64,000 nucleotides of DNA from Flavobacteriaceae bacterium (GTDB lineage: Bacteria > Bacteroidota > Bacteroidia > Flavobacteriales > Flavobacteriaceae). Under the pieces are notes generated by a model. It saw only the letters and a program-made list of their open reading frames with translations. It did not search any database and was not told the DNA's origin. Both the position numbers and the translations under genes were made by a program. How positions within the stretch are numbered: the first letter of the stretch is position 1; each line of letters begins with the position of its first letter. Location of the stretch: contig SIHP01000004.1 in the NCBI GenBank assembly GCA_004762155.1, forward strand, positions 62,001 through 126,000, in the 5' to 3' direction. This document shows positions 1 through 64,000 of this stretch, one piece after another.

Positions 1-113
1 GTTTTACTAATAATCATTTCGTCACCAACAGCATCTAAACATAATCCAAGTACATCAAAACCACAAGAAACATTAGCTATAGTTGCAGGAGCAAATATTT
101 TTATAGCATCCAT
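1..113 (-). CDS. thrB: Homoserine kinase, N-terminal fragment
   Basis: Only the first 37 codons are in the window; the gene continues past the left edge. The reverse strand reads MDAIKIFAPATIANVSCGFD, the N-terminus typical of GHMP-family homoserine kinase (ATP-dependent phosphorylation of homoserine on the way to threonine, cytoplasmic). The start codon lies 2 nt after the thrA stop, so thrA and thrB are almost certainly co-transcribed, with thrC expected next outside the window. The catalytic GHMP motif is not visible because the fragment is too short. The call rests on the N-terminal signature plus operon position. Confidence 0.9.
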   Translation of the reverse strand, partial: MDAIKIFAPATIANVSCGFDVLGLCLDAVGDEMIISK

Positions 114-115
114 AA

Positions 116-2557
116 TTAACTATTTACAGTTCTTATAACATCTGCAAAAATACCAGAAGCAGTAACATCTGCACCAGCACCAGCACCTTTAATTAATAAT
201 GGGTTTTCTGGATATCTATTCGTAAAAAATAAAACAATATTATCACTTCCTTCTAGGTTATAGAATGGATGATCAACAGGAATAAGTTGTAATCCAACTT
301 TAGCTTTTCCATTAGAGAATTCACCAACGTATTTTAATCTACAACCTTTATCATTTGCTTCTTTGTATATCTTTTGGAAATCAGCTTCATACTTGACTAA
401 AGAAGTATAAAAATCATCATTATTTGTTGTATCTAAGCTTTCTTTAGATAAGAAAGAATTATTTTCTATATCTGCTAATTCAACATCATAACCAGCTTCA
501 CGAGCTAAGATTAATACTTTACGAGCTACATCAATTCCACTTAAATCAATTTTTGGATCAGGTTCTGTATATCCTTCAGCAGCAGCTTGTTTTACTACAT
601 TTTCAAAAGTAGTATTCTCATCAAAATTGTTAAAAACAAAATTTAAACTACCTGATAATACACCTTGTATTTTATTTACTTGATCACCAGAAGCAATTAA
701 GTTTTTTAAAGTATCTATAATTGGTAAACCTGCACCAACGTTTGTTTCAAATAAGAAAGAAGCGTTGTATTTACGGGCAACTCTTTTTAATGTTTTGTAA
801 TTTTCTAAGCTAGAAGCACAAGCAATTTTATTACAAGTAACAACACTTATACTACTTCTTAAATATCCTTCATAAACTTCAGAAACTTTTTGGTTTGCAG
901 TATTATCTACAAAAACACTGTTACGTAAGTTTAATTCTTTGGTACGATTATAAAATGATTCCAAAGTAGCAGCTTCGCCATCTTTTAATTGTTCTTCCCA
1001 AGTGTTTAAATCAATACCAGATTGATTGAATACCATTTTTCTAGAATTTGCAATTCCAACAACACGAACATTTATTTTTAAATTCTTTAATAAATACTCT
1101 TTTTGTTGATTGATTTGCGCTAGAAAACGATTCCCTACATTACCAACACCAGTAACAAATAAGTTTAATTGTTTTACTTCTTCTTCAAAGAATTGTTCGT
1201 GTAATGTATTTAATGCTTTCTTAGCATTTGAACTATTTATTACAGCCGAAATGTTTTTCTCCGAAGCTCCTTGAGCAATAGCTCTAATATTTACATTATT
1301 TCTACCCAAAGCACTAAACATTTGACCGCTTAAACTTTGGTGATTTTTCATTTGGTCTCCAACTAAAGCAATAATGCTTAAGTTTTGTTCTAAAATAACA
1401 GGTTGTATTTTATGCTGATTTATCTCTGATGAAAATTTCTTATTTATTTTCTTTACAGCCTTTTCAGCATCAGCATCATAAATACCAACACAAATTGAAT
1501 GCTCAGAAGAAGCCTGAGTAATCATAACTACATTAATATCTTGGTCTGCTAATACTTCAAATAAACGTTTTGAAATACCTGGAACTCCTACCATACCAAT
1601 ACCTTCTATAGTTAATAATGAAATATCTTCTATATAACTAATTCCTTTTACAGAACCATTTTTACTAGTTTCTTCAGCAATTAAAGTACCTGCATGGTTT
1701 GGTTCATAAGTGTTTTTAATTACAATTGGAATTTTACTTTCCATTACAGGCTGGATAGTAGGAGGATAGATAACTTTTGCTCCAAAATGAGACATTTCCA
1801 TAGCCTCTTGATAAGAAATTTGTGTTATTGGAAATGCTTGTTTTACAACACTAGGGTTTGCGGTAAACATTCCACTAACATCTGTCCAAATTTGTAATTC
1901 ATCAGCATTTAAAGCTGCTGCATAAATTGATGCAGAATAATCAGAACCACCACGCCCTAAAGTAGTTGCTTTGTTTTTTTCTGATTTAGATATAAATCCA
2001 GGTAAAATAGTTACTTGATGCTCGTTTTTAGCAAAAAAAGTTTGACAATTTTTATTTGTCTTTTCAAAATTAACTTCTGCCTTTAAATAATTACTATTGG
2101 TAACTATAAGTTCAGAACTATCTTTAAAAGTAGCATTAAGTTTTTGTTTTGCTCCTTCAGATATTATGTAAGAAGAAAGTCTTTCTCCAAATCCACTTAT
2201 AGTTGCCAAAGCTTTATCAGTCAACTCTTCTAACATAAAACAACCATCGTATAAGGTTTCTAATTGATTTGTTAAACGTTTGGTATGACTAATCACACCA
2301 CTTTGTGCATTTACAGGAATTAATTGCTTAATTACATCTATATGATGTGCTTCAATTTGACTAAAAATATCTTTGTATTGGATATCTTTTTGTTCTGCCA
2401 ATTTTGCAGCTTTAATTAGGTTGTTTGTAGTGCTACCAAAAGCAGAAACTACAACAAATAGTTTATGTTCTTTTGATTCTGATGCTATGATTGAGATTAC
2501 TTGCTGGATACTATCAGCATTTTTTACTGAAGATCCTCCGAATTTTAAAACTTTCAT
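116..2557 (-). CDS. thrA: Bifunctional aspartokinase / homoserine dehydrogenase
   Basis: The 813-residue fusion carries out the first and third steps of threonine/methionine synthesis from aspartate. The aspartokinase domain comes first, with KFGGSSV at residues 5-11 and LGRGGSD near 200. Tandem ACT-type regulatory regions follow at about 310-460, which in the family bind threonine for feedback inhibition. The homoserine dehydrogenase domain starts near 465 with the NAD(P)-binding VTGVGNVGNRF and continues with NVGAGLPIIDTL near 605. The length matches E. coli ThrA (820 aa). It is the first structural gene of the thr operon and is preceded by a Thr/Ile-rich leader peptide and hairpins, so transcription attenuation by Thr/Ile-tRNA is likely. 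No key motif is missing. Confidence 0.97.
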   Translation of the reverse strand: MKVLKFGGSSVKNADSIQQVISIIASESKEHKLFVVVSAFGSTTNNLIKAAKLAEQKDIQYKDIFSQIEAHHIDVIKQLIPVNAQSGVISHTKRLTNQLETLYDGCFMLEELTDKALATISGFGERLSSYIISEGAKQKLNATFKDSSELIVTNSNYLKAEVNFEKTNKNCQTFFAKNEHQVTILPGFISKSEKNKATTLGRGGSDYSASIYAAALNADELQIWTDVSGMFTANPSVVKQAFPITQISYQEAMEMSHFGAKVIYPPTIQPVMESKIPIVIKNTYEPNHAGTLIAEETSKNGSVKGISYIEDISLLTIEGIGMVGVPGISKRLFEVLADQDINVVMITQASSEHSICVGIYDADAEKAVKKINKKFSSEINQHKIQPVILEQNLSIIALVGDQMKNHQSLSGQMFSALGRNNVNIRAIAQGASEKNISAVINSSNAKKALNTLHEQFFEEEVKQLNLFVTGVGNVGNRFLAQINQQKEYLLKNLKINVRVVGIANSRKMVFNQSGIDLNTWEEQLKDGEAATLESFYNRTKELNLRNSVFVDNTANQKVSEVYEGYLRSSISVVTCNKIACASSLENYKTLKRVARKYNASFLFETNVGAGLPIIDTLKNLIASGDQVNKIQGVLSGSLNFVFNNFDENTTFENVVKQAAAEGYTEPDPKIDLSGIDVARKVLILAREAGYDVELADIENNSFLSKESLDTTNNDDFYTSLVKYEADFQKIYKEANDKGCRLKYVGEFSNGKAKVGLQLIPVDHPFYNLEGSDNIVLFFTNRYPENPLLIKGAGAGADVTASGIFADVIRTVNS

Positions 2558-2632
2558 TTTATTTTTTTATAATAAACACTATGTTTAATGAAGCGACTGT
2601 ATATTTTTAATTTTTTGTTTTAAACAAAATTA

Positions 2633-2673
2633 TACCCTGAATTTATATGTGAAAAAGTACCCCCTAAAGGGTA
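2633..2673 (-). promoter_or_regulatory. Candidate thr attenuator (alternative hairpins)
   Basis: On the minus strand TACCC pairs with GGGTA across a 6-nt loop (2658-2673), followed by CTTTTTC, which resembles an intrinsic terminator with a short T tract. A second AGGGTA (2633-2638) can pair with the same TACCCT arm, so the two structures are mutually exclusive. An upstream pair, TGCAACC with GGTCGCA (one mismatch), overlaps the leader-peptide codons. Stalling at the consecutive Ile and Thr codons would cover the 5-prime arm of the first hairpin. Which structure terminates is inference. Confidence 0.55.
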
Positions 2674-2750
2674 ATAATAATTGAAGTAATATTGCGACCT
2701 GTAAAAAAGGTTGCAGTATGGTTATATGATAAGTTTTTAACTGTTTTCAT
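2664..2750 (-). CDS. thrL: thr operon leader peptide
   Basis: A 28-codon reading frame starts with ATG 107 nt after the previous AT-rich stretch begins and ends 106 nt before thrA. The peptide contains six Thr (residues 3, 12, 14, 17, 22, 27) and four Ile (21, 24, 25, 26), ending in NITSIIITL. This composition matches the E. coli thr leader, which is rich in Thr and Ile codons and governs attenuation of thrABC. The last two codons and the TAG stop lie inside a hairpin with a following T tract on the same strand, as expected of an attenuator. The sequence is unrelated to ThrL by alignment, so the assignment rests on composition, position and structure. It is too short for ordinary gene callers. 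Confidence 0.75.
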   Translation of the reverse strand: MKTVKNLSYNHTATFFTGRNITSIIITL

Positions 2751-3008
2751 GGGTGTAAATTTAAGATTTAATTTTAATTATTAGACTTCTTTATTAAATA
2801 CTTTCTTAAAATGTTAATTTTTAATTTTTTTGTGTTTTTAACCTTGTTTTCTTTAAAATAAAACGATTTTTTTTGTTAATAATTAAATTTTTAAGATTTT
2901 ACTATTTTAGTTTTATATATAAAAGCCTTATTTTGCTTTATAAATTAAAGAATATTTATTGGTTTTTAGGTAAGACTGTATTTAAATATGAGTTTCATAA
3001 ACAAAAAA
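2751..3008. other. AT-rich intergenic, no gene seen
   Basis: This stretch lies between the M1 peptidase terminator and the thr leader. It is strongly AT-rich with homopolymer T and A runs. It must hold the thr promoter on the minus strand, but I could not pick out a convincing TAnnTTTG element. No reading frame with coding character was seen. Confidence 0.5.
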
Positions 3009-3037
3009 AGCCCATTGAATAATTTATTCAATGGGCT
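3009..3037 (-). terminator. Rho-independent terminator after M1 peptidase
   Basis: Perfect 14-bp arms (AGCCCATTGAATAA and its complement) enclose a 1-nt centre, with A runs before and T runs after, so it could act in both directions. It lies 22 nt past the stop of the minus-strand peptidase gene. Confidence 0.9.
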
Positions 3038-3058
3038 TTTTTGTAATAAAAAGAAAAT

Positions 3059-5287
3059 TTATTTTTTTGATTGATTTTTAAATTTATCAAACTTATTTTC
3101 TGTTTGTTTTGGCCAGCTATTATTACTAGTGTCTATATCCGCAGTTTCTAAATCTGGATCTACAACAAAACTTTTTATTTCTTTGTCAGAAGAATATACA
3201 CGAAATACTTGATTTTCATCTTTATTCCAAATTTGAGCAGGATACATTTCTTTTTTAGTTGTACCATCAGCATATGTAATTTCTATAATAATAGGCATTA
3301 CTAAACCTCCGGGTTTTTCAAATTCAACCTGATACATATATTTAGGTAATTCTTTTAATTTACTCTTCTTATCAGCTGATAAAGAATTTAAATAGTCATT
3401 AACTTTTTTAGTATTAGCATCTTCTTTTTTATCTGTTAAAAACACTAATTCACCTAAAGATTCAAAGTAAGCAGCAGCTCTTGGATTCGTTTTTATGATT
3501 TCAACAACTCTATCACTTTTTTTATCCGTAACATATAATGTTTTTACTTCTTTAATTCCTATATCATTATAATCAGTTGAATAAAACCAACCTCTCCAAA
3601 ACCAATCTAAGTCCATACCTGAAGCATCTTCCATTGTTCTAAAGAAATCAGCTGGAGTTGGATGTTTAAACATCCATCTTTTAGAATATGTTCTGAAAGC
3701 AAAATCAAATAATTCTGGTCCCATTATGGTTTGACGTAACATATACAAACCAGCAGCTGGCTTTGTGTATGCATTCGGACCAAAGTTTTTAACATAATCT
3801 CCTTGAGACATAATAGGAGATAGTTTATCTTGATCTATGCTCATGTAACGTACAATATCTTTTGGTAAATTTCCAGTATCAAATGTAGGATCATAATCCA
3901 ATTCAGCTAAAATTTCTACGAATGAATTGATTCCTTCATCCATCCAAGTCCATTGGCGCTCATCAGAATTTACAATCATAGGAAAGAAGTTATGTCCAAC
4001 TTCGTGTGTAATTACACCAATCATCCCATGTTTAGTCCTATCCGAATATGTTCCGTCTGCATCTGGTCTTCCGTAGTTAAAACAAATCATAGGATATTCC
4101 ATTCCTTGTCTTTGTGAATGCACAGAAATAGCTTTTGAATACGGATAATCAAAAGTCATTTTAGAATATTCTTCTAAAGTATTGGCAACAACTCTTGTTG
4201 AATGTTCTTCCCATAAAGGATTTCCTTCTTTTGGATATAAAGAAACAGCCATTACATTTTTATTGTTAATTTTTACAGCCATTGCATCCCAAATATACTT
4301 TCTTGAAGAAGCAAAAGCATAATCTCTTACATTATTGGCTTTAAAGTGCCAAGTTTTAGTTTTTGTAGCTCTTCCTTTTTCATTAGTCTCAGCTTCTGCT
4401 TGTGTAACAATAAAAACAGGGTCTTTATAAGAAGTTCTTGCTTTCTCCCAACGTTTACGTTGTTCTTTTGTTAAAACATCTTTTTCATTTTGAAGTTCAC
4501 CAGTTGCATCTACAATATGATCTGCAGGTACAGTTAACTTAACATCGTAATCTCCAAATTCCAATGCAAATTCACTACGTCCCCAAAACTGCATGTTTTG
4601 CCAACCTTCTACATTATCATACACGCATAATCTAGGAAAAAATTGAGCAATTGTGTAGTTTTTATTTCCATCAGGAAAAGTTTCTAAACCTGATCGTCCT
4701 CCGTCAACATTGATATCATTAATTAAATAATTCCATTTAATTTTAAAAGTAAAAGTTTCACCAGGCGCTAATGATTTACTTAGGTTGATACGCATCATAG
4801 TTCCGTTAATTGTATGCGATAAATCTCTTCCATCAGCATATTTTACAGTTTCTATTTTAAAACCAAAATCTTTTGCATACCCCATATTTTCCTCAACAAA
4901 CTTCTCTGGCTTTAACCAACCTGAAGTTCCTTTAGATTGTGCTAATGGAGTTTTAGAGTCAGGAGCACGCATATTTTGATCTAACTGTAACCATAAATAT
5001 TCTAAATTATCTTTAGAATTGTTACGATAAGTGATTTTTTCATCACCATAAATTTTATCGGTATTTTCATCAACACGAATATCCATAGCATAATCAACTT
5101 TTTGTTGAGTATATGCATAACCAGGAGCTCCAGAAGCATTATGTTGTTCGTTTGGTGTTGCCAATTCGTATTTTAATTGGCGAAATTTATTTTCATCTAC
5201 ATGTCCTTTTTCGTGTTCTTTTTTTTGTGCAAAAAGAGAAAAAGAAACCAACAAAATAGAAAATATCGTGGTAGTAACTTTCTTCAT
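3059..5287 (-). CDS. M1 family zinc metallopeptidase, secreted
   Basis: This 742-residue protein has an N-terminal signal peptide ending near FAQ at residue 21, so it is exported. The gluzincin signature HEVGH followed by 18 residues and Glu is present near residue 430 (HEVGHNFF to MDEG), giving the two His and one Glu zinc ligands plus the catalytic Glu. A GMEYP substrate-site motif lies upstream, in place of the GxMEN of classical aminopeptidases and as usual for this Bacteroidota branch. It probably cleaves peptides in the periplasm or at the cell surface. It is the last gene of a run with DUF6702 and two carboxypeptidase-regulatory-like proteins, and is followed by a strong terminator. 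Substrate is unknown. Confidence 0.92.
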   Translation of the reverse strand: MKKVTTTIFSILLVSFSLFAQKKEHEKGHVDENKFRQLKYELATPNEQHNASGAPGYAYTQQKVDYAMDIRVDENTDKIYGDEKITYRNNSKDNLEYLWLQLDQNMRAPDSKTPLAQSKGTSGWLKPEKFVEENMGYAKDFGFKIETVKYADGRDLSHTINGTMMRINLSKSLAPGETFTFKIKWNYLINDINVDGGRSGLETFPDGNKNYTIAQFFPRLCVYDNVEGWQNMQFWGRSEFALEFGDYDVKLTVPADHIVDATGELQNEKDVLTKEQRKRWEKARTSYKDPVFIVTQAEAETNEKGRATKTKTWHFKANNVRDYAFASSRKYIWDAMAVKINNKNVMAVSLYPKEGNPLWEEHSTRVVANTLEEYSKMTFDYPYSKAISVHSQRQGMEYPMICFNYGRPDADGTYSDRTKHGMIGVITHEVGHNFFPMIVNSDERQWTWMDEGINSFVEILAELDYDPTFDTGNLPKDIVRYMSIDQDKLSPIMSQGDYVKNFGPNAYTKPAAGLYMLRQTIMGPELFDFAFRTYSKRWMFKHPTPADFFRTMEDASGMDLDWFWRGWFYSTDYNDIGIKEVKTLYVTDKKSDRVVEIIKTNPRAAAYFESLGELVFLTDKKEDANTKKVNDYLNSLSADKKSKLKELPKYMYQVEFEKPGGLVMPIIIEITYADGTTKKEMYPAQIWNKDENQVFRVYSSDKEIKSFVVDPDLETADIDTSNNSWPKQTENKFDKFKNQSKK

Positions 5288-5361
5288 TATAATATTTGAA
5301 TTAATTGATTTAATTATAAACGGAAAATTAATGAATAATTATGATTATTTATTAAATGGCA

Positions 5362-5853
5362 TTAAAATTTTAACAAACCTTTAGGTTTTTTTTGTGTTAA
5401 AAATAAAGTTTGACGTTTGTCATTAGCTTTAACCTTAATTAAGTTTTGTTGTTCAGGAAAATATTTAATTAACATATCATTTTTAACTTCAATATTTTTT
5501 ATATAAGAAATGTTTTCTATTTCTAAATAAAAGTATAAAATATTACCATCATATTTTTTTCCAATATATTTATATTCTTTTAATATATTATTTATTGAAA
5601 TATTAAAATGAGTATTTAAGTATTTTTTAAAATAAATATTACTATTTTTTATTTCATCATCATAAGTTAGTTTAGCATCAATATTATATTCTTTATTAAT
5701 GCTATGTTCAAAATCATCAATGTTAACACTCATAATCATTTGTACAGAATTACTGTCTTCTTTATACTCAATTTCTGTTAAAGCGATATAGTATTTATGA
5801 ATTGAAAAACTTAATAAAGGAATGATCAGTAATGATAAGAATATTTTTTTCAT
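5362..5853 (-). CDS. DUF6702 family exported protein
   Basis: The 163-residue protein has a signal peptide (MKKIFLSLLIIPLLSFS) and a mixed beta-strand pattern thereafter, with no catalytic motif I can identify. Size, the early HKYYIALTEIEY segment and its position directly upstream of an M1 peptidase match the DUF6702 family of Bacteroidota. Function is unknown; the recurring neighbour suggests a periplasmic partner of the peptidase, which is inference. The gene is especially AT-rich, like the surrounding operon. Gaps of 74 nt downstream and 30 nt upstream are compatible with co-transcription. Confidence 0.75.
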   Translation of the reverse strand: MKKIFLSLLIIPLLSFSIHKYYIALTEIEYKEDSNSVQMIMSVNIDDFEHSINKEYNIDAKLTYDDEIKNSNIYFKKYLNTHFNISINNILKEYKYIGKKYDGNILYFYLEIENISYIKNIEVKNDMLIKYFPEQQNLIKVKANDKRQTLFLTQKKPKGLLKF

Positions 5854-5883
5854 GTAAAAATTTTATTCAAAAAGTAAGCCAAT

Positions 5884-6684
5884 TTACTCTTTTTTTATGA
5901 GTTTTAAATACCCTATTTGTTCTTTGCGTAAAATTTTAATCACTTCTAGCAAGTTTCCTTTTTGATAGAGTTCTTCAATACCTAAAGGATTACAATATTC
6001 TAAAAAATGATGATATTTTTCTACTGGTATTTTTAATTCTTTAAAGAAAAAACTTTCCCCAAAATCTGATATTAATTTAGACGGAAAACTTTCTTTAAAA
6101 GCGAGTTTTCTTCTTAATGCCCAAAGTTTTTCTGAATATTTAAAAGGCATAGAAACACTTGAGCCAGCTGTAGCGAAAGCTTGTGTAGGATCTGTTTCTG
6201 CTTTTGGAGGTCTTACATAGGTATCTATATGATCATCTTTAGTTTTGGCTTTCATATTTACTTTAGAAAAATCCATGGTTTTTGCTAAGGCATTTGCTTT
6301 TTTGTCTTCAGGAGTTTGTTTTAAGTCAGATGATAGACTACCAATTAAGTTGTGTTTTTTAATAGTTATTTCATCTAATTCATAAATATCTTTTTTTAAA
6401 ATGAATTTATTTTCAGAAATACCAAAATGAGTGTTTTTTACAGAAAAAGTTAAGGTTTTAAAACCAACTGAAGTAATTTTTAAAGTATCTTTTAATGCTG
6501 CTTTTATTTTAAACTCACCATTATCGTTGGAATAAGTAGCTTTATTTGATGTAGCGTTAATTATATGTGCACCAGGCAAAGTTCCCATTTCATCATATAA
6601 TACTCCAAACACATATTTTGTAGAACTTTGAGATATACATTTTATAGAAATAACGAGTAAAATTAAAAGTAGTTTTTTATTCAT
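5884..6684 (-). CDS. Carboxypeptidase-regulatory-like domain protein
   Basis: This 266-residue exported protein has a signal peptide up to about residue 19, then a beta-sandwich of the CarboxypepD_reg-like type (about 20-105), recognisable from GVLYDEMGTLPGAHIIN and the later VGFKTLTFSV. The C-terminal half is helical and charged and has no known motif. It is a paralogue of the next gene upstream: both share the domain order, a conserved K-E-L-K-I-type segment near the C-terminus and a similar length. Such domains usually sit at the N-terminus of TonB receptors; here the protein stands alone. Function unknown; the M1 peptidase/DUF6702 context suggests an envelope-associated module. Confidence 0.75.
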   Translation of the reverse strand: MNKKLLLILLVISIKCISQSSTKYVFGVLYDEMGTLPGAHIINATSNKATYSNDNGEFKIKAALKDTLKITSVGFKTLTFSVKNTHFGISENKFILKKDIYELDEITIKKHNLIGSLSSDLKQTPEDKKANALAKTMDFSKVNMKAKTKDDHIDTYVRPPKAETDPTQAFATAGSSVSMPFKYSEKLWALRRKLAFKESFPSKLISDFGESFFFKELKIPVEKYHHFLEYCNPLGIEELYQKGNLLEVIKILRKEQIGYLKLIKKE

Positions 6685-6701
6685 ATAAAAATATAATTTG
6701 G

Positions 6702-7481
6702 TTAATCTATAAGAACAACTTCATCTTGTTTGTTTTGTTTTTGAGTAAATGTTTTACTTGTTTCCAGTAGAACAGTGGTAAGCTCTAAATGTTTTTCTTT
6801 TTTATAGAGTTGTATAATTCCACTAGCAACACTATAATTTAAAAACTGATTAATACAGCCTTCTTTTATTTTTAATTGTCTAGTGAAAAATCCATCAGTA
6901 AAATGTGTTCTAATTCCTAATAAATTTTGATCTTCTAACTTTAATTTTTTGAGTTTTTTTTCTCTTTTTGTGGTGCCATTTAAAGCATTAATAAGACCAT
7001 TAAGATTTACAGCAGCACCAGATTTAAGACTAACTAGATTTTCTTTTTTTGGTAGTTTACTGTTTGCATATGGTAAGTTTAAGGTTTTAGCATTTACAAT
7101 TGGAGCATTATGTGGCATTATGTCTTTATCAATATGAAAAATACCTTTTGTTTTACCAATAACAACTTCACTAAGCATATAACTTTTATTGTCTAATGAA
7201 AATTTAAGTTTTTTTGTAGTAATATTTTCTTTGGTAATTGTATGTTCTTTTACATTAAGACTTACGTGTGATATAATTAGTATGTCTCCTTTTTTAACAG
7301 GGATTTCAAAAAAACCATTATCGTCAGTTATTGTACCAACTTCTAAAGCTTTATTAATTATATGCACATCATTTAAAGGTATGCTATCAACAAAAACTTG
7401 TCCAGATATTATAATTGGTTTCTCTTGAGACCAAGAGAAAAAAGGTGTTAGGCTTAACAGTAATACTATTACTTTTTTCAT
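6702..7481 (-). CDS. Carboxypeptidase-regulatory-like domain protein
   Basis: A 259-residue exported protein (signal peptide ending at FFSWSQ) with a CarboxypepD_reg-like beta-sandwich at about 22-110 (SGQVFVDSIPLNDVHIINKA, then the G-T-I-T-D-D-N-G-F-F turn). The remainder is a charged helical region. It is the tandem paralogue of the following gene, 17 nt away, suggesting a local duplication. It is probably the first gene of the four-gene run that ends with the M1 peptidase. No enzymatic motif is visible and no function is claimed. Confidence 0.75.
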   Translation of the reverse strand: MKKVIVLLLSLTPFFSWSQEKPIIISGQVFVDSIPLNDVHIINKALEVGTITDDNGFFEIPVKKGDILIISHVSLNVKEHTITKENITTKKLKFSLDNKSYMLSEVVIGKTKGIFHIDKDIMPHNAPIVNAKTLNLPYANSKLPKKENLVSLKSGAAVNLNGLINALNGTTKREKKLKKLKLEDQNLLGIRTHFTDGFFTRQLKIKEGCINQFLNYSVASGIIQLYKKEKHLELTTVLLETSKTFTQKQNKQDEVVLID

Positions 7482-7535
7482 AGTTACAAATTAACTAGAA
7501 ACTCTTCTTAAAAATGTTTTAACATATTGGTAAAC

Positions 7536-7588
7536 TTTTGTTAAATATAAAACTCATCTTATTAAGATGAGTTTTATATTTAACAAAA
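7536..7588 (-). terminator. Long perfect inverted repeat, probable terminator
   Basis: Two 26-nt arms are exactly complementary around a single centre base, forming an exceptionally long hairpin just after the T9SS gene. The arms are AT-rich and have TTTT/AAAA ends, but no long T tract follows. It separates two minus-strand genes and fits a terminator or RNA-processing site. Confidence 0.7.
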
Positions 7589-7599
7589 AATAATAAAAA

Positions 7600-8730
7600 T
7601 TATTTTTTTAAAATTTTTCTACTTTCTCCATTAGTATTATTTATTATATATAAACCACTAGGAAGATCTTCTATAATAGATTTTTCATCTTCCAGTGTAT
7701 TGTTAACTCTATTAGATAAAACAGGATTACCATATATATCAGTTATTGACAGAAGATTATCTTTTAAGTTAAAGAATTTAGATGAAGGTAGAGTTGCAGA
7801 ATAAGTAAAAGGTACTGCAACAATATTATTATCTGTTTTTAATTCACTATCAAGTAGAGTATTAGTGTCATCGATTGTTATTAGTAAATAATAATCTCCA
7901 TACTCAATATTATCACCTATATCAGTACCTTCAATAGATACTTCTAGTTTTGGAGAACCAACTAGGCCATTATAAGTTGCTTCACCGGCCTTAGGAGGAG
8001 TAGAAGTCAAGTATCTGTAACTAAAACCTAAATCATCATCACTTAATTTATCGTCTTCTGATATATAGAAATTAACTCTAATTGAACCAATGTGTGTGTC
8101 ACCATCTCCTATATTTTCTATGACTAAAGGAGTTATAGTCATATTACCTCCATATCTATAAATCACAGGTCTAAGACTAGTTGAGTTAACATTATTTAAA
8201 TAAGAATTACAGTCATAGCAACTACTAATTTGTTTAGTTTCCGATTTTCTAATAGCAAAGTCTGGATTACCAGGACAACCAAAATTACTTGAATTACCAT
8301 AAATATTTTCACATATATCAATGTTATTTAAAACACCATCAGAATCAATATCGTCTTGACATTTAATGATTTTGATAACTTGTGTTGTTGGAACTGGTAT
8401 TTTTATAGGGAAAATACCACCTACTATTATAGTTTCTGTACTCCATAGTGTAACATCTGTAGTAGAACTTATAGAAATTCTATTTGTTGTAAATGATCCA
8501 TCTGAATTTATAAAATTTTGAATACTTATTGATGAAGAGTATTCTGTTTGCCCGGCTTCAAGTAATTTTAACGAATAAATATTGTCTTCATCATAGTTGT
8601 TTATTTGACCTTGAAGTTTAAATGAACTTAAACATGACGTAAATGTATTGTACTGTTGTTCAGTTGTTTCAATTTGACTAAAACAAATAGTACATGTTAA
8701 GATTGTAAATAACAAAAGTAAATTTTTCAT
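7600..8730 (-). CDS. T9SS cargo protein with CARDB-like domain
   Basis: I place the start at the ATG giving MKNLLLLFTILTCTICFSQ, a clean signal peptide. A longer frame would overlap the divergent pepE gene and begin in a non-secretory stretch. The 376-residue protein contains a thrombospondin type 3-like calcium motif (DIDSDGVLNNIDIC, about residue 121), then a CARDB-like beta-sandwich (about 165-285, VIENIGDGDTHIGSIRVNF). A C-terminal type A T9SS sorting domain (about 305-376) ends in LPSGLYIINNTNGESRKILK. It is therefore probably exported by the type IX system and anchored or released at the cell surface. Binding target is unknown. Confidence 0.85.
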   Translation of the reverse strand: MKNLLLLFTILTCTICFSQIETTEQQYNTFTSCLSSFKLQGQINNYDEDNIYSLKLLEAGQTEYSSSISIQNFINSDGSFTTNRISISSTTDVTLWSTETIIVGGIFPIKIPVPTTQVIKIIKCQDDIDSDGVLNNIDICENIYGNSSNFGCPGNPDFAIRKSETKQISSCYDCNSYLNNVNSTSLRPVIYRYGGNMTITPLVIENIGDGDTHIGSIRVNFYISEDDKLSDDDLGFSYRYLTSTPPKAGEATYNGLVGSPKLEVSIEGTDIGDNIEYGDYYLLITIDDTNTLLDSELKTDNNIVAVPFTYSATLPSSKFFNLKDNLLSITDIYGNPVLSNRVNNTLEDEKSIIEDLPSGLYIINNTNGESRKILKK

Positions 8731-8813
8731 AGTATTTAGATTTTTATAGTTAAAAATTATAATCAAATATATTATTTTCGTTTTAATAAAATTAAAATTA
8801 GTAAAACTAAAAA

Positions 8814-9509
8814 ATGAAAAAACTATTAATAGCAAGTACCTCAACAATTTATGGAAGTGGATATTTAGAATATATTTTACCAACTTTAGCTACATTTTTT
8901 AAAAAAGCTAAAACTATTTTATTTATACCATATGCAAGACCTGGAGGAATAAACTATGAAATTTATACAAACATAGCAAGAAAGGCTTTTTCTCAAATAG
9001 ATAAAAATGTTATAGGCGTTCATGAATTTGAATCTGCAAAAGAAGCGGTTGAAAAAGCAGAAGCTATTTTTGTAGGCGGAGGAAATACTTTTGAGTTGGT
9101 AAATCAATTGTATAAAAATAACATTATAGACGATTTGAAAAACGTTATTAATAACGGAACACCATATTTAGGAACAAGCGCAGGAAGTAATATTTGTGGA
9201 GTAACGATGATGAATACAAATGATATGCCTATTGTGTATCCACCAAGTTTTAAAACGTTAGGTATTATTCCTTTTAATATTAATGCTCATTATTTAGATC
9301 CAAATCCCGATTCTAAGCATATGGGAGAAACTAGGGAAACCAGAATAAAAGAATATCATGTTTTTAATGATACCGCTGTTTTAGGATTGCGAGAAGGAAG
9401 TTGGTTGGAAGTTAAAGGAGAAGAGATTACTTTAAAAGGGGATAAAGAGGCAAGATTCTTTGAGAAAAACAAAGAAACTAAAGAGTTGAAAACAAACAGT
9501 GTTTTATAA
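8814..9509 (+). CDS. pepE: Dipeptidase E (alpha-aspartyl dipeptidase)
   Basis: The 231-residue length and motifs match peptidase E (family S51), a cytoplasmic enzyme that hydrolyses dipeptides with N-terminal aspartate. The nucleophile elbow GTSAGSN places the catalytic Ser at residue 122. FVGGGNTFELV precedes it, and the AHYLDPNPDSKHMGETRETR region near residue 160 carries the conserved His and Glu/Arg substrate contacts. It is transcribed divergently from the T9SS cargo gene and ends at a bidirectional terminator shared with folD. The ATG is preceded by an A-rich leader typical of this phylum. Confidence 0.93.
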   Translation: MKKLLIASTSTIYGSGYLEYILPTLATFFKKAKTILFIPYARPGGINYEIYTNIARKAFSQIDKNVIGVHEFESAKEAVEKAEAIFVGGGNTFELVNQLYKNNIIDDLKNVINNGTPYLGTSAGSNICGVTMMNTNDMPIVYPPSFKTLGIIPFNINAHYLDPNPDSKHMGETRETRIKEYHVFNDTAVLGLREGSWLEVKGEEITLKGDKEARFFEKNKETKELKTNSVL

Positions 9510-9510
9510 A

Positions 9511-9542
9511 AAAAAAGAGTCTCAATTTGAGACTCTTTTTTT
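9511..9542. terminator. Bidirectional terminator pepE/folD
   Basis: GAGTCTCAA and TTGAGACTC pair around one base, with A runs on the left and T runs on the right. It lies between convergent genes and can serve both. Confidence 0.92.
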
Positions 9543-9560
9543 TATAAGTAGATTAAGATA

Positions 9561-10436
9561 TTATTCCTTTCTACTATTAGCTAACAATGTGTTTTTTAAT
9601 AACATTGCTATAGTCATTGGACCAACTCCGCCAGGAACAGGTGTTATGTAAGAAGCTTTTTCTGAAACTTCATTAAAAGCAACATCACCAACTAGTCTAA
9701 ATCCATTTTTTCTTGAAGAATCAGCAATTCTTGTAATTCCAACATCAATCACAACAACATCATCTTTTACCATATCGGCCTTTAAAAACTCAGGAATACC
9801 AATAGCAGCTACAATAATGTCTGCTTTTTTAGTTACTTCAGCTAAATTTTTAGTGCGGCTATGTGTTAAGGTTACTGTAGCATTACCAACAGTTCTTTTT
9901 TGAGATAATAAAATACTCATTGGTGCACCAACAATGTGGCTACGACCAATAACAACTACATCTTTACCAGAAGTCTCTATTTTATATCGCTCTAATAGCT
10001 CTAAAATTCCAAAAGGAGTTGCAGAGATAAAAGTAGGTAAGTTTAAAGCCATTTTACCAACATTGGTTGGATGAAAACCATCAACATCTTTATCAGGATC
10101 AACAGCCATTAATATTTTTTGTTCATCAATATGATCGGGTAGTGGTAGTTGTACTATAAATCCGTCTATATCATTATCAACATTTAATATTTCTATCTCG
10201 TTTAATAATTCTTCCTCTGTTGTTTCTTTAGGTAATCTTATTAAAGTAGATTCAAACCCAACACGTTCACAAGCTTTTACCTTTGCGTTTACATACGTTA
10301 AACTAGCTCCATCGCTACCAACAATTACAGCCGCTAAATGTGGCTTTTTTTTGTCTTTTCTAACAAGTTCTGCTACTTGTAGCGCTATCTCTTCTTTAAT
10401 TTCTGCGGATGTTTTTTTACCGTCTAATAATATCAT
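9561..10436 (-). CDS. folD: Methylene-THF dehydrogenase/cyclohydrolase FolD
   Basis: This 291-residue cytoplasmic enzyme interconverts 5,10-methylene-, methenyl- and 10-formyl-tetrahydrofolate, supplying formyl groups for purine and initiator-tRNA synthesis. The catalytic lysine motif ([12 protein letters not shown], about 45-57), the folate-site [17 protein letters not shown], the Rossmann motif [11 protein letters not shown] and the C-terminal [15 protein letters not shown] are all intact. It is monocistronic between terminators. The leader just before the ATG is AACACACAACAAAACAAA, which closely resembles the leaders of purB and serC in this window. A REP-like palindrome lies slightly further upstream. 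Confidence 0.97.
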
Positions 10437-10470
10437 TTTGTTTTGTTGTGTGTTGTTAGAGTATTATTTT

Positions 10471-10493
10471 GTGGCTTCGACAAGCTTAGCCAC
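10471..10493. repeat. REP-like palindrome (GTGGCTTCGACAAGCTTAGCCAC)
   Basis: GTGGCT and AGCCAC arms enclose a 11-nt centre containing TCGACAAGCTT. GC content is well above the surroundings. The core resembles the GGCTTCGACAAGCTCAGCC palindromes I recall as dispersed repeats in many bacterial genomes including Bacteroidota. Only one copy is seen here. It sits between the ffh terminator and the folD start. Confidence 0.55.
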
Positions 10494-10519
10494 CAATTAG
10501 ATTTATTTTAAATAAAAAG

Positions 10520-10539
10520 GGAGAAACCATAGTTTCTCC
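10520..10539 (-). terminator. Terminator after ffh
   Basis: GGAGAAAC pairs with GTTTCTCC across CATA. The flanking A and T runs on either side extend the stem. It lies just past the minus-strand ffh stop codon. Confidence 0.88.
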
Positions 10540-10550
10540 TTTTTTGTATT

Positions 10551-11879
10551 TTATTTCATTCCTTTCATCATTTGCATCATGCGTTTTCCGCCGCCGCCTT
10601 GCATCATTTTCATCATTTTACTCATTTGATCAAATTGCTTCATCAGTTGGTTTACTTCCTGAACTGAAGTTCCAGAACCTTTAGCTATTCTTTTTTTACG
10701 ACTCGCATTAATTACGGTTGGCGTACTTCTTTCAGTTGGAGTCATGGAATGAATTATCGCTTCAATTCCTTTAAAAGCATCATCATCAATATCAACATCT
10801 TTTAATGCTTTTCCAGCACCAGGAATCATTCCAACTAAATCCTTCATGCTACCCATCTTTTTAATTTGATTAATTTGACTTAAAAAGTCGTCAAAACCAA
10901 ATTGATTTTTAGCAATCTTCTTTTGAAGTTTTCTAGCTTCTTCTTCATCGTATTGTTCTTGGGCACGTTCCACTAACGAAACAACATCTCCCATTCCTAA
11001 AATACGATCAGCCATACGATCTGGATAGAATACATCAATTGCATCCATTTTTTCTCCAGTACCAATAAATTTAATTGGTTTATTTACAACCGATTTAATA
11101 GATAAAGCAGCTCCACCACGAGTATCACCATCTAATTTCGTTAAAATAACTCCATCAAAATTTAATAAATCGTTAAAAGCTTTTGCTGTATTAACGGCAT
11201 CTTGCCCCGTCATAGAATCTACTACAAATAGTGTTTCTTGAGGCGATACAGCTTTATGAATATTAGAAATCTCTGTCATTAAAGCTTCATCAATAGCTAA
11301 ACGACCAGCAGTATCTATAATTACTACATTTTTACTATTTGCTTTTGCGTGTGCAATTGCATTTTTAGAAATTTCTACAGGATCTTGATTGTCAACCTCT
11401 GCATAAACTTCTACACCAATTTGTTCTCCAACAACCTGTAATTGATTGATTGCTGCAGGACGGTAAACATCACAACCAACTAATAAAACATTTTTAGCTT
11501 TTTTAGTTTTTAAGAAGTTAGCTAATTTACCTGAAAAAGTAGTTTTACCAGAACCTTGTAAACCAGACATTAGTATTACAGTAGGATTACCACCTAAATT
11601 AATACCAACAGAATCACCACCCATTAATTGAGTTAGTTCATCCTTTACTAATTTAACCATTAATTGACCTGGATTTAACGTAGTTAATACGTTTTGTCCT
11701 ATGGCCTTTGTTTGAACAGTTTTAGTAAATTCTTTGGCAATTTTAAAGTTAACATCGGCATCCAAAAGAGCTCTACGAACTTCTTTTAAAGTTTCCGCAA
11801 CGTTAACTTCTGTAATTTTTCCGTGTCCTTTTAGCGTATGTAACGCTTTATCTAACTTTTCACTTAAATTATTAAACAT
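10551..11879 (-). CDS. ffh: Signal recognition particle protein Ffh (SRP54)
   Basis: A 442-residue GTPase that binds 4.5S RNA and signal sequences on nascent chains and docks with FtsY at the membrane. The N domain (1-~85) is followed by the G domain with GLQGSGKTT (about 107-115), DVYRPAAINQL, DTAGRLAIDE and TKLDGDTRGGAAL. The methionine-rich M domain follows, ending in the MMKMMQGGGGKRMMQMMKGM tail. Length is normal. It stands alone between terminators. Its leader (AAACACAC before the ATG) is again CA-rich. Confidence 0.97.
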   Translation of the reverse strand: MFNNLSEKLDKALHTLKGHGKITEVNVAETLKEVRRALLDADVNFKIAKEFTKTVQTKAIGQNVLTTLNPGQLMVKLVKDELTQLMGGDSVGINLGGNPTVILMSGLQGSGKTTFSGKLANFLKTKKAKNVLLVGCDVYRPAAINQLQVVGEQIGVEVYAEVDNQDPVEISKNAIAHAKANSKNVVIIDTAGRLAIDEALMTEISNIHKAVSPQETLFVVDSMTGQDAVNTAKAFNDLLNFDGVILTKLDGDTRGGAALSIKSVVNKPIKFIGTGEKMDAIDVFYPDRMADRILGMGDVVSLVERAQEQYDEEEARKLQKKIAKNQFGFDDFLSQINQIKKMGSMKDLVGMIPGAGKALKDVDIDDDAFKGIEAIIHSMTPTERSTPTVINASRKKRIAKGSGTSVQEVNQLMKQFDQMSKMMKMMQGGGGKRMMQMMKGMK

Positions 11880-12008
11880 GTGTGTTTACTTCATTTTTAG
11901 AAGCACAAATATAATTATTTTAGTCGGTAAATTTTAGGCTTAGGATTAATTGTTTTAATATGTTGTAAATGAGAAGTTTTAAGTTGGTATTTATATAAAA
12001 ACTGATTT

Positions 12009-12551
12009 TTAAACCATTAATTTTGTTTTCTCATATAAAGTACAGGTTTGTAATTGAGAATTATTTTCTAATAAAGAATGTTTAAAATCTTTTACTTTTT
12101 GCATTCCTATTTTTCTCATAACCATTATAGAAGGAATATTTATTTTAGGAGCAACAGCTATAATTTTGTTAATATTTAATTGATGAAAAGCATACTGCAA
12201 ACAAGCTTTTGCTCCTTCGGATGCATAGCCTTTATGCCAAAAATGAGGATGTAATCTCCAGCCGATATCTATTGATGGATTAAAATCAGCTTCATAAGTT
12301 TGTTTGCAAAGTCCTATAAATCCTATAAACTCTTTAGTTTCTATAATATCAACAGCAAAATAACAAAATTGTTCTTTTTTGTACATGTTTTGCATTCTAT
12401 CTACAAACTTTTTAGTTTCATGTAAGTTTGGTTTCGATGGAAAAAATTCCATTACACGATCGTTATTATTTATAGCAAAAAGTAAATCAACATCAGATGA
12501 TTCCCAATTTCTAAAGCCTAGTCTGTTTGAAGTGAAAATATAATTATTCAT
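12009..12551 (-). CDS. GNAT acetyltransferase, RimJ/RimL type
   Basis: This 180-residue protein begins with the RimJ/L-type strand (TSNRLGFRNWESSDVDLLFA) and carries the acetyl-CoA-binding region around WHKGYASEGAKACLQYAF (about 112-130), which corresponds to the Q/R-x-x-G-x-A/G motif with H-K-G-Y-A-S. The substrate may be a protein N-terminus or a small molecule; it cannot be told from sequence. Its start codon directly abuts the stop of the DUF1572 gene upstream, so the two are co-transcribed. Confidence 0.85.
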   Translation of the reverse strand: MNNYIFTSNRLGFRNWESSDVDLLFAINNNDRVMEFFPSKPNLHETKKFVDRMQNMYKKEQFCYFAVDIIETKEFIGFIGLCKQTYEADFNPSIDIGWRLHPHFWHKGYASEGAKACLQYAFHQLNINKIIAVAPKINIPSIMVMRKIGMQKVKDFKHSLLENNSQLQTCTLYEKTKLMV

Positions 12552-13106
12552 TTATAAGTCGTCTGTAAAATGTTTTTTTATTTTCTTTTGATCAAATTTT
12601 TCTTTATTGTAATTTTCAGAAGTATTTTTAGCTATTGATAATGTTTTCCAATCTGATTCAAGTATTATTTTGGCTAATAATACGATTTGTCCAATATGAT
12701 ATGCATAATGACATAATTGCCTGTTAATCGCTTCTGTTACTGTATGACCTTGATTTCTTATATAAATAATACGTTCTAAATCGTCTTTTTTTAACTTTTG
12801 CAAAGTTTTAAATAAACAATCCCAACCAGTTTCCCAATAGTTTAAAATATCTTGTTTAGTTGCAAATGAATTTATAAACTCATCATCACGATTTCTCCAT
12901 TCTTTCTCGCCGTCTTCTGTTAAAAAGTTAGTCCATCTAGAAAGCATGTTTCCTGTTATATGTTTGACAATAATAGCAATGGAATTCGTTTCATTGTTTG
13001 ACGACCAAAATAATTGATTGGAATTAAGTTGAATAAAAGTTTTATCACCTAAGTTTTTATAGTATTCAAATTGTTTAATAGTACTATTTAAGTAAGAGTT
13101 TTGCAT
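12552..13106 (-). CDS. DUF1572 (DinB-like) family protein
   Basis: The 184-residue protein resembles the DUF1572 branch of the DinB/YfiT four-helix bundle superfamily, including a VKHITGN segment near residue 48 and HYAYHIGQIVLLAKI near 145-160. These histidines are in the positions of the metal-binding His triad of DinB-like proteins. Members are proposed to be thiol- or metal-dependent enzymes, but none of this branch is well characterised. There is zero spacing to the downstream acetyltransferase gene. Function remains open. Confidence 0.75.
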   Translation of the reverse strand: MQNSYLNSTIKQFEYYKNLGDKTFIQLNSNQLFWSSNNETNSIAIIVKHITGNMLSRWTNFLTEDGEKEWRNRDDEFINSFATKQDILNYWETGWDCLFKTLQKLKKDDLERIIYIRNQGHTVTEAINRQLCHYAYHIGQIVLLAKIILESDWKTLSIAKNTSENYNKEKFDQKKIKKHFTDDL

Positions 13107-13139
13107 AAGAATAACTAATTAACAGAACTAAGATTACAA

Positions 13140-13553
13140 TTATATTTTTTCTTCAGGAACAAACTTTAATGCAACTCCATTTAAACAATGTCGTTGTCCA
13201 GTAGTTTCTCTTGGTCCATCGTTAAATACATGCCCTAAATGTCCACCACAAGAATTACATTTTAATTCAGTACGTTCATAACCGATTTTATAATCTACAT
13301 CCAATTCAATATTTTCATCAATAGCTTGGTCAAAAGAAGGCCAACCACAATGTGCATCAAATTTATTATCTGACTCGTATAAAGCAGTTTCACAACCAAC
13401 ACAAACATAAGTACCTTTTTCATCAAAATTATTAAAAGAACTAGTTCCTGGTCTTTCTGTTCCAGCTTTTCTAAGTACATGAAACTGTTCTGGAGTTAAT
13501 TCCTCTTCCCATTCAGTTTCTGTTTTGGAAACGTTATATTTCTTATCTTTCAT
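13140..13553 (-). CDS. msrB: Peptide-methionine (R)-S-oxide reductase, cytosolic
   Basis: A 137-residue MsrB reducing methionine-R-sulfoxide in proteins. Zinc-site Cys pairs are visible (CVGC and CNSC), with GWPSF and the catalytic RHCLNG near residue 120. A Cys immediately precedes GWPSF (HCGWPSF), the place of the resolving Cys in thioredoxin-dependent MsrBs. There is no signal peptide, so it is cytoplasmic. It lies 117 nt from a second msrB that is exported; a terminator separates the two transcripts. An overlapping frame in the same region is a shadow. Confidence 0.95.
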   Translation of the reverse strand: MKDKKYNVSKTETEWEEELTPEQFHVLRKAGTERPGTSSFNNFDEKGTYVCVGCETALYESDNKFDAHCGWPSFDQAIDENIELDVDYKIGYERTELKCNSCGGHLGHVFNDGPRETTGQRHCLNGVALKFVPEEKI

Positions 13554-13617
13554 TCTATTATTTTCAGGATTATTAAGTAACTATTTTATTGGTATAACTA
13601 AGATACATAATAAAATG

Positions 13618-13651
13618 AAAAACGATTTGATACCTTAATCAAATCGTTTTT
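13618..13651 (-). terminator. Terminator after exported msrB
   Basis: Fourteen-nt arms (AAAAACGATTTGAT and complement) with a 6-nt ACCTTA loop and a T run on the minus strand side. It ends the hydrolase-msrB transcript before the cytosolic msrB. Confidence 0.9.
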
Positions 13652-13670
13652 TATTTTATTTTTATGTGTT

Positions 13671-14159
13671 TTATTTTTCTGCAATAAATTTTAAAGCAGC
13701 TCCATTTATACAATGACGTTTTCCGGTTGTTTTAACAGGTCCATCATCAAAAGAATGTCCTAAATGACCACCACAAGTATTACATTTCAACTCGGTACGA
13801 GCATAACCAATTTTATAATCTACATCCAATTCTACATTTTCTTTTATAGCTCTATCAAAAGAAGGCCAACCAGAGCGCGAATCGTATTTGTGTTCAGATT
13901 CATATAAAGGTGTTTCACAAGCAGCACAAACATAAGTTCCTTTTTCATAAAACTTATTTAATTCACTTGTACCAGGTCTTTCTGTACCAGCTTCTCTCAA
14001 TACATAAAATTGCATAGAAGTTAGTTTTTTCTTCCATTCTTCTTTGGTACGTTCTACTTTGTACTTTTTTTCAATTTCTTTTTTTGCTTTTTTATTTTGA
14101 GCGTTAGATTCACAAGAAAATAGAACCCCTACAAATAATACTATAATTAAATTTTTCAT
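13671..14159 (-). CDS. msrB: Exported MsrB, probable lipoprotein
   Basis: This 162-residue paralogue of the neighbouring MsrB has an N-terminal signal peptide with a lipobox-like LFSC at residues 13-16, so it is likely periplasmic and membrane-anchored, where it would repair oxidised envelope proteins. The zinc Cys pairs (CAAC, CNTC) and catalytic KRHCING are intact. In contrast to the cytosolic copy, the residue before GWPSF is Ser (SRSGWPSF), so the usual resolving Cys is absent. It overlaps the upstream alpha/beta-hydrolase gene by 4 nt (ATGA), so translation is coupled. Confidence 0.92.
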   Translation of the reverse strand: MKNLIIVLFVGVLFSCESNAQNKKAKKEIEKKYKVERTKEEWKKKLTSMQFYVLREAGTERPGTSELNKFYEKGTYVCAACETPLYESEHKYDSRSGWPSFDRAIKENVELDVDYKIGYARTELKCNTCGGHLGHSFDDGPVKTTGKRHCINGAALKFIAEK

Positions 14160-15025
14160 TGATTTTTATTAATAAAATTAACAACTTGGCTCATGGTATT
14201 TTTATCACGTAGAATTTTAGTATGACCTAAACCTTGTGTAATAAATAATGATCCATATTGTAAATTTTGACGAATATTTTGCGCGCAACTTACAGCAACA
14301 TCCCCATCTTGGGAATCATGAATAACCAAAACAGGAATTTTTATTTCTTTTGCTTGAGTAGAACTAGCTAATTTATCAATATCAAATTCCATTTTTTGGT
14401 CGAAATATTTCTTTAATTGAACTCCAATTTTAGGTTTTAAAGTTAGGTTTTCAGCAAAACGATTCAAGATAGTACTTACTTTATCTGCTGCACCAACAGT
14501 AACAAAATTTTTTAAGTTTAATTCATTAGCAGTATTGTAAAGTGTCATTCCACCAAAAGAATGGCCAACAGCACTTTCAAAAGGACCAAAATCATTATTT
14601 AATTGTTGTATAACCTTTAAAAACTCAGGTAAAGAGCTGTTTTTACCTTCTGATTTTCCATGAGCTGGACCATCAAAAGAAACAATCATAAATCCTTTTT
14701 CTAATAATTTATCAGCAATCATAAATAATTGAGTACTTCTGCCTGCCCAACCATGAATTAATAATACTTTTTTTTGTGAATAACCATAGGTTAATACATC
14801 AATTTCTTTATTTATTGCATGTATTTTAACACGTTTTTTTTGAGCACTATCCCACATTGTTTGTTCTCTTTTTGGCCTTTTAAAATTAATAGGCCTTGTA
14901 AATAATTTACTGGTAATAAAAACAGTAAGTTTATGAGAGCATGATTGAACAATCCTTAATAATACTTTTATAAAGCTAGGAATAGTAATACTTGAAGGAA
15001 GTGTTTTTGTATTATTTAAAAGCAT
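14156..15025 (-). CDS. Alpha/beta hydrolase
   Basis: A 289-residue alpha/beta-hydrolase fold protein. The oxyanion strand LLIHGWAGRSTQLF (about 89-102), the nucleophile elbow GHSFGG (about 149-154), the acid in HDSQDGDV and the catalytic His in QGLGHTKIL near residue 268 are all visible. The first ~50 residues are an N-terminal extension with hydrophobic and basic segments that may associate with the membrane; it is not a clear cleavable signal. Substrate is unknown. The gene is the first of a two-gene operon with the exported msrB. Confidence 0.85.
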   Translation of the reverse strand: MLLNNTKTLPSSITIPSFIKVLLRIVQSCSHKLTVFITSKLFTRPINFKRPKREQTMWDSAQKKRVKIHAINKEIDVLTYGYSQKKVLLIHGWAGRSTQLFMIADKLLEKGFMIVSFDGPAHGKSEGKNSSLPEFLKVIQQLNNDFGPFESAVGHSFGGMTLYNTANELNLKNFVTVGAADKVSTILNRFAENLTLKPKIGVQLKKYFDQKMEFDIDKLASSTQAKEIKIPVLVIHDSQDGDVAVSCAQNIRQNLQYGSLFITQGLGHTKILRDKNTMSQVVNFINKNQ

Positions 15026-15122
15026 CGTTTTAACTAATTTTAGGATAAAGATAGAAATTTTGTATCTTTAAATTCCGAAAGAAAAATTATTCTTTCTAAT
15101 AACAATAATAAAAAAGAAGAAG

Positions 15123-15932
15123 ATGAGAAGAATTTTAGCCATAGTATTTATTACAATTTTGTTTGTAGCATGTAGTACGGTTCCAATTACAGGAAGACAA
15201 AGAGTTAACTTTGTAAGTGATGCTCAGGTATTACCAATGAGTTTTCAACAATATAGTGGTTTCTTAAAAGAGAATAATTCTAAATTATTAAAGAACACTC
15301 CTGCAGCCAATGAATTAAAAACTGTTGGAAAAAATGTAGCCGCTGCTGTAGATAGATTTATGAGAGCTAACGGAATGACAGCTGAAGCAGATTCATATAA
15401 ATGGGAATTTAATTTAATTAACGATAATACAGTAAATGCTTGGTGTATGCCAGGCGGGAAGGTAGTTTTTTATACTGGAATTATGCCAATTTGTGATAAT
15501 GTTGATGGTGTTGCTGCGGTTATGGGACATGAAGTTGCGCATGCTTTTGCGAAACATGGTCAAGAACGAATGAGTTCAGCTCAATTACAACAAGGAGCTG
15601 CTGCTGCCGTTGCAATAGGTACTTCAAATAGTAAAAATAGTGATATTTGGAATATGGCTTACGCTGTAGGTTCTCAAGTAGGAATGTTAAAGTTTAGTAG
15701 AACTCATGAAACAGAAGCTGATAAATTAGGTTTAGTTTTTATGATTATGGCAGGTTATAAAGGTGAAGAAGCTGTAAATGTTTGGATTCGTATGGCAGAA
15801 AAATCAGGAGGAGGTGGTACTCCAGAATTTTTAAGTACACATCCATCAAATGAAAGTCGTATTCAAACGTTAAGAGCTTATTTACCAACAGCGCACAAAT
15901 ATGCAGCTAAATACAATTTGCAAACAAAATAA
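15123..15932 (+). CDS. M48 family metalloprotease lipoprotein
   Basis: The 269-residue protein starts with a lipoprotein signal peptide (lipobox FVAC, Cys17). It contains GHEVAHAFAKH at about 137-147 (HExxH zinc site) and the third-ligand region RTHETEADKLG near 190-200. It resembles LoiP/YcaL-type outer-membrane or periplasmic M48 proteases involved in envelope protein quality control. The gene is divergent from the hydrolase-msrB operon and is monocistronic, ending at a strong terminator. Confidence 0.92.
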   Translation: MRRILAIVFITILFVACSTVPITGRQRVNFVSDAQVLPMSFQQYSGFLKENNSKLLKNTPAANELKTVGKNVAAAVDRFMRANGMTAEADSYKWEFNLINDNTVNAWCMPGGKVVFYTGIMPICDNVDGVAAVMGHEVAHAFAKHGQERMSSAQLQQGAAAAVAIGTSNSKNSDIWNMAYAVGSQVGMLKFSRTHETEADKLGLVFMIMAGYKGEEAVNVWIRMAEKSGGGGTPEFLSTHPSNESRIQTLRAYLPTAHKYAAKYNLQTK

Positions 15933-15981
15933 AACTTAACATAAACAAAAAAATAAGACTAAATACTTTTAGTATATTGCT

Positions 15982-16006
15982 AACCGTTCAATTTAATTGA
16001 ACGGTT
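15982..16006 (+). terminator. Terminator after M48 gene
   Basis: Perfect 12-bp arms (AACCGTTCAATT) around one base, followed by TTTTTT. Located 50 nt past the protease stop. Confidence 0.93.
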
Positions 16007-16023
16007 TTTTTAATTATAGATGT

Positions 16024-17331
16024 ATGTATAAACAGGGAGATAAAAAGTTAATAAATGCTTGGGCATTTTACGATTGGGCAAATTCAGTATATTCATTAGT
16101 AATTAGTACAGCTATTTTTCCAATTTATTATGCTGGTTTAACTGCTTCTGAAAATTTTGCAGATTTAGAAGGAAAAATTACTTTTTTAGGAACTTCTTGG
16201 ACTCCAATAACATTGTATGATTATGCTTTAGCTTTTTCTTTTTTAATAGTAGCTTTACTATCTCCAATGCTTTCTGGAATTGCAGATTATGCTGGAAATA
16301 AGAAAGTTTTTTTAAAAGGATTTTGTTTATTAGGATCTTTATCTGTAATGAGTTTATATTTTTTTACAGGAAAAGAAACACTTTGGGTAGGTATTTTATT
16401 TACAATATTAGCGAGTATTGGTTTTTGGGGAAGTATTGTTTTTTATAATTCATATTTACCAGAGATTGCGCATCCTGAAGAACAAGATAATGTAAGTGCT
16501 AAAGGTTTTATTTTAGGTTATATTGGATCTGTAATCTTATTATTAATATGTTTAGTTATTATTAAAACAAGTGTTTTTGGCTTTTTTGATGAAAATTATG
16601 GAACTCGATTGTCTTTTGTACTTGTTGGTTTATGGTGGTTAGGATTTGCTCAAGTCACTTATGCAAGGTTACCAAAAACAGAAAAAACTAAATTACCTAA
16701 AGATAATTATTTTTTAAAAGGACTAAAAGAAATAAAAAAAGTAGCTCATGAATTATTTGGTTATAGAGAGTTAAAACTTTTTTTAATATCATTCTTTTCT
16801 TTAAGTATTGGAGTACAAACAATAATATTAATGGCTGGTATTTTTGGAACAAAATTAGGTTTACCTAAATTAAATTTAATTTTAACAATTTTATTAGTCC
16901 AAGTAGTTGGTATTATTGGAGCTTTTTTGTTTTCTAGATTGTCTAATAAAATAGGAAATATATCTACTCTAAAAATTGTTATCGCAATTTGGGGATTGGT
17001 GTGTTTTATAAGCTTTAATTTAACGAAAGAAACACCAAATGTAGATGTTTATTTTTATATCTTAGGATCTATAATAGGTTTGGTAATGGGAGCAATTCAA
17101 TCATTGGCTAGGTCAACATATTCAAAATTATTACCAGAGACAGAAGATAATACTTCTTACTTTAGTTTTTTTGATGTAACTGAAAAGATAGCCTTAGTTT
17201 TTGGAATGATTATATCTGGTCTTTTAACATCATTAATAAGTCTACAATCTAGTATTCTAGCATTAGCAATTTTCTTTTTAGCATCATTTATTATTTTGAG
17301 TATGATGAAGAAAACAAAGTATGTTGAATAA
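16024..17331 (+). CDS. MFS transporter, UMF1/Atg22-like
   Basis: A 435-residue, twelve-helix major facilitator. The start is taken as the ATG giving MYKQGDKKLINAWAFYDWAN; an upstream in-frame TTG lies inside the previous terminator and is unlikely. The WAFYDWANSVYSLVI opening and SGIADYAGNKK loop are typical of the UMF1 family related to yeast Atg22, which exports amino acids from the vacuole. The bacterial substrate is unknown. It converges with a small P-loop gene, with only 2 nt between stops. Confidence 0.85.
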   Translation: MYKQGDKKLINAWAFYDWANSVYSLVISTAIFPIYYAGLTASENFADLEGKITFLGTSWTPITLYDYALAFSFLIVALLSPMLSGIADYAGNKKVFLKGFCLLGSLSVMSLYFFTGKETLWVGILFTILASIGFWGSIVFYNSYLPEIAHPEEQDNVSAKGFILGYIGSVILLLICLVIIKTSVFGFFDENYGTRLSFVLVGLWWLGFAQVTYARLPKTEKTKLPKDNYFLKGLKEIKKVAHELFGYRELKLFLISFFSLSIGVQTIILMAGIFGTKLGLPKLNLILTILLVQVVGIIGAFLFSRLSNKIGNISTLKIVIAIWGLVCFISFNLTKETPNVDVYFYILGSIIGLVMGAIQSLARSTYSKLLPETEDNTSYFSFFDVTEKIALVFGMIISGLLTSLISLQSSILALAIFFLASFIILSMMKKTKYVE

Positions 17332-17333
17332 GT

Positions 17334-17780
17334 TTATAATTCTTCAACAATAAGAGATTTTATAATATCAACAATATTTTCTGCTGCTTTACTATTTAAA
17401 ACAGAGTTATTTAATTTTCGACTAAAATAACTACTCATCCAAATTGTATTGTAGTTATATTTATTAGCAATTGTATTTATATTTTTAATATATACTTCAT
17501 CACATTCTATTGCACAAATTATAATATCACAACTATCTCCAAATTGAGGTGTAAATTTGTTATTTACTAGCTTCTCTAATGTATTTAAATCATCATAACT
17601 TTGTAAACCTATTTTAATATTACTCAATTGTATTGCTAAAGAAATATCAGCAGAATAGTTTGGTATTTTCGTAGGTACAGCATTTAAATAACCGTTCAAT
17701 AATATTTGACATACGTTTTTAATTATTTTTGATTTTCCTTCATCTTGTTTTCCATAAACAGCGATAATTGTTTTATTCAT
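17334..17780 (-). CDS. Small P-loop NTPase-like protein
   Basis: I use the ATG that gives MNKTIIAVYGKQDEGKSKII (148 aa) rather than an upstream TTG. Residues 10-17 form a Walker A-like GxxxxGKS (GKQDEGKS) directly after the first beta-strand, as in P-loop ATPases. A following hydrophobic strand ending in Asp (CDIIICAIECDE, about 95) could supply Walker B. The protein is far shorter than ParA/MinD proteins and I do not recognise a family. Function unknown; it may be a small kinase or nucleotide-binding regulator. Confidence 0.6.
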   Translation of the reverse strand: MNKTIIAVYGKQDEGKSKIIKNVCQILLNGYLNAVPTKIPNYSADISLAIQLSNIKIGLQSYDDLNTLEKLVNNKFTPQFGDSCDIIICAIECDEVYIKNINTIANKYNYNTIWMSSYFSRKLNNSVLNSKAAENIVDIIKSLIVEEL

Positions 17781-17960
17781 TTTGTTCCATTTAAAGATTA
17801 TAGGGGGTATAAAAAAGGTAAAAGGCAAACTGTTTTATAAATAAACTTTAAAATTGTTTTTTTTTATGTTAATTTATTGTGATTTAATGTCTTAAATAAA
17901 AATAAGGAAATTTTATTTAAAATGTTAAAATCTCTAGTGATAATTAAAAAGATTAAATAA

Positions 17961-17990
17961 AAATAGCGTTTGAAATATCAAACGCTATTT
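17961..17990 (-). terminator. Terminator hairpin
   Basis: AAATAGCGTTTGA pairs with its exact complement around AATA. It lies 70 nt downstream of the small minus-strand membrane-protein frame and probably ends its transcript. There is no other gene nearby that it could serve except the P-loop gene upstream region. Confidence 0.85.
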
Positions 17991-18059
17991 TATTTAAGAA
18001 TCCCCATGCTTAAATATTTAATTAACTAGTAATTAAATGCTTTTATATTTTTGACGTTA

Positions 18060-18233
18060 TTAATTTTCCCATATGGATGAAATGATTCCGATGACACCTG
18101 ATAGTCCTCCAATAAATATTCCAATCCAACTTAAAATAGACAATGCTATAACTAAAACGATAGCTATTGAGAATGTTTTAAAACAGAATTCAGATGTTTT
18201 AATAGAAATCATTAATAATCTTTTACCAAACAT
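18060..18233 (-). CDS. Small membrane protein, 57 aa
   Basis: A 57-codon frame (MFGKRLLMISIKTSEFCFKT as its first 20 residues) encodes a basic N-terminus followed by a long hydrophobic segment (about 21-53) with a GGLSGVIG helix-packing motif, consistent with one or two membrane spans. It is framed by its own terminator downstream and by the terminator of the preceding gene upstream, which supports a separate transcript in this otherwise empty 600-nt gap. The opposite strand also has an open frame of 58 codons, but it is hydrophilic and low in complexity. No family recognised. Confidence 0.45.
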   Translation of the reverse strand: MFGKRLLMISIKTSEFCFKTFSIAIVLVIALSILSWIGIFIGGLSGVIGIISSIWEN

Positions 18234-18354
18234 AAAAATACTTTTTTAATAATCTTTACGGATTTCCATATTGGAACTAAAAAAAAGAGTTTTTTAGTTT
18301 GAAAATATATGTTTTGTTAGGTTTTGAAAATGAATTAATTAAACTAAAAACAAA

Positions 18355-18384
18355 AAGAACGCTTGAAATTAATCAAGCGTTCTT
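18355..18384 (-). terminator. Terminator after Asp/His-rich lipoprotein gene
   Basis: AAGAACGCTTGA and TCAAGCGTTCTT pair across a 6-nt loop, 22 nt past the stop codon; A/T runs flank both sides. Confidence 0.9.
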
Positions 18385-18406
18385 ATATAATAGACTATTT
18401 ATTCAA

Positions 18407-18955
18407 TTATTCTACTTCAACAGTAAAAGAAACTTCAATATCTGTACTACCTCCAGCATTTGTAGAATTATCATCATTTGGTTTAGTAGGTTCGTGCTTT
18501 AATACAATTGTTAAAGAACCAGTACCAGCATCAACAGTTGTTAATGTAGTGTCAAAACCTACAAGGTTTCCGTTATCATCCATATCTGTTTTAGAAATTG
18601 TTATATCAGAAATTGTAGAAGTATAGAAAAATTCATGTTCTTCTTTTTCTGCTTCAATTTCTTCTTGAATATGCTCAGCATCTTCATCATTTGCATTTTC
18701 TAATGTAAGTTCACCTGTATAAGTTGTATTGGCAGTTAAATTTCCGCTAACAGAATATGTACCACTAACAGAATCATCTGGATCTAAGTCAAAATAAGTT
18801 AACACAACTACATCGTTACCGTTTGTTAAAGTGTAGTTTAAAGTAGTAATAACTTCTTCTTCATGATCGTGATCATCATCATGATCATCGTCTGAACATC
18901 CTGTGAATACTAAGCTTGAAATAAATAATAGGGCTAATAATTTAATTGTTTTCAT
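18407..18955 (-). CDS. Asp/His-rich lipoprotein beside TonB receptor
   Basis: The 182-residue protein has a lipoprotein signal (lipobox FTGC, Cys20). The mature N-terminus is a striking SDDDHDDDHDHEEE stretch, a likely divalent metal-binding tail. The rest is beta-rich and acidic with a coiled Glu/Lys segment (about 95-108). Similar proteins next to TonB receptors are often annotated as type 1 periplasmic binding fold superfamily, a name not supported by anything visible here. Gene order (31 nt after the receptor, same strand) suggests it hands metal, probably zinc, to or from the receptor. That is inference. Confidence 0.7.
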   Translation of the reverse strand: MKTIKLLALLFISSLVFTGCSDDDHDDDHDHEEEVITTLNYTLTNGNDVVVLTYFDLDPDDSVSGTYSVSGNLTANTTYTGELTLENANDEDAEHIQEEIEAEKEEHEFFYTSTISDITISKTDMDDNGNLVGFDTTLTTVDAGTGSLTIVLKHEPTKPNDDNSTNAGGSTDIEVSFTVEVE

Positions 18956-18985
18956 GATTTAAGATTTATTAATATTTATAATTGT

Positions 18986-21391
18986 TTAATAATTTAATTT
19001 AATTTTTACGTTAAAATTTCTGCCTAATTCATCGGCATAATAACGTAACCTATTTAAATGCTCTCTATATGAAGTATTAAATAGGTTATGAACACTAAAC
19101 TCTACTTTTAAGGTTCCTTCTTTAAATGCATTAAAAGACATAGAACTGTTTAAATTAAATAAAGAATAAGTTGGTGGAGTAGAACTAATATCTACATAAA
19201 CATTCTCCTGAAGAACAGGATTAAATGTTGAAAAATTATAATCTGGATATCTGTTTTGTTGAAATACTGTTTTATGCTGTAGATTAACAGATAAATTGTG
19301 ATACTCTTTATTTGTATAGGTAATATTATTAGTAATATTTGCTCCAGGCATATGAATCAACGGAATATCTTCTGTTAAATTATCACCTTGTAATAAGCTT
19401 AAATTACCTCTATAATTGAAAGAATCACTAATTCTTTTGTTAATATCAATATCAACACCAAAAATTTGAGCATCTATTTGGTTGTAATGCCAAATAGGAA
19501 AAGAACCTCTAATGGTAGTTACTGTATCAAAAGGAATGAGTTGAATATATCCTTTAATATAATTGTAATATGGATTTATAGCAAAACCAAAATTAGAATT
19601 TGTTCTTTCTAGCGCAATAGAAAACTTATGTGCGTTTTCTTTTTCCATAGTTAAAAAACCAACTTCAATTCTTGCTGTACTATGGTGTAATCCATCACTA
19701 AATAATTCTGAAGGATTTGGAATTCTTGATGCTAGACCGTAATTCATTAACAAAGAAAAGTCATTTGTATAATGTTTAGAAAGGCCTAAACTAGCAGAAA
19801 AACAATGAAAAGTATATTCAGGTTCAGTTAAAACATCAGAACCATCTATAACTCCTGTTTCAAACTCTGGAAACAATTCATCGTAATTATAGGTGTCATC
19901 CCATTCCCAAATACTGTATGATTTTTCTGCTTTAATACTAGAAAAATCATAACGTATCCCAGCACTTAATTCAGTAATTAAATTCAATTTATAATTTCCA
20001 GTGATATAGGTACCAAAATCGAATTTTTCATAATCAGGAATCAAAGGCTCAGTTCCAGTACCTCCAATTGCATCATTCTGTTGAAAACGTCCTAAAAGAC
20101 CAGTATTAATTTTTAAATCTTCTAGGTAATCGATAGTTAAATTAGACTGTAAAGATGTTGTAAATAGTCTTAAATCAATTACAGGAACATCTTTTAAGTC
20201 ACCAACTCTAGTATCAAATTCTTTTCTTCTATTAACTTGGAAGTCTGCTTGCAAAGTTAACTTACCCAAATCCTTAAAACGCTGGTAGGCTTCTATTTTA
20301 CCTAAATGATGTTGTATGGATTGTTTGGGAGTGTTTATATCGTAAGAAAAATCATCAATAACACGTGGTTCTTTGCTATTTATAGCTTGCACTAAATCAT
20401 TTACATTTCCAATATGTGAGGATTGTAAAATAGCAAATTCATTATCTACAAAACTATAATATGCATCGAATCCTTTTTTAAAACTATTGAATCCAAATCG
20501 TATTGATGAATTAATGTTTTTTATACCTGTGTTTGTCAAATAATAATCAGGTGTTTTAAAATCACCAAATCTTTTTATACTAGTTTGAAGTTGAAAAAAA
20601 TAACCAGACTTATAGGTCTTAATAATTTCAGTGTTAAAATTCCCTCCTTGACCATTGGTGTTTAGTGAGAGTAAAGAGCTACCAAACAAACTATCTTTTA
20701 CAGCATGTTTTTTAGGTTTTACAATAATTACTCCACCAATAGCATCACTTCCATATCGTAATGTATTGGCACCTTTTATAACTTGTATTGTGTTTGCAGA
20801 ATTAATATCAATATTTGGCGCATGTTCATCTCCCCAATCTTGATCAAATAAGCGAACATTATTATTTACAATAAGTAATCTACTACTGTGCAAACCATGA
20901 ATCATTGGTTTAACAATAGTACTTCCTGTAGTTAATGAAGAAACACCACTAATGGTTACCAAAGCATCACCAAGAGATTTATCAGAAAAACTTTCTAAAA
21001 CCTCTTTTTTTAAGTTCTGTTCAATACTTGTTTCTTCAGTTTTTGAATTGGAACGTAAGTGAACTTCTTCTAATTCTTCTATATGATGTTCTAAATCTAT
21101 TATTCTATAAAGATCATCAACTAGATCTATTTCTAAAATTAGTTTATCACAAGCTAAATGAGATATTTCAACAATAATTTTACCAACGCACAAATTTTCT
21201 ATTTTAAATTTTCCATCTACATCACTAGTAGTGTATTTATTTAAATTTTTTATATGTATTGTTGCTCCAATTAATACCGATTTATCGTGAAAGTCTTCTA
21301 CTATTCCCGAAAAGGTGTACGTACAATTTTGACTGATTGCTAAATTTGATATCAACAGCAATACAATCAAAAAAAGTTTTCTTGATTTCAT
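18986..21391 (-). CDS. TonB-dependent outer-membrane receptor
   Basis: An 801-residue outer-membrane receptor. A signal peptide (1-20) is followed by a carboxypeptidase-regulatory-like domain (about 25-110), a plug domain (about 120-235, with IKGANTLRYGSDAIGGVI) and a beta-barrel ending in the aromatic-terminated RNFNVKIKLNY. The plug contains HGLHSSRLLIVNNNVR, and histidines are frequent there (W-G-D-E-H-A-P), reminiscent of ZnuD-like zinc receptors. It is flanked by a His/Cys-rich small protein and an Asp/His-rich lipoprotein in one operon. Role proposed: TonB-driven uptake of a metal ion, most likely zinc or copper; the ion is not proven by sequence. Confidence 0.88.
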   Translation of the reverse strand: MKSRKLFLIVLLLISNLAISQNCTYTFSGIVEDFHDKSVLIGATIHIKNLNKYTTSDVDGKFKIENLCVGKIIVEISHLACDKLILEIDLVDDLYRIIDLEHHIEELEEVHLRSNSKTEETSIEQNLKKEVLESFSDKSLGDALVTISGVSSLTTGSTIVKPMIHGLHSSRLLIVNNNVRLFDQDWGDEHAPNIDINSANTIQVIKGANTLRYGSDAIGGVIIVKPKKHAVKDSLFGSSLLSLNTNGQGGNFNTEIIKTYKSGYFFQLQTSIKRFGDFKTPDYYLTNTGIKNINSSIRFGFNSFKKGFDAYYSFVDNEFAILQSSHIGNVNDLVQAINSKEPRVIDDFSYDINTPKQSIQHHLGKIEAYQRFKDLGKLTLQADFQVNRRKEFDTRVGDLKDVPVIDLRLFTTSLQSNLTIDYLEDLKINTGLLGRFQQNDAIGGTGTEPLIPDYEKFDFGTYITGNYKLNLITELSAGIRYDFSSIKAEKSYSIWEWDDTYNYDELFPEFETGVIDGSDVLTEPEYTFHCFSASLGLSKHYTNDFSLLMNYGLASRIPNPSELFSDGLHHSTARIEVGFLTMEKENAHKFSIALERTNSNFGFAINPYYNYIKGYIQLIPFDTVTTIRGSFPIWHYNQIDAQIFGVDIDINKRISDSFNYRGNLSLLQGDNLTEDIPLIHMPGANITNNITYTNKEYHNLSVNLQHKTVFQQNRYPDYNFSTFNPVLQENVYVDISSTPPTYSLFNLNSSMSFNAFKEGTLKVEFSVHNLFNTSYREHLNRLRYYADELGRNFNVKIKLNY

Positions 21392-21432
21392 TAAATGTAT
21401 TTCTAGGTTTAATTATTTTTTATTAAAAATAG

Positions 21433-21780
21433 TTAAGCATGAGGAGGACCTCGAGGAGTTTTTTTGGAATAATGGACAACAAAAGTAATTTGTGGTTGTT
21501 CATTATAAATATCCTTATAAAAGTGTACAGGAATTACATCAAAATTTGTTGCAATTTCTATAGAATAAAATTCAAGCTGGTAATGGAACTGGCAACAATC
21601 TAAATCAATATTTTCATGATAATGTTGTTCAGTATCTGAAGTACAAACAAAATGCTCATGATCTTCAAAAAGATGAACGCTTTGTATTAAAGAAGGGATA
21701 CTTAATACAAGTAAAGAGATTAGGGCAATATGTTTTTTAAATAATTTCAGAAATATTGTTATTCTGTTAACAATGGACAA
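21433..21780 (-). CDS. Small His/Cys-rich membrane-anchored protein
   Basis: The 115-residue protein starts at TTG; no ATG or GTG exists in frame, and no other Met occurs in the product. Residues 17-33 form a hydrophobic signal or anchor. The exported part begins with a dense metal-ligand cluster (HLFEDHEHFVC, then TEQHYHEN and LDCCQFHY), giving about seven His and three Cys within 35 residues. The C-terminus is basic and Pro-rich (KKTPRGPPHA). It is the first gene of the TonB receptor operon. Function is probably metal binding or sensing at the inner membrane; the family is not recognised. Confidence 0.65.
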   Translation of the reverse strand: MSIVNRITIFLKLFKKHIALISLLVLSIPSLIQSVHLFEDHEHFVCTSDTEQHYHENIDLDCCQFHYQLEFYSIEIATNFDVIPVHFYKDIYNEQPQITFVVHYSKKTPRGPPHA

Positions 21781-21786
21781 AAGTAC

Positions 21787-21837
21787 ATGTTTAATTTTGG
21801 ATATTTATTACAGATTAAACATTATTTCATGTTAAAT
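21787..21837 (-). promoter_or_regulatory. Candidate operator: three ATGTTTAAT-like boxes
   Basis: Upstream of the metal-uptake trio, ATGTTTAAT, its inverse ATTAAACAT and ATGTTAAAT occur at 21787, 21814 and 21829; the last two form an imperfect palindrome with a 6-nt spacer. This is a plausible site for a Fur/Zur-type or other repressor, but the AT-rich background makes chance occurrence possible. Confidence 0.3.
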
Positions 21838-21917
21838 ATATTTTATTTTAAGTTATTGTTACTTTTCTGACAGAAAAACTAAATAAAAATTATAAAATAT
21901 TATCATTAAATAATCAA

Positions 21918-21951
21918 AAAAGGATCACTTTAATAATAAAATGATCCTTTT
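21918..21951 (-). terminator. Terminator after purB operon
   Basis: AAAAGGATCA pairs with TGATCCTTTT across a 14-nt AT-rich loop, with a T tract beyond. It is 20 nt past the stop of the small lipoprotein gene that follows purB. Confidence 0.85.
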
Positions 21952-21971
21952 TTTAATTATTTATGTAGGTA

Positions 21972-22346
21972 TTACTTTTTACTTAAAAAAACAGTACCTT
22001 TTTGTTTAAACTTAGAAAAACCAATTTTAACTGTAAAGTCATAAGAACTATCTCTTACTTTATTAATTTGTACATACATCGGATCTTTTTCTAAGTCATT
22101 TTTAGGATTTAAATACCTTAACGTATAAAAGAAATTGTTTTTCCATTTAATAGAGAGTGTATCTACTTTATTACCATATTTACTTATTTGAATACTATCT
22201 TTTCTGATGATAGTTTCTTTAACAAAATTATCACTTGCTTGAATTTCAAAAATACCTTTTTTAAATCTATCAGGGTTTCCTTCATATTCTTTTTTACAAG
22301 AAACTAAACAAAGTGAAAACAATAAAATTGATACGAATACTTTCAT
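21972..22346 (-). CDS. Small lipoprotein downstream of purB
   Basis: A 124-residue lipoprotein (lipobox LVSC, Cys17, then KKEYEGNPDRFKKG). The mature part is a predicted small beta-barrel or sandwich (alternating strands such as FFYTLRYLN and YDFTVKIGF). The start codon overlaps the purB stop by one base (TAATG), so translation is coupled to purB. I recall related proteins misnamed topoisomerase IV in databases; nothing here supports that. Function unknown. Confidence 0.7.
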   Translation of the reverse strand: MKVFVSILLFSLCLVSCKKEYEGNPDRFKKGIFEIQASDNFVKETIIRKDSIQISKYGNKVDTLSIKWKNNFFYTLRYLNPKNDLEKDPMYVQINKVRDSSYDFTVKIGFSKFKQKGTVFLSKK

Positions 22347-23689
22347 TAAATACCTGTGTAATTAGATGGTGTAATTTGTTTTAATTCAGTTTTAATTTCA
22401 TTAGAAACTTTTAAAGTATCAATAAAATTAGCAATAGAGTTTTGCGTGATTTTTTCGTTAGTACGTGTTAAACCTTTTAAAGCTTCATACGGATTTGGAT
22501 ATGCCTCTCTACGTAAAATTGTTTGAATTGCTTCAGCAACAACAGCCCAATTATTTTCTAAATCTTCAGCAAACTTAGCTTCATTTAATAATAATTTATT
22601 TAAACCTTTTAAAGTAGAAGCAAAAGCAATTAAAGTGTGGCCAAAAGGAACACCTACATTACGCAAAACAGTACTATCTGTTAAATCACGTTGTAAACGA
22701 GAAACGGGTAATTTAGCTGATAAATGCTCGAAAATAGCATTTGCTAATCCTAAATTTCCTTCAGAGTTTTCAAAGTCAATAGGATTTACTTTATGTGGCA
22801 TTGCAGAAGATCCAACTTCACCTTTTTTAATTTTTTGTTTAAAATAATCATTAGAAACATAAGTCCAAACATCACGATCCAAATCAATTAAAATGGTATT
22901 TATACGTTTCATAGCATCAAATAAACTAGCCATATGATCGTAATGCTCAATTTGTGTTGTAGGAAAAGAGTGGTGTAAACCTAAAATTTCTTCAACAAAA
23001 TGAGTTCCAAAGTTTTTCCAATCAATATCTGGATATGCAACTTTATGTGCATTAAAATTACCTGTAGCACCACCAAATTTAGCTGCATGAGGCACATTTT
23101 GTAAAAACCATACTTGTTGTTGAATACGCTCTACAAAAACAAAAAACTCTTTTCCTAAACGAGTAGGAGAGGCTGGTTGTCCGTGAGTTCTTGCTAACAT
23201 TGGAATATTATCCCATTCTTCAGATAAGTCAGCTAATTTAGATGTAACAGTATCTAAAGAACCATAATATACTTCATCCATAGCATCTTTAATAGATAAT
23301 GGAATAGCAGTATTGTTAATATCCTGAGAAGTTAATCCGAAATGGATAAACTCTTTATATTGTTGTAAATTTAATTTATCAAATTCTTCTTTTATAAAGT
23401 ATTCAACAGCTTTTACATCATGATTTGTAACGCTTTCAATATCTTTAATTTTTTGAGCATCATCTGCAGAGAAATTAGTATAGATTTCACGTAATTTAGT
23501 ATATAAATCTTTGTTAAAATCTGCTAATTGTGGCAAAGGAATTTCACATAAAGCAATAAAGTATTCTATTTCTACTTTTACTCTGTATTTTATTAAAGCT
23601 TCTTCTGAAAAATATTTTGCTAAATCAGAAACTTTACCTCTGTATCTACCGTCAATAGGTGAGATTGCGTTTAATTGTGTTAAGCTCAT
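22346..23689 (-). CDS. purB: Adenylosuccinate lyase
   Basis: This 447-residue cytoplasmic enzyme cleaves fumarate from SAICAR and from adenylosuccinate in purine synthesis. The fumarase/aspartase superfamily signature is SSAMPHKVNPIDFENSEGN near residue 295. LARTHGQPASPTRLGKE (about 165-181) and FGGATGNFNAHK supply catalytic and substrate residues. Length and motifs fit the Bacteroidota/E. coli-type PurB. The leader AACACAACAAAACAAA directly precedes the ATG, nearly the same as for folD, and a TATTTTTG -7 element lies 24 nt upstream of the start. Confidence 0.97.
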   Translation of the reverse strand: MSLTQLNAISPIDGRYRGKVSDLAKYFSEEALIKYRVKVEIEYFIALCEIPLPQLADFNKDLYTKLREIYTNFSADDAQKIKDIESVTNHDVKAVEYFIKEEFDKLNLQQYKEFIHFGLTSQDINNTAIPLSIKDAMDEVYYGSLDTVTSKLADLSEEWDNIPMLARTHGQPASPTRLGKEFFVFVERIQQQVWFLQNVPHAAKFGGATGNFNAHKVAYPDIDWKNFGTHFVEEILGLHHSFPTTQIEHYDHMASLFDAMKRINTILIDLDRDVWTYVSNDYFKQKIKKGEVGSSAMPHKVNPIDFENSEGNLGLANAIFEHLSAKLPVSRLQRDLTDSTVLRNVGVPFGHTLIAFASTLKGLNKLLLNEAKFAEDLENNWAVVAEAIQTILRREAYPNPYEALKGLTRTNEKITQNSIANFIDTLKVSNEIKTELKQITPSNYTGI

Positions 23690-23712
23690 TTTGTTTTGTT
23701 GTGTTAAGAACG

Positions 23713-23720
23713 CAAAAATA
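23713..23720 (-). promoter_or_regulatory. purB -7 promoter element
   Basis: TATTTTTG on the minus strand matches the Bacteroidota -7 consensus TAnnTTTG. No good TTTG -33 box stands about 20 nt upstream. The predicted transcript would begin near the CA-rich leader. Confidence 0.5.
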
Positions 23721-23761
23721 GAAAATACTAAACGTATTTGCTTGATAATTAAAAAGGAATT

Positions 23762-24358
23762 TTAACGATATATTTTTCTTTTTTCAATTTTAAGAGCTCC
23801 TTGTTTTTCAAGATTTTTTATTGCGCGTATAATTGTTTCTACTCGAAGCCCAAGAATATCAGAAATTTGTTGACGCGTATACGTTACTTTAAAGGTAAAT
23901 TTTCCGTCAATTTTATGGACATCATCCTTTAAATAATCAATAAAACGAATAATTCTGTGTGCTGGCTCTTGATTGGAAATTTCAGAAGCTATAATTGCTT
24001 TATAATACAATCGTTTTGCTAAATTTTGAGTTATTTTAAGATGGATTTCAATATTTTCTTTTAAAAGGTTTGTTAAGTTTTCTTTAGGCAACACATAAAT
24101 AACACTATCAGCTAAAGTAGTGGCATTAGCAGGATATTTTACGTCAATAAAAACAGGTGGTTCTCCAAAACTTTGTGTTTTATAAAAAAATCCTTGAATG
24201 AATTCTTTTCCATCGTCGTTAAAATTGTTCATTTTTACAACGCCAGTTTTTATTTGATAATAATTTCGTGCGGTATCGTTTTCAGAAAAGATAGTTACTT
24301 CTTTTTCAAATTGTTTTACAAAAGCGCCATGTTTTAATAAGATTTCTTCTGGTATCAT
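23762..24358 (-). CDS. Crp/Fnr family transcriptional regulator
   Basis: The 198-residue protein has a cyclic-nucleotide-binding-like beta-barrel (about 15-110), a long connecting helix and a C-terminal winged helix (YTRQQISDILGLRVETIIRA, about 160-180). There is no Cys cluster for an iron-sulfur centre, so it is not a classical oxygen-sensing FNR; it may sense heme/NO or a nucleotide. It is divergent from a truncated haemoglobin gene, and a palindrome ATGATTTAGGTCAT starts 2 nt from its start codon, placing the site inside its own leader and suggesting autorepression. Confidence 0.88.
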   Translation of the reverse strand: MIPEEILLKHGAFVKQFEKEVTIFSENDTARNYYQIKTGVVKMNNFNDDGKEFIQGFFYKTQSFGEPPVFIDVKYPANATTLADSVIYVLPKENLTNLLKENIEIHLKITQNLAKRLYYKAIIASEISNQEPAHRIIRFIDYLKDDVHKIDGKFTFKVTYTRQQISDILGLRVETIIRAIKNLEKQGALKIEKRKIYR

Positions 24359-24359
24359 T

Positions 24360-24403
24360 ATGATTTAGGTCATAAAAAAGGTTAGTATAAAGATATACTT
24401 TTG
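24360..24403 (+). promoter_or_regulatory. Fnr-type box plus -7 element (haemoglobin promoter)
   Basis: ATGATTTAGGTCAT (24360-24373) is followed after 22 nt by TACTTTTG (24396-24403), a perfect TAnnTTTG -7 element reading towards the haemoglobin gene. The box centre would lie near -41, the class II activator position of Crp/Fnr proteins, replacing a -33 box. The same box with the same spacing occurs before the membrane-protein gene at 25396. Confidence 0.65.
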
Positions 24404-24436
24404 TAGCAATACGATAACTACAGAAGTGTTATTTTT

Positions 24437-24533
24437 GGGCGTTACCAAAAGGTCGGGCTTTCATCTGTATCTTTTTAAAAAGGTTTTGCTATCGCAACCT
24501 TATTAAAAAGGATGCCGATTCAATCCCTAACGC
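24437..24533 (+). repeat. 97-nt GCGTTA...TAACGC structured repeat element
   Basis: This segment between the haemoglobin promoter and gene begins GGGCGTTACC and ends CCCTAACGC, so the termini are inverted (GCGTTA/TAACGC). Inside, CTTTTTAAAAAGG and CAACCTTATTAAAAAG can pair around TTTTGCTATCG. GC content is above the surroundings. I recall very similar GGGCGTTACC / GGTCGGGCTTTC / CAATCCCTAACGC segments dispersed in intergenic regions of other Bacteroidota, so it looks like a family of small mobile or RNA-structured repeats. One copy here. Confidence 0.6.
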
Positions 24534-24576
24534 AAATTATTGTTTTATAAAATGTTAACATGAATTCATAATTCTG

Positions 24577-24984
24577 ATGAAAAAAAAAGAAATAGAAAAT
24601 AGGGAGGATGTATACCTATTGGTTTCAACTTTTTACAATAAAATAAAAAAAGACGATTTTATTGGTCATTTTTTTTTGAAAGCAATTCCTGAAAACGATT
24701 GGGAAAACCATATTGAAAAACTAACTGATTTTTGGGAAACAAATTTGTTTTTTGCTAAAAAATATAAAGGAAATCCAATGCAAGTACATAAAAAATTGGA
24801 CGAGAATAATAATGCTACCATAACTCAAGAGCATTTTGGAAAATGGTTAGAGTTATGGGTTTCAACGATTCATGAACTTTTTTATGGTGAAAAAGCTGAT
24901 AAAGCAATTAATAGTGCTCGTAATATTTCGTTTATGTTATTTCTTAGAATTTTTGAAAATCGAAAACATCATAATAAATCATAA
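24577..24984 (+). CDS. Group III truncated haemoglobin
   Basis: A 135-residue 2-on-2 globin. Recognisable features are STFYNKI (helix B, Tyr at B10 for ligand stabilisation), NHIEKLTDFWETNLF (helix E) and EHFGKWLELWVSTI, whose His is the proximal heme ligand; this pattern matches Campylobacter Ctb-type group III globins, which bind oxygen/NO. Likely role is NO or oxygen handling in the cytoplasm. It is divergent from the Crp/Fnr gene, with a 170-nt leader containing a structured repeat, and is probably activated by that regulator. Confidence 0.9.
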   Translation: MKKKEIENREDVYLLVSTFYNKIKKDDFIGHFFLKAIPENDWENHIEKLTDFWETNLFFAKKYKGNPMQVHKKLDENNNATITQEHFGKWLELWVSTIHELFYGEKADKAINSARNISFMLFLRIFENRKHHNKS

Positions 24985-24988
24985 AAAC

Positions 24989-25019
24989 ACTCCTTCAAGT
25001 TTATTTAATTTGAAGGAGT
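24989..25019. terminator. Bidirectional terminator
   Basis: ACTCCTTCAA pairs with TTGAAGGAGT across an 11-nt loop, with T tract to the right and A tract to the left. It lies between the convergent haemoglobin and membrane-protein genes. Confidence 0.9.
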
Positions 25020-25042
25020 ATTTTTTATAATTTAATTATATT

Positions 25043-25396
25043 TTAAAAGAATATTAGACTTTCACTAATTTGGTATATAATTAAAAAAGAGCTTACCAGA
25101 ACATTAATAATAAAACTCCAAACAACAATTTTAAAAGGTTGCTGACTTATGGCTGATACATTTGTTGTAGTTGTTAAAATTAAACTTACAGCTAAAATAA
25201 AATAAGATACATCTCCATTTAGCGCAAAAGCTGCATTTATTGAAGCAATCATGGTACCTGCCGTAATTAATAAAATACTAATGCCAAAAGCATTTTGTTT
25301 TTCTTCTTCTATTTTTTTGTTGATAGTATTTATAAGATTAAATTGAATAGTTTTACTACTATTATTTACTGTTGTAATATTTTCTGCTAGTGCCAT
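25043..25396 (-). CDS. Small membrane protein, Fnr-box promoter
   Basis: The 117-residue protein has a polar N-terminal third (MALAENITTVNNSSKTIQFN) and then three predicted membrane helices (about 38-58, 63-80, 90-115). No family recognised. The gene is preceded by a perfect Fnr-like palindrome and a TAATTTTG -7 element with the same 22-nt spacing as the haemoglobin promoter. It is therefore probably part of the same low-oxygen or nitrosative response; its biochemical role is unknown. Confidence 0.7.
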   Translation of the reverse strand: MALAENITTVNNSSKTIQFNLINTINKKIEEEKQNAFGISILLITAGTMIASINAAFALNGDVSYFILAVSLILTTTTNVSAISQQPFKIVVWSFIINVLVSSFLIIYQISESLIFF

Positions 25397-25413
25397 TGTT
25401 CTTTATTTTTAAA

Positions 25414-25457
25414 CAAAATTAGGTACTAGTCTAAACGTATTTTATGATTTAAATCAT
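25414..25457 (-). promoter_or_regulatory. Fnr-type box plus -7 element (membrane protein)
   Basis: On the minus strand the perfect palindrome ATGATTTAAATCAT (25444-25457) precedes TAATTTTG (25414-25421) by exactly 22 nt, again putting the box centre near -41. The palindrome contains TGAT-N4-ATCA, the core of the FNR consensus. Confidence 0.7.
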
Positions 25458-25548
25458 GTTTTGAAAAATATTATCTTTTTTCTAAAAAAATAAATAAACG
25501 AATGCGTTCTGTTTATATTTTTTATCTTCACATTCTAAAAAATAATTT

Positions 25549-27567
25549 GTGCAAACAACTACACTTTTATATATCGTTTTAGCTGTTTTACTAAGTGTTG
25601 CTACAGCATTTTTTCAATACTTTTATAAAACAAAAAACAATCCGAAAATTAATATCTTTTTATTTGCACTTCGTGCAATTAGCTTGTTTTTAATAGGGCT
25701 ATTATTAATTAATCCTAAAATAACATCAACAAGTACAGTAGATATAAAACCTATACTTTCTGTTTTGGTAGATAATTCATTATCAACAAAATATTTTAAA
25801 GAAGGAAAAACAGTTACTAATATTGTTTCACAATTAAAAAGAAATAAAGAGTTACAAGAGAAGTTTGAGTTAAACTTTTTTTCTTTTGGTAAAAATATTA
25901 AAGCGCTAGATAGTTTGTCTTTTGAAGAGACGCAAACAGATATTACTAAAGCAGTACAAACTGTATCTGATTTATATAAAAATAAAATTAATGCGTCTGT
26001 ATTAATTTCTGATGGAAATCAGACTATTGGTAATGATTATGAATTTGTGAATGCAAAACAACAGGTATATCCTATAATAATTGGAGATACTACTAATTTT
26101 CAGGATTTAAAAATCACACAATTAAATGTAAATAAATACAGTTATATTAATAATAATTTTCCTGTTGAAGTATTATTATATTATGACGGTGTAGATAATG
26201 TAACTTCTAATTTTACGATCACACAAGGTGGGAAACGTGTTTTTTCTGAGAAAGTAAACTTTTCAGCAACTAAAAAATCAAAAACAATTACTGTTAATTT
26301 AAAAGCAACAAAAAAAGGCATACAATATTTTACTGCGGCTATACATAAAATTGAAAATGAAAAAAATACCAAAAACAATTATAAGAGTTTTGCTGTTGAA
26401 GTTATAGATGAACAAACTGAAGTTTTAGTATTGTCTTCTGTTTTACATCCAGATTTAGGAGCTTTAAAAAAGTCAATAGAAAGTAATAAACAACGTAAAG
26501 TAACACTATCATTAATTTCAAAGTTTAATAAAAATATTAATGATTTTCCATTAGTAATTTTTTATCAACCTAATGTGATCTTTAAAAAGTTGATGAAAGA
26601 AAGAACATCAAACTATATTTTAATTACCGGATCTAGAACTGATTGGAATTTTATTAATTCATTAGAATTAGGAATTAATAAAGACGCGATTCAACAAACA
26701 GAAGATTATACCGCCATATATAATTCTGATTTTACTACTTTTTTGCAAAAAGATATTCAATTTAATGATTTTGCTCCGCTGAAAGATAAATTTGGAGAGT
26801 TAATGATTAAAGGAGAATATCAAACATTGGCTTACCAAAGATTAAAAGGAATAGAAACAAAACAGCCTTTAATTGCAACTTTTGAAAATGATGGTAAAAA
26901 ATCGAGTGCGGTTTTTGGAGAAGGTATTTGGAAATGGAGATCGGCAAGTTTTTTACAAGAAAATTCTTTTGAAGATTTTGATGAATTTATGGCAAACTTG
27001 GTACAATATACCGTTTCAAATAAAAAAAGAAAACGATTAGAGGTTAATGTAAATCGAATTTATCCTGCAAATAGCACTATTGATATAGCGGGATTATATT
27101 TAGATAAAAATTATCAATTTGACAATCGTGCAAATTTACAATTGAGTGTTGTTAATACTGAAAGTGAAGTTAAAAAAATAGTTCCGTTTTCATTAGTCAA
27201 TAACTCTTACAAAGTTTCTTTAGAAGGATTATCATCAGGGAATTATACATATACAGTATCAGTAGAAGGGCAAAATATTAAATCTAGTGGAAGGTTTAAA
27301 GTAACAGATTATCAGGTTGAAGAACAATTTACAAATGCAAATACTAATAAGCTAAAAAATTTAGCATTAAAAACTAAAGGAACTGTTTTTTATAAAGATG
27401 AAATAGATCGCTTGATAAGTGATTTGATTGCTAATAAAACATTTTACACTACTCAAAAAGCAACGATAAAAGAAGAAAATTTAATCAACTGGAAATGGTT
27501 GTTATTTGTTATTTTTGGGTTGTTAACAGTAGAATGGTTTGCAAGAAAATATGTAGGAAAAATATGA
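25549..27567 (+). CDS. VWA domain membrane protein
   Basis: The 672-residue protein starts at GTG (MQTTTLLYIVLAVLLSVATA), preceded by an AT-rich leader. Two N-terminal membrane helices (about 3-22 and 35-55) are followed by a von Willebrand A domain with the MIDAS motif DNSLST (near 73) and LISDGNQT (about 155). A large periplasmic beta-rich region follows and then a C-terminal membrane helix (WKWLLFVIFGLLTVEWF). The layout resembles BatA-like and alpha-2-macroglobulin-associated VWA proteins of Bacteroidota. Precise function is unknown. It overlaps the next gene by 4 nt. Confidence 0.85.
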   Translation: MQTTTLLYIVLAVLLSVATAFFQYFYKTKNNPKINIFLFALRAISLFLIGLLLINPKITSTSTVDIKPILSVLVDNSLSTKYFKEGKTVTNIVSQLKRNKELQEKFELNFFSFGKNIKALDSLSFEETQTDITKAVQTVSDLYKNKINASVLISDGNQTIGNDYEFVNAKQQVYPIIIGDTTNFQDLKITQLNVNKYSYINNNFPVEVLLYYDGVDNVTSNFTITQGGKRVFSEKVNFSATKKSKTITVNLKATKKGIQYFTAAIHKIENEKNTKNNYKSFAVEVIDEQTEVLVLSSVLHPDLGALKKSIESNKQRKVTLSLISKFNKNINDFPLVIFYQPNVIFKKLMKERTSNYILITGSRTDWNFINSLELGINKDAIQQTEDYTAIYNSDFTTFLQKDIQFNDFAPLKDKFGELMIKGEYQTLAYQRLKGIETKQPLIATFENDGKKSSAVFGEGIWKWRSASFLQENSFEDFDEFMANLVQYTVSNKKRKRLEVNVNRIYPANSTIDIAGLYLDKNYQFDNRANLQLSVVNTESEVKKIVPFSLVNNSYKVSLEGLSSGNYTYTVSVEGQNIKSSGRFKVTDYQVEEQFTNANTNKLKNLALKTKGTVFYKDEIDRLISDLIANKTFYTTQKATIKEENLINWKWLLFVIFGLLTVEWFARKYVGKI

Positions 27568-27749
27568 TGACTTTAGAGCATTTTTTTCAATGTCCGTATT
27601 GTTGGGAACAAATTTCTATGATTTTAGATACAAGTGTTTCTGAGAAATATATAGAAGATTGTGAAACCTGTTGTAATCCAATACAAATAACCACACAATT
27701 TATAAATAATGAACTTCAAGCATTTGAAGCAATTAATATAGAACAATAA
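27564..27749 (+). CDS. CPXCG-motif cysteine-rich protein
   Basis: The start is the ATG overlapping the stop of the VWA gene (ATGA), giving MMTLEHFFQCPYCWEQISMI; the longer in-frame extension is only the tail of the VWA gene in another frame. The 61-residue product has CPYC near residue 10 and CETCC near 37, two zinc-knuckle-like pairs typical of the small CPXCG family. Role unknown, perhaps zinc-dependent nucleic-acid or protein binding. Translational coupling suggests co-expression with the VWA gene. Confidence 0.85.
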   Translation: MMTLEHFFQCPYCWEQISMILDTSVSEKYIEDCETCCNPIQITTQFINNELQAFEAINIEQ

Positions 27750-27752
27750 TTT

Positions 27753-28148
27753 ATGAGATTTCATACAAGAAAATGGGTAAAACCAGAAGATTTAAATCCA
27801 AACGGGACTTTATTTGGAGGACGATTATTACAATGGATAGATGAAGAAGTAGCATTGTACGCTATTATTCAACTAGAAATACCAAAAACAGTAACAAAAT
27901 TTATGTCGGAAATAGATTTTGTAAGCTCTGCACGAAAAGGAGATATAATAGAGATTGGTATTGAAGTTGTAAAATTTGGGAGATCATCTATAACTTTAGC
28001 TTGTGAAGTGCGTAATAAAATTACTAGAAAAACAATTATTGCTATAGATAGAATAGTTATGGTGTGTTTAGATGAAGAAGGAAATGCTATGGCACATGGA
28101 AAAACAAAAATTGAATATGTAAAAGATAGACTAGAAAACGATAAATAG
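27753..28148 (+). CDS. Acyl-CoA thioesterase, hotdog fold
   Basis: A 131-residue YciA/BACH-type thioesterase: NPNGTLFGGRLLQWIDEEVA (about 17-36) holds the Asn, Gly-Gly and Asp/Glu of the hotdog active site, and VTKFMSEIDFVSSARKGD follows as usual. It hydrolyses acyl-CoAs in the cytoplasm; chain length is not predictable. It lies 3 nt after the CPXCG gene and 31 nt before the SPFH gene in one operon. Confidence 0.9.
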   Translation: MRFHTRKWVKPEDLNPNGTLFGGRLLQWIDEEVALYAIIQLEIPKTVTKFMSEIDFVSSARKGDIIEIGIEVVKFGRSSITLACEVRNKITRKTIIAIDRIVMVCLDEEGNAMAHGKTKIEYVKDRLENDK

Positions 28149-28179
28149 TCACTTAAAATAAACTCAAACAAATTAAATT

Positions 28180-29010
28180 ATGGCAAGACAACAACAACAA
28201 TTTAATATTCCAAAAGGAATGTTTTTAATACCAGTAATCTTTGTGTTAATAATTCTTGTTTCTAAATCTACAGTAACAATAGGCTCAGGAGAAAGAGGTG
28301 TTTTATATACATTAACAAGTGGAGTTCAAACAGATACAGAACCACTAGATGAAGGGTTTAACTTTGTAGCTCCTTGGAATAAAGTGTTTAAATATAATGT
28401 AAGACAACAAGAATTATTTGAAGAAAAAATGTCTGTTTTATCATCTAACGGGTTAGAAATTAAATTAGATGCCTCTGTATTATATCAGGCAACAACTAAA
28501 ACAGTAGCATTATTACATCAAACAAGAGGAGAACAATATGAAGATGATGTAATTATTCCTGCAATAAGATCCGCTACAAGAAGTGTTGTTGGGCGTTATA
28601 CTCCGGAACAATTATATTCTACGAAAAGAGATGCTATTCAAACAGAAATTTTTGAAGAAACAAAAAAAATACTTGAACCTCAATACATACAACTAAATTC
28701 TGTGTTGGTTAGAGATGTAACTTTACCAAATACAATTAAAGATGCTATTGAGCGTAAATTAAAGCAAGAGCAAGAATCTTTAGAATATGAATTTAGGTTA
28801 GTAACGGCACAAAAAGAGGCTGAAAAACAAATTATTGAAGCAAAAGGTAAAGCTGATGCAAATAAATTATTAAGTGCTTCTTTAACGGATAAAATTTTAC
28901 AAGATAAAGGTATTGAAGCTACGTTAAAATTATCAGAATCACCAAATAGTAAAGTAGTATTAATTGGAGCAGGAAAGAGCGGTATGCCTATCATTTTAGG
29001 AAACCAGTAA
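28180..29010 (+). CDS. SPFH/prohibitin family protein
   Basis: A 276-residue membrane-anchored protein with one N-terminal helix (GMFLIPVIFVLIILVSKS, about 13-30), then the SPFH (band 7) domain (about 31-200). A C-terminal coiled coil rich in Glu, Lys and Ala follows (RLVTAQKEAEKQIIEAKGKA). It closely resembles bacterial prohibitins, which form ring-like membrane scaffolds and restrain membrane proteases such as FtsH. It is the last gene of the VWA operon before tandem terminators. Confidence 0.9.
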   Translation: MARQQQQFNIPKGMFLIPVIFVLIILVSKSTVTIGSGERGVLYTLTSGVQTDTEPLDEGFNFVAPWNKVFKYNVRQQELFEEKMSVLSSNGLEIKLDASVLYQATTKTVALLHQTRGEQYEDDVIIPAIRSATRSVVGRYTPEQLYSTKRDAIQTEIFEETKKILEPQYIQLNSVLVRDVTLPNTIKDAIERKLKQEQESLEYEFRLVTAQKEAEKQIIEAKGKADANKLLSASLTDKILQDKGIEATLKLSESPNSKVVLIGAGKSGMPIILGNQ

Positions 29011-29053
29011 TCTTAAATATCTGTTAAATAGATAAAATGAAGTAACAAAGTTT

Positions 29054-29106
29054 AAAAACTAACGTCTTTTTAATATAACTTAAGAATAAGTTATTGGTTA
29101 GTTTTT
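29054..29106 (+). terminator. Nested hairpin after SPFH gene
   Basis: Outer arms AAAAACTAAC/GTTAGTTTTT enclose an inner perfect hairpin ATAACTTA-AGAA-TAAGTTAT. The T run at the right end suggests termination of the plus-strand operon. Confidence 0.65.
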
Positions 29107-29117
29107 AATAGTTGATT

Positions 29118-29148
29118 AAAAGGCTCGATATTTTATATCGAGCCTTTT
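29118..29148. terminator. Bidirectional terminator
   Basis: AAAAGGCTCGATAT pairs with ATATCGAGCCTTTT across a 3-nt loop. It lies between the convergent SPFH and endonuclease genes and has T runs on both strands. Confidence 0.92.
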
Positions 29149-29155
29149 TTATATG

Positions 29156-30955
29156 TTATTGAATTACTAATTTTTTAGTAGTACTTTCTTTATCTGTACT
29201 TATTTTTACTAAATAAATACTACTCTTAAGATTGTCTAAAGTATATCTATTATTAATAAAAACAGGATTGTTAATTTCACTAACCTTTTTTCCAATGATA
29301 GAATACACCGTAATGTTTTCTATTTTAGTATTAGAATTGTATAAGATTGTTGTTGTTCCTGATGGAGATGGGTTTGGATAAACCTTTAGGTTTACTAAAG
29401 AGTTTATATCATTTACACTTGCCGTTGAACCGTCAAAACAAGCCCATTTTAGATCGTCAAAAACAACTCTGTTCGTTGTATCAGTTGGAAGGTTGTTTGT
29501 AATGGAAATAGTAACATTACCTTCTATATTAATATCATTAATTACAATAGTTTGTTCTTCATCAGAAAAAGCAATTTCACCAACTTTTACATCATTTACG
29601 TTTAAATCAAAAGTTCCGCTTCCACCACCAAAAACACGTTTTGTTTTTACCGTAAAAGAACTAATTCCACCACTTACTTCTGCAGTAGTTAACACTCCTT
29701 CTCTAACAGTAATTGCTTTTGAACCATCAGACAAAGATTGATCTGTTCTTGCATCTGTAGCTGACCAGTTTTCTCCGTTGTCTCCAACCCAAGATCTATC
29801 TGAATAAGAAGAAGAACCTGATTCAATATTTTCAAAAGATTCTGTATTACAGTATTCAGTAGTATCAACAGTTTCTTCTAGAGTTGTTGCGGATACAGTT
29901 TCACTGTTTTCAGAAGCATTTCCAGCAGCATCTTTAGCTATAACATAAAAACTATAAGCTGTACTTGCATCTAATTCTTCTATATTTATAGAAGTGCTTC
30001 CAGTTATAACATTACTGATACCGTTAACAAATACTTCATAAGCTATTACACCAATATTATCTGTAGCACTAGTCCAAGAAAGAGTAATTGATTCACTAGT
30101 AATGTTACTAGTAACTAGGCTTGTAGCAACTGTTGGGTTTTCAGTGTCATCAGGAGTAGAACTATCCCATCTATTTTCAGCTACATCACCACCCCAAATT
30201 TGAGTTGCTAAATTAGGATTGTCTATAAATGGGTTTCTATTTCCTTGTGCATAAGTATTTGTTGTATTTTCATGAAAAGTATTTCGATTATCTTCTACTA
30301 GAGAAACAGGATCTTCTGCATTCCAGGTTAAAAATAAATCAATCATTTCATCTGGTGTAGCAGAACTATCACCAATACCAACAGTAGAAGGTAAACATTG
30401 TTCTCCGTAACGTAAATACATATACATCATCATACGTGCAATATCACCTTTCCATTCGTCTCCAGGATACCAACCATCAGTAACTACACCAGAGTTACCA
30501 GAACCAGTAGCAAAAGGATCACTACCTCTTAAGGCATTGTACTGAACATCTGAAGGACGTAAATGATGAGCATCTGATCCAGGACCAGAAGTTCCCAAGT
30601 TTGGATTTCCTAATGATTTCGGAAAAGTATGTTCTCTATTCCAACCTGTAGTACCTCCTGTATTTTGGTTGTCAATATCATCTGTTAAAGCGGTATCGCT
30701 AGTATCATCAGTATAACCATAAACTAATAAAATTTCAGATGAATCATAAGGATTTACATCAGTAGCTTTACAAGCTTCCCAAACCCCCGGAGTGTAGCTT
30801 AAAAAGGTAGTATGGGTATTTGTTATTTTAGTGGCTAGTTCTTCTTTTAAATCAGTTCCTGTTTTTGTCAAGTCTACATCATCATAATAACTTTGTTGTG
30901 CGTTAATAAATAATGAAGAAACTAATAAAAGGGGAAAAAGTAATTTTTTAATCAT
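29156..30955 (-). CDS. Secreted endonuclease I with FnIII and T9SS domains
   Basis: A 599-residue secreted nuclease. Signal peptide (1-19) is followed by an endonuclease I (EndA/NucM type) domain with GWNREHTFPKSLGN near residue 106 and SDAHHLRPSDVQYNALRG near 125, the metal and catalytic His region. A fibronectin type III domain follows (about 272-358), then a beta-sandwich (about 375-510) and a C-terminal T9SS sorting domain (about 520-599, KVYPNPSPSGTTTILYN). It probably degrades extracellular DNA for nutrients. A 30-bp perfect inverted repeat ends 4 nt before the start codon. Confidence 0.93.
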   Translation of the reverse strand: MIKKLLFPLLLVSSLFINAQQSYYDDVDLTKTGTDLKEELATKITNTHTTFLSYTPGVWEACKATDVNPYDSSEILLVYGYTDDTSDTALTDDIDNQNTGGTTGWNREHTFPKSLGNPNLGTSGPGSDAHHLRPSDVQYNALRGSDPFATGSGNSGVVTDGWYPGDEWKGDIARMMMYMYLRYGEQCLPSTVGIGDSSATPDEMIDLFLTWNAEDPVSLVEDNRNTFHENTTNTYAQGNRNPFIDNPNLATQIWGGDVAENRWDSSTPDDTENPTVATSLVTSNITSESITLSWTSATDNIGVIAYEVFVNGISNVITGSTSINIEELDASTAYSFYVIAKDAAGNASENSETVSATTLEETVDTTEYCNTESFENIESGSSSYSDRSWVGDNGENWSATDARTDQSLSDGSKAITVREGVLTTAEVSGGISSFTVKTKRVFGGGSGTFDLNVNDVKVGEIAFSDEEQTIVINDINIEGNVTISITNNLPTDTTNRVVFDDLKWACFDGSTASVNDINSLVNLKVYPNPSPSGTTTILYNSNTKIENITVYSIIGKKVSEINNPVFINNRYTLDNLKSSIYLVKISTDKESTTKKLVIQ

Positions 30956-30959
30956 ATTA

Positions 30960-31031
30960 AATTGTTTTCGTTATTTGGGGTAAATTATTGATTTGCAATT
31001 TAATAATTTACCCCAAATAACGAAAACAATT
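30960..31031 (-). repeat. 30-bp perfect inverted repeat between rsmB-like gene and endonuclease
   Basis: Two exactly complementary 30-nt arms (30960-30989 and 31002-31031) surround a 12-nt loop and fill the gap between the two genes, 4 nt from the upstream stop and 4 nt from the downstream start. No T tract follows, so ordinary termination is uncertain; it could process the mRNA, hide the endonuclease ribosome site or bind a regulator. Confidence 0.8.
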
Positions 31032-31035
31032 AAAC

Positions 31036-32253
31036 TTATTTCTGTTTTCTTTCTATTAAAGACATGTAAAAACCGTCAAAACCAGACTTATGAGATAATA
31101 TTTTATCATCTTTTACAAAGGTAAAATCTTTTCCAGCATCAGAATTTAAGAAGAATTTTACTTGGTTTTGATTTTCTGATGGTAATACAGAACATGTAGC
31201 GTAAACTAATTTACCTCCTGGTTTCACCATTTTAGAGTATTGTTGTAAAACGTCTTGTTGTACTTGTCTGATAGAATCTAAAAATTCAGGTTGTAATTTC
31301 CATTTACTATCTGGATTTCTACGGATAACACCTAATCCAGAACAAGGAGCATCAATTAAAACTCTATCTGCTTTTTCATGTAATTTTTTAATTACTTTGG
31401 TAGAATCTATAACTTTCATATCTATATTATGAGCACCATTTCTACGAGCACGAACTTTTAGTTTTTTCAATTTACTCTCATAAATATCCATGGCAATAAC
31501 TTGTCCTTTATTTTGCATTAAAGCAGAAAGGTGTAAGGTTTTACCACCTGCGCCGGCACAAGTATCTACAACTTTCATTCCTGGTTTAACATCTAAATAA
31601 GCAGCTACTAATTGAGATGAAGCATCTTGAACTTCAAAAAAACCTTTTTTAAACACTTCTGTTTTAAAAACATTAGCACGTTCTACTAATTTTAAAGCAT
31701 CTGGATAACCATTTATAAATTCAGTTTCTATACCTTCTTCTGCAAGTTTCTTTTGAAGGTTTTCTTTAGTACTGTTTAGAGTATTTGTACGTAAAATAAC
31801 TTCAGCTTGCTTATTTAAAGAAGCAATTTCTTCAGTCCAAACTTTTTCACCTAATTCATCTAAACAAACTTCATCAATCCAATCTGGAATAGATTCTCTA
31901 TATTTTCTTATTTGAGATAATTCGTCAAATTTTCCTTTAATTCTTCTTGTTGGTGTTGGCTCTATTTGATTCCAATCTGGTAGTTTAATACCTCTTAAAA
32001 CACACCAAACAGAAAATAAACGCCACAAATCTGGACGAGCAAAAGGTGCTTTTACATTAGCTATTTCTGCATACAAACGTTTCCAGCGTACAATGTCATA
32101 AATAGTTTCAGCAACAAACTTTCTATCTCTTGATCCCCAACGTTTATCTCTTCGTAAAGCTGTTTCTACTGCTTTACTTGCATAAGCTCCTTCATTAAAT
32201 ATATCTCGTAAACTATCTATTACGGCATATGTTAAGTTTCTATGTAATCTCAT
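31036..32253 (-). CDS. RsmB/NOP2-type RNA m5C methyltransferase
   Basis: A 405-residue SAM-dependent RNA cytosine-5 methyltransferase. An N-terminal NusB-like helical region (about 1-110) precedes the Rossmann domain with DTCAGAGGKTLHL (about 228-240), DAPCSGLGVIRRNPD (about 300) and YATCSVLPSENQ (about 350). The last two carry the paired Cys of motifs IV and VI needed for catalysis and product release. The likely target is 16S rRNA C967 or a related site; the exact site cannot be assigned. It is divergent from the SH3 gene, and its downstream gap holds the long inverted repeat. Confidence 0.9.
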   Translation of the reverse strand: MRLHRNLTYAVIDSLRDIFNEGAYASKAVETALRRDKRWGSRDRKFVAETIYDIVRWKRLYAEIANVKAPFARPDLWRLFSVWCVLRGIKLPDWNQIEPTPTRRIKGKFDELSQIRKYRESIPDWIDEVCLDELGEKVWTEEIASLNKQAEVILRTNTLNSTKENLQKKLAEEGIETEFINGYPDALKLVERANVFKTEVFKKGFFEVQDASSQLVAAYLDVKPGMKVVDTCAGAGGKTLHLSALMQNKGQVIAMDIYESKLKKLKVRARRNGAHNIDMKVIDSTKVIKKLHEKADRVLIDAPCSGLGVIRRNPDSKWKLQPEFLDSIRQVQQDVLQQYSKMVKPGGKLVYATCSVLPSENQNQVKFFLNSDAGKDFTFVKDDKILSHKSGFDGFYMSLIERKQK

Positions 32254-32331
32254 TTGTTGAATTTAAAGAGTGCAAAGATACCACGTTTTATTGGCTTTTT
32301 GTATTTTCGTTTTCAAGATAAATATTGTGTT

Positions 32332-33138
32332 ATGAAAAAAAATGTTTTTAGCGTTATTTTGATTTTGTTTTTCTGTGAAATAAATGCACAGTCCAATAAA
32401 AAATATATAAGTAGAGAAACTGAGTTTATTACAAATGAAACTGCTTATTTATTTGGGAATGATGTAAAGTTAAGGGCTAATCCAAGTGCGAAATCAGATG
32501 TTATTCAGCTACTTAAAATAACATCTGAAATAAAGATTTTAAAAAAAACTACTGAAACTTATTCTTATAAGGGAATTGATTGGCCTTGGTATAAAGTACA
32601 ATATCAAGATAAAGTTGGTTATGTTATTGGAGGATTAATTTCTTTGGATACCCAAAAAGTTAATAATTCAACTTATTTAGTATCATTAAAAAAAGTAGGA
32701 GAAAAATATAAAATTATAACAAGAGTTATAAACGAAGACAAAGGTTCTTTAGAAAATATAGCAGATTTTGGAACAGAATATTATTTTACTTTAGAAGTAT
32801 TTAATAATAGAGGTATAGACAATATTAGTAATATGGCTTTTATTGATTATCATGCTGAAGCTTGTGGTGTAAATGGAGGAGGTTACTACTTATTTAATGA
32901 TGAGACTTCGTTATTAATGGCTGTAAATCTATTTACAATTTCTGAAGCAGGCTTATTTAGTTATAATGAAAAAGTATTTTTTCCAAATGATAAAAAAGGA
33001 ATAGAAGGAAAGGTTGTATATCAAACAGAAAGAATTATCTCTATAGATGAATCATGTAATAGAAGCAAAACAACTATTGAAACGTGCGAATTTATTTGGG
33101 AAGGAAAACTATTAAAACTAGAAGAAATAAAAGAATAA
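32332..33138 (+). CDS. Exported SH3-domain protein
   Basis: I take the ATG that gives MKKNVFSVILILFFCEINAQ, a signal peptide; an earlier in-frame codon would place a non-secretory stretch in front. The 268-residue protein has a bacterial SH3-like domain at about 34-105 (NDVKLRANPSAKSDVIQLL and WPWYKVQYQDKVGYVIGGL). The rest is a beta-rich domain of unknown type with two Cys (ACGVNGGGYY and SCNRSKTTIETC). Probably periplasmic or surface, binding peptidoglycan or another ligand. It abuts the class D beta-lactamase-like gene by 1 nt. Confidence 0.8.
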   Translation: MKKNVFSVILILFFCEINAQSNKKYISRETEFITNETAYLFGNDVKLRANPSAKSDVIQLLKITSEIKILKKTTETYSYKGIDWPWYKVQYQDKVGYVIGGLISLDTQKVNNSTYLVSLKKVGEKYKIITRVINEDKGSLENIADFGTEYYFTLEVFNNRGIDNISNMAFIDYHAEACGVNGGGYYLFNDETSLLMAVNLFTISEAGLFSYNEKVFFPNDKKGIEGKVVYQTERIISIDESCNRSKTTIETCEFIWEGKLLKLEEIKE

Positions 33139-33139
33139 G

Positions 33140-33985
33140 ATGAAAAAACTTTATTTATTGATTATAGTGTTATCGATTTTTTCTTGTAAAAACAATAAGT
33201 CAGAAGTTATAAGTAAACAAGAAAAACCTCAACAAAAACAGCATGTTATAAAAAATTTTCAAACAATTATAGACTCTGCAAATGTTGAAGGTGCTATTTT
33301 AGTTTATGATTTAAATAAAAATACATATTATTCAAATGATTTCAAATGGATAAAAAAAGGATTTCTACCAGCTTCTACTTTTAAAATACCAAATTCAATT
33401 ATTGCATTAGAATCTGGTTTAGTAAAAAATGATAGTGCTTTGTTTATATGGAAAGGAGAAAAAAGAGGTATGAAAGTTTGGGAACAAGATTTAACTCTTA
33501 AACAAGCGTTTCATTTTTCTTGTGTTCCTTGTTATCAGGATATTGCTAGAAGAATAGGTGTGAAAAGAATGAAAAGCTATGTAAAGAAGCTTAATTACGG
33601 TAATATAAAAGTAGATTCAACTTCTATAGCAATGTTTTGGTTAGAAGGAGCATCACAGATTAATCAATTACAACAAATAGACTTTTTAAAGAGATTTTAC
33701 GCATCAGAATTACCAATTTCTAGAAATACAGAGACTATCATGAAAAGAATGATGTTGATTGAAGAAACAGAGACTTATAAAATAAGTGGAAAAACAGGAT
33801 GGTCTATCAGAAATGGAAATAATAACGGATGGTTTGTAGGTTATGTAGAGTCTGAATCAAATGTTTATTTCTTTGCAACTAATATTATACCCAAGAAAGA
33901 TTTTAATATGAATATGTTTCCGTTAATACGAAAAGAAATCACTTATAAAGCATTAAAAAAAATGAATTTAATCAAAGAAAAATAA
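33140..33985 (+). CDS. Class D (OXA-like) beta-lactamase family lipoprotein
   Basis: The 281-residue protein has a lipoprotein signal (lipobox IFSC, Cys16). All class D motifs are present: STFK (Ser79 to Lys82, the Lys normally carboxylated), SCV (127-129), YGN (153-155), WLEG (167-170) and KTG (218-220). The Trp is the residue that stabilises the carboxylated Lys. This completeness predicts an active serine beta-lactamase or a closely related penicillin-binding enzyme in the periplasm. The spectrum cannot be read from sequence. It lies 1 nt after the SH3 gene, so both are co-transcribed. No sign of a transposon or integron is seen, so it looks like an intrinsic gene. Confidence 0.88.
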   Translation: MKKLYLLIIVLSIFSCKNNKSEVISKQEKPQQKQHVIKNFQTIIDSANVEGAILVYDLNKNTYYSNDFKWIKKGFLPASTFKIPNSIIALESGLVKNDSALFIWKGEKRGMKVWEQDLTLKQAFHFSCVPCYQDIARRIGVKRMKSYVKKLNYGNIKVDSTSIAMFWLEGASQINQLQQIDFLKRFYASELPISRNTETIMKRMMLIEETETYKISGKTGWSIRNGNNNGWFVGYVESESNVYFFATNIIPKKDFNMNMFPLIRKEITYKALKKMNLIKEK

Positions 33986-34041
33986 CAAAGAGTTCGATTT
34001 CATAATTTTATTTTAAGTGAAATTCTTTTTTGTACTAACTG

Positions 34042-34049
34042 TATATTTG
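34042..34049 (+). promoter_or_regulatory. recG -7 promoter element
   Basis: TATATTTG matches TAnnTTTG and lies 22 nt upstream of the recG ATG. A TTTG -33 box is not evident at the usual distance. Confidence 0.45.
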
Positions 34050-34071
34050 CAATAAATAAGTATAATTTTTA

Positions 34072-36600
34072 ATGAATTTAAATCAACCTGTAACATACAT
34101 AAAAGGCGTAAGCGTTGCACGTGCAGAATTGTTATATTCAGAATTGGGAATAAAAACATGTAATGATTTATTACACTTGTTTCCCTTTAGATATATAGAT
34201 AAAACACAATTTTATGAAATTAAAGATTTAAGAGAAAACTCTTCGGAAGTACAAATTGCAGGAAAAATAACAGGTTTTCAAGAAGTAAAGCAAAAACGAG
34301 GCAGTAGGTTAGTTGCAAAATTTACTGATGGTTCTGGAACTATAGATTTAGTTTGGTTTAAAGGTACCAAATGGATTAAAGATAGTCTAAAACTAAATAT
34401 TCCTTATGTTATTTATGGTAAACTAAATTGGTATAACGGAATGGCGAATATGCCACATCCAGAATTAGAATTAGTTTCAGAATATAAAAGAAAACTTCAA
34501 ACAGCATTACAACCCGTTTATCCTTCAACAGAGAAGTTAACTAACAAAGGTCTTTCGCAAAAAATAATGCGAAATATATTGCAAAATTTATTTAAACAAG
34601 CTTACGGAGTTATACAAGAGGTGTTTCCTGCTGGTTTTATGGAAAAAAATCAGTTAATAGGAAAGAAAGAAGCTTTGTTAAATGTTCATTTTCCAAAAAA
34701 TCAAGAGCTATTAACACTTGCAGAATTTAGATTAAAATTTGAAGAATTATTCTTTATTCAATTACAATTACTAATAAAAAAACTCATCAATAAAAATAAA
34801 ATAAAAGGTTTTGTTTTTGAACATGTAGGAGAACAGTTTTCTAACTTTTATAACAATCATTTACCTTTTGAATTAACAAATGCTCAAAAGCGAGTTTTAA
34901 AAGAAATTCGCAAAGATGTAGCTTCAGGAGCACATATGAATCGTTTGTTACAAGGTGATGTTGGTTCTGGTAAAACCATTGTTGGTTTATTAAGTATGTT
35001 ATTAGCAATTGATAATGGTTATCAAACTACTATAATGGCACCTACTGAAATTTTAGCAACACAACATTATACAGGAATAATAGAATTATTAGAAGGAACT
35101 TCTATTAGAGTAGAACTTTTAACGGGATCTTCAAGAACAAAAAAACGTAGAGAAATTCATAGTGCTTTAGAAGACGGAAGTTTACATATTTTAGTAGGTA
35201 CACATGCTATTTTAGAAGATAAAGTTCAGTTTCATAATCTTGGGTTGGCTATTATTGATGAACAACATCGTTTTGGAGTTGCTCAACGAAGGAAATTATG
35301 GGATAAAAGCCCACCTCAATCCTCCCGAAGGGAGGAAGTCGTTACTGCACGTAAAGAGTATATGACTGCGCGTCCTTCTGTTTATGGATTGATTAAAAAA
35401 CTTCAGAAAGAAAGAAAGAAGCAAACAACAGAAGCTGAAAGAGCACTTTGGGAAATGTTAAAGACGAAACAATTAGGAGTTAAATTTCGCCGTCAGCATA
35501 TTATAGATAAATTTATTGTTGATTTTTTATGTTTTGAAAAGAAATTAATAATTGAAGTTGATGGAAAGTATCATGAAGAAACTGAACAACAAGAAGCAGA
35601 TGCTTTAAGAACTGAAATTTTAAACGAATTTGGTTATAAAATTATAAGAATAAAAAATGAAGATGTTTTAGGTAATATAGAAGAAACAGTAAAAAAGATA
35701 AAACAAGAAGTAGAAAGTCTCCCCTCTGGGGAGGTTGGAGGGGCTTCTCCACCACACATTTTAGTGATGACGGCTACACCAATACCAAGAACTTTAGCAA
35801 TGTCTGTTTATGGTGATTTAGATATTTCTGTAATAGATGAATTACCACCAGGTAGAAAAGAGATAAAAACAGTACATCGTTATGATAGTAATCGTTTATC
35901 TGTTTTTAAGTTTATTAGAGATGAAATTGAAAAAGGAAGACAAATTTATATAGTATATCCATTAATCCAAGAATCTGAAGCTATGGATTATAAAGATTTA
36001 ATGGACGGATATGAAAGTGTATCTCGTGAGTTTCCTTCACCAAAATATCAAATAAGCATTGTTCACGGACAAATGAAACCTGCCGATAAAGAACATGAAA
36101 TGAATCGTTTTGTAAAAGGAGAAACACAAATAATGGTAGCAACAACGGTTATTGAAGTAGGTGTAAATGTACCTAATGCTTCTGTAATGATTATAGAAAG
36201 TGCAGAACGTTTTGGATTAAGTCAATTACATCAATTAAGAGGTAGAGTTGGACGTGGAGCAGAACAGAGTTTTTGCATTTTATTATCGAGTTATCAATTA
36301 TCATCTGATGGAAAAACCCGTTTAAAAACAATGGTAGATACTTCAGACGGATTTAAAATAGCAGAAGTAGATCTAAAACTTCGTGGACCAGGGAATATTA
36401 TGGGAACACAACAAAGTGGAGTTTTAAATTTAAAAATAGCAGATGTAGTTAAAGATAGTCCTATTTTATACGAAGCACGCCAAGTTGCTATAAAGTTATT
36501 AGAAGAAGATCCAGGTTTATCACATCCCAAACATGGAACAATTAAGAAACACTTTTTAACACTTCAAAAATCTAGTGGTATTTGGAGTAATATTAGTTAA
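34072..36600 (+). CDS. recG: RecG helicase interrupted in frame by a DUF559 insertion
   Basis: RecG is a superfamily 2 helicase that regresses replication forks and unwinds branched DNA. The wedge/OB region is N-terminal (FPFRYID, then VQIAGKITGFQ). Walker A GDVGSGKT is at 295-302, DEQH at 396-399, TATP at 567-570 and RGRVGRG further on. The protein is 842 residues against about 693 for E. coli RecG. Residues 414-559 are an extra 146-residue segment between DEQH and TATP containing a DUF559 (Vsr-like PD-(D/E)xK) nuclease domain. Removing it leaves WDKSPPHILVM, the normal RecG sequence, and a 696-residue protein. The frame is intact throughout, so a fused protein is probably made. Confidence 0.95.
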   Translation: MNLNQPVTYIKGVSVARAELLYSELGIKTCNDLLHLFPFRYIDKTQFYEIKDLRENSSEVQIAGKITGFQEVKQKRGSRLVAKFTDGSGTIDLVWFKGTKWIKDSLKLNIPYVIYGKLNWYNGMANMPHPELELVSEYKRKLQTALQPVYPSTEKLTNKGLSQKIMRNILQNLFKQAYGVIQEVFPAGFMEKNQLIGKKEALLNVHFPKNQELLTLAEFRLKFEELFFIQLQLLIKKLINKNKIKGFVFEHVGEQFSNFYNNHLPFELTNAQKRVLKEIRKDVASGAHMNRLLQGDVGSGKTIVGLLSMLLAIDNGYQTTIMAPTEILATQHYTGIIELLEGTSIRVELLTGSSRTKKRREIHSALEDGSLHILVGTHAILEDKVQFHNLGLAIIDEQHRFGVAQRRKLWDKSPPQSSRREEVVTARKEYMTARPSVYGLIKKLQKERKKQTTEAERALWEMLKTKQLGVKFRRQHIIDKFIVDFLCFEKKLIIEVDGKYHEETEQQEADALRTEILNEFGYKIIRIKNEDVLGNIEETVKKIKQEVESLPSGEVGGASPPHILVMTATPIPRTLAMSVYGDLDISVIDELPPGRKEIKTVHRYDSNRLSVFKFIRDEIEKGRQIYIVYPLIQESEAMDYKDLMDGYESVSREFPSPKYQISIVHGQMKPADKEHEMNRFVKGETQIMVATTVIEVGVNVPNASVMIIESAERFGLSQLHQLRGRVGRGAEQSFCILLSSYQLSSDGKTRLKTMVDTSDGFKIAEVDLKLRGPGNIMGTQQSGVLNLKIADVVKDSPILYEARQVAIKLLEEDPGLSHPKHGTIKKHFLTLQKSSGIWSNIS
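35311..35748 (+). mobile_element. 438-bp in-frame DUF559 element in recG
   Basis: Flanking CCACC copies (35311 and 35749) resemble a 5-bp target duplication and are exactly 438 bp apart (146 codons). Each end carries a GC-rich hairpin: TCCTCCC-GAA-GGGAGGA (35320-35336) and CTCCCC-TCT-GGGGAG (35719-35733). The ends also form imperfect inverted repeats beginning AAGCCC. The interior encodes a DUF559 domain: TEAERALWEMLK, then RRQH, D484, E495, D497 and H501 in recG numbering (VDFLCF, IEVDGKYH), the expected catalytic set. There is no intein-type splicing motif and no separate start codon is needed. Base composition of the ends is unlike the flanking recG. Confidence 0.8.
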
Positions 36601-36658
36601 CCACAGTGTGTTCGCAAAATTTTAATTATGCTATACTTTTCATTGAAATTATGTAGTT

Positions 36659-39127
36659 TTGATTTCCTTTAAAAAAAGATATATTATTTATTTCATAGAC
36701 ATCATATTACCAATTCCGCTTCAAAAAACATTTACGTATTCGGTAACTGAAGAAGAAGCTTCTTACTTACAAAAAGGAATGCGTGTTGCAGTTTCTTTTG
36801 GTAAAACTAAAATGTATACAGGTTTGGTATTTACTATTCATCAAACTGCACCAGTTTTATACGAAGCAAAAGATATTAATCAAATTTTAGATGATAAACC
36901 TATTGTCAATGAGCAGCAATTAAAACATTGGCAATGGATTGCTTCTTATTATTTATGTTCTTTAGGTGATGTGTATAGAGCTTCATTACCTTCTGCTTTT
37001 TTATTAGAAAGTGAAACTATTATTTATAAGAATGAAGTTTTTAATGATGAAAGTATTTTAAATGATGATGAGTTTTTGGTTTATGAGGCCCTACAGCATC
37101 AATCTCAGTTAACAGTACATCAAATAGCAGATATTTTAGGAAAGAAAAAAGTAATGCCTTTGATAAATCAGTTAATTGAAAAATTAGTGATTAGTATTAA
37201 AGAGGAGATCTATGAAACGTACAAACCTAAATTAGTTAAATATGTTCGTTTGCATTCGCAATACGATTCTAATGAAATGTTACAAGCATTATTAGAAGAG
37301 TTATCAAGAGCTAAAAAGCAACAAGAAGCTGTATTGAGCTTTTTTCAATTAAAAGCCAGTAAAAAACCAATAAAAGCAAAAGATTTAGAAGAAGCATCAG
37401 GAGTTTCTTCAGCAGTTTTAAAAGCTTTAGTTGCTAAAGAAATCTTTGAATTTTATCATATACAAACAGATAGAATTCAATATAAAGGTAAAATTAACGA
37501 TTTAAAACAGCTAAACGAATATCAAGAAGTAGCTTTAAATCAAATAAAAGATAGTTTTACTAAAAACGATATTACGTTATTGCAAGGTGTAACAGGTTCT
37601 GGAAAAACAGAAATTTACAATAAGCTTATACAAGAAACTATTGATAACGGAAAACAAGTATTGTTTTTGTTACCCGAAATTGCTTTAACAACACAAATAA
37701 TAGCCAGATTAGAGAACTATTTTGGAAAGCAGATTTCTGTATTTCATTCTAAATATTCTATGAATGAACGCGTGGAAGTATGGAATAATGTATTAGAGAG
37801 TAAAACAAAAGCTCAAATTATTTTAGGAGCTCGTTCTTCAGTTTTTTTACCTTTTTCTAACTTAGGATTAATTGTTGTTGATGAAGAACACGAAGCTTCC
37901 TATAAACAATTTGAACCTTCACCAAGATATAATGCACGCGATGCTGCAATTGTATTAGCGAAGATTCATAATGCTAAAGTACTTTTAGGTTCCGCAACTC
38001 CTTCTTTAGAAAGTAAATTTAATGCCGATCAACATAAATATGGATTGGTAGAATTAACTCGTAGACACGGAAATATTCAATTACCAAAAATAGAGTTGAT
38101 AGATGTTAAGGAAAAACATCGAAAAAAGGAAATGAAAGGTCATTTTTCTGATCGTTTATTAAAATTAATAACAGAAGCTTTAGAGTTAAAAGAGCAAGTA
38201 ATTTTATTTCAAAACAGACGTGGATTCTCTCCGATAGTTGAATGTACTACCTGTGGAACAGCACCTCAATGTCCTAATTGCGATGTAAGTTTAACCTATC
38301 ATAAGTACAGAGGCGAGTTAAAATGTCATTACTGTCATTACCAACGTGCAATGCCAAATAGTTGTGGAGCTTGTGGAAGTGCTACTTTAAACACAAAAGG
38401 TTTTGGAACTGAACAAATAGAATTAGAATTAAAAGAACTGTTTCCTGATCATGTTATTGGACGAATGGATTTAGATACTACTAGAGGTAAAAACGGATAT
38501 CAGAAAATAATAGGTGCATTTGAAGCTCAAGAAATAGATGTTTTGGTAGGAACACAAATGCTTTCTAAAGGATTAGATTTTGAAAATGTTTCTTTAGTAG
38601 GAATTTTAAGTGCTGATTCTATGTTAAATTTCCCTGATTTTAGAGCTCATGAAAGAGCGTATCAATTAATGGTTCAAGTATCAGGTAGGGCAGGACGTTC
38701 TAAAAAACAAGGGCATGTAGCTATTCAAACCTTTAATCCATATCATCAAATATTACAACAAGTTTCTACCACTAATTACCCTGAAATGTATAAGGAGCAA
38801 TTACAAGATCGTTGGCAATATCATTATCCACCTTATTATAGATTGATAAAAATTACGTTAAAACATAGAGATTATACTAAAGTAGATACTGGAATTAATT
38901 GGCTTGCAAAATCGCTACAAAATGTGTTTAAGGAAAATGTTTTAGGTCCATCTGCACCAGCTGTTGCTCGTATTAGAAATCAGTATATAAAAAACTTGAT
39001 TATAAAAATTCCACCAAAACAATCTTTAGGAAAAACAAAAGAACAAATTCAGAAAATAAAAAATACGTTTGAAGCTGTTAAAGAGTTCCGCCCGATTCGT
39101 TTTATTTTAGATGTTGATGCTTATTAA
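36659..39127 (+). CDS. priA: Primosomal protein N-prime (helicase PriA)
   Basis: This 822-residue helicase reloads DnaB at collapsed forks. The N-terminal DNA-binding domain (FIDIILPIPLQKTFTYSV) is followed by Walker A GVTGSGKTE (near 310), the DEEH box and eight zinc-binding Cys in four pairs (CTTC, CPNC, CHYC, CGAC; about 530-580). RAGRSKKQG follows. There is no ATG: the frame opens with TTG, and the segment homologous to other PriA starts nine residues later at an ATT codon, so the true start is TTG or a rare ATT. It is adjacent to recG, linking two fork-repair helicases. Its last 26 bp overlap the convergent gene. Confidence 0.95.
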   Translation: MISFKKRYIIYFIDIILPIPLQKTFTYSVTEEEASYLQKGMRVAVSFGKTKMYTGLVFTIHQTAPVLYEAKDINQILDDKPIVNEQQLKHWQWIASYYLCSLGDVYRASLPSAFLLESETIIYKNEVFNDESILNDDEFLVYEALQHQSQLTVHQIADILGKKKVMPLINQLIEKLVISIKEEIYETYKPKLVKYVRLHSQYDSNEMLQALLEELSRAKKQQEAVLSFFQLKASKKPIKAKDLEEASGVSSAVLKALVAKEIFEFYHIQTDRIQYKGKINDLKQLNEYQEVALNQIKDSFTKNDITLLQGVTGSGKTEIYNKLIQETIDNGKQVLFLLPEIALTTQIIARLENYFGKQISVFHSKYSMNERVEVWNNVLESKTKAQIILGARSSVFLPFSNLGLIVVDEEHEASYKQFEPSPRYNARDAAIVLAKIHNAKVLLGSATPSLESKFNADQHKYGLVELTRRHGNIQLPKIELIDVKEKHRKKEMKGHFSDRLLKLITEALELKEQVILFQNRRGFSPIVECTTCGTAPQCPNCDVSLTYHKYRGELKCHYCHYQRAMPNSCGACGSATLNTKGFGTEQIELELKELFPDHVIGRMDLDTTRGKNGYQKIIGAFEAQEIDVLVGTQMLSKGLDFENVSLVGILSADSMLNFPDFRAHERAYQLMVQVSGRAGRSKKQGHVAIQTFNPYHQILQQVSTTNYPEMYKEQLQDRWQYHYPPYYRLIKITLKHRDYTKVDTGINWLAKSLQNVFKENVLGPSAPAVARIRNQYIKNLIIKIPPKQSLGKTKEQIQKIKNTFEAVKEFRPIRFILDVDAY

Positions 39128-39638
39128 CAAATTCAACATTTTTAATCATTATTCTAGTATCTAAAAAAATTCGTTTAGGATAATAATTAATAATGTATTT
39201 TAAACGATAGATTTTAAAAACATTATCAAGTTTATTTTTTTCAGATATAATAATTTTTTTTTCCTTTTGAAATTGAATATAAGGGCCTGTTCCCATAGCT
39301 ATTAAAATAATTCCAACACAAAATAAAATAAAAGTAACTGTAGAAAAAGTATTATGAATAGCCAGATGTTTATATAGAAAATAATCACTAATTAAAACAA
39401 GAATACCAATAAATGGCCATAGAATAATACCTCCATAAATATCAAACTTAGATTCTGTCATTTTTTTAAACTTAAGATTGATATCTTTAATTCTTTTTAT
39501 AGCTAGTTTATCAAAATCAATAGTAGGACAAGTGTTATTAAATTCAGGTGGTTTTTCTGTCAGTTTACATATTAACCCTAAGTTTATATTTGGTTGATGA
39601 TTTTGACATAACCTACAATGATCCGTGTTTTTTAGCAT
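39102..39638 (-). CDS. Zinc-ribbon-like membrane protein, unknown
   Basis: The 178-residue protein opens with four Cys (8, 11, 24, 37; HCRLCQNHQ, GLICKLTEK, NTCPTID), which could bind zinc or a cluster, then a linker and two membrane helices (about 68-88 and 95-118). The C-terminal half is basic and cytoplasmic-like. The 3-prime end overlaps priA by 26 bp on the opposite strand. I do not recognise a named family; similar Cys-headed two-helix proteins occur in Flavobacteriaceae. Function unknown. Confidence 0.6.
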   Translation of the reverse strand: MLKNTDHCRLCQNHQPNINLGLICKLTEKPPEFNNTCPTIDFDKLAIKRIKDINLKFKKMTESKFDIYGGIILWPFIGILVLISDYFLYKHLAIHNTFSTVTFILFCVGIILIAMGTGPYIQFQKEKKIIISEKNKLDNVFKIYRLKYIINYYPKRIFLDTRIMIKNVEFVNKHQHLK

Positions 39639-39697
39639 AACAATTTTTTAAAGCGTATTATTCTGAATATATTTACTTCAAATCTAAAATAAAATCC

Positions 39698-41167
39698 ATG
39701 AATTTCGAAAAAGAATACGACCTTATTTGTGTAGGTGGAGGAATAATGAGTGCCAACTTAGCTTTGTTGGCAAAACTATTAGATCCTTCATTAAAAATAT
39801 TGATTTTAGAACGTTTAGATGGTGTTGCTTTGGAAAGTTCTGCAGCATGGAATAATGCAGGTACTGGTCATTCTGCCTTATGTGAATTGAATTATTGTCC
39901 GGAAAAAGAGAATGGAGATATTGCTATAAATAAAGCAATTGATATTTGTACTCAATTTGAAACATCAAAACAATTTTGGGCATATTTATCAGAAAACGGT
40001 TTAATAAAAAATCCAAAAGATTTTGTAATGCCTGTACAACATCATAGTTGGGTATTAGGAAAAGAAAATAGCGATTATTTAGAAAAACGTTTTCATTCCT
40101 TTAAAGAGCATTTTATGTTTGATAGTATTGATTTTACTAGAGATATAGGAAAAATGAAAGAATGGTTTCCTTTAATTACAAAAGATAGAGATGAAGACGA
40201 AATTATGGCTGCTTCAAAAATAGATAGAGGAACTGAAGTAAATTATGGAATATTAACAGATAATCTTTTTAAAATTTTAAATGATGAGTTTGATACACCT
40301 GTTTATTGTAATTCTGAAGTCTTAGATATAGATCCTGATCCGGATATTGATTGGACAGTTGAAGTAAAAAATACAAAAACAGGAACAATAAATAATGTTG
40401 ATGCAAAACACGTATTTATTGGTGCTGGTGGCGGAAGTTTATTATTGCTACAGAAAGTAGAAATAGAAGAAAAAGAAGGTTATGGAGGTTTTCCTGTAAG
40501 TGGAGAATGGTTGGTTTGTAAAAATGAAGGACTTATAAAACAACACGAAGCTAAAGTATATAGTAAAGCAGGTATTGGAGATCCACCAATGTCTACACCA
40601 CATTTAGATACACGTTATATTGATGGAAAAAAGCAATTAATGTTTGGTCCTTTTGCAGGTTTTAGTCCTAAGTTTTTAAAAGAAGGCTCTAATTTCGATT
40701 TGTTTAAATCCATTCAGTTTGATAATATTTCACCAATGTTAGGTGCTTTTTGGCATAATTTACCATTAACAAAGTATTTGGTAGAACAGGTGTTAATGAG
40801 TAAAGATGATCGTATGGAATCTTTGCGAAAATTCATGAAATATGCCAAAGATGAAGATTGGGAAGTTGTAAAAGCTGGTCAGCGTGTTCAAATTATTAAA
40901 AAGGACGAGTTTGAAGGCGGAAAACTACAATTTGGTACGGAAGTAATTAGTAGTAAAAATGGATCTGTTACGTGCTTATTAGGAGCTTCACCTGGAGCTT
41001 CAACAGCAACATCAATAATGCTTAATGTATTAGAAAAAGCTTTTCCAGAAATTTTAGAAAAACAAAAAGAATTATTAAGCGAAATAGTACCTTTTTACAA
41101 CAAAACAATAAACGAAAAACTATTTAAAAGTCAATTAAAGAGGGTAAATAATACATTAGGTTTATAA
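39698..41167 (+). CDS. mqo: Malate:quinone oxidoreductase
   Basis: A 489-residue FAD-dependent membrane-associated enzyme oxidising malate to oxaloacetate with electrons to the quinone pool, a TCA-cycle step that replaces or supplements malate dehydrogenase. The FAD motif YDLICVGGGIMSANLALLAK is at residues 7-26. ERLDGVALESSAAWNNAGTG follows, as is diagnostic for Mqo, and LLGASPGASTATSIML is near residue 430. Length is normal. It is followed after 4 nt by the TPM gene. Confidence 0.95.
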   Translation: MNFEKEYDLICVGGGIMSANLALLAKLLDPSLKILILERLDGVALESSAAWNNAGTGHSALCELNYCPEKENGDIAINKAIDICTQFETSKQFWAYLSENGLIKNPKDFVMPVQHHSWVLGKENSDYLEKRFHSFKEHFMFDSIDFTRDIGKMKEWFPLITKDRDEDEIMAASKIDRGTEVNYGILTDNLFKILNDEFDTPVYCNSEVLDIDPDPDIDWTVEVKNTKTGTINNVDAKHVFIGAGGGSLLLLQKVEIEEKEGYGGFPVSGEWLVCKNEGLIKQHEAKVYSKAGIGDPPMSTPHLDTRYIDGKKQLMFGPFAGFSPKFLKEGSNFDLFKSIQFDNISPMLGAFWHNLPLTKYLVEQVLMSKDDRMESLRKFMKYAKDEDWEVVKAGQRVQIIKKDEFEGGKLQFGTEVISSKNGSVTCLLGASPGASTATSIMLNVLEKAFPEILEKQKELLSEIVPFYNKTINEKLFKSQLKRVNNTLGL

Positions 41168-41171
41168 TTTT

Positions 41172-42602
41172 ATGAATAACAGTTTAAAAACACCAATGAT
41201 TTTAAAATTTAAATTATTATTTCTTTGTTTTTCATGTGCAATACTGAGTTTAAATAGTCAGGTTTGGGGAGGTAAAATAGAAGAAGAATCAAAAGAAGTA
41301 AAACAACCTGATTTAAAACCTAAAGCTAATAAACAAGATGCGTTAACTTTTAAAGCACCAAAATATGAGAAAAGAGATTTTTATAATATAGATAATTTTC
41401 CTAGTCCGAAAAATGGTACTGCAAACGGATACATTTCTGATCCTGATGATTTTATTTCCGAAAGTGAAGAACATCAAATTAATAAAATTTTATGGGAAAT
41501 AGAACAAAATACAACTGCTCAAATAGCAGTTGCTATTGTAAACAGTATAGGTAATGAAGTTCCAAAAGATTTTGCGGTAAATTTATTTGAGAAATGGGGA
41601 ATAGGTTATGCTGATAAAGATAATGGACTTTTAATTTTAACCGTTATTAATCAAAGAAGAACAGAATTTGAAGTTGGTTATGGACTAGAACCTATTCTTA
41701 CAGATTTAATGTGTCATAGAATTGGTACCGATGAAATTGTTCCTTATTTTAAAAAATCGGCATACGGAAATGGGATTATTGCAGCTGTAAAAAAGGTGAA
41801 AAAAATCATTGAGAATCCAGATGCTGTAAAAGAAATTTATTCTCAAAATATTAATTATAGCGCAACAAAAAACCAAGGATTTACTACAATTAAAGGGCTG
41901 TTGTTTTATATGCTATGCTTTTATTTAGTATTAACTGCTATGATTATTTATGTAGATCATCAAAAAATAAAAACCATAGATAAGAGTAAGGAAGATTTTT
42001 ATGATAAGTATAATGATTTACTGGATTTAAAGAATACAAAAATGGGATGTTTACCATTTTTTGTTTTTCTATTATTTCCGCTAACCGCATTGTTTTTTTA
42101 TCAATTACGAAAACAAAGGCTTAAAAAATATAGGGTTTCTCCAAGATTCAGTAGAATTAATGGTAAAAAATTACTTTTAAAAAATGAATGGTCTGAAAAT
42201 GAGTTTCTACTGGAAGCAAATATTCTTGAAGAGAAAATAAAGTCTGTAGAATATGATGTTTGGGTTACAGAAGATGAAAGCGATGTTTTAATATTAGAGT
42301 ATGAAGGGTCTAGTAGAAGGTATTCAGATTGTCATGAATGTAGTTATAAAACATATGGAAGATCTGTAACAAATATAATAAAAGCAGCAACATACAGTTC
42401 AACTGGACGTAAAGAAGAGGTTTATTTATGTAAAAACTGTCATTATACTACTTCTAAAATAAAAACAATTCCTAAGAGAGTAAGACAAAGTTCCTCTAGC
42501 TCTTCGGGTAGTTCGTCTTCATCATCATATTCTAGTTCTTCAAGTTCATCAAGTTTTGGTGGAGGAAGTTCAGGAGGAGGAGGAGCAGGAGTTAGTTGGT
42601 AA
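41172..42602 (+). CDS. TPM-domain membrane protein with Ser/Gly tail
   Basis: The 476-residue protein has a signal peptide (about 10-30), a TPM (YgcG-type, DUF477) domain at about 80-220 (NGYISDPDDFISESEEHQIN, then VALV-type strand AQIAVAIVNSIG and GLEPILTDLMCHRIG), and two membrane helices (about 240-258 and 290-310). A Cys-pair region follows (CHECSYKTYG and CKNCHYTTSK, a likely zinc ribbon). The C-terminus is a poly-Ser stretch ending GGGSSGGGGAGVSW, typical of YgcG proteins. Role unknown; TPM proteins have been linked to membrane repair and phosphatase activity. Confidence 0.85.
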   Translation: MNNSLKTPMILKFKLLFLCFSCAILSLNSQVWGGKIEEESKEVKQPDLKPKANKQDALTFKAPKYEKRDFYNIDNFPSPKNGTANGYISDPDDFISESEEHQINKILWEIEQNTTAQIAVAIVNSIGNEVPKDFAVNLFEKWGIGYADKDNGLLILTVINQRRTEFEVGYGLEPILTDLMCHRIGTDEIVPYFKKSAYGNGIIAAVKKVKKIIENPDAVKEIYSQNINYSATKNQGFTTIKGLLFYMLCFYLVLTAMIIYVDHQKIKTIDKSKEDFYDKYNDLLDLKNTKMGCLPFFVFLLFPLTALFFYQLRKQRLKKYRVSPRFSRINGKKLLLKNEWSENEFLLEANILEEKIKSVEYDVWVTEDESDVLILEYEGSSRRYSDCHECSYKTYGRSVTNIIKAATYSSTGRKEEVYLCKNCHYTTSKIKTIPKRVRQSSSSSSGSSSSSSYSSSSSSSSFGGGSSGGGGAGVSW

Positions 42603-42735
42603 TTGTTTAATTATTAACCTAATAGGTGTTTTTCCTGTTGTGAAAATACAATTTAATTTGTATATTTAAATTGTAAACAAAATCATAAACTTTGTCGTCC
42701 CCCCGAAATGATTAAGCATAGTTTACTAGAATAGT

Positions 42736-42765
42736 AACCTTCTAATATAAATCTATTAGAAGGTT
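42736..42765 (+). terminator. Terminator between TPM gene and miaA
   Basis: AACCTTCTAATA pairs with TATTAGAAGGTT across TAAATC, followed by a T tract on the plus strand. The region before it (42603-42735) has no gene and contains a CCCCCC run of unknown origin. Confidence 0.9.
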
Positions 42766-42795
42766 TTTTTATTTGCTTATAATTTTTGAATTTAA

Positions 42796-43689
42796 TTACG
42801 ATTTAATTTTATTAATTATAGTATCAGTATCATCTTTATAATCAAACCATAAAGTATCTGGGTCTTTTCTAAACCAAGTCAATTGACGTTTAGCGAAACG
42901 ACGTGTATTTTTCTTAATTTCTGAAATAGCAAATTCTAAAGTCCAATTTCCATCAAAATATTCAAATAACTCTCTATAACCAACAGTTTGCAATGCATTT
43001 AAGGCTTTATTAGGATAAACAGTTTTCGCTTCATCCAACAATCCATTTTGGATCATTAAATCTACTCTTTGGTTTATTCTATCATAAATAATTTCACGGT
43101 CAGCATTCAATCCAATTTTAATAGCTTTAAAATTTCGTGGTGCTTTGGGTTTGTTTTTAAAGGATGAATATGTTTGTCCAGTTCCTATACATATTTCTAA
43201 TGCTCTTGTTAATCGTTGTGGATTATCTATTGCCGTTGTAGTATAGGTTTCTAAATCTAATTGTTTTAATTGTTCTTGTAAAACTTCAATTCCTTCTACT
43301 TCTATACGTTTGGTAAGCTCAACTCGTATTTCAGGGTCAACTTTTGGAAAATAATCTAATCCTTTTAAAACTGCATCAACATACAAACCACTTCCACCAA
43401 CCATAATTTGAGTTGGGTTATTAAGAAATAATTTATTTAGTTTTTCTAGCGCATCTCTTTCAAAAGAACCAACATTATAATCTTCAAAAATACTTCTATT
43501 TTGAATGAAATGATGAGGAGCAGCAGCCAATTCATTAGCATCAGGAACAGCAGTACCAATAGTCATTTCTTTATAAAACTGACGAGAATCACAAGAGAGA
43601 ATGTTAGTATTAAAATGTTGTGCTAACTTTATGCTTAAGGCTGTTTTTCCAATGGCAGTTGGTCCAACAATGGTAATTAAAGTATTCAT
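42796..43689 (-). CDS. miaA: tRNA dimethylallyltransferase
   Basis: A 297-residue enzyme that isopentenylates A37 of tRNAs reading UNN codons. The P-loop GPTAIGKTALSIKLA (9-23), SCDSRQFYKEMTIGTAVP (about 33-50), and the swinging-flipping domain (LDYFPKVDPEIRVEL) are present, with RRFAKRQLTWFRKD near the C-terminus. Length is normal. Its start codon is directly adjacent to the ion-channel stop codon, so the two are co-transcribed. Confidence 0.96.
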   Translation of the reverse strand: MNTLITIVGPTAIGKTALSIKLAQHFNTNILSCDSRQFYKEMTIGTAVPDANELAAAPHHFIQNRSIFEDYNVGSFERDALEKLNKLFLNNPTQIMVGGSGLYVDAVLKGLDYFPKVDPEIRVELTKRIEVEGIEVLQEQLKQLDLETYTTTAIDNPQRLTRALEICIGTGQTYSSFKNKPKAPRNFKAIKIGLNADREIIYDRINQRVDLMIQNGLLDEAKTVYPNKALNALQTVGYRELFEYFDGNWTLEFAISEIKKNTRRFAKRQLTWFRKDPDTLWFDYKDDTDTIINKIKS

Positions 43690-44514
43690 TTAACTATGTA
43701 AATTATGTCCGCAATGATAACAATATTCAGCATCATCTTTATGATCATCGTACGAACAATTTGGACAAGATTGTGTATTTGTATTTATAGCTTCTTTTTT
43801 TATCAACTCAGAAGAAACAATACCAGTAGGAATAGCAATTATTGCATAACCCAAAATCATAATAACACTAGCTATAAACTGACCAAAAGGAGTATGCGGG
43901 GCAATGTCTCCATAACCAACAGTAGTTAATGTTACAATAGCCCAATAAACACTACGCGGTATACTTGTAAATCCGTTTTCATTTCCTTCAATTAAATACA
44001 TAACGGTACCTAAAATGATACATAAAATTAAAACAAAAAATAAAAATACAGATATTCGAGCTCTACTTGCTTTTAAAGCTTTTATTAATTGATTAGCTTC
44101 TCCAATATAACTGGCAAGTTTAAATATTTTAAATATACGTAATAAGCGAAGTGATCTAAAGGCAACTAAAGTATGTGTTCCCACAAAAAACATAGATAAA
44201 TACATAGGGATTGTAGATAAAAAATCTATAACACCAAAAAAGCTAAAAACGTATTTAGTAGGTTTTTTTATAGTAATAATCCTTAAAATATATTCAATTG
44301 AAAAAAGAATAGTTACTATCCATTCCGCGATATATAATTGGTCATGATATTTTTGATCTATATCATTCACACTTTCTAACATAACAAGAACAATACTTAT
44401 TAAAATAAGGACTAATAGTGCAATATCAAAAAGTTTACCACCAAAAGTGTCTGCTTCATAAATAACTTCATGAAGTTTCTTTTTTAAAGTTTTTTGAATA
44501 TTGTTTTTTGTCAA
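43690..44514 (-). CDS. Voltage-gated-type potassium channel with zinc-ribbon tail
   Basis: A 274-residue six-helix ion channel. The S4-like FRSLRLLRIFKIFKLASY (about 114-131) has regularly spaced Arg/Lys, and the pore has the potassium filter TTVGYGD (near 190). The cytoplasmic tail ends in a zinc ribbon with CPNC and CYHCGHNL (last 30 residues). K+ selectivity follows from the filter; gating by voltage or by the zinc-ribbon domain is inference. It precedes miaA with no spacing. Confidence 0.9.
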   Translation of the reverse strand: MTKNNIQKTLKKKLHEVIYEADTFGGKLFDIALLVLILISIVLVMLESVNDIDQKYHDQLYIAEWIVTILFSIEYILRIITIKKPTKYVFSFFGVIDFLSTIPMYLSMFFVGTHTLVAFRSLRLLRIFKIFKLASYIGEANQLIKALKASRARISVFLFFVLILCIILGTVMYLIEGNENGFTSIPRSVYWAIVTLTTVGYGDIAPHTPFGQFIASVIMILGYAIIAIPTGIVSSELIKKEAINTNTQSCPNCSYDDHKDDAEYCYHCGHNLHS

Positions 44515-44552
44515 AATAGCTTTTTAAGGAGCAATATTACAACATAATTTTA

Positions 44553-45632
44553 TTAAAAGCGTACAATCTTATCTACCTTACTCATTAAAAGGTGGTTTTT
44601 AATAATTGTTTTTGCTAATATTTTACTTTCAATAGGAGTAATAATATTTTTTAGAATATCTATTTGGTTTTCTTGGTAAGATAAATTTGTAAATCCGTAA
44701 CCAACAACTTCATTCTCTTCTACTAAAATAACACTATTTTCTTCAGGAATTCTACCTTTATTAATTAGCATAAAAGAATCATGACTAAAATCTTTATTCG
44801 TCATTTTTCTTTTTTTAAGAATATTATATTTAGGTCTTAAGTTTTCTAGCTCTAAATAATATTTAAGTTTTGTTAAAAGTGTATTTCCAGTTTCTTCAAA
44901 AGAAACCGTATTTACATTTGTATTAATTTTTAAAGCTCTTTTAGTTTCTTTTAAAAATAATTTATTAACCTCTTTTTTAATATTAGCACCTCTTCCAATA
45001 AAAATAATGTTTCCTACTTTATTGTGAACATAAAAAACCCCTTGTTTTTCAGGTAAAGAATCTAAAATTTTAATAATTTTATTTTTTTGTGTTCTATTGT
45101 CAGAATATTTTATTGTTTTTTTTATAATTCCTTTTTGTAGGTCTTTTTCTAATAATAGTTTAAAAAGTTTCACGGTAACTACTGCATCTCCATTGGCTCT
45201 ATGTCTGTCTGAAGTTGGTATTCCCAATCCTCTACATAATTTACCTAAACTATAAGAAGGTTGATCAGGAATTAATTCTTTACTTAACTCTACAGTACAA
45301 AGAGTATTTCTTTTAAAATCGTATCCTAAACGGTTATATTCTGTTCTTAAAATTCTGTAATCAAAAGAAGAGTTATGAGCAACTATAATACAGTCTTTAG
45401 TAATTTCTATAATTCTTTTAGCTACCTCATGAAATTTAGGAGCATTTTTAAGCATATTACTATTAATCCCTGTAAGTTTTACAACAAATTGCTGAATTTC
45501 TCTTTCAGGATTTACCAAAGTAATAAATTGGTCTACAATATTTTGTCCGTCAAACTTATAGATAGCAATTTCAGTAATTCCTTCTTCGTTAAATTTTCCT
45601 CCTGTTGTTTCTATGTCTAAAATTGCATACAT
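44553..45632 (-). CDS. DnaQ-like exonuclease with degenerate GIY-YIG domain
   Basis: A 359-residue protein. The N-terminal DEDDh exonuclease domain (1-~170) has DIETTG, HNSSFDYRIL and DRHRANGDA, all four catalytic acids and the His. The C-terminal half begins with a GIY-YIG-type region (PEKQGVFYVHNKVGNIIFIG), as in the UvrC/Cho-like fusions of Bacteroidota. Key residues there are changed: GIY is GFY, YIG is FIG, the catalytic Arg position reads KKEV, and the Glu of the later S-E-L motif is absent (GNTLL). The GIY-YIG unit is therefore probably inactive. Role: 3-prime exonuclease in DNA repair or proofreading. Confidence 0.88.
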   Translation of the reverse strand: MYAILDIETTGGKFNEEGITEIAIYKFDGQNIVDQFITLVNPEREIQQFVVKLTGINSNMLKNAPKFHEVAKRIIEITKDCIIVAHNSSFDYRILRTEYNRLGYDFKRNTLCTVELSKELIPDQPSYSLGKLCRGLGIPTSDRHRANGDAVVTVKLFKLLLEKDLQKGIIKKTIKYSDNRTQKNKIIKILDSLPEKQGVFYVHNKVGNIIFIGRGANIKKEVNKLFLKETKRALKINTNVNTVSFEETGNTLLTKLKYYLELENLRPKYNILKKRKMTNKDFSHDSFMLINKGRIPEENSVILVEENEVVGYGFTNLSYQENQIDILKNIITPIESKILAKTIIKNHLLMSKVDKIVRF

Positions 45633-45719
45633 GCAGTAATCTATTCTGTTTATTATAGGGTTATGGTAAGGAAGTAGGTGGCAATCAAATATATAAAATA
45701 TAGTTAAAAAAGACTACAT

Positions 45720-46382
45720 TTAAGATGCTAAATAATTTCTATTACCAAAGATAGAACTACCAATTCTTACCATTGTACTTCCACATTTTATTGCTAATTT
45801 ATAATCACCACTCATACCCATTGATAAAATATTTATATCTGAATATTTATTTTTAATATTGATAAATAGCGTATTAAGTGATGAGAATTCTTTTTGTAAC
45901 TGTTCTTTATCTTTTGTAAATGTTGCCATTCCCATTAGACCAACAACTTTAATATTTTCTAATTTATTTATTTCTTCTGAAGCTATAATAGTTTCAATCT
46001 CGTTAAAAGATAGTCCAAATTTAGTACTTTCTTCAGCAATATGAGCTTGTAACAAACAATTTATAACTCTATTATGTTTTTTTGCTTGTTTGTTAATCTC
46101 TGTTAAAGTTTTAAAACTATCTACTCCATGAATTAGATCCACAAAATGCGCCATATATTTAACCTTATTACGCTGCAAATGGCCAATCATATGCCATTGA
46201 ATATCTTTTGGTAAAGCATCATATTTGGTAACCATTTCTTGAATTTTATTTTCTCCAAAAATACGTTGTCCACCATTATAAGCTTCCTGCAAATCTTCAA
46301 TAGGTTTTGTTTTAGATACAGCAACTAAGGTTACATGTTCTGGAAGCTCTAATTTAATTTTATCGATGTTATTTTTAATCAT
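45720..46382 (-). CDS. YggS family PLP homeostasis protein
   Basis: A 220-residue fold-type III PLP-binding protein. The PLP-lysine region LVAVSKTKPIEDL is at about 19-31, then GENKIQEM, WHMIGHLQRNKVKYM (about 80-95) and LSMGMSGDYKLAI near the C-terminus. Members (YggS/PLPHP) buffer pyridoxal phosphate and affect amino-acid metabolism. Located 15 nt from the DUF1015 gene in the minus-strand serine cluster. Confidence 0.94.
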   Translation of the reverse strand: MIKNNIDKIKLELPEHVTLVAVSKTKPIEDLQEAYNGGQRIFGENKIQEMVTKYDALPKDIQWHMIGHLQRNKVKYMAHFVDLIHGVDSFKTLTEINKQAKKHNRVINCLLQAHIAEESTKFGLSFNEIETIIASEEINKLENIKVVGLMGMATFTKDKEQLQKEFSSLNTLFINIKNKYSDINILSMGMSGDYKLAIKCGSTMVRIGSSIFGNRNYLAS

Positions 46383-46396
46383 AAGAAAATATATTA

Positions 46397-47635
46397 CTAA
46401 AATTCGTAAATAGTTAATCCACTTCTTAGTTTTGGTTCTATATATGTTGTTTTTGGAGGCATTAGTAAGCCTGCATCAACAATCTCTTTTAATTCATTAA
46501 TATTGGTAGCAAGCATGCCAAAAGATACTACAAAGTCGTGGCTATCAACAGCAGATTTTAATTCTAAGCCGTCTGATTTATTTTGAGAGTATGAGATTTT
46601 AGATGCGTTTCTAATATCATCAATACCTAAAATAGGTTTTAAAACAGTTGTATATAATATTTGAGCATCCAAATAACTGAGTGAATCTGTAAATTCATAT
46701 GCAGATTTTCGTAAAGTTAAGGCATAAAAATCACCATTTAAATACATACTAAATTGGTGTTTTTCTTTCGGTTTAAATGAAATTTGACCTTTATTTTCTA
46801 TTTTGAAAAAAGCATCCAATTCAATTAAAAATTCATCTACAGACAAACCATTTAAATCTTTTATAAATCTATTAAATTCATAAATATTTAACTGACTTTC
46901 AGCTAATAAATAACTCATAAAGTAATTGTAATCTTCTTTACCAGTATGATTTGGGTTTTGTTTTGCAATATTTTCTGCTAGCAAGCAAGAAGAAGTAGAT
47001 CTATGATGACCATCTGCAATATAAAGGCTATTAATATTTTTAAAGGCTTCAGTAACAGTATTAATATCATCAGGATTATTTACAAGCCATAATAAGTGTA
47101 AATCTTTATCAGATGTAGAGAATTCATATTCTGGCCTGTTTTGTTTATATTTTTTGATGACATTTTTAATAACATCATTATCAGGATAGGTAAGGAGCAC
47201 AGGTTCTGCATTAAAACCTGTGTTTTTTAAATAATTTTCAAATAATAATTCTCGTTTACGTAAAGTATCCTCGTGTTTTTTTATAATGTTATTATGATAA
47301 TCTTCAACAGAAGTTGCTGCTATAATACCACAATAGGTATTGTTTTTTGTTTTCTTTTGATAAATGTAAAAATTAGGAGTGCTATCTTCTGTAAAAATAG
47401 CATCTTCTTTAAACTCTAAATATCTATTATGAACCAGTTTAAAACGTTGCGCATCTGATATTTCTTGCTTATGATATTTATAACCAGGATTAATAATGTG
47501 CAAGAACGTAAACGGATTAAAGTTTAATTTGGCTTCTAACTCTTTTGTGCTATATAAATCATATGATTTGGAAGAAACTAATGCAACTTTATCTCGTGTT
47601 GGACGAACAGCTTTAAATGGTTTTACAATTGCCAT
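46397..47635 (-). CDS. DUF1015 domain protein
   Basis: A 412-residue protein of the DUF1015 family (KPFKAVRPTRDKVALVSSKS at the N-terminus, LYIADGHHRSTSS near 218-230, and YSQNKSDG/DAGLLMPPKTTYIEPK at the end). The DGHHR motif is the most conserved part and suggests a catalytic or nucleotide site. DUF1015 genes recurrently lie beside serA and serC in Bacteroidota, and a link to serine metabolism has been suspected without proof. It lies 4 nt from the HEAT-repeat gene. Confidence 0.88.
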   Translation of the reverse strand: MAIVKPFKAVRPTRDKVALVSSKSYDLYSTKELEAKLNFNPFTFLHIINPGYKYHKQEISDAQRFKLVHNRYLEFKEDAIFTEDSTPNFYIYQKKTKNNTYCGIIAATSVEDYHNNIIKKHEDTLRKRELLFENYLKNTGFNAEPVLLTYPDNDVIKNVIKKYKQNRPEYEFSTSDKDLHLLWLVNNPDDINTVTEAFKNINSLYIADGHHRSTSSCLLAENIAKQNPNHTGKEDYNYFMSYLLAESQLNIYEFNRFIKDLNGLSVDEFLIELDAFFKIENKGQISFKPKEKHQFSMYLNGDFYALTLRKSAYEFTDSLSYLDAQILYTTVLKPILGIDDIRNASKISYSQNKSDGLELKSAVDSHDFVVSFGMLATNINELKEIVDAGLLMPPKTTYIEPKLRSGLTIYEF

Positions 47636-47639
47636 AGAT

Positions 47640-48461
47640 TTAATTTTTCTGGTTTACTGATTTTAATTTTTCTAACGTATCAACAAGCCATTCTTCATTT
47701 ACTTTTTTTGAAGTTTTATTTTCTTCAATTTGATTTTCTAAATATGGAATTAAACTTTTATCATTTAATTCTTCTATAGATTCAAGAATTAAAGAACTAT
47801 ACTCATCAATATTTTTTAATTCTTGTATGAGAATATCTTTTATATTTTTGTCTTTGCGTTGCGTTAAACCAGCTATAGCCTCTTGTCTTACAATTTTAGA
47901 AGTATCTTTTATTTTGTTCCATAAAGCAAATCTAATCTTTTCATTGTCTATATCTGTCTGGCTTCCTAATCCAAAAGTAGCCCAATTTCTAATATCAAAA
48001 TCTTTATTCTTTGAGAATTCTATTAAGGTATCTATAGCGTTATCATTTTCAAGAGTTAAAAGAGCGTTAACCAAACTAAATTTAACATAAACACTTTTAT
48101 GGGTTTTTAAAGAACATAGAAAATCAACTTGTTCATTTGTAAGTGATTCATTATTATGACTTATCCCGTAAAGAATAGAAGAAAGAACTTCTTTGTCTGT
48201 TTCAGATTTTAATAACTTAAAAAATAGTTGAATTATTTCTTTTTGATGCAATCTAGGATAACCAAATTGATTTAATACATCTAAACCTATAATTTTTTCT
48301 TTTATAGAATCAGAATCAATTAATAATAAAGATTTTTTATAAATGGCATCTGTTTTTCGTTTTCTTAGTTCTTGAATATATTTCCAATAATTTTCATTAG
48401 ATTTATTATTTATAAGTCTAATGAAAATTTTTTCAGTTGTATAATTGGTTAATTTATTCAA
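47640..48461 (-). CDS. HEAT-repeat protein
   Basis: A 273-residue cytosolic protein made of helical repeats with HEAT-like spacing (IIGLDVLNQFGYPRLHQKEI, VSLV-type KFSLVNALLTLEN, DIRNWATFGLGSQTD, IVRQEAIAGLTQRKD and SLIPYLENQIEENK). No signal peptide, no enzyme motif. HEAT repeats usually mediate protein-protein contacts. Its place between a SerA-like gene and DUF1015 is unusual in my recollection of this cluster. Function unknown. Confidence 0.75.
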   Translation of the reverse strand: MNKLTNYTTEKIFIRLINNKSNENYWKYIQELRKRKTDAIYKKSLLLIDSDSIKEKIIGLDVLNQFGYPRLHQKEIIQLFFKLLKSETDKEVLSSILYGISHNNESLTNEQVDFLCSLKTHKSVYVKFSLVNALLTLENDNAIDTLIEFSKNKDFDIRNWATFGLGSQTDIDNEKIRFALWNKIKDTSKIVRQEAIAGLTQRKDKNIKDILIQELKNIDEYSSLILESIEELNDKSLIPYLENQIEENKTSKKVNEEWLVDTLEKLKSVNQKN

Positions 48462-48470
48462 TAATATTTT

Positions 48471-49418
48471 TTAAGATAACAGTTTAACTATTTGATTGGC
48501 TAATTCTTCACCAATTCTATCATCAGCATCAACTGTATTCCCACCAATATTAGGTGTTAAAGACAACTCAGGATTCATTAATAATTGAATTTCTGGATTT
48601 GGTTGATTTTCAAAAACATCTAAACCTGCATATTTAACAGTTTTATTTTTAATAGCATTTGCTAAAGCAACTTCATCAATAGTTCCAGGTTTAGAAACAT
48701 TAACAATTCCCATTCCTTTTTTCATTTTTTCAAACTGATCTTGTCCTAGTGTATATCCATCAGAAGCATCTGTATGAATAGATAAGAAATCAGCTTGTTT
48801 TAAAATTTCAGCAATCGTTTCTGTTTCAATTTCAATATTTACAAATTGTCCGTTATAAAAAGGAATATTAATAATTGTGTCTCCAGTTTGAGTATTAGTA
48901 GCAATTACTTTCATACCTAAAGCTAAGGCAATTTTAGCAACTTCACGACCAACAATGTCAAAACCAATAATACCTAAGGTTTTTCCTCTAAGTTCAGTTC
49001 CAAAAGAAAAATGTTTGTGTAACATATTAAAATTCATGTCTCCTTCTAATGGCATTTCTCTATTAGATTGATGTAGATAACGCGCCATACCAAATAAATG
49101 AGCAAAAACTAATTCTGCTTTGGCATTGGAAGTTGCTTCAGATGCTTGTATAATATGTAATCCTTGGTCTTCTGCATACTGAGCATCTATATTTTCTGTA
49201 ATTGTAGTAGCTCCAATAAGTTTTAAACTAGGACAAACATCTATCAATTCTTGTTGAATTTCTAGATTATTATTTACTAAAAGAGCATCAATACTATGTG
49301 TATTAATATAATTTTCTAGTTGTTCTTGAGCAACTTTTGTTTCTAAAACTTCAAATCCTCCTTTTTCTAAAGTGTTACTACCACTTTTAGAAATTCCATC
49401 AATCGCTAATACTTTCAT
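48471..49418 (-). CDS. SerA-like 2-hydroxyacid dehydrogenase, catalytic residues replaced
   Basis: By length (315 aa), fold and position before serC this is the 3-phosphoglycerate dehydrogenase gene of the cluster (TELRGKTLGIIGF, QFEKMKKGMGIVN, KYAGLDVFE, ELSLTP). However, the key residues are changed. The Rossmann GxGxxG reads GFDIVG (Asp154), the catalytic Arg is Lys243 (NVSKPG instead of N-x-x-R-G), the Glu of DVFxxEP is Gln272, and the catalytic His of LTPHIG is Asn290. The substrate-loop region reads GATTITENID. The frame is intact, so this looks like a maintained pseudoenzyme or a changed activity rather than a decayed gene. It probably no longer makes phosphohydroxypyruvate. Confidence 0.85.
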   Translation of the reverse strand: MKVLAIDGISKSGSNTLEKGGFEVLETKVAQEQLENYINTHSIDALLVNNNLEIQQELIDVCPSLKLIGATTITENIDAQYAEDQGLHIIQASEATSNAKAELVFAHLFGMARYLHQSNREMPLEGDMNFNMLHKHFSFGTELRGKTLGIIGFDIVGREVAKIALALGMKVIATNTQTGDTIINIPFYNGQFVNIEIETETIAEILKQADFLSIHTDASDGYTLGQDQFEKMKKGMGIVNVSKPGTIDEVALANAIKNKTVKYAGLDVFENQPNPEIQLLMNPELSLTPNIGGNTVDADDRIGEELANQIVKLLS

Positions 49419-49438
49419 TCTTTTTTATTAAAAAATTA

Positions 49439-49491
49439 AAAGATTTAAAAATTGAAAGGTATTAGTTGAATCTTTCAATTTTTAAATCTTT
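49439..49491 (-). repeat. 20-bp inverted repeat between serC and serA-like gene
   Basis: Arms of 20 nt (AAAGATTTAAAAATTGAAAG and complement) surround a 13-nt loop and fill the gap between serC and the serA-like gene on the minus strand. It could partly terminate or process the serC transcript; there is no T tract stronger than the arms themselves. Confidence 0.75.
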
Positions 49492-49501
49492 ACATAAACT
49501 T

Positions 49502-50566
49502 TTATGCTTTTCTTTCTAACTCTTTCATTACATCTACTAAAGCTTGTACACTGTGTAGCGGCAATGCATTATACATACTTGCACGATAACCACCAACAGA
49601 ACGATGTCCGTTTAAGCCATTTATACGTGCTAATTTCCACATTTTATCAAATGTATCTTTTAAATTTTCATCAACTAAATTAAAAGTAGCATTCATTATA
49701 CTTCTATCTTCTTTTGCAGAAAACCCTTTGAATAATGGATTTCTATCTATTTCAGTATATAATAAATCTGCTTTTTTAGCATTTACTTTTTCAATAAAAT
49801 CAATACCACCTAAATCTTTTAACCACTCTAAAGTTAACATAGAAACATAGGTAGGAAAAACAGGAGGTGTATTAAACATGCTGTCTTTACTTAAATGTAC
49901 TTGATAATTTAACATAGAAGGAATTTGTCTTTCAACTTTTCCTAAAATATCTTCTTTAATAACTACTAAAGTTACACCAGCCGGTCCCATATTTTTTTGA
50001 GCACCTGCATAAATTAAATCGAATTTAGAAAAATCTAAACGACGCGAAAAAATATCAGAACTCATATCGCAAATTAAAGGAGCCTCCACTTCTGGAAAAC
50101 TTTTCATTTGTGTTCCAAAAATAGTATTGTTACTAGTACAATGGAAAAAATCTATATCACTAGGAATTTCATATCCTTTTGGTATATAAGAGAAGTTTTT
50201 ATCTTTAGATGAAGCTACTTCTACAACTTCTCCAAATAATTTGGCTTCTTTAATTGCTTTAACACTCCAAGTACCTGTGTTTAAATAAGCGGCTTTTTTA
50301 TTTAAAATATTATAAGCAATATTTAAAAACTGTGTGCTAGCTCCACCATGTAAAAACAATGTTTTATAACCTTTGTTTTCCAGATCTAAAAGTTCTAAAA
50401 CCAAACTTCTAGCATTTTCCATAACAGCTACAAAAGGTTTGCTACGGTGCGATATTTCTAATAAAGATAAATCATCATTATTAAAATCAATTACAGCTTC
50501 AGATGCTTTTTTTAAAACATCCTCTGGTAAAATACAAGGTCCTGCGCTAAAATTATGTTGTTTCAT
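49502..50566 (-). CDS. serC: Phosphoserine aminotransferase
   Basis: A 354-residue PLP enzyme converting phosphohydroxypyruvate and glutamate to phosphoserine and acting as PdxF in vitamin B6 synthesis. MKQHNFSAGPCILPEDVL opens it; HGGAST, SNNTIFGTQ, CDMSSDIFSRRLD and AGAQKNMGPAG (PLP Lys near 190) and GHRSVGGYRASMYNALP are intact. So, unlike its SerA neighbour, SerC is intact. The leader before the ATG is CA-rich (AACACACAACATAACACAAA) and a TACTTTTG element stands upstream. Confidence 0.96.
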   Translation of the reverse strand: MKQHNFSAGPCILPEDVLKKASEAVIDFNNDDLSLLEISHRSKPFVAVMENARSLVLELLDLENKGYKTLFLHGGASTQFLNIAYNILNKKAAYLNTGTWSVKAIKEAKLFGEVVEVASSKDKNFSYIPKGYEIPSDIDFFHCTSNNTIFGTQMKSFPEVEAPLICDMSSDIFSRRLDFSKFDLIYAGAQKNMGPAGVTLVVIKEDILGKVERQIPSMLNYQVHLSKDSMFNTPPVFPTYVSMLTLEWLKDLGGIDFIEKVNAKKADLLYTEIDRNPLFKGFSAKEDRSIMNATFNLVDENLKDTFDKMWKLARINGLNGHRSVGGYRASMYNALPLHSVQALVDVMKELERKA

Positions 50567-50595
50567 TTTTGTGTTATGTTGTGTGTTGTGTGTTG

Positions 50596-50603
50596 CAAAA
50601 GTA
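50596..50603 (-). promoter_or_regulatory. serC -7 promoter element
   Basis: TACTTTTG on the minus strand fits TAnnTTTG and lies 30 nt upstream of the serC ATG, just before the CA-rich leader; no clear -33 box. Confidence 0.5.
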
Positions 50604-50689
50604 GTATTTATGCCTTTTATAATTTTATATTTTATGTGTTTTATCTTACACGAAAATAAGTCTGTTAAAAAAACACAAGACTATTTTGT

Positions 50690-51085
50690 TTAATAATAGG
50701 TTTCTACACCTAAATATTTTACGAGATCAATTAAAATAGGATAAGAAACAACTACAAGTATACTTGTAATTGCTACGCTAATTAAAAGAAGTTTGGAAAT
50801 GTATTCTGTTTGTTCTTTTTCGTTTTTTTGAGTTAAAAGGTGTGTTACAAAAGGCATAAATATCATGAAAAAAGGTATTCTAAAAGCAGGACTTAATGCC
50901 CAAGCTTTTCCTTCAATAATATATAGTATTGATATTAACCCAAATAAAGACAAAGAAATGATAAAACCAATACCGATGTCTTTATTTGTAATTGCTTTTG
51001 ATTTTATAAGTTTAACTGTTTTAAAAATAGCTACTATAGCTATAATTAGTATTCCAATTAAAAACGGTATAATTATTATTCCCAT
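50690..51085 (-). CDS. Four-helix membrane protein, unknown
   Basis: A 131-residue hydrophobic protein with four predicted helices (about 3-22, 42-62, 72-90, 103-122) and short charged loops (KLIKSKAITNKD; TQKNEKEQTEYISK). No family recognised. It lies between acyl-CoA reductase and serC on the same strand, 26 nt after the former, so it may be an insertion in an otherwise conserved neighbourhood. The opposite-strand frames there are shadows. Confidence 0.6.
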   Translation of the reverse strand: MGIIIIPFLIGILIIAIVAIFKTVKLIKSKAITNKDIGIGFIISLSLFGLISILYIIEGKAWALSPAFRIPFFMIFMPFVTHLLTQKNEKEQTEYISKLLLISVAITSILVVVSYPILIDLVKYLGVETYY

Positions 51086-51111
51086 GAACGTTAGTGTTTG
51101 GTTGTGGTTTA

Positions 51112-52176
51112 CTATAACTCAGAAAGAAATTTAAGTGTATTTACGCCATCAGCATAATCCCATAATTGAGGATGCTGTGTTTGTCCAAAATCTACTTCAT
51201 TATCAAGAAAATTATTGGCAACAATACATTGTATTTTCTCTCTGTCTTCGTATAATTTTATCTTTAAATCATCTTCATTATCATAATACTCATAAAAAAC
51301 AGAGGCAATAGGAGAGGCGTAACTAGCATCTTCTTTAATCATTAAAAAACCGTTTTCTAAAATATCAAACTCACTCATTAAATATACAGCCTTGTTATAA
51401 TCGTAATTATTGGCATATTTAGCGTTATTAATGATTTCTTGTTTGTTAAACATTCCTCCAAAGAAACCATCAAAGTTATAATTTCTAGGAACAAATAATT
51501 TAGAAACCGAACGACAACCTAATCCAAAATAACGAAATACATCTTCGTTTAAATTTTTAAAATCATCTTCTGTTTCGTTTCCTGTTAAAACAGCTAATGA
51601 ATTTCTACTTTTTCTAATAATACTCGGTACGTTTTTAAAATAATATTCAAAATAACGAGCAGTGTTATCACTTCCTGTAGCAATAACAGCATCAAAACCT
51701 TCTAATTTTCCTTCAGTAAAAACAATATTTCCTTTAAAATCTTCATGAGCGTACTCTAAATATTTCGTTAAAAAAGGAAGTAAATGTTTGTCGTTAGAAG
51801 ATTGTTTAACTAAAACTGAATGTCCAGAAATTAAAACAGATAAGAAATCATGAAAACCTACTAAAGGAATATTACCAGCCATAATTACCGCAACAGTTTT
51901 GGTGTTGTTTGTGGCAAGTTTTTCTTCTGAAGAGCTCCATTTAGTTATGTTTTCTTCGGATAAAGCCGTTGCCCAACTTTCGCAAGCAAATAACAGGTTT
52001 TCTTTTACAAACCAAGAGTTGTTTTCTTGCGCTACTTTTAATTGATGCTTAAATCCGTCAAAAAACAAATCATTAAAAGGAATATTTTCTTTTTGTTGAA
52101 TAGTTTCTCTAGAAAACTGACTTAAAAACTGTCCTAGTTTTACAAATGCTTCTATGCGATGTTGGATGGTACCCAT
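51112..52176 (-). CDS. LuxC-like acyl-CoA reductase
   Basis: A 354-residue aldehyde-dehydrogenase-superfamily protein of the LuxC-related acyl-CoA reductase type: VIMAGNIPLVGFHDFL (NAD-site region, about 95-111), VKQSSNDKHLLPFL, IATGSDNTARYFEYYF, RNSLAVLTGNET and FGLGCRSVSKLFVPRNY with the nucleophilic Cys near 225. In Bacteroidota it sits next to serC and a dicluster ferredoxin. Reaction proposed: reduction of an acyl-CoA to aldehyde; natural substrate unknown. Confidence 0.88.
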   Translation of the reverse strand: MGTIQHRIEAFVKLGQFLSQFSRETIQQKENIPFNDLFFDGFKHQLKVAQENNSWFVKENLLFACESWATALSEENITKWSSSEEKLATNNTKTVAVIMAGNIPLVGFHDFLSVLISGHSVLVKQSSNDKHLLPFLTKYLEYAHEDFKGNIVFTEGKLEGFDAVIATGSDNTARYFEYYFKNVPSIIRKSRNSLAVLTGNETEDDFKNLNEDVFRYFGLGCRSVSKLFVPRNYNFDGFFGGMFNKQEIINNAKYANNYDYNKAVYLMSEFDILENGFLMIKEDASYASPIASVFYEYYDNEDDLKIKLYEDREKIQCIVANNFLDNEVDFGQTQHPQLWDYADGVNTLKFLSEL

Positions 52177-52385
52177 TTATATTATTTAGAAATTAATTTG
52201 TCTTAATTTTTAGAAATGCAAAGTTACAAAACTGAAAGAAATAATTGAGTGCAATTAAAATAACTGATTTATACTAACAATATAATTTACTTAACGAATT
52301 TATTCAGAAATTACGTAATACTAGATTTTTCAGATTGATATTTCATTAAGAATGATTTAGAGTTTTTACAATAGATAAAAAAAGG

Positions 52386-52393
52386 TAAATTTG
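52386..52393 (+). promoter_or_regulatory. Promoter of the pxp operon (-7 element)
   Basis: TAAATTTG, a perfect TAnnTTTG, lies 23 nt upstream of the transporter ATG. The T-rich GTTTTTAC about 20 nt further upstream may act as a weak -33 element. Confidence 0.5.
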
Positions 52394-52416
52394 AATACAC
52401 AGTTAATTTATTTTTT

Positions 52417-53643
52417 ATGATAAAAAAATGGTTTCAAAATATTGGTCCAGGGACTTTAATTGCAGCTGCCTTTATTGGGCCAGGTACAGTAACTATTTGT
52501 ACGTTAGCCGGAGTCAATTTCGGATTTAACCTTTTATGGGCAATGTTATTATCAATAATAGCAACAATAGTTTTACAAGAAATGGCGGCCAGATTGGGTA
52601 TTATTTCTCAAAAAGGACTAACAGAAGTAATTAGAGAAGAAATTAAGCATCCTTTATTTAAGCAATTTATTACTGTTTTAATTTTAGGAGCCATTATTAT
52701 TGGTAACGCTTCTTATGAAGCTGGTAATATTAGTGGAGGCGTTTTGGGTTTAGAAACTGTTTTTGGAAAATTAACGGCTAATTTAGGTAGTGTTTCCGTA
52801 AATTTTATGAGTGTTTTTATTGGAATTATAGCTTTTATTTTACTGTATATTGGTAATTATAAGTTTTTAGAAAAAGCTTTAATTACCTTGGTTTTACTAA
52901 TGAGTTTTTCTTTTTTAGTAACGGCAATTATAACCAAACCTAATATTATAAATATTTTAAAAGGTTTGTTAGTACCTAAATTTCCAGAGAAAAGTATTAT
53001 GACAATTATTGGATTGGTTGGAACGACAGTAGTACCTTACAATTTGTTTTTACATGCTTCTTTAGTTAAAGAACGTTGGCATAAAAAAGAAGATTTGTCT
53101 TTTGCAAGAAAAGATACTGTTATTTCTATTGTTTTAGGAGGTTTGGTTTCTATGGCTATTATAATTTCTGCCGGAGCAATTCAAGAAAAAGGGATTTCTA
53201 ATGCAGCAGATTTAGCAAAAGGATTAGCACCTTTGTTTGGAGAGTTTGCAAAGTATTTTTTAGCTTTAGGTTTGTTTGCAGCTGGTATTACTTCAGCTAT
53301 TACAGCTCCATTAGCTGCTGCATATGTAGCAAAGGGATTTTTAGGATGGAATGGAGGATTGAAATCTAAAAAATTTAGAATGGTTTGGATGTTTATATTG
53401 CTCTTAGGTGTTTTATTTTCATCCATAGGAATAAAACCAATTGAACTTATAAAGTTTGCTCAAATAGCTAACGGAATGTTATTGCCAATAATAGCTGGAG
53501 TTTTATTGTGGGTAATGAATAAGAAAAATGTTTTAGGAGAATTTATAAATACCAAAAGTCAAAATAGTATAGGATTTATAATTTTAGCGGTTACTATTTT
53601 CTTAGGGGCAAAAGGGATTTTAAAAGTGTTTAATTTTATATAA
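52417..53643 (+). CDS. YcsG-like Nramp-fold transporter without metal ligands
   Basis: A 408-residue, eleven-helix Nramp-fold transporter. In true Nramp/MntH the first helix has DPGN and the sixth MPH, which bind Mn/Fe. Here the first reads IGPGT (Gly21, Thr24) and the sixth TTVVPYNLFLHA (Val206, Tyr208), so the Asp, Asn and Met ligands are all missing. It is therefore unlikely to carry transition metals. It is the first gene of an operon with pxpABC (next start 0 nt after its stop), like B. subtilis ycsG beside ycsF/kipI/kipA. Inference: it imports 5-oxoproline or a related acid. Confidence 0.88.
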   Translation: MIKKWFQNIGPGTLIAAAFIGPGTVTICTLAGVNFGFNLLWAMLLSIIATIVLQEMAARLGIISQKGLTEVIREEIKHPLFKQFITVLILGAIIIGNASYEAGNISGGVLGLETVFGKLTANLGSVSVNFMSVFIGIIAFILLYIGNYKFLEKALITLVLLMSFSFLVTAIITKPNIINILKGLLVPKFPEKSIMTIIGLVGTTVVPYNLFLHASLVKERWHKKEDLSFARKDTVISIVLGGLVSMAIIISAGAIQEKGISNAADLAKGLAPLFGEFAKYFLALGLFAAGITSAITAPLAAAYVAKGFLGWNGGLKSKKFRMVWMFILLLGVLFSSIGIKPIELIKFAQIANGMLLPIIAGVLLWVMNKKNVLGEFINTKSQNSIGFIILAVTIFLGAKGILKVFNFI

Positions 53644-54372
53644 ATGAAGATTGATATTAATTGTGATGTTGGAGAAGGAGTAACAAATGAAAGGTTGTTG
53701 TTTCCTTATATATCTTCTTGTAATATTGCTTGTGGAGGCCATTTTGGTGATGAAAACACTATAGATGAAACAATTAAATTGGCTCTAAAACATAATGTTT
53801 TAATTGGCGCACATCCTTCTTTTCCTGATAAAGAAAATTTTGGAAGAAAAATAATCAATATAGCTGCGGAAGGTTTGCAAAAAAGTATTCAAGATCAATT
53901 GGATTTATTTTTAGAAAGATTAGCTAATTTTAACGTAAAACTTCATCATATAAAACCACACGGAGCTTTATATAATTTAATAGCTGTAGATGAAATTGCT
54001 GCTGAAAACTTTATCAAAACGATTAAGAATTATATGGAAGAAGTGTATTTATATGTTCCTTATAATTCGGTTATAGCAAAAGTTGCTTTAAAGCATAATA
54101 TCAATATTAAATATGAAGTTTTTTTAGATAGAAATTATAATGATGATTATACATTGGTTTCTAGAAATACTGAAAATGCTATAAAAACAGATGCAAAAGA
54201 AATTATAAATCAGCTTTATAAAATTATTTCAGAAGAAAAAATAAAAGTAATTTCTGGTAATGAAAAACTCATAAAGGCTGATACTTTTTGTATTCATGGA
54301 GATCATACAAATTCTCTAGAAATATTAAAATATCTAACAAAAGAATTTACTAAAAAAGGAATTGATTTTTGA
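53644..54372 (+). CDS. pxpA: 5-oxoprolinase subunit A (LamB/YcsF family)
   Basis: A 242-residue subunit of the ATP-dependent prokaryotic 5-oxoprolinase, which opens 5-oxo-L-proline to glutamate. DINCDVGEG (3-11), SSCNIACGGHFGDE (about 23-36), IGAHPSFPDKENFGR, HHIKPHGALYN (about 101-111) and CIHGDHTNSL near the end are family motifs, including the likely metal/active-site His and Asp. It begins right after the transporter gene and overlaps pxpB by one base (TGATG). Confidence 0.95.
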   Translation: MKIDINCDVGEGVTNERLLFPYISSCNIACGGHFGDENTIDETIKLALKHNVLIGAHPSFPDKENFGRKIINIAAEGLQKSIQDQLDLFLERLANFNVKLHHIKPHGALYNLIAVDEIAAENFIKTIKNYMEEVYLYVPYNSVIAKVALKHNINIKYEVFLDRNYNDDYTLVSRNTENAIKTDAKEIINQLYKIISEEKIKVISGNEKLIKADTFCIHGDHTNSLEILKYLTKEFTKKGIDF

Positions 54373-55097
54373 TGAAGATAAGATACAAACCTTTTGGTGA
54401 AAAAGCGATTCTTATGGAATGGGAATCTGCAATTAATGAAGTCATTTTACATGATATTTTAAGCTTTAAGTATAAAATTGAAAGCGAAACTTATTATTCT
54501 TTTACAGATTTAATTGTTGGTTATAATTCTTTAACAATTGTATTTGAAAATGAGTATGAAAATTTTGACACAGAAATTCAACATTTAAAAACCATTTATA
54601 AATCAGAATATAAGAAAGAAAAAAAACAAAATTATTTATGGGAGATTCCTGTTTGTTATGACATCAGTTTTGGTATTGATTTAACGGAAGTGGCAGCAAA
54701 AAAAAACTATTCAATAGCACAAATAATTCAACTGCATTCAAATACTACATATACGGTTTTCTTCATCGGTTTTTTACCAGGTTTTATGTATTTAGGAGGT
54801 TTGGATGAAAGATTGTTTTTTGATAGAAAGCCAAATCCGCGTTTACAAATAGCAAAAGGATCTGTAGCAATAGGAGGAAAACAGACAGGAGTTTATCCAT
54901 CAAATAGTGCTGGAGGTTGGAATATTATAGGAAGAACACCTATTTCTTTTTTTAATATTGATGATGAAACTCCTTGTTTTATAAAGGCTGGAGATAAAAT
55001 TAAATTTATTCCAGTTACTATAGAAGAATATCATCAAATTGAAGAAAAGATAACCAAACATAAGTATATTATTTCTAAAATAATACTCGATGATTAA
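54372..55097 (+). CDS. pxpB: 5-oxoprolinase subunit B (KipI-like)
   Basis: A 241-residue subunit. The start is the ATG overlapping the pxpA stop (TGATG) rather than the preceding TTG. Cyclophilin-like carboxyltransferase motifs are clear: IPVCYDISFGIDL (about 93-105), FFIGFLPGFMYLGGLD, RLQIAKGSVAIGGKQTGVYP and GGWNIIGRTP. The protein works with PxpA and PxpC in ATP-dependent ring opening. It overlaps pxpC by 8 nt. Confidence 0.95.
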   Translation: MKIRYKPFGEKAILMEWESAINEVILHDILSFKYKIESETYYSFTDLIVGYNSLTIVFENEYENFDTEIQHLKTIYKSEYKKEKKQNYLWEIPVCYDISFGIDLTEVAAKKNYSIAQIIQLHSNTTYTVFFIGFLPGFMYLGGLDERLFFDRKPNPRLQIAKGSVAIGGKQTGVYPSNSAGGWNIIGRTPISFFNIDDETPCFIKAGDKIKFIPVTIEEYHQIEEKITKHKYIISKIILDD

Positions 55098-55932
55098 AGT
55101 ATTAAAAGCAGGTTTTTTTGCATCGATTCAAGATAAAGGTCGAATTGGATTTGCAGCTGTAGGGATTCCTGTTTCTGGAGTTATGGATAGATATGCTGCT
55201 GACATTGCGAACAGTATTCTAAATAATCCTTTAGAAGACGCTGTTATAGAAATTACATTAGGAGGTATTGAACTTCAGTTTTTATCCGATACTTTTATTT
55301 GTCTTTCTGGAGGAGATTTTTCACCTAAAATAAATGGGGTGCCTATTTTAATGAATTCTAGAATTAACGTATTAAAAAATGATATTTTGTCTTTTGGAAA
55401 AGTTACTCATGGAGTACGATGTTATTTGTCTGTTAAAGGAGGAATTCAAACTAAAAAAGTTTTAAAAAGTAGAAGTTTTTATAAAGGTATTACTGAAACA
55501 TCAGTCATAAAAAAGAATACTATTTTTTCAATAAAAGAGACAGCAAAAGAAAAAGTACTTGCTAATGCATCTATTAAAATTTTGAAATCACATTTTCAAA
55601 CAAAAGAAATGCAATGTACCAAAGGGCCAGAGTTTTATTTGTTAAACGAAATTCAAAAGAAAAAAATAATACAACAAACATTTACAATTTCTAATGAAAA
55701 TAATAGAATGGGGTATCGGTTGAATGAATTATTAGATAACGAATTGCCTTCAATTTTAACTTCGGCCGTTTTGCCAGGAACAGTGCAATTAACACCTTCT
55801 GGGAAGCTAATTATTTTAATGAGAGATTGCCAAGTAACTGGAGGTTACCCAAGAATTTTACAGCTTACTAGTAATGCAATAAATCAATTAGCACAAAAAA
55901 CAACAAAGAGCGAAATTCAATTTATTTTATAA
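55090..55932 (+). CDS. pxpC: 5-oxoprolinase subunit C (KipA-like)
   Basis: A 280-residue biotin-independent carboxyltransferase-like subunit: KAGFFASIQDKGRIGFAAVG (5-24), SGVMDRYAADIANSILNNP (about 29-47), YLSVKGGI near 120, NRMGYRLN (about 213) and VQLTPSGKLIILMRDCQVTG near 245. Slightly shorter than E. coli PxpC (310 aa). It ends the transporter-pxpABC operon; no clear terminator follows before the ferredoxin promoter. Confidence 0.95.
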   Translation: MIKVLKAGFFASIQDKGRIGFAAVGIPVSGVMDRYAADIANSILNNPLEDAVIEITLGGIELQFLSDTFICLSGGDFSPKINGVPILMNSRINVLKNDILSFGKVTHGVRCYLSVKGGIQTKKVLKSRSFYKGITETSVIKKNTIFSIKETAKEKVLANASIKILKSHFQTKEMQCTKGPEFYLLNEIQKKKIIQQTFTISNENNRMGYRLNELLDNELPSILTSAVLPGTVQLTPSGKLIILMRDCQVTGGYPRILQLTSNAINQLAQKTTKSEIQFIL

Positions 55933-55978
55933 GTTGATCATAGAATTTCTTATAGAACATTGGTTTGTATCCATTTAT

Positions 55979-56010
55979 TTTGTTTCTAAATTAATTTGGG
56001 GTTATTTTTG
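55979..56010 (+). promoter_or_regulatory. Ferredoxin promoter (TTTG-N20-TAnnTTTG)
   Basis: TTTG (55979-55982), a 20-nt spacer and TATTTTTG (56003-56010) form a textbook Bacteroidota promoter, the best-formed in the window. Transcription would start near 56017, 25 nt before the ATG, in an A-rich leader. Confidence 0.7.
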
Positions 56011-56041
56011 CAGAAGAAAAGTTACAAAATAGAAATAAATT

Positions 56042-56392
56042 ATGGCAATTATAATAACTGATGAATGTATAAACTGTGGTGCTTGTGAACCAGAGTGCCC
56101 AAATACTGCAATTTATGAAGGTGCTGATGATTGGAAATATGCAGATGGTACAGATTTAACAGGAAATGTAGTATTACCAAATGGTAAAGAAGCAAATGCA
56201 GATGAAGATCAAGAGCCAGTTTCTGACGAGATTTACTATATAGTTGCAGATAAATGTACAGAATGTAAAGGTTTTCATGAAGAACCACAATGTGCAGCTG
56301 TATGTCCAGTAGACTGTTGTGTACCTGATGATGATAATGTAGAGACTGAAGAAGAATTGTTAGCTAAACAATCTTTTATGCATAACGAATAA
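56042..56392 (+). CDS. Dicluster 4Fe-4S ferredoxin
   Basis: A 116-residue acidic ferredoxin with two cluster motifs: [13 protein letters not shown] (C11, C14, C17, C21) and C-x-x-C plus CAAVCPVDC further on ([18 protein letters not shown]). The two motifs are separated by a long acidic insert (about 26-72), as in the Bacteroidota family. It transfers electrons in the cytoplasm, possibly to the acyl-CoA reductase, its usual neighbour. Own promoter and terminator. Confidence 0.95.
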
Positions 56393-56415
56393 AACGTATT
56401 TATACGTTCTAAAAA

Positions 56416-56446
56416 AAATCCAGAGAATTTTTACTTCTCTGGATTT
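56416..56446 (+). terminator. Terminator after ferredoxin
   Basis: AAATCCAGAGAA and TTCTCTGGATTT pair across a 7-nt loop with a long T tract. A smaller AACGTATTTATACGTT hairpin precedes it. Confidence 0.93.
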
Positions 56447-56513
56447 TTTTTGTGATTTATTTTTTCTCACAAATGTTATTATGCATATAATAAAGTGATC
56501 TGCCAATCGACTT

Positions 56514-56548
56514 AAGATTACTTCTTTCCTTCGTCAATCGCAATGACA
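56514..56548. repeat. TGTCATTGCGA...AATCTT-type dispersed repeat, degenerate
   Basis: Read on the minus strand the segment starts TGTCATTGCGA and ends AGTAATCTT, resembling the TGTCATTGCGAGGAACGAAGCAATCT repeats I recall from many bacterial genomes. This copy is diverged. The remainder of the gap from 56449 to 56918 is AT-rich and shows no gene. Confidence 0.45.
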
Positions 56549-56918
56549 TTTTTTACATACGGAATTAATAATCGTATTTACCTCTATAGTTGGTTTTTTA
56601 CAAGGTACCTAATCGTACTAATTCTCAACTTTCTCTTCATTATTTTTAATTAACAACGAAAAAGAAACACTTGTGTTAAGTGATTTTATTGTTATCAAAT
56701 AAGGGGATTTAATATGATAATATTCATGAATATGTCAATTTAGTGTAGAATTTGTAACTTTTTGTTTGTTTTGTGGTAAAAAATATAATTTTTTTAAAAT
56801 TCAAATATTTAATTAATTATCTGTATATCAGTTTTTTAGTCTGTTCGTTTATGTTAAAATTTTCCTAATAGAAGTATTTTGAAAAAATTAACAACAAGTT
56901 TTTTAAAACAAGTACATC

Positions 56919-56956
56919 TAAACATTCAGTTAACTTTCACATAACCTTTAATTAAC
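56919..56956 (+). promoter_or_regulatory. Four TTAAC-like boxes at 11-bp spacing
   Basis: TAAAC, TTAAC, ATAAC and TTAAC start at 56919, 56930, 56941 and 56952, exactly 11 bp apart, ending 5 nt before the VTC start codon. Such 11-bp direct repeats are typical of OmpR/PhoB-type response regulators (TTAACA repeats for PhoP in Firmicutes). No -7 element fits downstream, so repression or a later translational start is possible. Confidence 0.35.
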
Positions 56957-56961
56957 TATTA

Positions 56962-57714
56962 ATGATAACACAACCCATTAAGAATAGTGTAGCCCAATTT
57001 TCTTCCATTTCTTTAGATGCAATGAATAGTGTGGCGTTAATGAAGCGAACAGATACAAAGTTTGTTATTCACGTAACCCAACTTCTTCAAGTTTTTGAGG
57101 AAATATCCAGTGATTATGAAGTTTTACAAATAAATGGTGATCGGATAATGACGTATTCTTCTTTATATTTTGATACGCTAGATAATCAGTTTTATAACAA
57201 TCATCACAATGGAAAAAATAATAGAACAAAAATAAGGCAACGAAAATATGTAGAGTCTGATTTATGTTTTTTAGAAATAAAGCAGAAAAACGGAAAAGGA
57301 GAAACCAATAAATCAAGAATACAAATTCCAGATTTTGAAACTGATTTATCACAAAATTCTACAAGTTTTATTACCGAAACAACTTTAAAAGAATACAATT
57401 TAACACCCAGTTTATGGAACAGGTTTAACCGAATAACTTTAGTAAACATACAAAGTAAAGAACGTGTAACTATTGATTTAAACTTGTCTTATAAAAATAA
57501 CAAGGATGAAAAAAAATATGAGAATTTAGTTGTGATAGAGGTAAAGCAAGAGCGAGTAAACAGAAATTCTAAAATAGTAAAAACATTAAAATCAATTAAA
57601 GAACATCCGTATAGTATTAGCAAATATTGTATTGGTATGATCAGTCTTTACAATGATTTAAAATATAATGTATTCAAGAAAAAATTAATCAAAATAAATA
57701 AAATATCAGCATAA
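56962..57714 (+). CDS. VTC-domain polyphosphate polymerase-like protein
   Basis: The 250-residue protein is a VTC domain (triphosphate tunnel metalloenzyme superfamily) that in yeast Vtc4 makes polyphosphate from ATP. Signature basic and acidic residues are present: LMKRTDTKFVIH (about 26-37), YSSLYFDTLDNQFYNNHHNG, RTKIRQRKY and LEIKQKNGKGETNKSRI. SISKYCIGMISL ends the domain. There is no signal peptide. It is the first gene of a four-gene operon with DUF4956, DUF2490 and CotH, spaced 1-5 nt. Whether it makes polyphosphate or phosphorylates a target here is not known. Confidence 0.85.
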   Translation: MITQPIKNSVAQFSSISLDAMNSVALMKRTDTKFVIHVTQLLQVFEEISSDYEVLQINGDRIMTYSSLYFDTLDNQFYNNHHNGKNNRTKIRQRKYVESDLCFLEIKQKNGKGETNKSRIQIPDFETDLSQNSTSFITETTLKEYNLTPSLWNRFNRITLVNIQSKERVTIDLNLSYKNNKDEKKYENLVVIEVKQERVNRNSKIVKTLKSIKEHPYSISKYCIGMISLYNDLKYNVFKKKLIKINKISA

Positions 57715-57715
57715 T

Positions 57716-58318
57716 ATGGAATTTTTGGATATCCCAATTTTTGATGACGACTTTTTTAAAATGTCATTTCGTTTTTTAATTAACCTTGGTTTTTTAACCA
57801 TTATAATTAGGTATTTATACTATACTTCATCAAGAAGAAAAGATTACTTATTTACTTTTTATATGATCAGTATTATCGTTTTCTTTTTGTGTTTTACACT
57901 TAAAAAGTTTGAGCTAGATATTGGAATGGCTTTAGGGCTCTTTGCCATTTTTGGAATTATTAGGTATCGGACGGATGCTATTGCTATAAAGGAAATGACA
58001 TATTTATTTGTGGTTATTGGTGTTTCAGTAATGAATTCACTAGCTAATAAAAAAATGAGTTATTCTGAAATTCTTATGGCAAATGCTATTATAGTAATCT
58101 CTATAAGTATAATTGAAAAGTTTTGGCATTTAAAACACGAAATAACAAAAGAGATTGTTTACGAAGAAATAGAAAACATAAAACCAGAAAATTATGAGTT
58201 GCTTATAGATGATTTAGAAGATAGAACTGGTTTAGAAGTTAATAGAGTAACTATAGGAAATGTAGATTTTTTAAGAGATACAGCGGTTTTAACAGTTTAT
58301 TATTACAATAGAAAATAA
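57716..58318 (+). CDS. DUF4956 membrane protein
   Basis: A 200-residue membrane protein with about four helices (about 17-36, 43-62, 66-82, 98-136). The ALGLFAIFGIIRYRTDAIAI segment (about 76-95) is the DUF4956 hallmark. The cytoplasmic C-terminus (about 140-200) is a small alpha/beta domain. DUF4956 genes recur directly after VTC-domain genes and near CotH genes, so it is probably the membrane partner of the polymerase, as Vtc membrane subunits are in yeast; that is inference. Confidence 0.85.
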   Translation: MEFLDIPIFDDDFFKMSFRFLINLGFLTIIIRYLYYTSSRRKDYLFTFYMISIIVFFLCFTLKKFELDIGMALGLFAIFGIIRYRTDAIAIKEMTYLFVVIGVSVMNSLANKKMSYSEILMANAIIVISISIIEKFWHLKHEITKEIVYEEIENIKPENYELLIDDLEDRTGLEVNRVTIGNVDFLRDTAVLTVYYYNRK

Positions 58319-58323
58319 AAAAT

Positions 58324-59028
58324 ATGAGATTAATAAAAAAGAAATTAACACTAGTTGTCTTATTAATTAATGCTATTACATATGCACAAGATGATGATAA
58401 TGATTTAGCATCTTGGAACACAATAGGTATAGAATATAAATTGAATAAAAAATGGAGTTTTGGCTTAGAAGAGCAACTTCGTTTAAAAAATAATATTTCT
58501 GAAATAGATGAATATTTTACAGAATTAAGCGCTTCGTATAAATTATTTAGCAATTTTAAATTAGGTTTAGGATTACGCTATATAAGAGAGAACGATACAG
58601 AAGGAAATATTCAAGGTTATGAGAATCATTTTAGATTTAATATTGATGCAACTTATAAGCATAAAATAGATAGAATAGCATTGAGTTATCGATTGCGTTA
58701 TCAAAATAAAAATGAATTAGGTTTTTCTTATGATGAAGGGGATTATGCGAATCAGAATTTGAGGTTAAAAACTGCTATTAAATATAATATTGATAATTGG
58801 CCTTTAGATCCTAAATTTTCAGCAGAAATATTTAATCGTTTTCAAGAAGATGGAGAAAAAAATGGATTTACAAAGTATAGATTAACCTTAGGTACAGATT
58901 ACAAAATAAAAAACTTTGGAAAATTAGGACTGTTTTATCGTTATCAAAAAGAAATAAATATAGACATACCTGAAACAACAAATATTATTGGATTAAAATA
59001 TACATACACTTTTAAAAACAAGAAATAA
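58324..59028 (+). CDS. DUF2490 outer-membrane beta-barrel protein
   Basis: A 234-residue exported protein (signal peptide ending TYAQ near 22) with regular amphipathic beta-strands (WNTIGIEYKLNKKWSFGLEE, FKLGLGLRYIRE, IALSYRLRYQNK, KLGLFYRYQKE) and an aromatic-terminated last strand (GLKYTYTFKNKK). This fits the DUF2490 family of small outer-membrane beta-barrels. Role unknown; in this operon it could carry a product or assist the CotH lipoprotein at the surface. Confidence 0.8.
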   Translation: MRLIKKKLTLVVLLINAITYAQDDDNDLASWNTIGIEYKLNKKWSFGLEEQLRLKNNISEIDEYFTELSASYKLFSNFKLGLGLRYIRENDTEGNIQGYENHFRFNIDATYKHKIDRIALSYRLRYQNKNELGFSYDEGDYANQNLRLKTAIKYNIDNWPLDPKFSAEIFNRFQEDGEKNGFTKYRLTLGTDYKIKNFGKLGLFYRYQKEINIDIPETTNIIGLKYTYTFKNKK

Positions 59029-60450
59029 ATGATTTTTACAAAAAGAATAAAACAAAAAATACAAGTTAGTACACTATTTCTTTTTATTGGAATGTTATTA
59101 ACGATTGGATGTAGTACTAAATATGACGATCAAGGAGATGACGTAGTTATTGATGTAAATACAGATGATGACGCCGATTTTGTAGCAACAGATTGGACCA
59201 CAGCAACGCATACTAATGAAGCAGAGGCTGATTTAGATGAGATTTTTGACGATACAACTGTAAAAAGATTAGATATTGTTATTACAGAAGATAGATGGGA
59301 TACTATGTTAGATGATATGACTAACCTATATGGAACATTTGGAAGTGGTAGAGGAACTTTTTCTGATGATGATCCAGATCCTGTTTTTGTGCCTGCTTCT
59401 GTTTTTTATGAAGGTATAGAATGGTATAGAGTAGGAGTACGTTTTAAAGGAAACTCTAGTTTAGCAGGAACTTGGGCAGATGGTAATTATAAGTTGTCGT
59501 TTAAGTTAGATTTTGATGAATTTGAAGATGATTACCCGCAAATTGATAATCAGCGTTTTTATGGTTTCAAAAAATTAAGTTTAAAAAATAATTATAATGA
59601 TGAGTCATTTTTAAGAGAAAAAGTATGTACAGATATTTTTAGAGATGCTGGTATTGCGTCTTCTCATGCAGGTTTTTATACATTATATGTAGATCATGGA
59701 GATGGACCTTTGTATTTTGGATTGTATACTTTAATAGAGGAAGTTGATGATACCGTTATTGAAACTCAGTTTTCAGATGATGGGAATTTATATAAACCAG
59801 ATGGAGATGCAGCTAGTTTTGCAAGTGGTACTTTTGATGAAGATGAGTTGGTAAAGAAAACCAATGAAGATGAAGCTGATTTTACAGATGTACAAAGTTT
59901 ATATGATGTATTACATGATAGTTCAAGAACAACAGATCCAGCGACTTGGAGAACAAATTTAGATGCCGTTTTTGATACAGATATTTTTTTAAAATACTTA
60001 GCAATAAACACAATCATCCAAAATTGGGATACCTATGGTATAATGACACATAATTATTTTTTATATAACAACCCTGAGACTAGTAAATTAACTTGGATTC
60101 CTTGGGATAATAATGAAGCTTTACAAGATGGAAATAGAGGAGGTGCATATAGTTTAGCTTTTACAGGATTAAGTGTTACAAGCTGGCCAATAATAGGTTA
60201 TATGTATAGTGATGATGTTTATAAGGCAAAATATGATTCTTATGTAGAAGAAATTATAGGAGATGCATTTGAGACTAGTAAAATGCAAGCATTATATACA
60301 ACATATGCTACTTTAATTGAACCTTATGCAACAAGTGAAGTTTCAGGATATACATTTTTAGAATCTAGTTCAGATTTTCAATCGGCTATAACAACACTTA
60401 AAAGTCATGCTGCAGAAAGAGCCACAGCAGTAAGTAATTATTTAGATTAA
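59029..60450 (+). CDS. CotH-family kinase lipoprotein
   Basis: A 473-residue lipoprotein (lipobox near LTIGCS, Cys28) whose mature N-terminus is acidic (DDQGDDVVIDVNTDDDADF), a form seen in surface-exposed lipoproteins. The CotH kinase fold follows: RVGVRFKGNSSLAG, RFYGFKKLSLKNNYNDESFL, LYFGLYTLIEEVDD, GNLYKPDGDA, then the metal-binding WIPWDNNEAL. Bacterial CotH proteins phosphorylate secreted proteins on Ser. It starts directly at the DUF2490 stop. Substrate unknown; the adjacent T9SS protein with a lamin-tail domain is a candidate. Confidence 0.9.
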   Translation: MIFTKRIKQKIQVSTLFLFIGMLLTIGCSTKYDDQGDDVVIDVNTDDDADFVATDWTTATHTNEAEADLDEIFDDTTVKRLDIVITEDRWDTMLDDMTNLYGTFGSGRGTFSDDDPDPVFVPASVFYEGIEWYRVGVRFKGNSSLAGTWADGNYKLSFKLDFDEFEDDYPQIDNQRFYGFKKLSLKNNYNDESFLREKVCTDIFRDAGIASSHAGFYTLYVDHGDGPLYFGLYTLIEEVDDTVIETQFSDDGNLYKPDGDAASFASGTFDEDELVKKTNEDEADFTDVQSLYDVLHDSSRTTDPATWRTNLDAVFDTDIFLKYLAINTIIQNWDTYGIMTHNYFLYNNPETSKLTWIPWDNNEALQDGNRGGAYSLAFTGLSVTSWPIIGYMYSDDVYKAKYDSYVEEIIGDAFETSKMQALYTTYATLIEPYATSEVSGYTFLESSSDFQSAITTLKSHAAERATAVSNYLD

Positions 60451-60474
60451 TATTACTAATATTAATCACAAAAT

Positions 60475-60510
60475 AAAGGGAACCATAATTTAAAATTATT
60501 GGTTCCCTTT
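60475..60510 (+). terminator. Bidirectional terminator after CotH gene
   Basis: AAAGGGAACCA pairs with TGGTTCCCTTT around an AT-rich loop that can pair further (ATAATT/AATTAT). It separates the convergent CotH operon and the microprotein/T9SS operon. Confidence 0.92.
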
Positions 60511-60532
60511 TTGTTATTTGCTTAATTGTGTA

Positions 60533-60700
60533 TTAAAAACCATCTCCTGGAGCTTCAGGTGAAGCAGCCTGTGCTTTTTGTGGAGTTAAAATCATATAGG
60601 TTCCTAATGCAGTTAAAGCTGCATACTTACCATAATTTCCTATTTTCTTTATAGCCTCTTTACGAGACATATCCTGTTTTTTATTGTTTTTATTGTTCAT
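60533..60700 (-). CDS. Tat-like signal microprotein, copy 1 (55 aa)
   Basis: A 55-residue frame starts at ATG 17 nt after the stop of the 995-residue T9SS protein and ends before the terminator. It has a basic start, the segment MSRKEAIKKIG resembling a twin-arginine motif with Lys in place of the second Arg, a hydrophobic stretch (YAALTALGTYMILTP) and a cleavage-like PQKAQA, leaving a tiny mature tail (ASPEAPGDGF). A close paralogue lies upstream of the T9SS gene. Function unknown; perhaps a secreted peptide or accessory factor of the T9SS protein. Confidence 0.75.
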   Translation of the reverse strand: MNNKNNKKQDMSRKEAIKKIGNYGKYAALTALGTYMILTPQKAQAASPEAPGDGF

Positions 60701-60717
60701 AAGGGAAGAGTTTAAAA

Positions 60718-63705
60718 TTAATCTAAAGCTATTTTTTTAGTTGTTTCTCCTAATTTAGAAGTTAACTTAACTATATATATTCCTTTTGCTAATGAAGGAA
60801 TTGTTATTAAACTTTTACCATTTGATGAGATATCAGTTGTAAATGCCTTTTTACCTAATAAAGAATATAAAGTAACTTTTGCATCATCTTGTAACCCCGT
60901 AATTGTAATTTCTTGTTTAGCTGACTTATAAATGCTGATATCTGAAATATTTTGAGCGATATCACCTGTACTTAATTTTTCTGAAGTAGTGTGAATATAA
61001 AATTGACCTGAACTATTACTATCACTAGTCAAAGTTGTTTTATATGCATCTTCTGATAAATTAATAAATTCACCATTAATTCTATCTTCTAAAAAAACGC
61101 TAATGTTTTCTGGTAAATTTAAAGATGCTACAGAAAAAGTAATTTCTTTTCCAGCTTCCGCTATTACACCAACTGGCACTACGATTGTTTCATAACTATC
61201 TGTTGGTAAAGATTGAATAGCTAGTTTTTTACCTTCATTATTGGTGATTAATTCAGTAAAAACAGCAAAATCATATGTTGTATCATCAAACATTTTAGAA
61301 TCCCCTCCATTATCAAAACCAGTAGTTTTTCCATCAACATAAAAAACTTTGGTAGACTTAGTTTGTTCTCCGTTACTTATAAATACTTCAATATTAGAAG
61401 TAGGTTCTTGTCTCATAAAAGTATCAGAAGATTGATGACTTTGGTTTGTTGTGCTGAAAGTAACATTACCAGAAGCATTTGCTTCTATAAAGAAACCTTG
61501 GGCTGGAGCTAATTCAATAGGACTAACAGCATTATATGTTACATACTGACTTCCGTCCCACAACCAAATAGTTTCTTCAGAAAGTAAAGCAGTATTTGTT
61601 GAAGCAAATGTATCAGAACTTACATATGAAGTAAAAGGGTTTCCTGCTAAATTAAAGTTATTTCTATCACCAGTAGTAATAGCATAAGTTACATTTGTTG
61701 TATTTGCAGTTCCTGTAAAAGATATATCTGATGCAGCGTCTAACTTAATAGAATAACCTTGTCCTGAAATGATAGATCCAGTAGAAGCAGAAGTTTGATA
61801 GTTCCATGGAGTTCCACCTGTGTTCGTAAAACTTGCTAAACCTAAATTGGTGCTAGTTCCTGTATCTAAAGAAGAACTACTTACAAGGTTCTCAATTGTT
61901 TGTCCAGAAACTGGTGAAGAAACTAAATACCAGTTTGTTGTTGGTAGGTTTCTAGTATATGTTATGTTTCCTGTTACTGTATTCTGTGGTATAAAAGTAG
62001 CTCCAGATTCAATCAATAAAGAATTAAATGTTACAGAAGTAGAAACTGTAGGGTAATTTGTTAAACCAGAAGGTATAATTATATCAGATGTTGTTGTTGG
62101 TAGCGTATTATCTAACCAATTTGTTGATGTAGCCCAATCATTACTTGTTGCTCCTGTCCATTTTATAGTTGAAGAAAAAGGAGTATTATCTGTATTATCT
62201 CTACCAGGAGAGAATAAGACAGAGTTTGATGTTATTGTAGAATGTTGAACAAACGAACCAGTTAAGTCATCTTCTCTTGCTATTGATTGATTATTTCCAG
62301 CAGCAGAACCATAAGTTTCTTCTAAAATAACAATACCAGATTCATTTTTTATTGTAACAGTGTCTGAAGAGTTATTAAAACCTAATGTTCCAGTTGAAGC
62401 TATTTCAACGAGCCCAGGAACTGTTGTAGGAATTCCTCCACCAAAAACTACTATAGTTTCATTAGCAGGAATAATTGTTCCATTTGTAAAAACATGTCTA
62501 TCACTAACTCCATCCGCTATAATCCAACCAGAAATATCTAAGTTAGCTCCGCTAATATTATAAATTTCAACAAATTCATCATCTGTTGTATTAACAACTC
62601 CATCACCGTTTGCATCACCATTTATTGCATCAGGATCAGATTGTATTTCGTTAATAACAATTGGTAAATCATCGTCTGTTACGGTAATTGTATGTTGACC
62701 AATATTTATAGTTGCTGTACCAGAAGAAATTGTAAGGTTTAAAACAATTGTTTCACTAATATAATCAACATCATCGTTAATATTTAAAGATACATTCTGA
62801 GAATTATCACCAGTAAAAGTTAAAGAAGTTGTGTTAAGTGTATAGTCAGCTACATCCGCAGTACTTGTAGGATCAATAGCAATACCAACAGTTACATCAG
62901 CATCATAATTAGAAAGCGTTACTGGAATTGTAGTGTTAAAAGTAATATCAGTTTCAGTTTCTGAACTTGAACTTGTATCAAAACCAATAGCTGGATCTGT
63001 TGAAGGAGCTGATCCTTCAACTAATACATCATCTAACCATAATAAACCAGCTCTGGTAGATGAAAATGTAAATTCTAAACCAAAATAATCGGTAAAAGTA
63101 TAGTCAATATTACTTGCTGTACCTTCAGATATAAGATTATCAAATCCACCATCAGAATCAATTAAAACCTCCCATAAGCCTGAAGTAGATCTAGTAATTT
63201 TAATACCAGTAGTTAAATCAGCATTCCAATCTAATGTAGTAGTTATTATAGAAGAATCTACAGCACCATTTGTTACTTTCCAAAGTGTTAAAAGATCTGT
63301 TGATCCAGAAAAGTTAACACCAATAGCATAACCGTCAACAGTTGCTGAAGTTAGGTCAGATTCATTGGCTGTTAAGTAAACCCAAAATTTATTACTTCCA
63401 GATGGATCCCAATTTCCATTTTTTAAATTGAATTGCCATACAATATCTTCACTACCCATATTTATACCAGAACTAGAATGAGAGATATAACTAGTACCTG
63501 AAGTGCTACTAAGATTGTGTTTTAGTGAATTACTAGATGTTATTGGTAAGTCAGTTGAGCTTATCCAATCTCCACTTGTTCCTTCAATCCAACCCGTAAT
63601 GTTTCCATCATCAAAATTATCATTTATTACTTGACTGTATGTAAAGCCAGAGTACACAAGGAAGAGAATTAAAAATGTATTCTTTAAAAAGTAGTGTTGT
63701 TTCAT
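60718..63705 (-). CDS. T9SS protein with Calx-beta and lamin-tail domains
   Basis: A 995-residue secreted protein. After the signal peptide (1-24) comes a jelly-roll-like domain (about 27-230, ITGWIEGTSGDWIS). Next are a Calx-beta domain (about 240-350, PVTLSNYDADVTVGIAID to TITVTDDD) and a lamin-tail domain (about 352-480, INEIQSDPDA, DEFVEIYN, LDISGWIIADG). A beta-rich region follows, and a type A T9SS C-terminal domain ends the protein (last 75 residues, ISIYKSAKQEITITGL). Dockerin-like GDANGDGVVN occurs near 365. It is probably surface-exposed and adhesive. It is flanked by two microprotein paralogues and faces the CotH operon. Confidence 0.85.
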   Translation of the reverse strand: MKQHYFLKNTFLILFLVYSGFTYSQVINDNFDDGNITGWIEGTSGDWISSTDLPITSSNSLKHNLSSTSGTSYISHSSSGINMGSEDIVWQFNLKNGNWDPSGSNKFWVYLTANESDLTSATVDGYAIGVNFSGSTDLLTLWKVTNGAVDSSIITTTLDWNADLTTGIKITRSTSGLWEVLIDSDGGFDNLISEGTASNIDYTFTDYFGLEFTFSSTRAGLLWLDDVLVEGSAPSTDPAIGFDTSSSSETETDITFNTTIPVTLSNYDADVTVGIAIDPTSTADVADYTLNTTSLTFTGDNSQNVSLNINDDVDYISETIVLNLTISSGTATINIGQHTITVTDDDLPIVINEIQSDPDAINGDANGDGVVNTTDDEFVEIYNISGANLDISGWIIADGVSDRHVFTNGTIIPANETIVVFGGGIPTTVPGLVEIASTGTLGFNNSSDTVTIKNESGIVILEETYGSAAGNNQSIAREDDLTGSFVQHSTITSNSVLFSPGRDNTDNTPFSSTIKWTGATSNDWATSTNWLDNTLPTTTSDIIIPSGLTNYPTVSTSVTFNSLLIESGATFIPQNTVTGNITYTRNLPTTNWYLVSSPVSGQTIENLVSSSSLDTGTSTNLGLASFTNTGGTPWNYQTSASTGSIISGQGYSIKLDAASDISFTGTANTTNVTYAITTGDRNNFNLAGNPFTSYVSSDTFASTNTALLSEETIWLWDGSQYVTYNAVSPIELAPAQGFFIEANASGNVTFSTTNQSHQSSDTFMRQEPTSNIEVFISNGEQTKSTKVFYVDGKTTGFDNGGDSKMFDDTTYDFAVFTELITNNEGKKLAIQSLPTDSYETIVVPVGVIAEAGKEITFSVASLNLPENISVFLEDRINGEFINLSEDAYKTTLTSDSNSSGQFYIHTTSEKLSTGDIAQNISDISIYKSAKQEITITGLQDDAKVTLYSLLGKKAFTTDISSNGKSLITIPSLAKGIYIVKLTSKLGETTKKIALD

Positions 63706-63807
63706 GTTTAAAATTATTTGTGAATTTGAAATTATATAAATTTACGAAAAAAAATTAATGAAACTATTTATAGTATAGATCTTTACATAATAATAACATT
63801 GATAAAT

Positions 63808-63840
63808 AATAGAGCCTTAAGATTCTCTTAAGGCTCTATT
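63808..63840 (-). terminator. Terminator after microprotein copy 2
   Basis: Fifteen-nt arms (AATAGAGCCTTAAGA and complement) around TTC. It lies 25 nt past the stop of the second microprotein gene, before the T9SS gene on the same strand. Confidence 0.92.
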
Positions 63841-63864
63841 AATAATTATTTTAGTATGTATATT

Positions 63865-64000
63865 TTAAAATCCATCACGTGGAGCTTCAGTAGAAGCAGT
63901 TTGTGCTTTTTGTGGATTTAAAACCATATAAGTTCCTAATGCGGTTAAAGCAGCATATTTACCGATTTTTTTTATGGCTTCTTTACGTGATATATCTTGT
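63865..64000 (-). CDS. Tat-like signal microprotein, copy 2 (partial)
   Basis: The frame runs off the right edge; its start is not in the window. The visible 44 residues (QDISRKEAIKKIGKYAALTA, then LGTYMVLNP, PQKAQTAS and TEAPRDGF) match copy 1 at about three quarters of positions, with the same SRKEAIKKIG motif, hydrophobic segment and Ala-X-Ala-like cleavage region. A terminator follows, so it belongs to a separate transcript upstream of the T9SS gene. It may follow another T9SS protein outside the window. Confidence 0.75.
   Translation of the reverse strand, partial: QDISRKEAIKKIGKYAALTALGTYMVLNPQKAQTASTEAPRDGF

What the first reader, a model, noticed from the sequence alone, without database searches (positions are those of the whole stretch)
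35307..35748. Selfish-looking, translated DUF559 nuclease element inserted in frame in recG
Between the DEQH and TATP motifs of RecG there are 438 extra bp (146 codons) encoding a complete DUF559/Vsr-like domain with D484, E495, D497 and H501. The ends carry GC-rich hairpins (TCCTCCC/GGGAGGA and CTCCCC/GGGGAG), form imperfect inverted repeats starting AAGCCC, and are bordered by CCACC direct copies exactly 438 bp apart. Removing it restores a canonical RecG of 696 residues. There are no intein splicing motifs, so the nuclease appears to persist as a fusion inside a working helicase: a protein-embedded mobile element that stays in frame and survives by being tolerated in a surface loop. I recall similar DUF559 segments with CCTCC/GGAGG ends elsewhere in Bacteroidota, unverified.
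Basis: partly seen in the sequence, partly recalled or inferred. Interest (0 to 1): 0.93.

Follow-up and report, generated by a model that had tools for sequence, protein, structure and literature searches.

The report
Splice-less mobile nuclease inside essential proteins
In this bacterium the gene for the DNA-repair helicase RecG carries, in its reading frame, a 438-base hairpin-ended cassette for a predicted DNA-cutting enzyme; related cassettes sit in frame in more than a dozen other kinds of gene in related bacteria, and they likely spread selfishly by being copied into empty target genes, apparently without any splicing.

Summary
RecG (34072-36600, 842 aa) holds a 438-bp in-frame cassette, AGCCC...GGGGCT at 35308-35745, encoding one DUF559 nuclease domain (E 2.8e-32). 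Both ends are GC-rich hairpins in imperfect inverted repeats. The domain matches the homing endonuclease I-Bth0305I by sequence and fold.

It is no one-off. Of 97 genus genomes, 24 have a filled RecG. On a 49-row RecG tree filled and empty alleles interleave, with at least 9 changes forced by supported branches. In several hairpin-bearing pairs, though not all, the insert is younger than its flanks; in hairpin-less pairs it is not. Related cassettes lie in frame in LeuRS, IleRS, ValRS, MetRS, MetH, PurL, UvrA, HsdR and others, and they group by insertion site. One MetH carries two copies. Hairpin ends also occur alone.

No intein or intron match was found. In LeuRS the domain is often catalytically dead yet conserved.

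Best reading: a splice-less, protein-embedded selfish element. Translation, nuclease activity and homing are inferred, not shown.

The parts
34072..36600 (+). recG open reading frame, 842 aa, with the insert read in frame
35308..35745 (+). the cassette, AGCCC...GGGGCT, 438 bp, 146 codons, no stop in the frame used
   Evidence: same kind of ends in other copies
35308..35336 (+). left end: AGCCCACCTCAA plus hairpin TCCTCCC(GAA)GGGAGGA
   Evidence: near-identical left ends at three further places of the genome at 0-1 mismatches
35404..35712 (+). DUF559 domain, RecG residues 445-547
   Evidence: insert model mean pLDDT 81.6, pTM 0.76
35521..35574 (+). predicted active-site codons D484, E495, D497, H501; E456 lies at 35437-35439
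35719..35745 (+). right end: hairpin CTCCCC(TCT)GGGGAG plus GTTGGAGGGGCT, imperfect inverted repeat of the left end
35746..35754 (+). Ser codon and RecG's own Pro-Pro codons; CCACC here is host sequence

Best explanation
It is a splice-less, hairpin-ended mobile cassette whose only product is a predicted EDxHD/Vsr-type (DUF559) nuclease, read in frame inside RecG here and inside many other proteins in related bacteria, and it likely spreads selfishly by nuclease-triggered copying into empty sites. Shown by sequence: the cassette needs no start or stop of its own; its palindromic ends carry no stop in the frame used; host and nuclease form one open frame; the same site is filled in some relatives and empty in others; inserts group by site; one gene carries two copies; single ends occur alone. 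Inferred: the host's translation makes the nuclease as an inserted domain; the nuclease cuts the empty allele and repair from a filled copy brings the cassette in (homing); rare jumps reach new sites; only in-frame, stop-free landings in tolerant loops survive; later the nuclease decays, and the insert is lost by an in-frame deletion that leaves a scar or is kept as a dead but conserved domain, as in LeuRS.
For: Patchiness: 24 of 97 genus genomes have a full-length filled RecG match. A tree of 49 RecG rows (24 filled, 25 empty; insert left out) needs 13 changes, at least 9 forced by starred branches. The short empty loop is ancestral: 18 of 24 parsed class-level loops have its 26-residue frame, and 14 of 25 genus empties keep it, interleaved with filled rows. 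Recent transfer: dS of insert vs flanks 0.052 vs 0.284 (L045/L047), 0.223 vs 0.863 (L035/L037), 0.228 vs 0.855 (L034/L037), 0.052 vs 0.179 (L035/L036); in hairpin-less pairs 0.246 vs 0.249 (L039/L041) and 0.260 vs 0.272 (L052/L053). In 6 of 15 chosen pairs the hairpin-free core lies below all 58 same-length flank windows; two are narrow and three share L037. Hosts: 20 proteins scanned, 14 over a curated NCBIfam cut-off. Site families: 84 cores need 9 label changes, shuffled mean 51.1. Ends: of 160 cores, GC-rich hairpin on the left in 107, right in 109, both in 86; background 25 of 314 windows; the two ends of one element resemble each other more than shuffled partners, 0.646 vs 0.529, sd 0.007. 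Jumps: two copies, 344 of 417 nt identical, at two sites of one MetH with like ends; a RecG in another family has the whole element at a second site and one hairpin end at the first. Coding: all 24 RecG inserts are a multiple of 3 long, median dN/dS 0.208 over 257 pairs. Nuclease: PDB 3hrl E 5.2e-27 and I-Bth0305I 3r3p E 1.6e-8; fold E 9.1e-7 and 1.7e-4.
Against: No cleavage, homing or protein evidence exists here. Other pairs that keep the catalytic motif show no younger insert: L054/L055, L046/L044, L043/L049, L045/L050, L048/L051, L034/L035. Flank divergence next to the insert is not consistently lowered, as co-conversion during homing would predict; a transposition-like step fits as well. 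Part of the patchiness is likely loss: 11 of 25 empty alleles have longer loops, some resembling scars. Filled and empty labels are only mildly clustered on the tree (13 changes, shuffled mean 16.6), and the RecG inserts form one group (support 87), so one old origin with losses and local exchange is not excluded. No target-site duplication was found. The cassette encodes no transposase. The closest filled/empty pair is 93.7% identical, so no strain-level polymorphism was seen. The motif is broken in 5 of 24 RecG inserts. In-frame lengths were read from alleles parsed in one frame, which favours them.
Confidence: 0.72

Rival explanations
1. A palindromic repeat family moved in trans by another enzyme (for example a Y1/HUH transposase), with DUF559 as passenger or helper.
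For: Single ends without the nuclease exist: left ends at three further places of this genome and right ends in frame in LeuRS and MetH of relatives. The genome has 4 Y1 matches, two of them with a stop inside.
Against: The two ends track each other and frame a nuclease of almost constant span. Of the 23 filled genomes that one search covered (the 24th, G096, was not drawn), 9 have no Y1 match. Only Y1 was tested, no other transposase.
Confidence: 0.12
2. One old insertion in RecG, passed on vertically and lost many times, with no continuing mobility.
For: RecG inserts form one group; insert and flank identities correlate (0.70 for nt); some empties look like scars.
Against: Pristine ancestral loops are interleaved with filled alleles and do not arise from a filled allele by simple deletion, since loop codons are replaced; insert dS is well below flank dS in several pairs; the same site is filled in another family (G875).
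Confidence: 0.1
3. A host-beneficial RecG-nuclease fusion: the nuclease domain serves DNA repair.
For: Domain under purifying selection (dN/dS 0.208); RecG acts on DNA.
Against: The same cassette sits in tRNA synthetases, MetH, PurL and HutU; it comes and goes; in 5 of 24 RecG inserts the motif is broken.
Confidence: 0.05
4. The segment is removed before it matters: RNA splicing, protein splicing or translational bypassing.
For: It would explain tolerance inside essential proteins; hairpins at both ends recall bypass elements (recalled).
Against: No Hint domain; one Rfam match, tmRNA, 12.8 bits against a threshold of 47; always an open frame with purifying selection on the protein; a dead domain kept in LeuRS.
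Confidence: 0.02

Closest known systems
Inteins with homing endonucleases
   Same: In-frame insertion into conserved genes, patchy occupancy, alleles grouped by insertion site, insert younger than host in some pairs
   Different: No Hint splicing domain, no His-Asn end; the insert appears to stay in the protein; ends are DNA palindromes
EDxHD homing endonuclease I-Bth0305I (PDB 3r3p) and Vsr; PMC9403480 assigns a cyanobacterial DUF559 gene to the EDxHD family (passage read)
   Same: Catalytic domain by sequence and fold
   Different: I-Bth0305I is described with group I introns and carries extra DNA-binding parts (PMC3943268, passages); here a bare domain between palindromes inside host proteins
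LAGLIDADG endonuclease domain in frame in an actinophage methylase, outside the intein (PMC9957025, passages)
   Same: Endonuclease domain inserted in frame and not part of an intein
   Different: One site, nine sequences, phages, another nuclease family; no palindromic ends in the passages seen
Rickettsia palindromic elements (search listing only; details recalled)
   Same: Palindromic DNA inserted in frame and translated in unrelated proteins; the solo ends here resemble them
   Different: They are short and carry no gene (recalled)
REP elements with RAYT/Y1 transposases, and MITEs (listings; details recalled)
   Same: Palindromic ends, solo copies
   Different: No Y1 transposase in the cassette, different nuclease fold, in-frame life
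Yeast WHO elements (PMC7282813, start of abstract only)
   Same: Unorthodox homing element
   Different: Yeast and HO-related; architecture not compared

Membership tests
DUF559 / EDxHD-Vsr nucleases | Profile match over the whole domain | tested here: met
   PF04480 positions 7-108 of 109, E 2.8e-32
DUF559 / EDxHD-Vsr nucleases | Active-site acidic residues and histidine | tested here: met
   D, E, D and H invariant, helix E at 90% or more, in 36 inserts; in 50 filled RecGs D497 falls below 90%
DUF559 / EDxHD-Vsr nucleases | Fold of solved members | tested here: met
   3hrl E 9.1e-7, 3r3p E 1.7e-4; Vsr 1vsr only E 0.066
DUF559 / EDxHD-Vsr nucleases | DNA cleavage | not testable with these tools
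   needs biochemistry
Intein | Hint splicing domain | tested here: not met
   no such Pfam match; DUF559 takes 103 of 146 residues
Intein | His-Asn at the C-terminal splice site | tested here: not met
   insert ends ...GEVGGA
Intein | In-frame insertion, alleles grouped by site | tested here: met
Homing element | Same site filled and empty in relatives | tested here: met
Homing element | Insert history differs from host history | tested here: inconclusive
   younger insert in several pairs, none in hairpin-less pairs, but also none in other pairs that keep the catalytic motif
Homing element | Co-conversion of flanks | tested here: inconclusive
   no consistent dip next to the insert in 14 pairs; low left-flank values in L034/L035, L035/L036 and at 150-450 nt in L045/L047
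Homing element | Nuclease cuts the empty allele only | not testable with these tools
   needs biochemistry
Group I/II intron or IStron | Intron RNA structure | tested here: not met
   nothing over threshold in Rfam, one chance-level tmRNA match
IS element / MITE | Paired inverted ends | tested here: met
IS element / MITE | Target-site duplication | tested here: inconclusive
   none shared by filled alleles; no near-identical empty allele
IS element / MITE | Transposase gene in the element | tested here: not met
   only nuclease-type models match inside the insert
Rickettsia palindromic element | Short gene-less palindrome in frame (recalled) | tested here: not met
   this cassette carries a nuclease; solo ends in LeuRS and MetH of relatives would fit

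The most novel reading that the evidence does not exclude
A new class of mobile element: autonomous, splice-less, protein-embedded transposons. Each is a bare EDxHD-type nuclease domain between stop-free palindromic ends that lives as a translated insert in essential proteins, homes into empty alleles of the same gene, now and then jumps to a new gene, and leaves behind solo palindromes or domesticated dead domains as new pieces of core enzymes such as LeuRS.
Probability: 0.6. Interest if true: 0.95.

Novelty: categorically new. Interest (0 to 1): 0.9.

Why it matters
Known elements that invade the inside of essential genes escape harm by splicing (introns, inteins). If this reading holds, there is a third way: be a small folded domain with stop-free ends and simply stay in the protein. 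That makes testable how many insert domains in core enzymes (LeuRS, IleRS, ValRS, RecG, MetH) are live or dead mobile elements, and it gives a natural set of loops that tolerate 146 extra residues. It also offers a compact nuclease cassette whose rules of target choice are unknown.

Tried and rejected
Target-site duplication from CCACC: rejected, both copies in 2 of 24 alleles. RNA element: Rfam gave one chance-level tmRNA match. Hairpin pattern with a spacer of four: 0 hits in the genome, since the loop is three; repeated with three, 3 places. Full-length RecG model: too poor to place the insert. A first end-finding script caught only 7 cores; it was replaced by a looser rule, 160 cores. Counting gains as pieces free of pristine rows overcounts once weak branches are collapsed (13, 14 and 15 pieces with a filled row at support 0, 80 and 95); I use the tree program's 9 instead. 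Literature: nine searches listed nothing on in-frame DUF559 cassettes; the library is open-access PMC only, so absence in print is not shown. Rows dropped: one of 50 RecG loci could not be parsed (L061); six of 30 class-level RecG loci; 15 of 40 loci gave no LeuRS insert row. One search labelled 40 of 80 named loci by keyword, counted 14 as free-standing and left 26 unlabelled; 11 of those 26 were scanned. The 15 pairs and 14 were picked by me from 276. Not tried: metagenome strain data, transposases other than Y1.

Full report
What is there. RecG of this genome is a single open frame of 842 aa. Pfam finds the usual RecG domains plus DUF559 at residues 445-547. The extra segment runs from AGCCC to GGGGCT, 35308-35745, 438 bp. 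Each end holds a GC-rich hairpin, and the two ends are imperfect inverted repeats. With the peptide kept and codons redrawn, such stems are rare (p=0.002 left, 0.004 right). Across the 24 filled RecG alleles of the genus the left stem passes p=0.022 or better in 13 and the right in 14.

The genome. A second DUF559 sits in frame in LeuRS of the same genome, with a broken active-site motif. The left end recurs at three other places of the genome at 0-1 mismatches, and in one more gene-to-gene gap at 3 mismatches; 7 places match at up to 3 mismatches, the reversed-pattern control gives 2. Named proteins near the top of the RecG list come from Tenacibaculum and Polaribacter, and one close locus is Tenacibaculum larymnensis, a Flavobacteriaceae; the family is my inference.

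Presence and absence in RecG. Of 97 genus genomes, 24 gave a full-length match to the filled RecG, with open frames of 844-872 aa. I parsed 49 RecG loci, 24 filled and 25 empty; the site is always LWxK | insert | PPH. Of the empties, 14 have the short 26-residue loop, and 18 of 24 parsed class-level loops have the same length, so it is ancestral. On a tree built without the insert, filled rows need 13 changes, at least 9 forced by starred branches; 23 of 500 label shuffles did as well, so the label is only weakly clustered. Eleven empties have longer loops; two (L059, L060), close to filled alleles, look like scars that keep traces of both ends. So both gains and losses are likely.

Age of the insert. 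Among the closest filled pairs, inserts with hairpins are in several cases much less diverged at synonymous sites than the host gene: 0.052 vs 0.284, 0.223 vs 0.863, 0.228 vs 0.855, 0.052 vs 0.179. Pairs that lost the hairpins show none of this: 0.246 vs 0.249 and 0.260 vs 0.272. Of these two, L039/L041 keeps the catalytic motif and L052/L053 does not. Without the hairpin regions the core still lies below all 58 flank windows in 6 of 15 chosen pairs, two narrowly and three of them sharing L037. Against this, L054/L055, L045/L050, L048/L051, L034/L035, L046/L044 and L043/L049 show no gap. No consistent dip was seen in the flanks beside the insert. Exchange at this site is thus supported for some lineages, not for all.

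Other hosts. DUF559 occurs in 65 of 97 genus genomes, 208 of 395 family genomes and 223 of 392 phylum genomes; these counts include free-standing genes, and the match lists were capped. NCBIfam named 20 host proteins. Fourteen pass a curated cut-off: ValRS, MetRS, UvrA, PurL, HutU, MazG, ABC-F, WecB, IleRS, MetH, HisD, HisF, HsdR and LeuRS. Six are tentative: RecB-like, HemD, HsdM, a dTDP-glucose dehydratase relative, an IGHMBP2-type helicase and one weak match. In HisD, HisF and HemD the domain is at an end, not inside. Of 80 named loci, 66 lie in frames over 200 aa and 14 in short frames.

Site families. A tree of 84 nuclease cores groups them by insertion site: 9 changes where 7 is the least possible, shuffled mean 51.1. 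MetH (13 rows, starred) and HemD (4, starred) are single groups; RecG (24) has support 87. The alignment is short and some long branches meet. This is what site-bound homing alleles would give.

Ends and jumps. Of 160 cores with intact motif, 107 have a strong GC-rich hairpin on the left, 109 on the right and 86 on both sides, against 25 of 314 background windows. The two ends of one element are more alike than shuffled partners (0.646 vs 0.529, sd 0.007), so they behave as pairs. One MetH (G278) carries two cassettes at two sites, 344 of 417 nt identical, both in frame and with like ends. A RecG in another family (G904) has the whole cassette at a second site and just a right-end hairpin at the first. 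Right ends alone sit in frame near the start of LeuRS (L070; a degenerate one in L148) and of MetH (L127, L134).

Fate. At the LeuRS site 8 of 25 parsed inserts keep the catalytic motif and 17 have lost it. The 17 dead ones are still under purifying selection, median dN/dS 0.133 over 135 pairs, against 0.086 for LeuRS flanks. In RecG, 19 of 24 keep the motif.

Nuclease. The profile of six inserts finds PDB 3hrl (E 5.2e-27) and the intron homing endonuclease I-Bth0305I (E 1.6e-8). The model of the insert alone (pLDDT 81.6, pTM 0.76) matches the same two by fold; Vsr follows at E 0.066.

Mechanism. I infer a selfish cycle: made as part of the host protein, the nuclease breaks an empty allele and repair copies the cassette in. 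Which DNA it cuts is unknown. Transposition by another enzyme remains possible: of the 23 filled genomes covered, 14 have a Y1 transposase match and 9 have none, so Y1 at least seems not to be needed for upkeep.

Novelty. The nearest precedents are inteins, an in-frame LAGLIDADG domain in phage methylases (PMC9957025, passages) and Rickettsia palindromic elements (listing and recall). None combines a nuclease, palindromic ends and a splice-less life in many proteins. Nine searches of the open library found no account of it, which does not prove that none exists.

Noticed in passing
window 33140-33985 (+): Class D beta-lactamase gene upstream of recG (NF012161, E 8.1e-82); described only.
   Followed up: no
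L003, L086-L101 (LeuRS): A catalytically dead DUF559 domain is kept under purifying selection inside LeuRS in 17 of 25 parsed inserts: a likely domesticated element.
   Followed up: partly
L182 and L187 (own genome, C2:53430 and C2:51018): Short palindromic elements with cassette-like ends in gene-to-gene gaps that look like trp genes by reading; no nuclease inside.
   Followed up: partly
L070, L127, L134, L148: Right ends alone, in frame, near the N-termini of LeuRS and MetH; the one in L148 is degenerate.
   Followed up: partly
L072, L076, L077: Free-standing DUF559 genes outside other genes also lie between GC-rich hairpins.
   Followed up: partly
L129, L133, L147, L151, L229, L226, L233: DUF559 fused at the end of HemD (either end), HisD (C-terminal) and HisF (N-terminal): the cassette may also capture start or stop regions.
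   Followed up: no
L065, L066, L068, L236: HsdR carries cassettes at more than one site.
   Followed up: no
window 35728-35754: Sub-threshold Rfam tmRNA match over the right end, 12.8 bits against 47; taken as chance.
   Followed up: no
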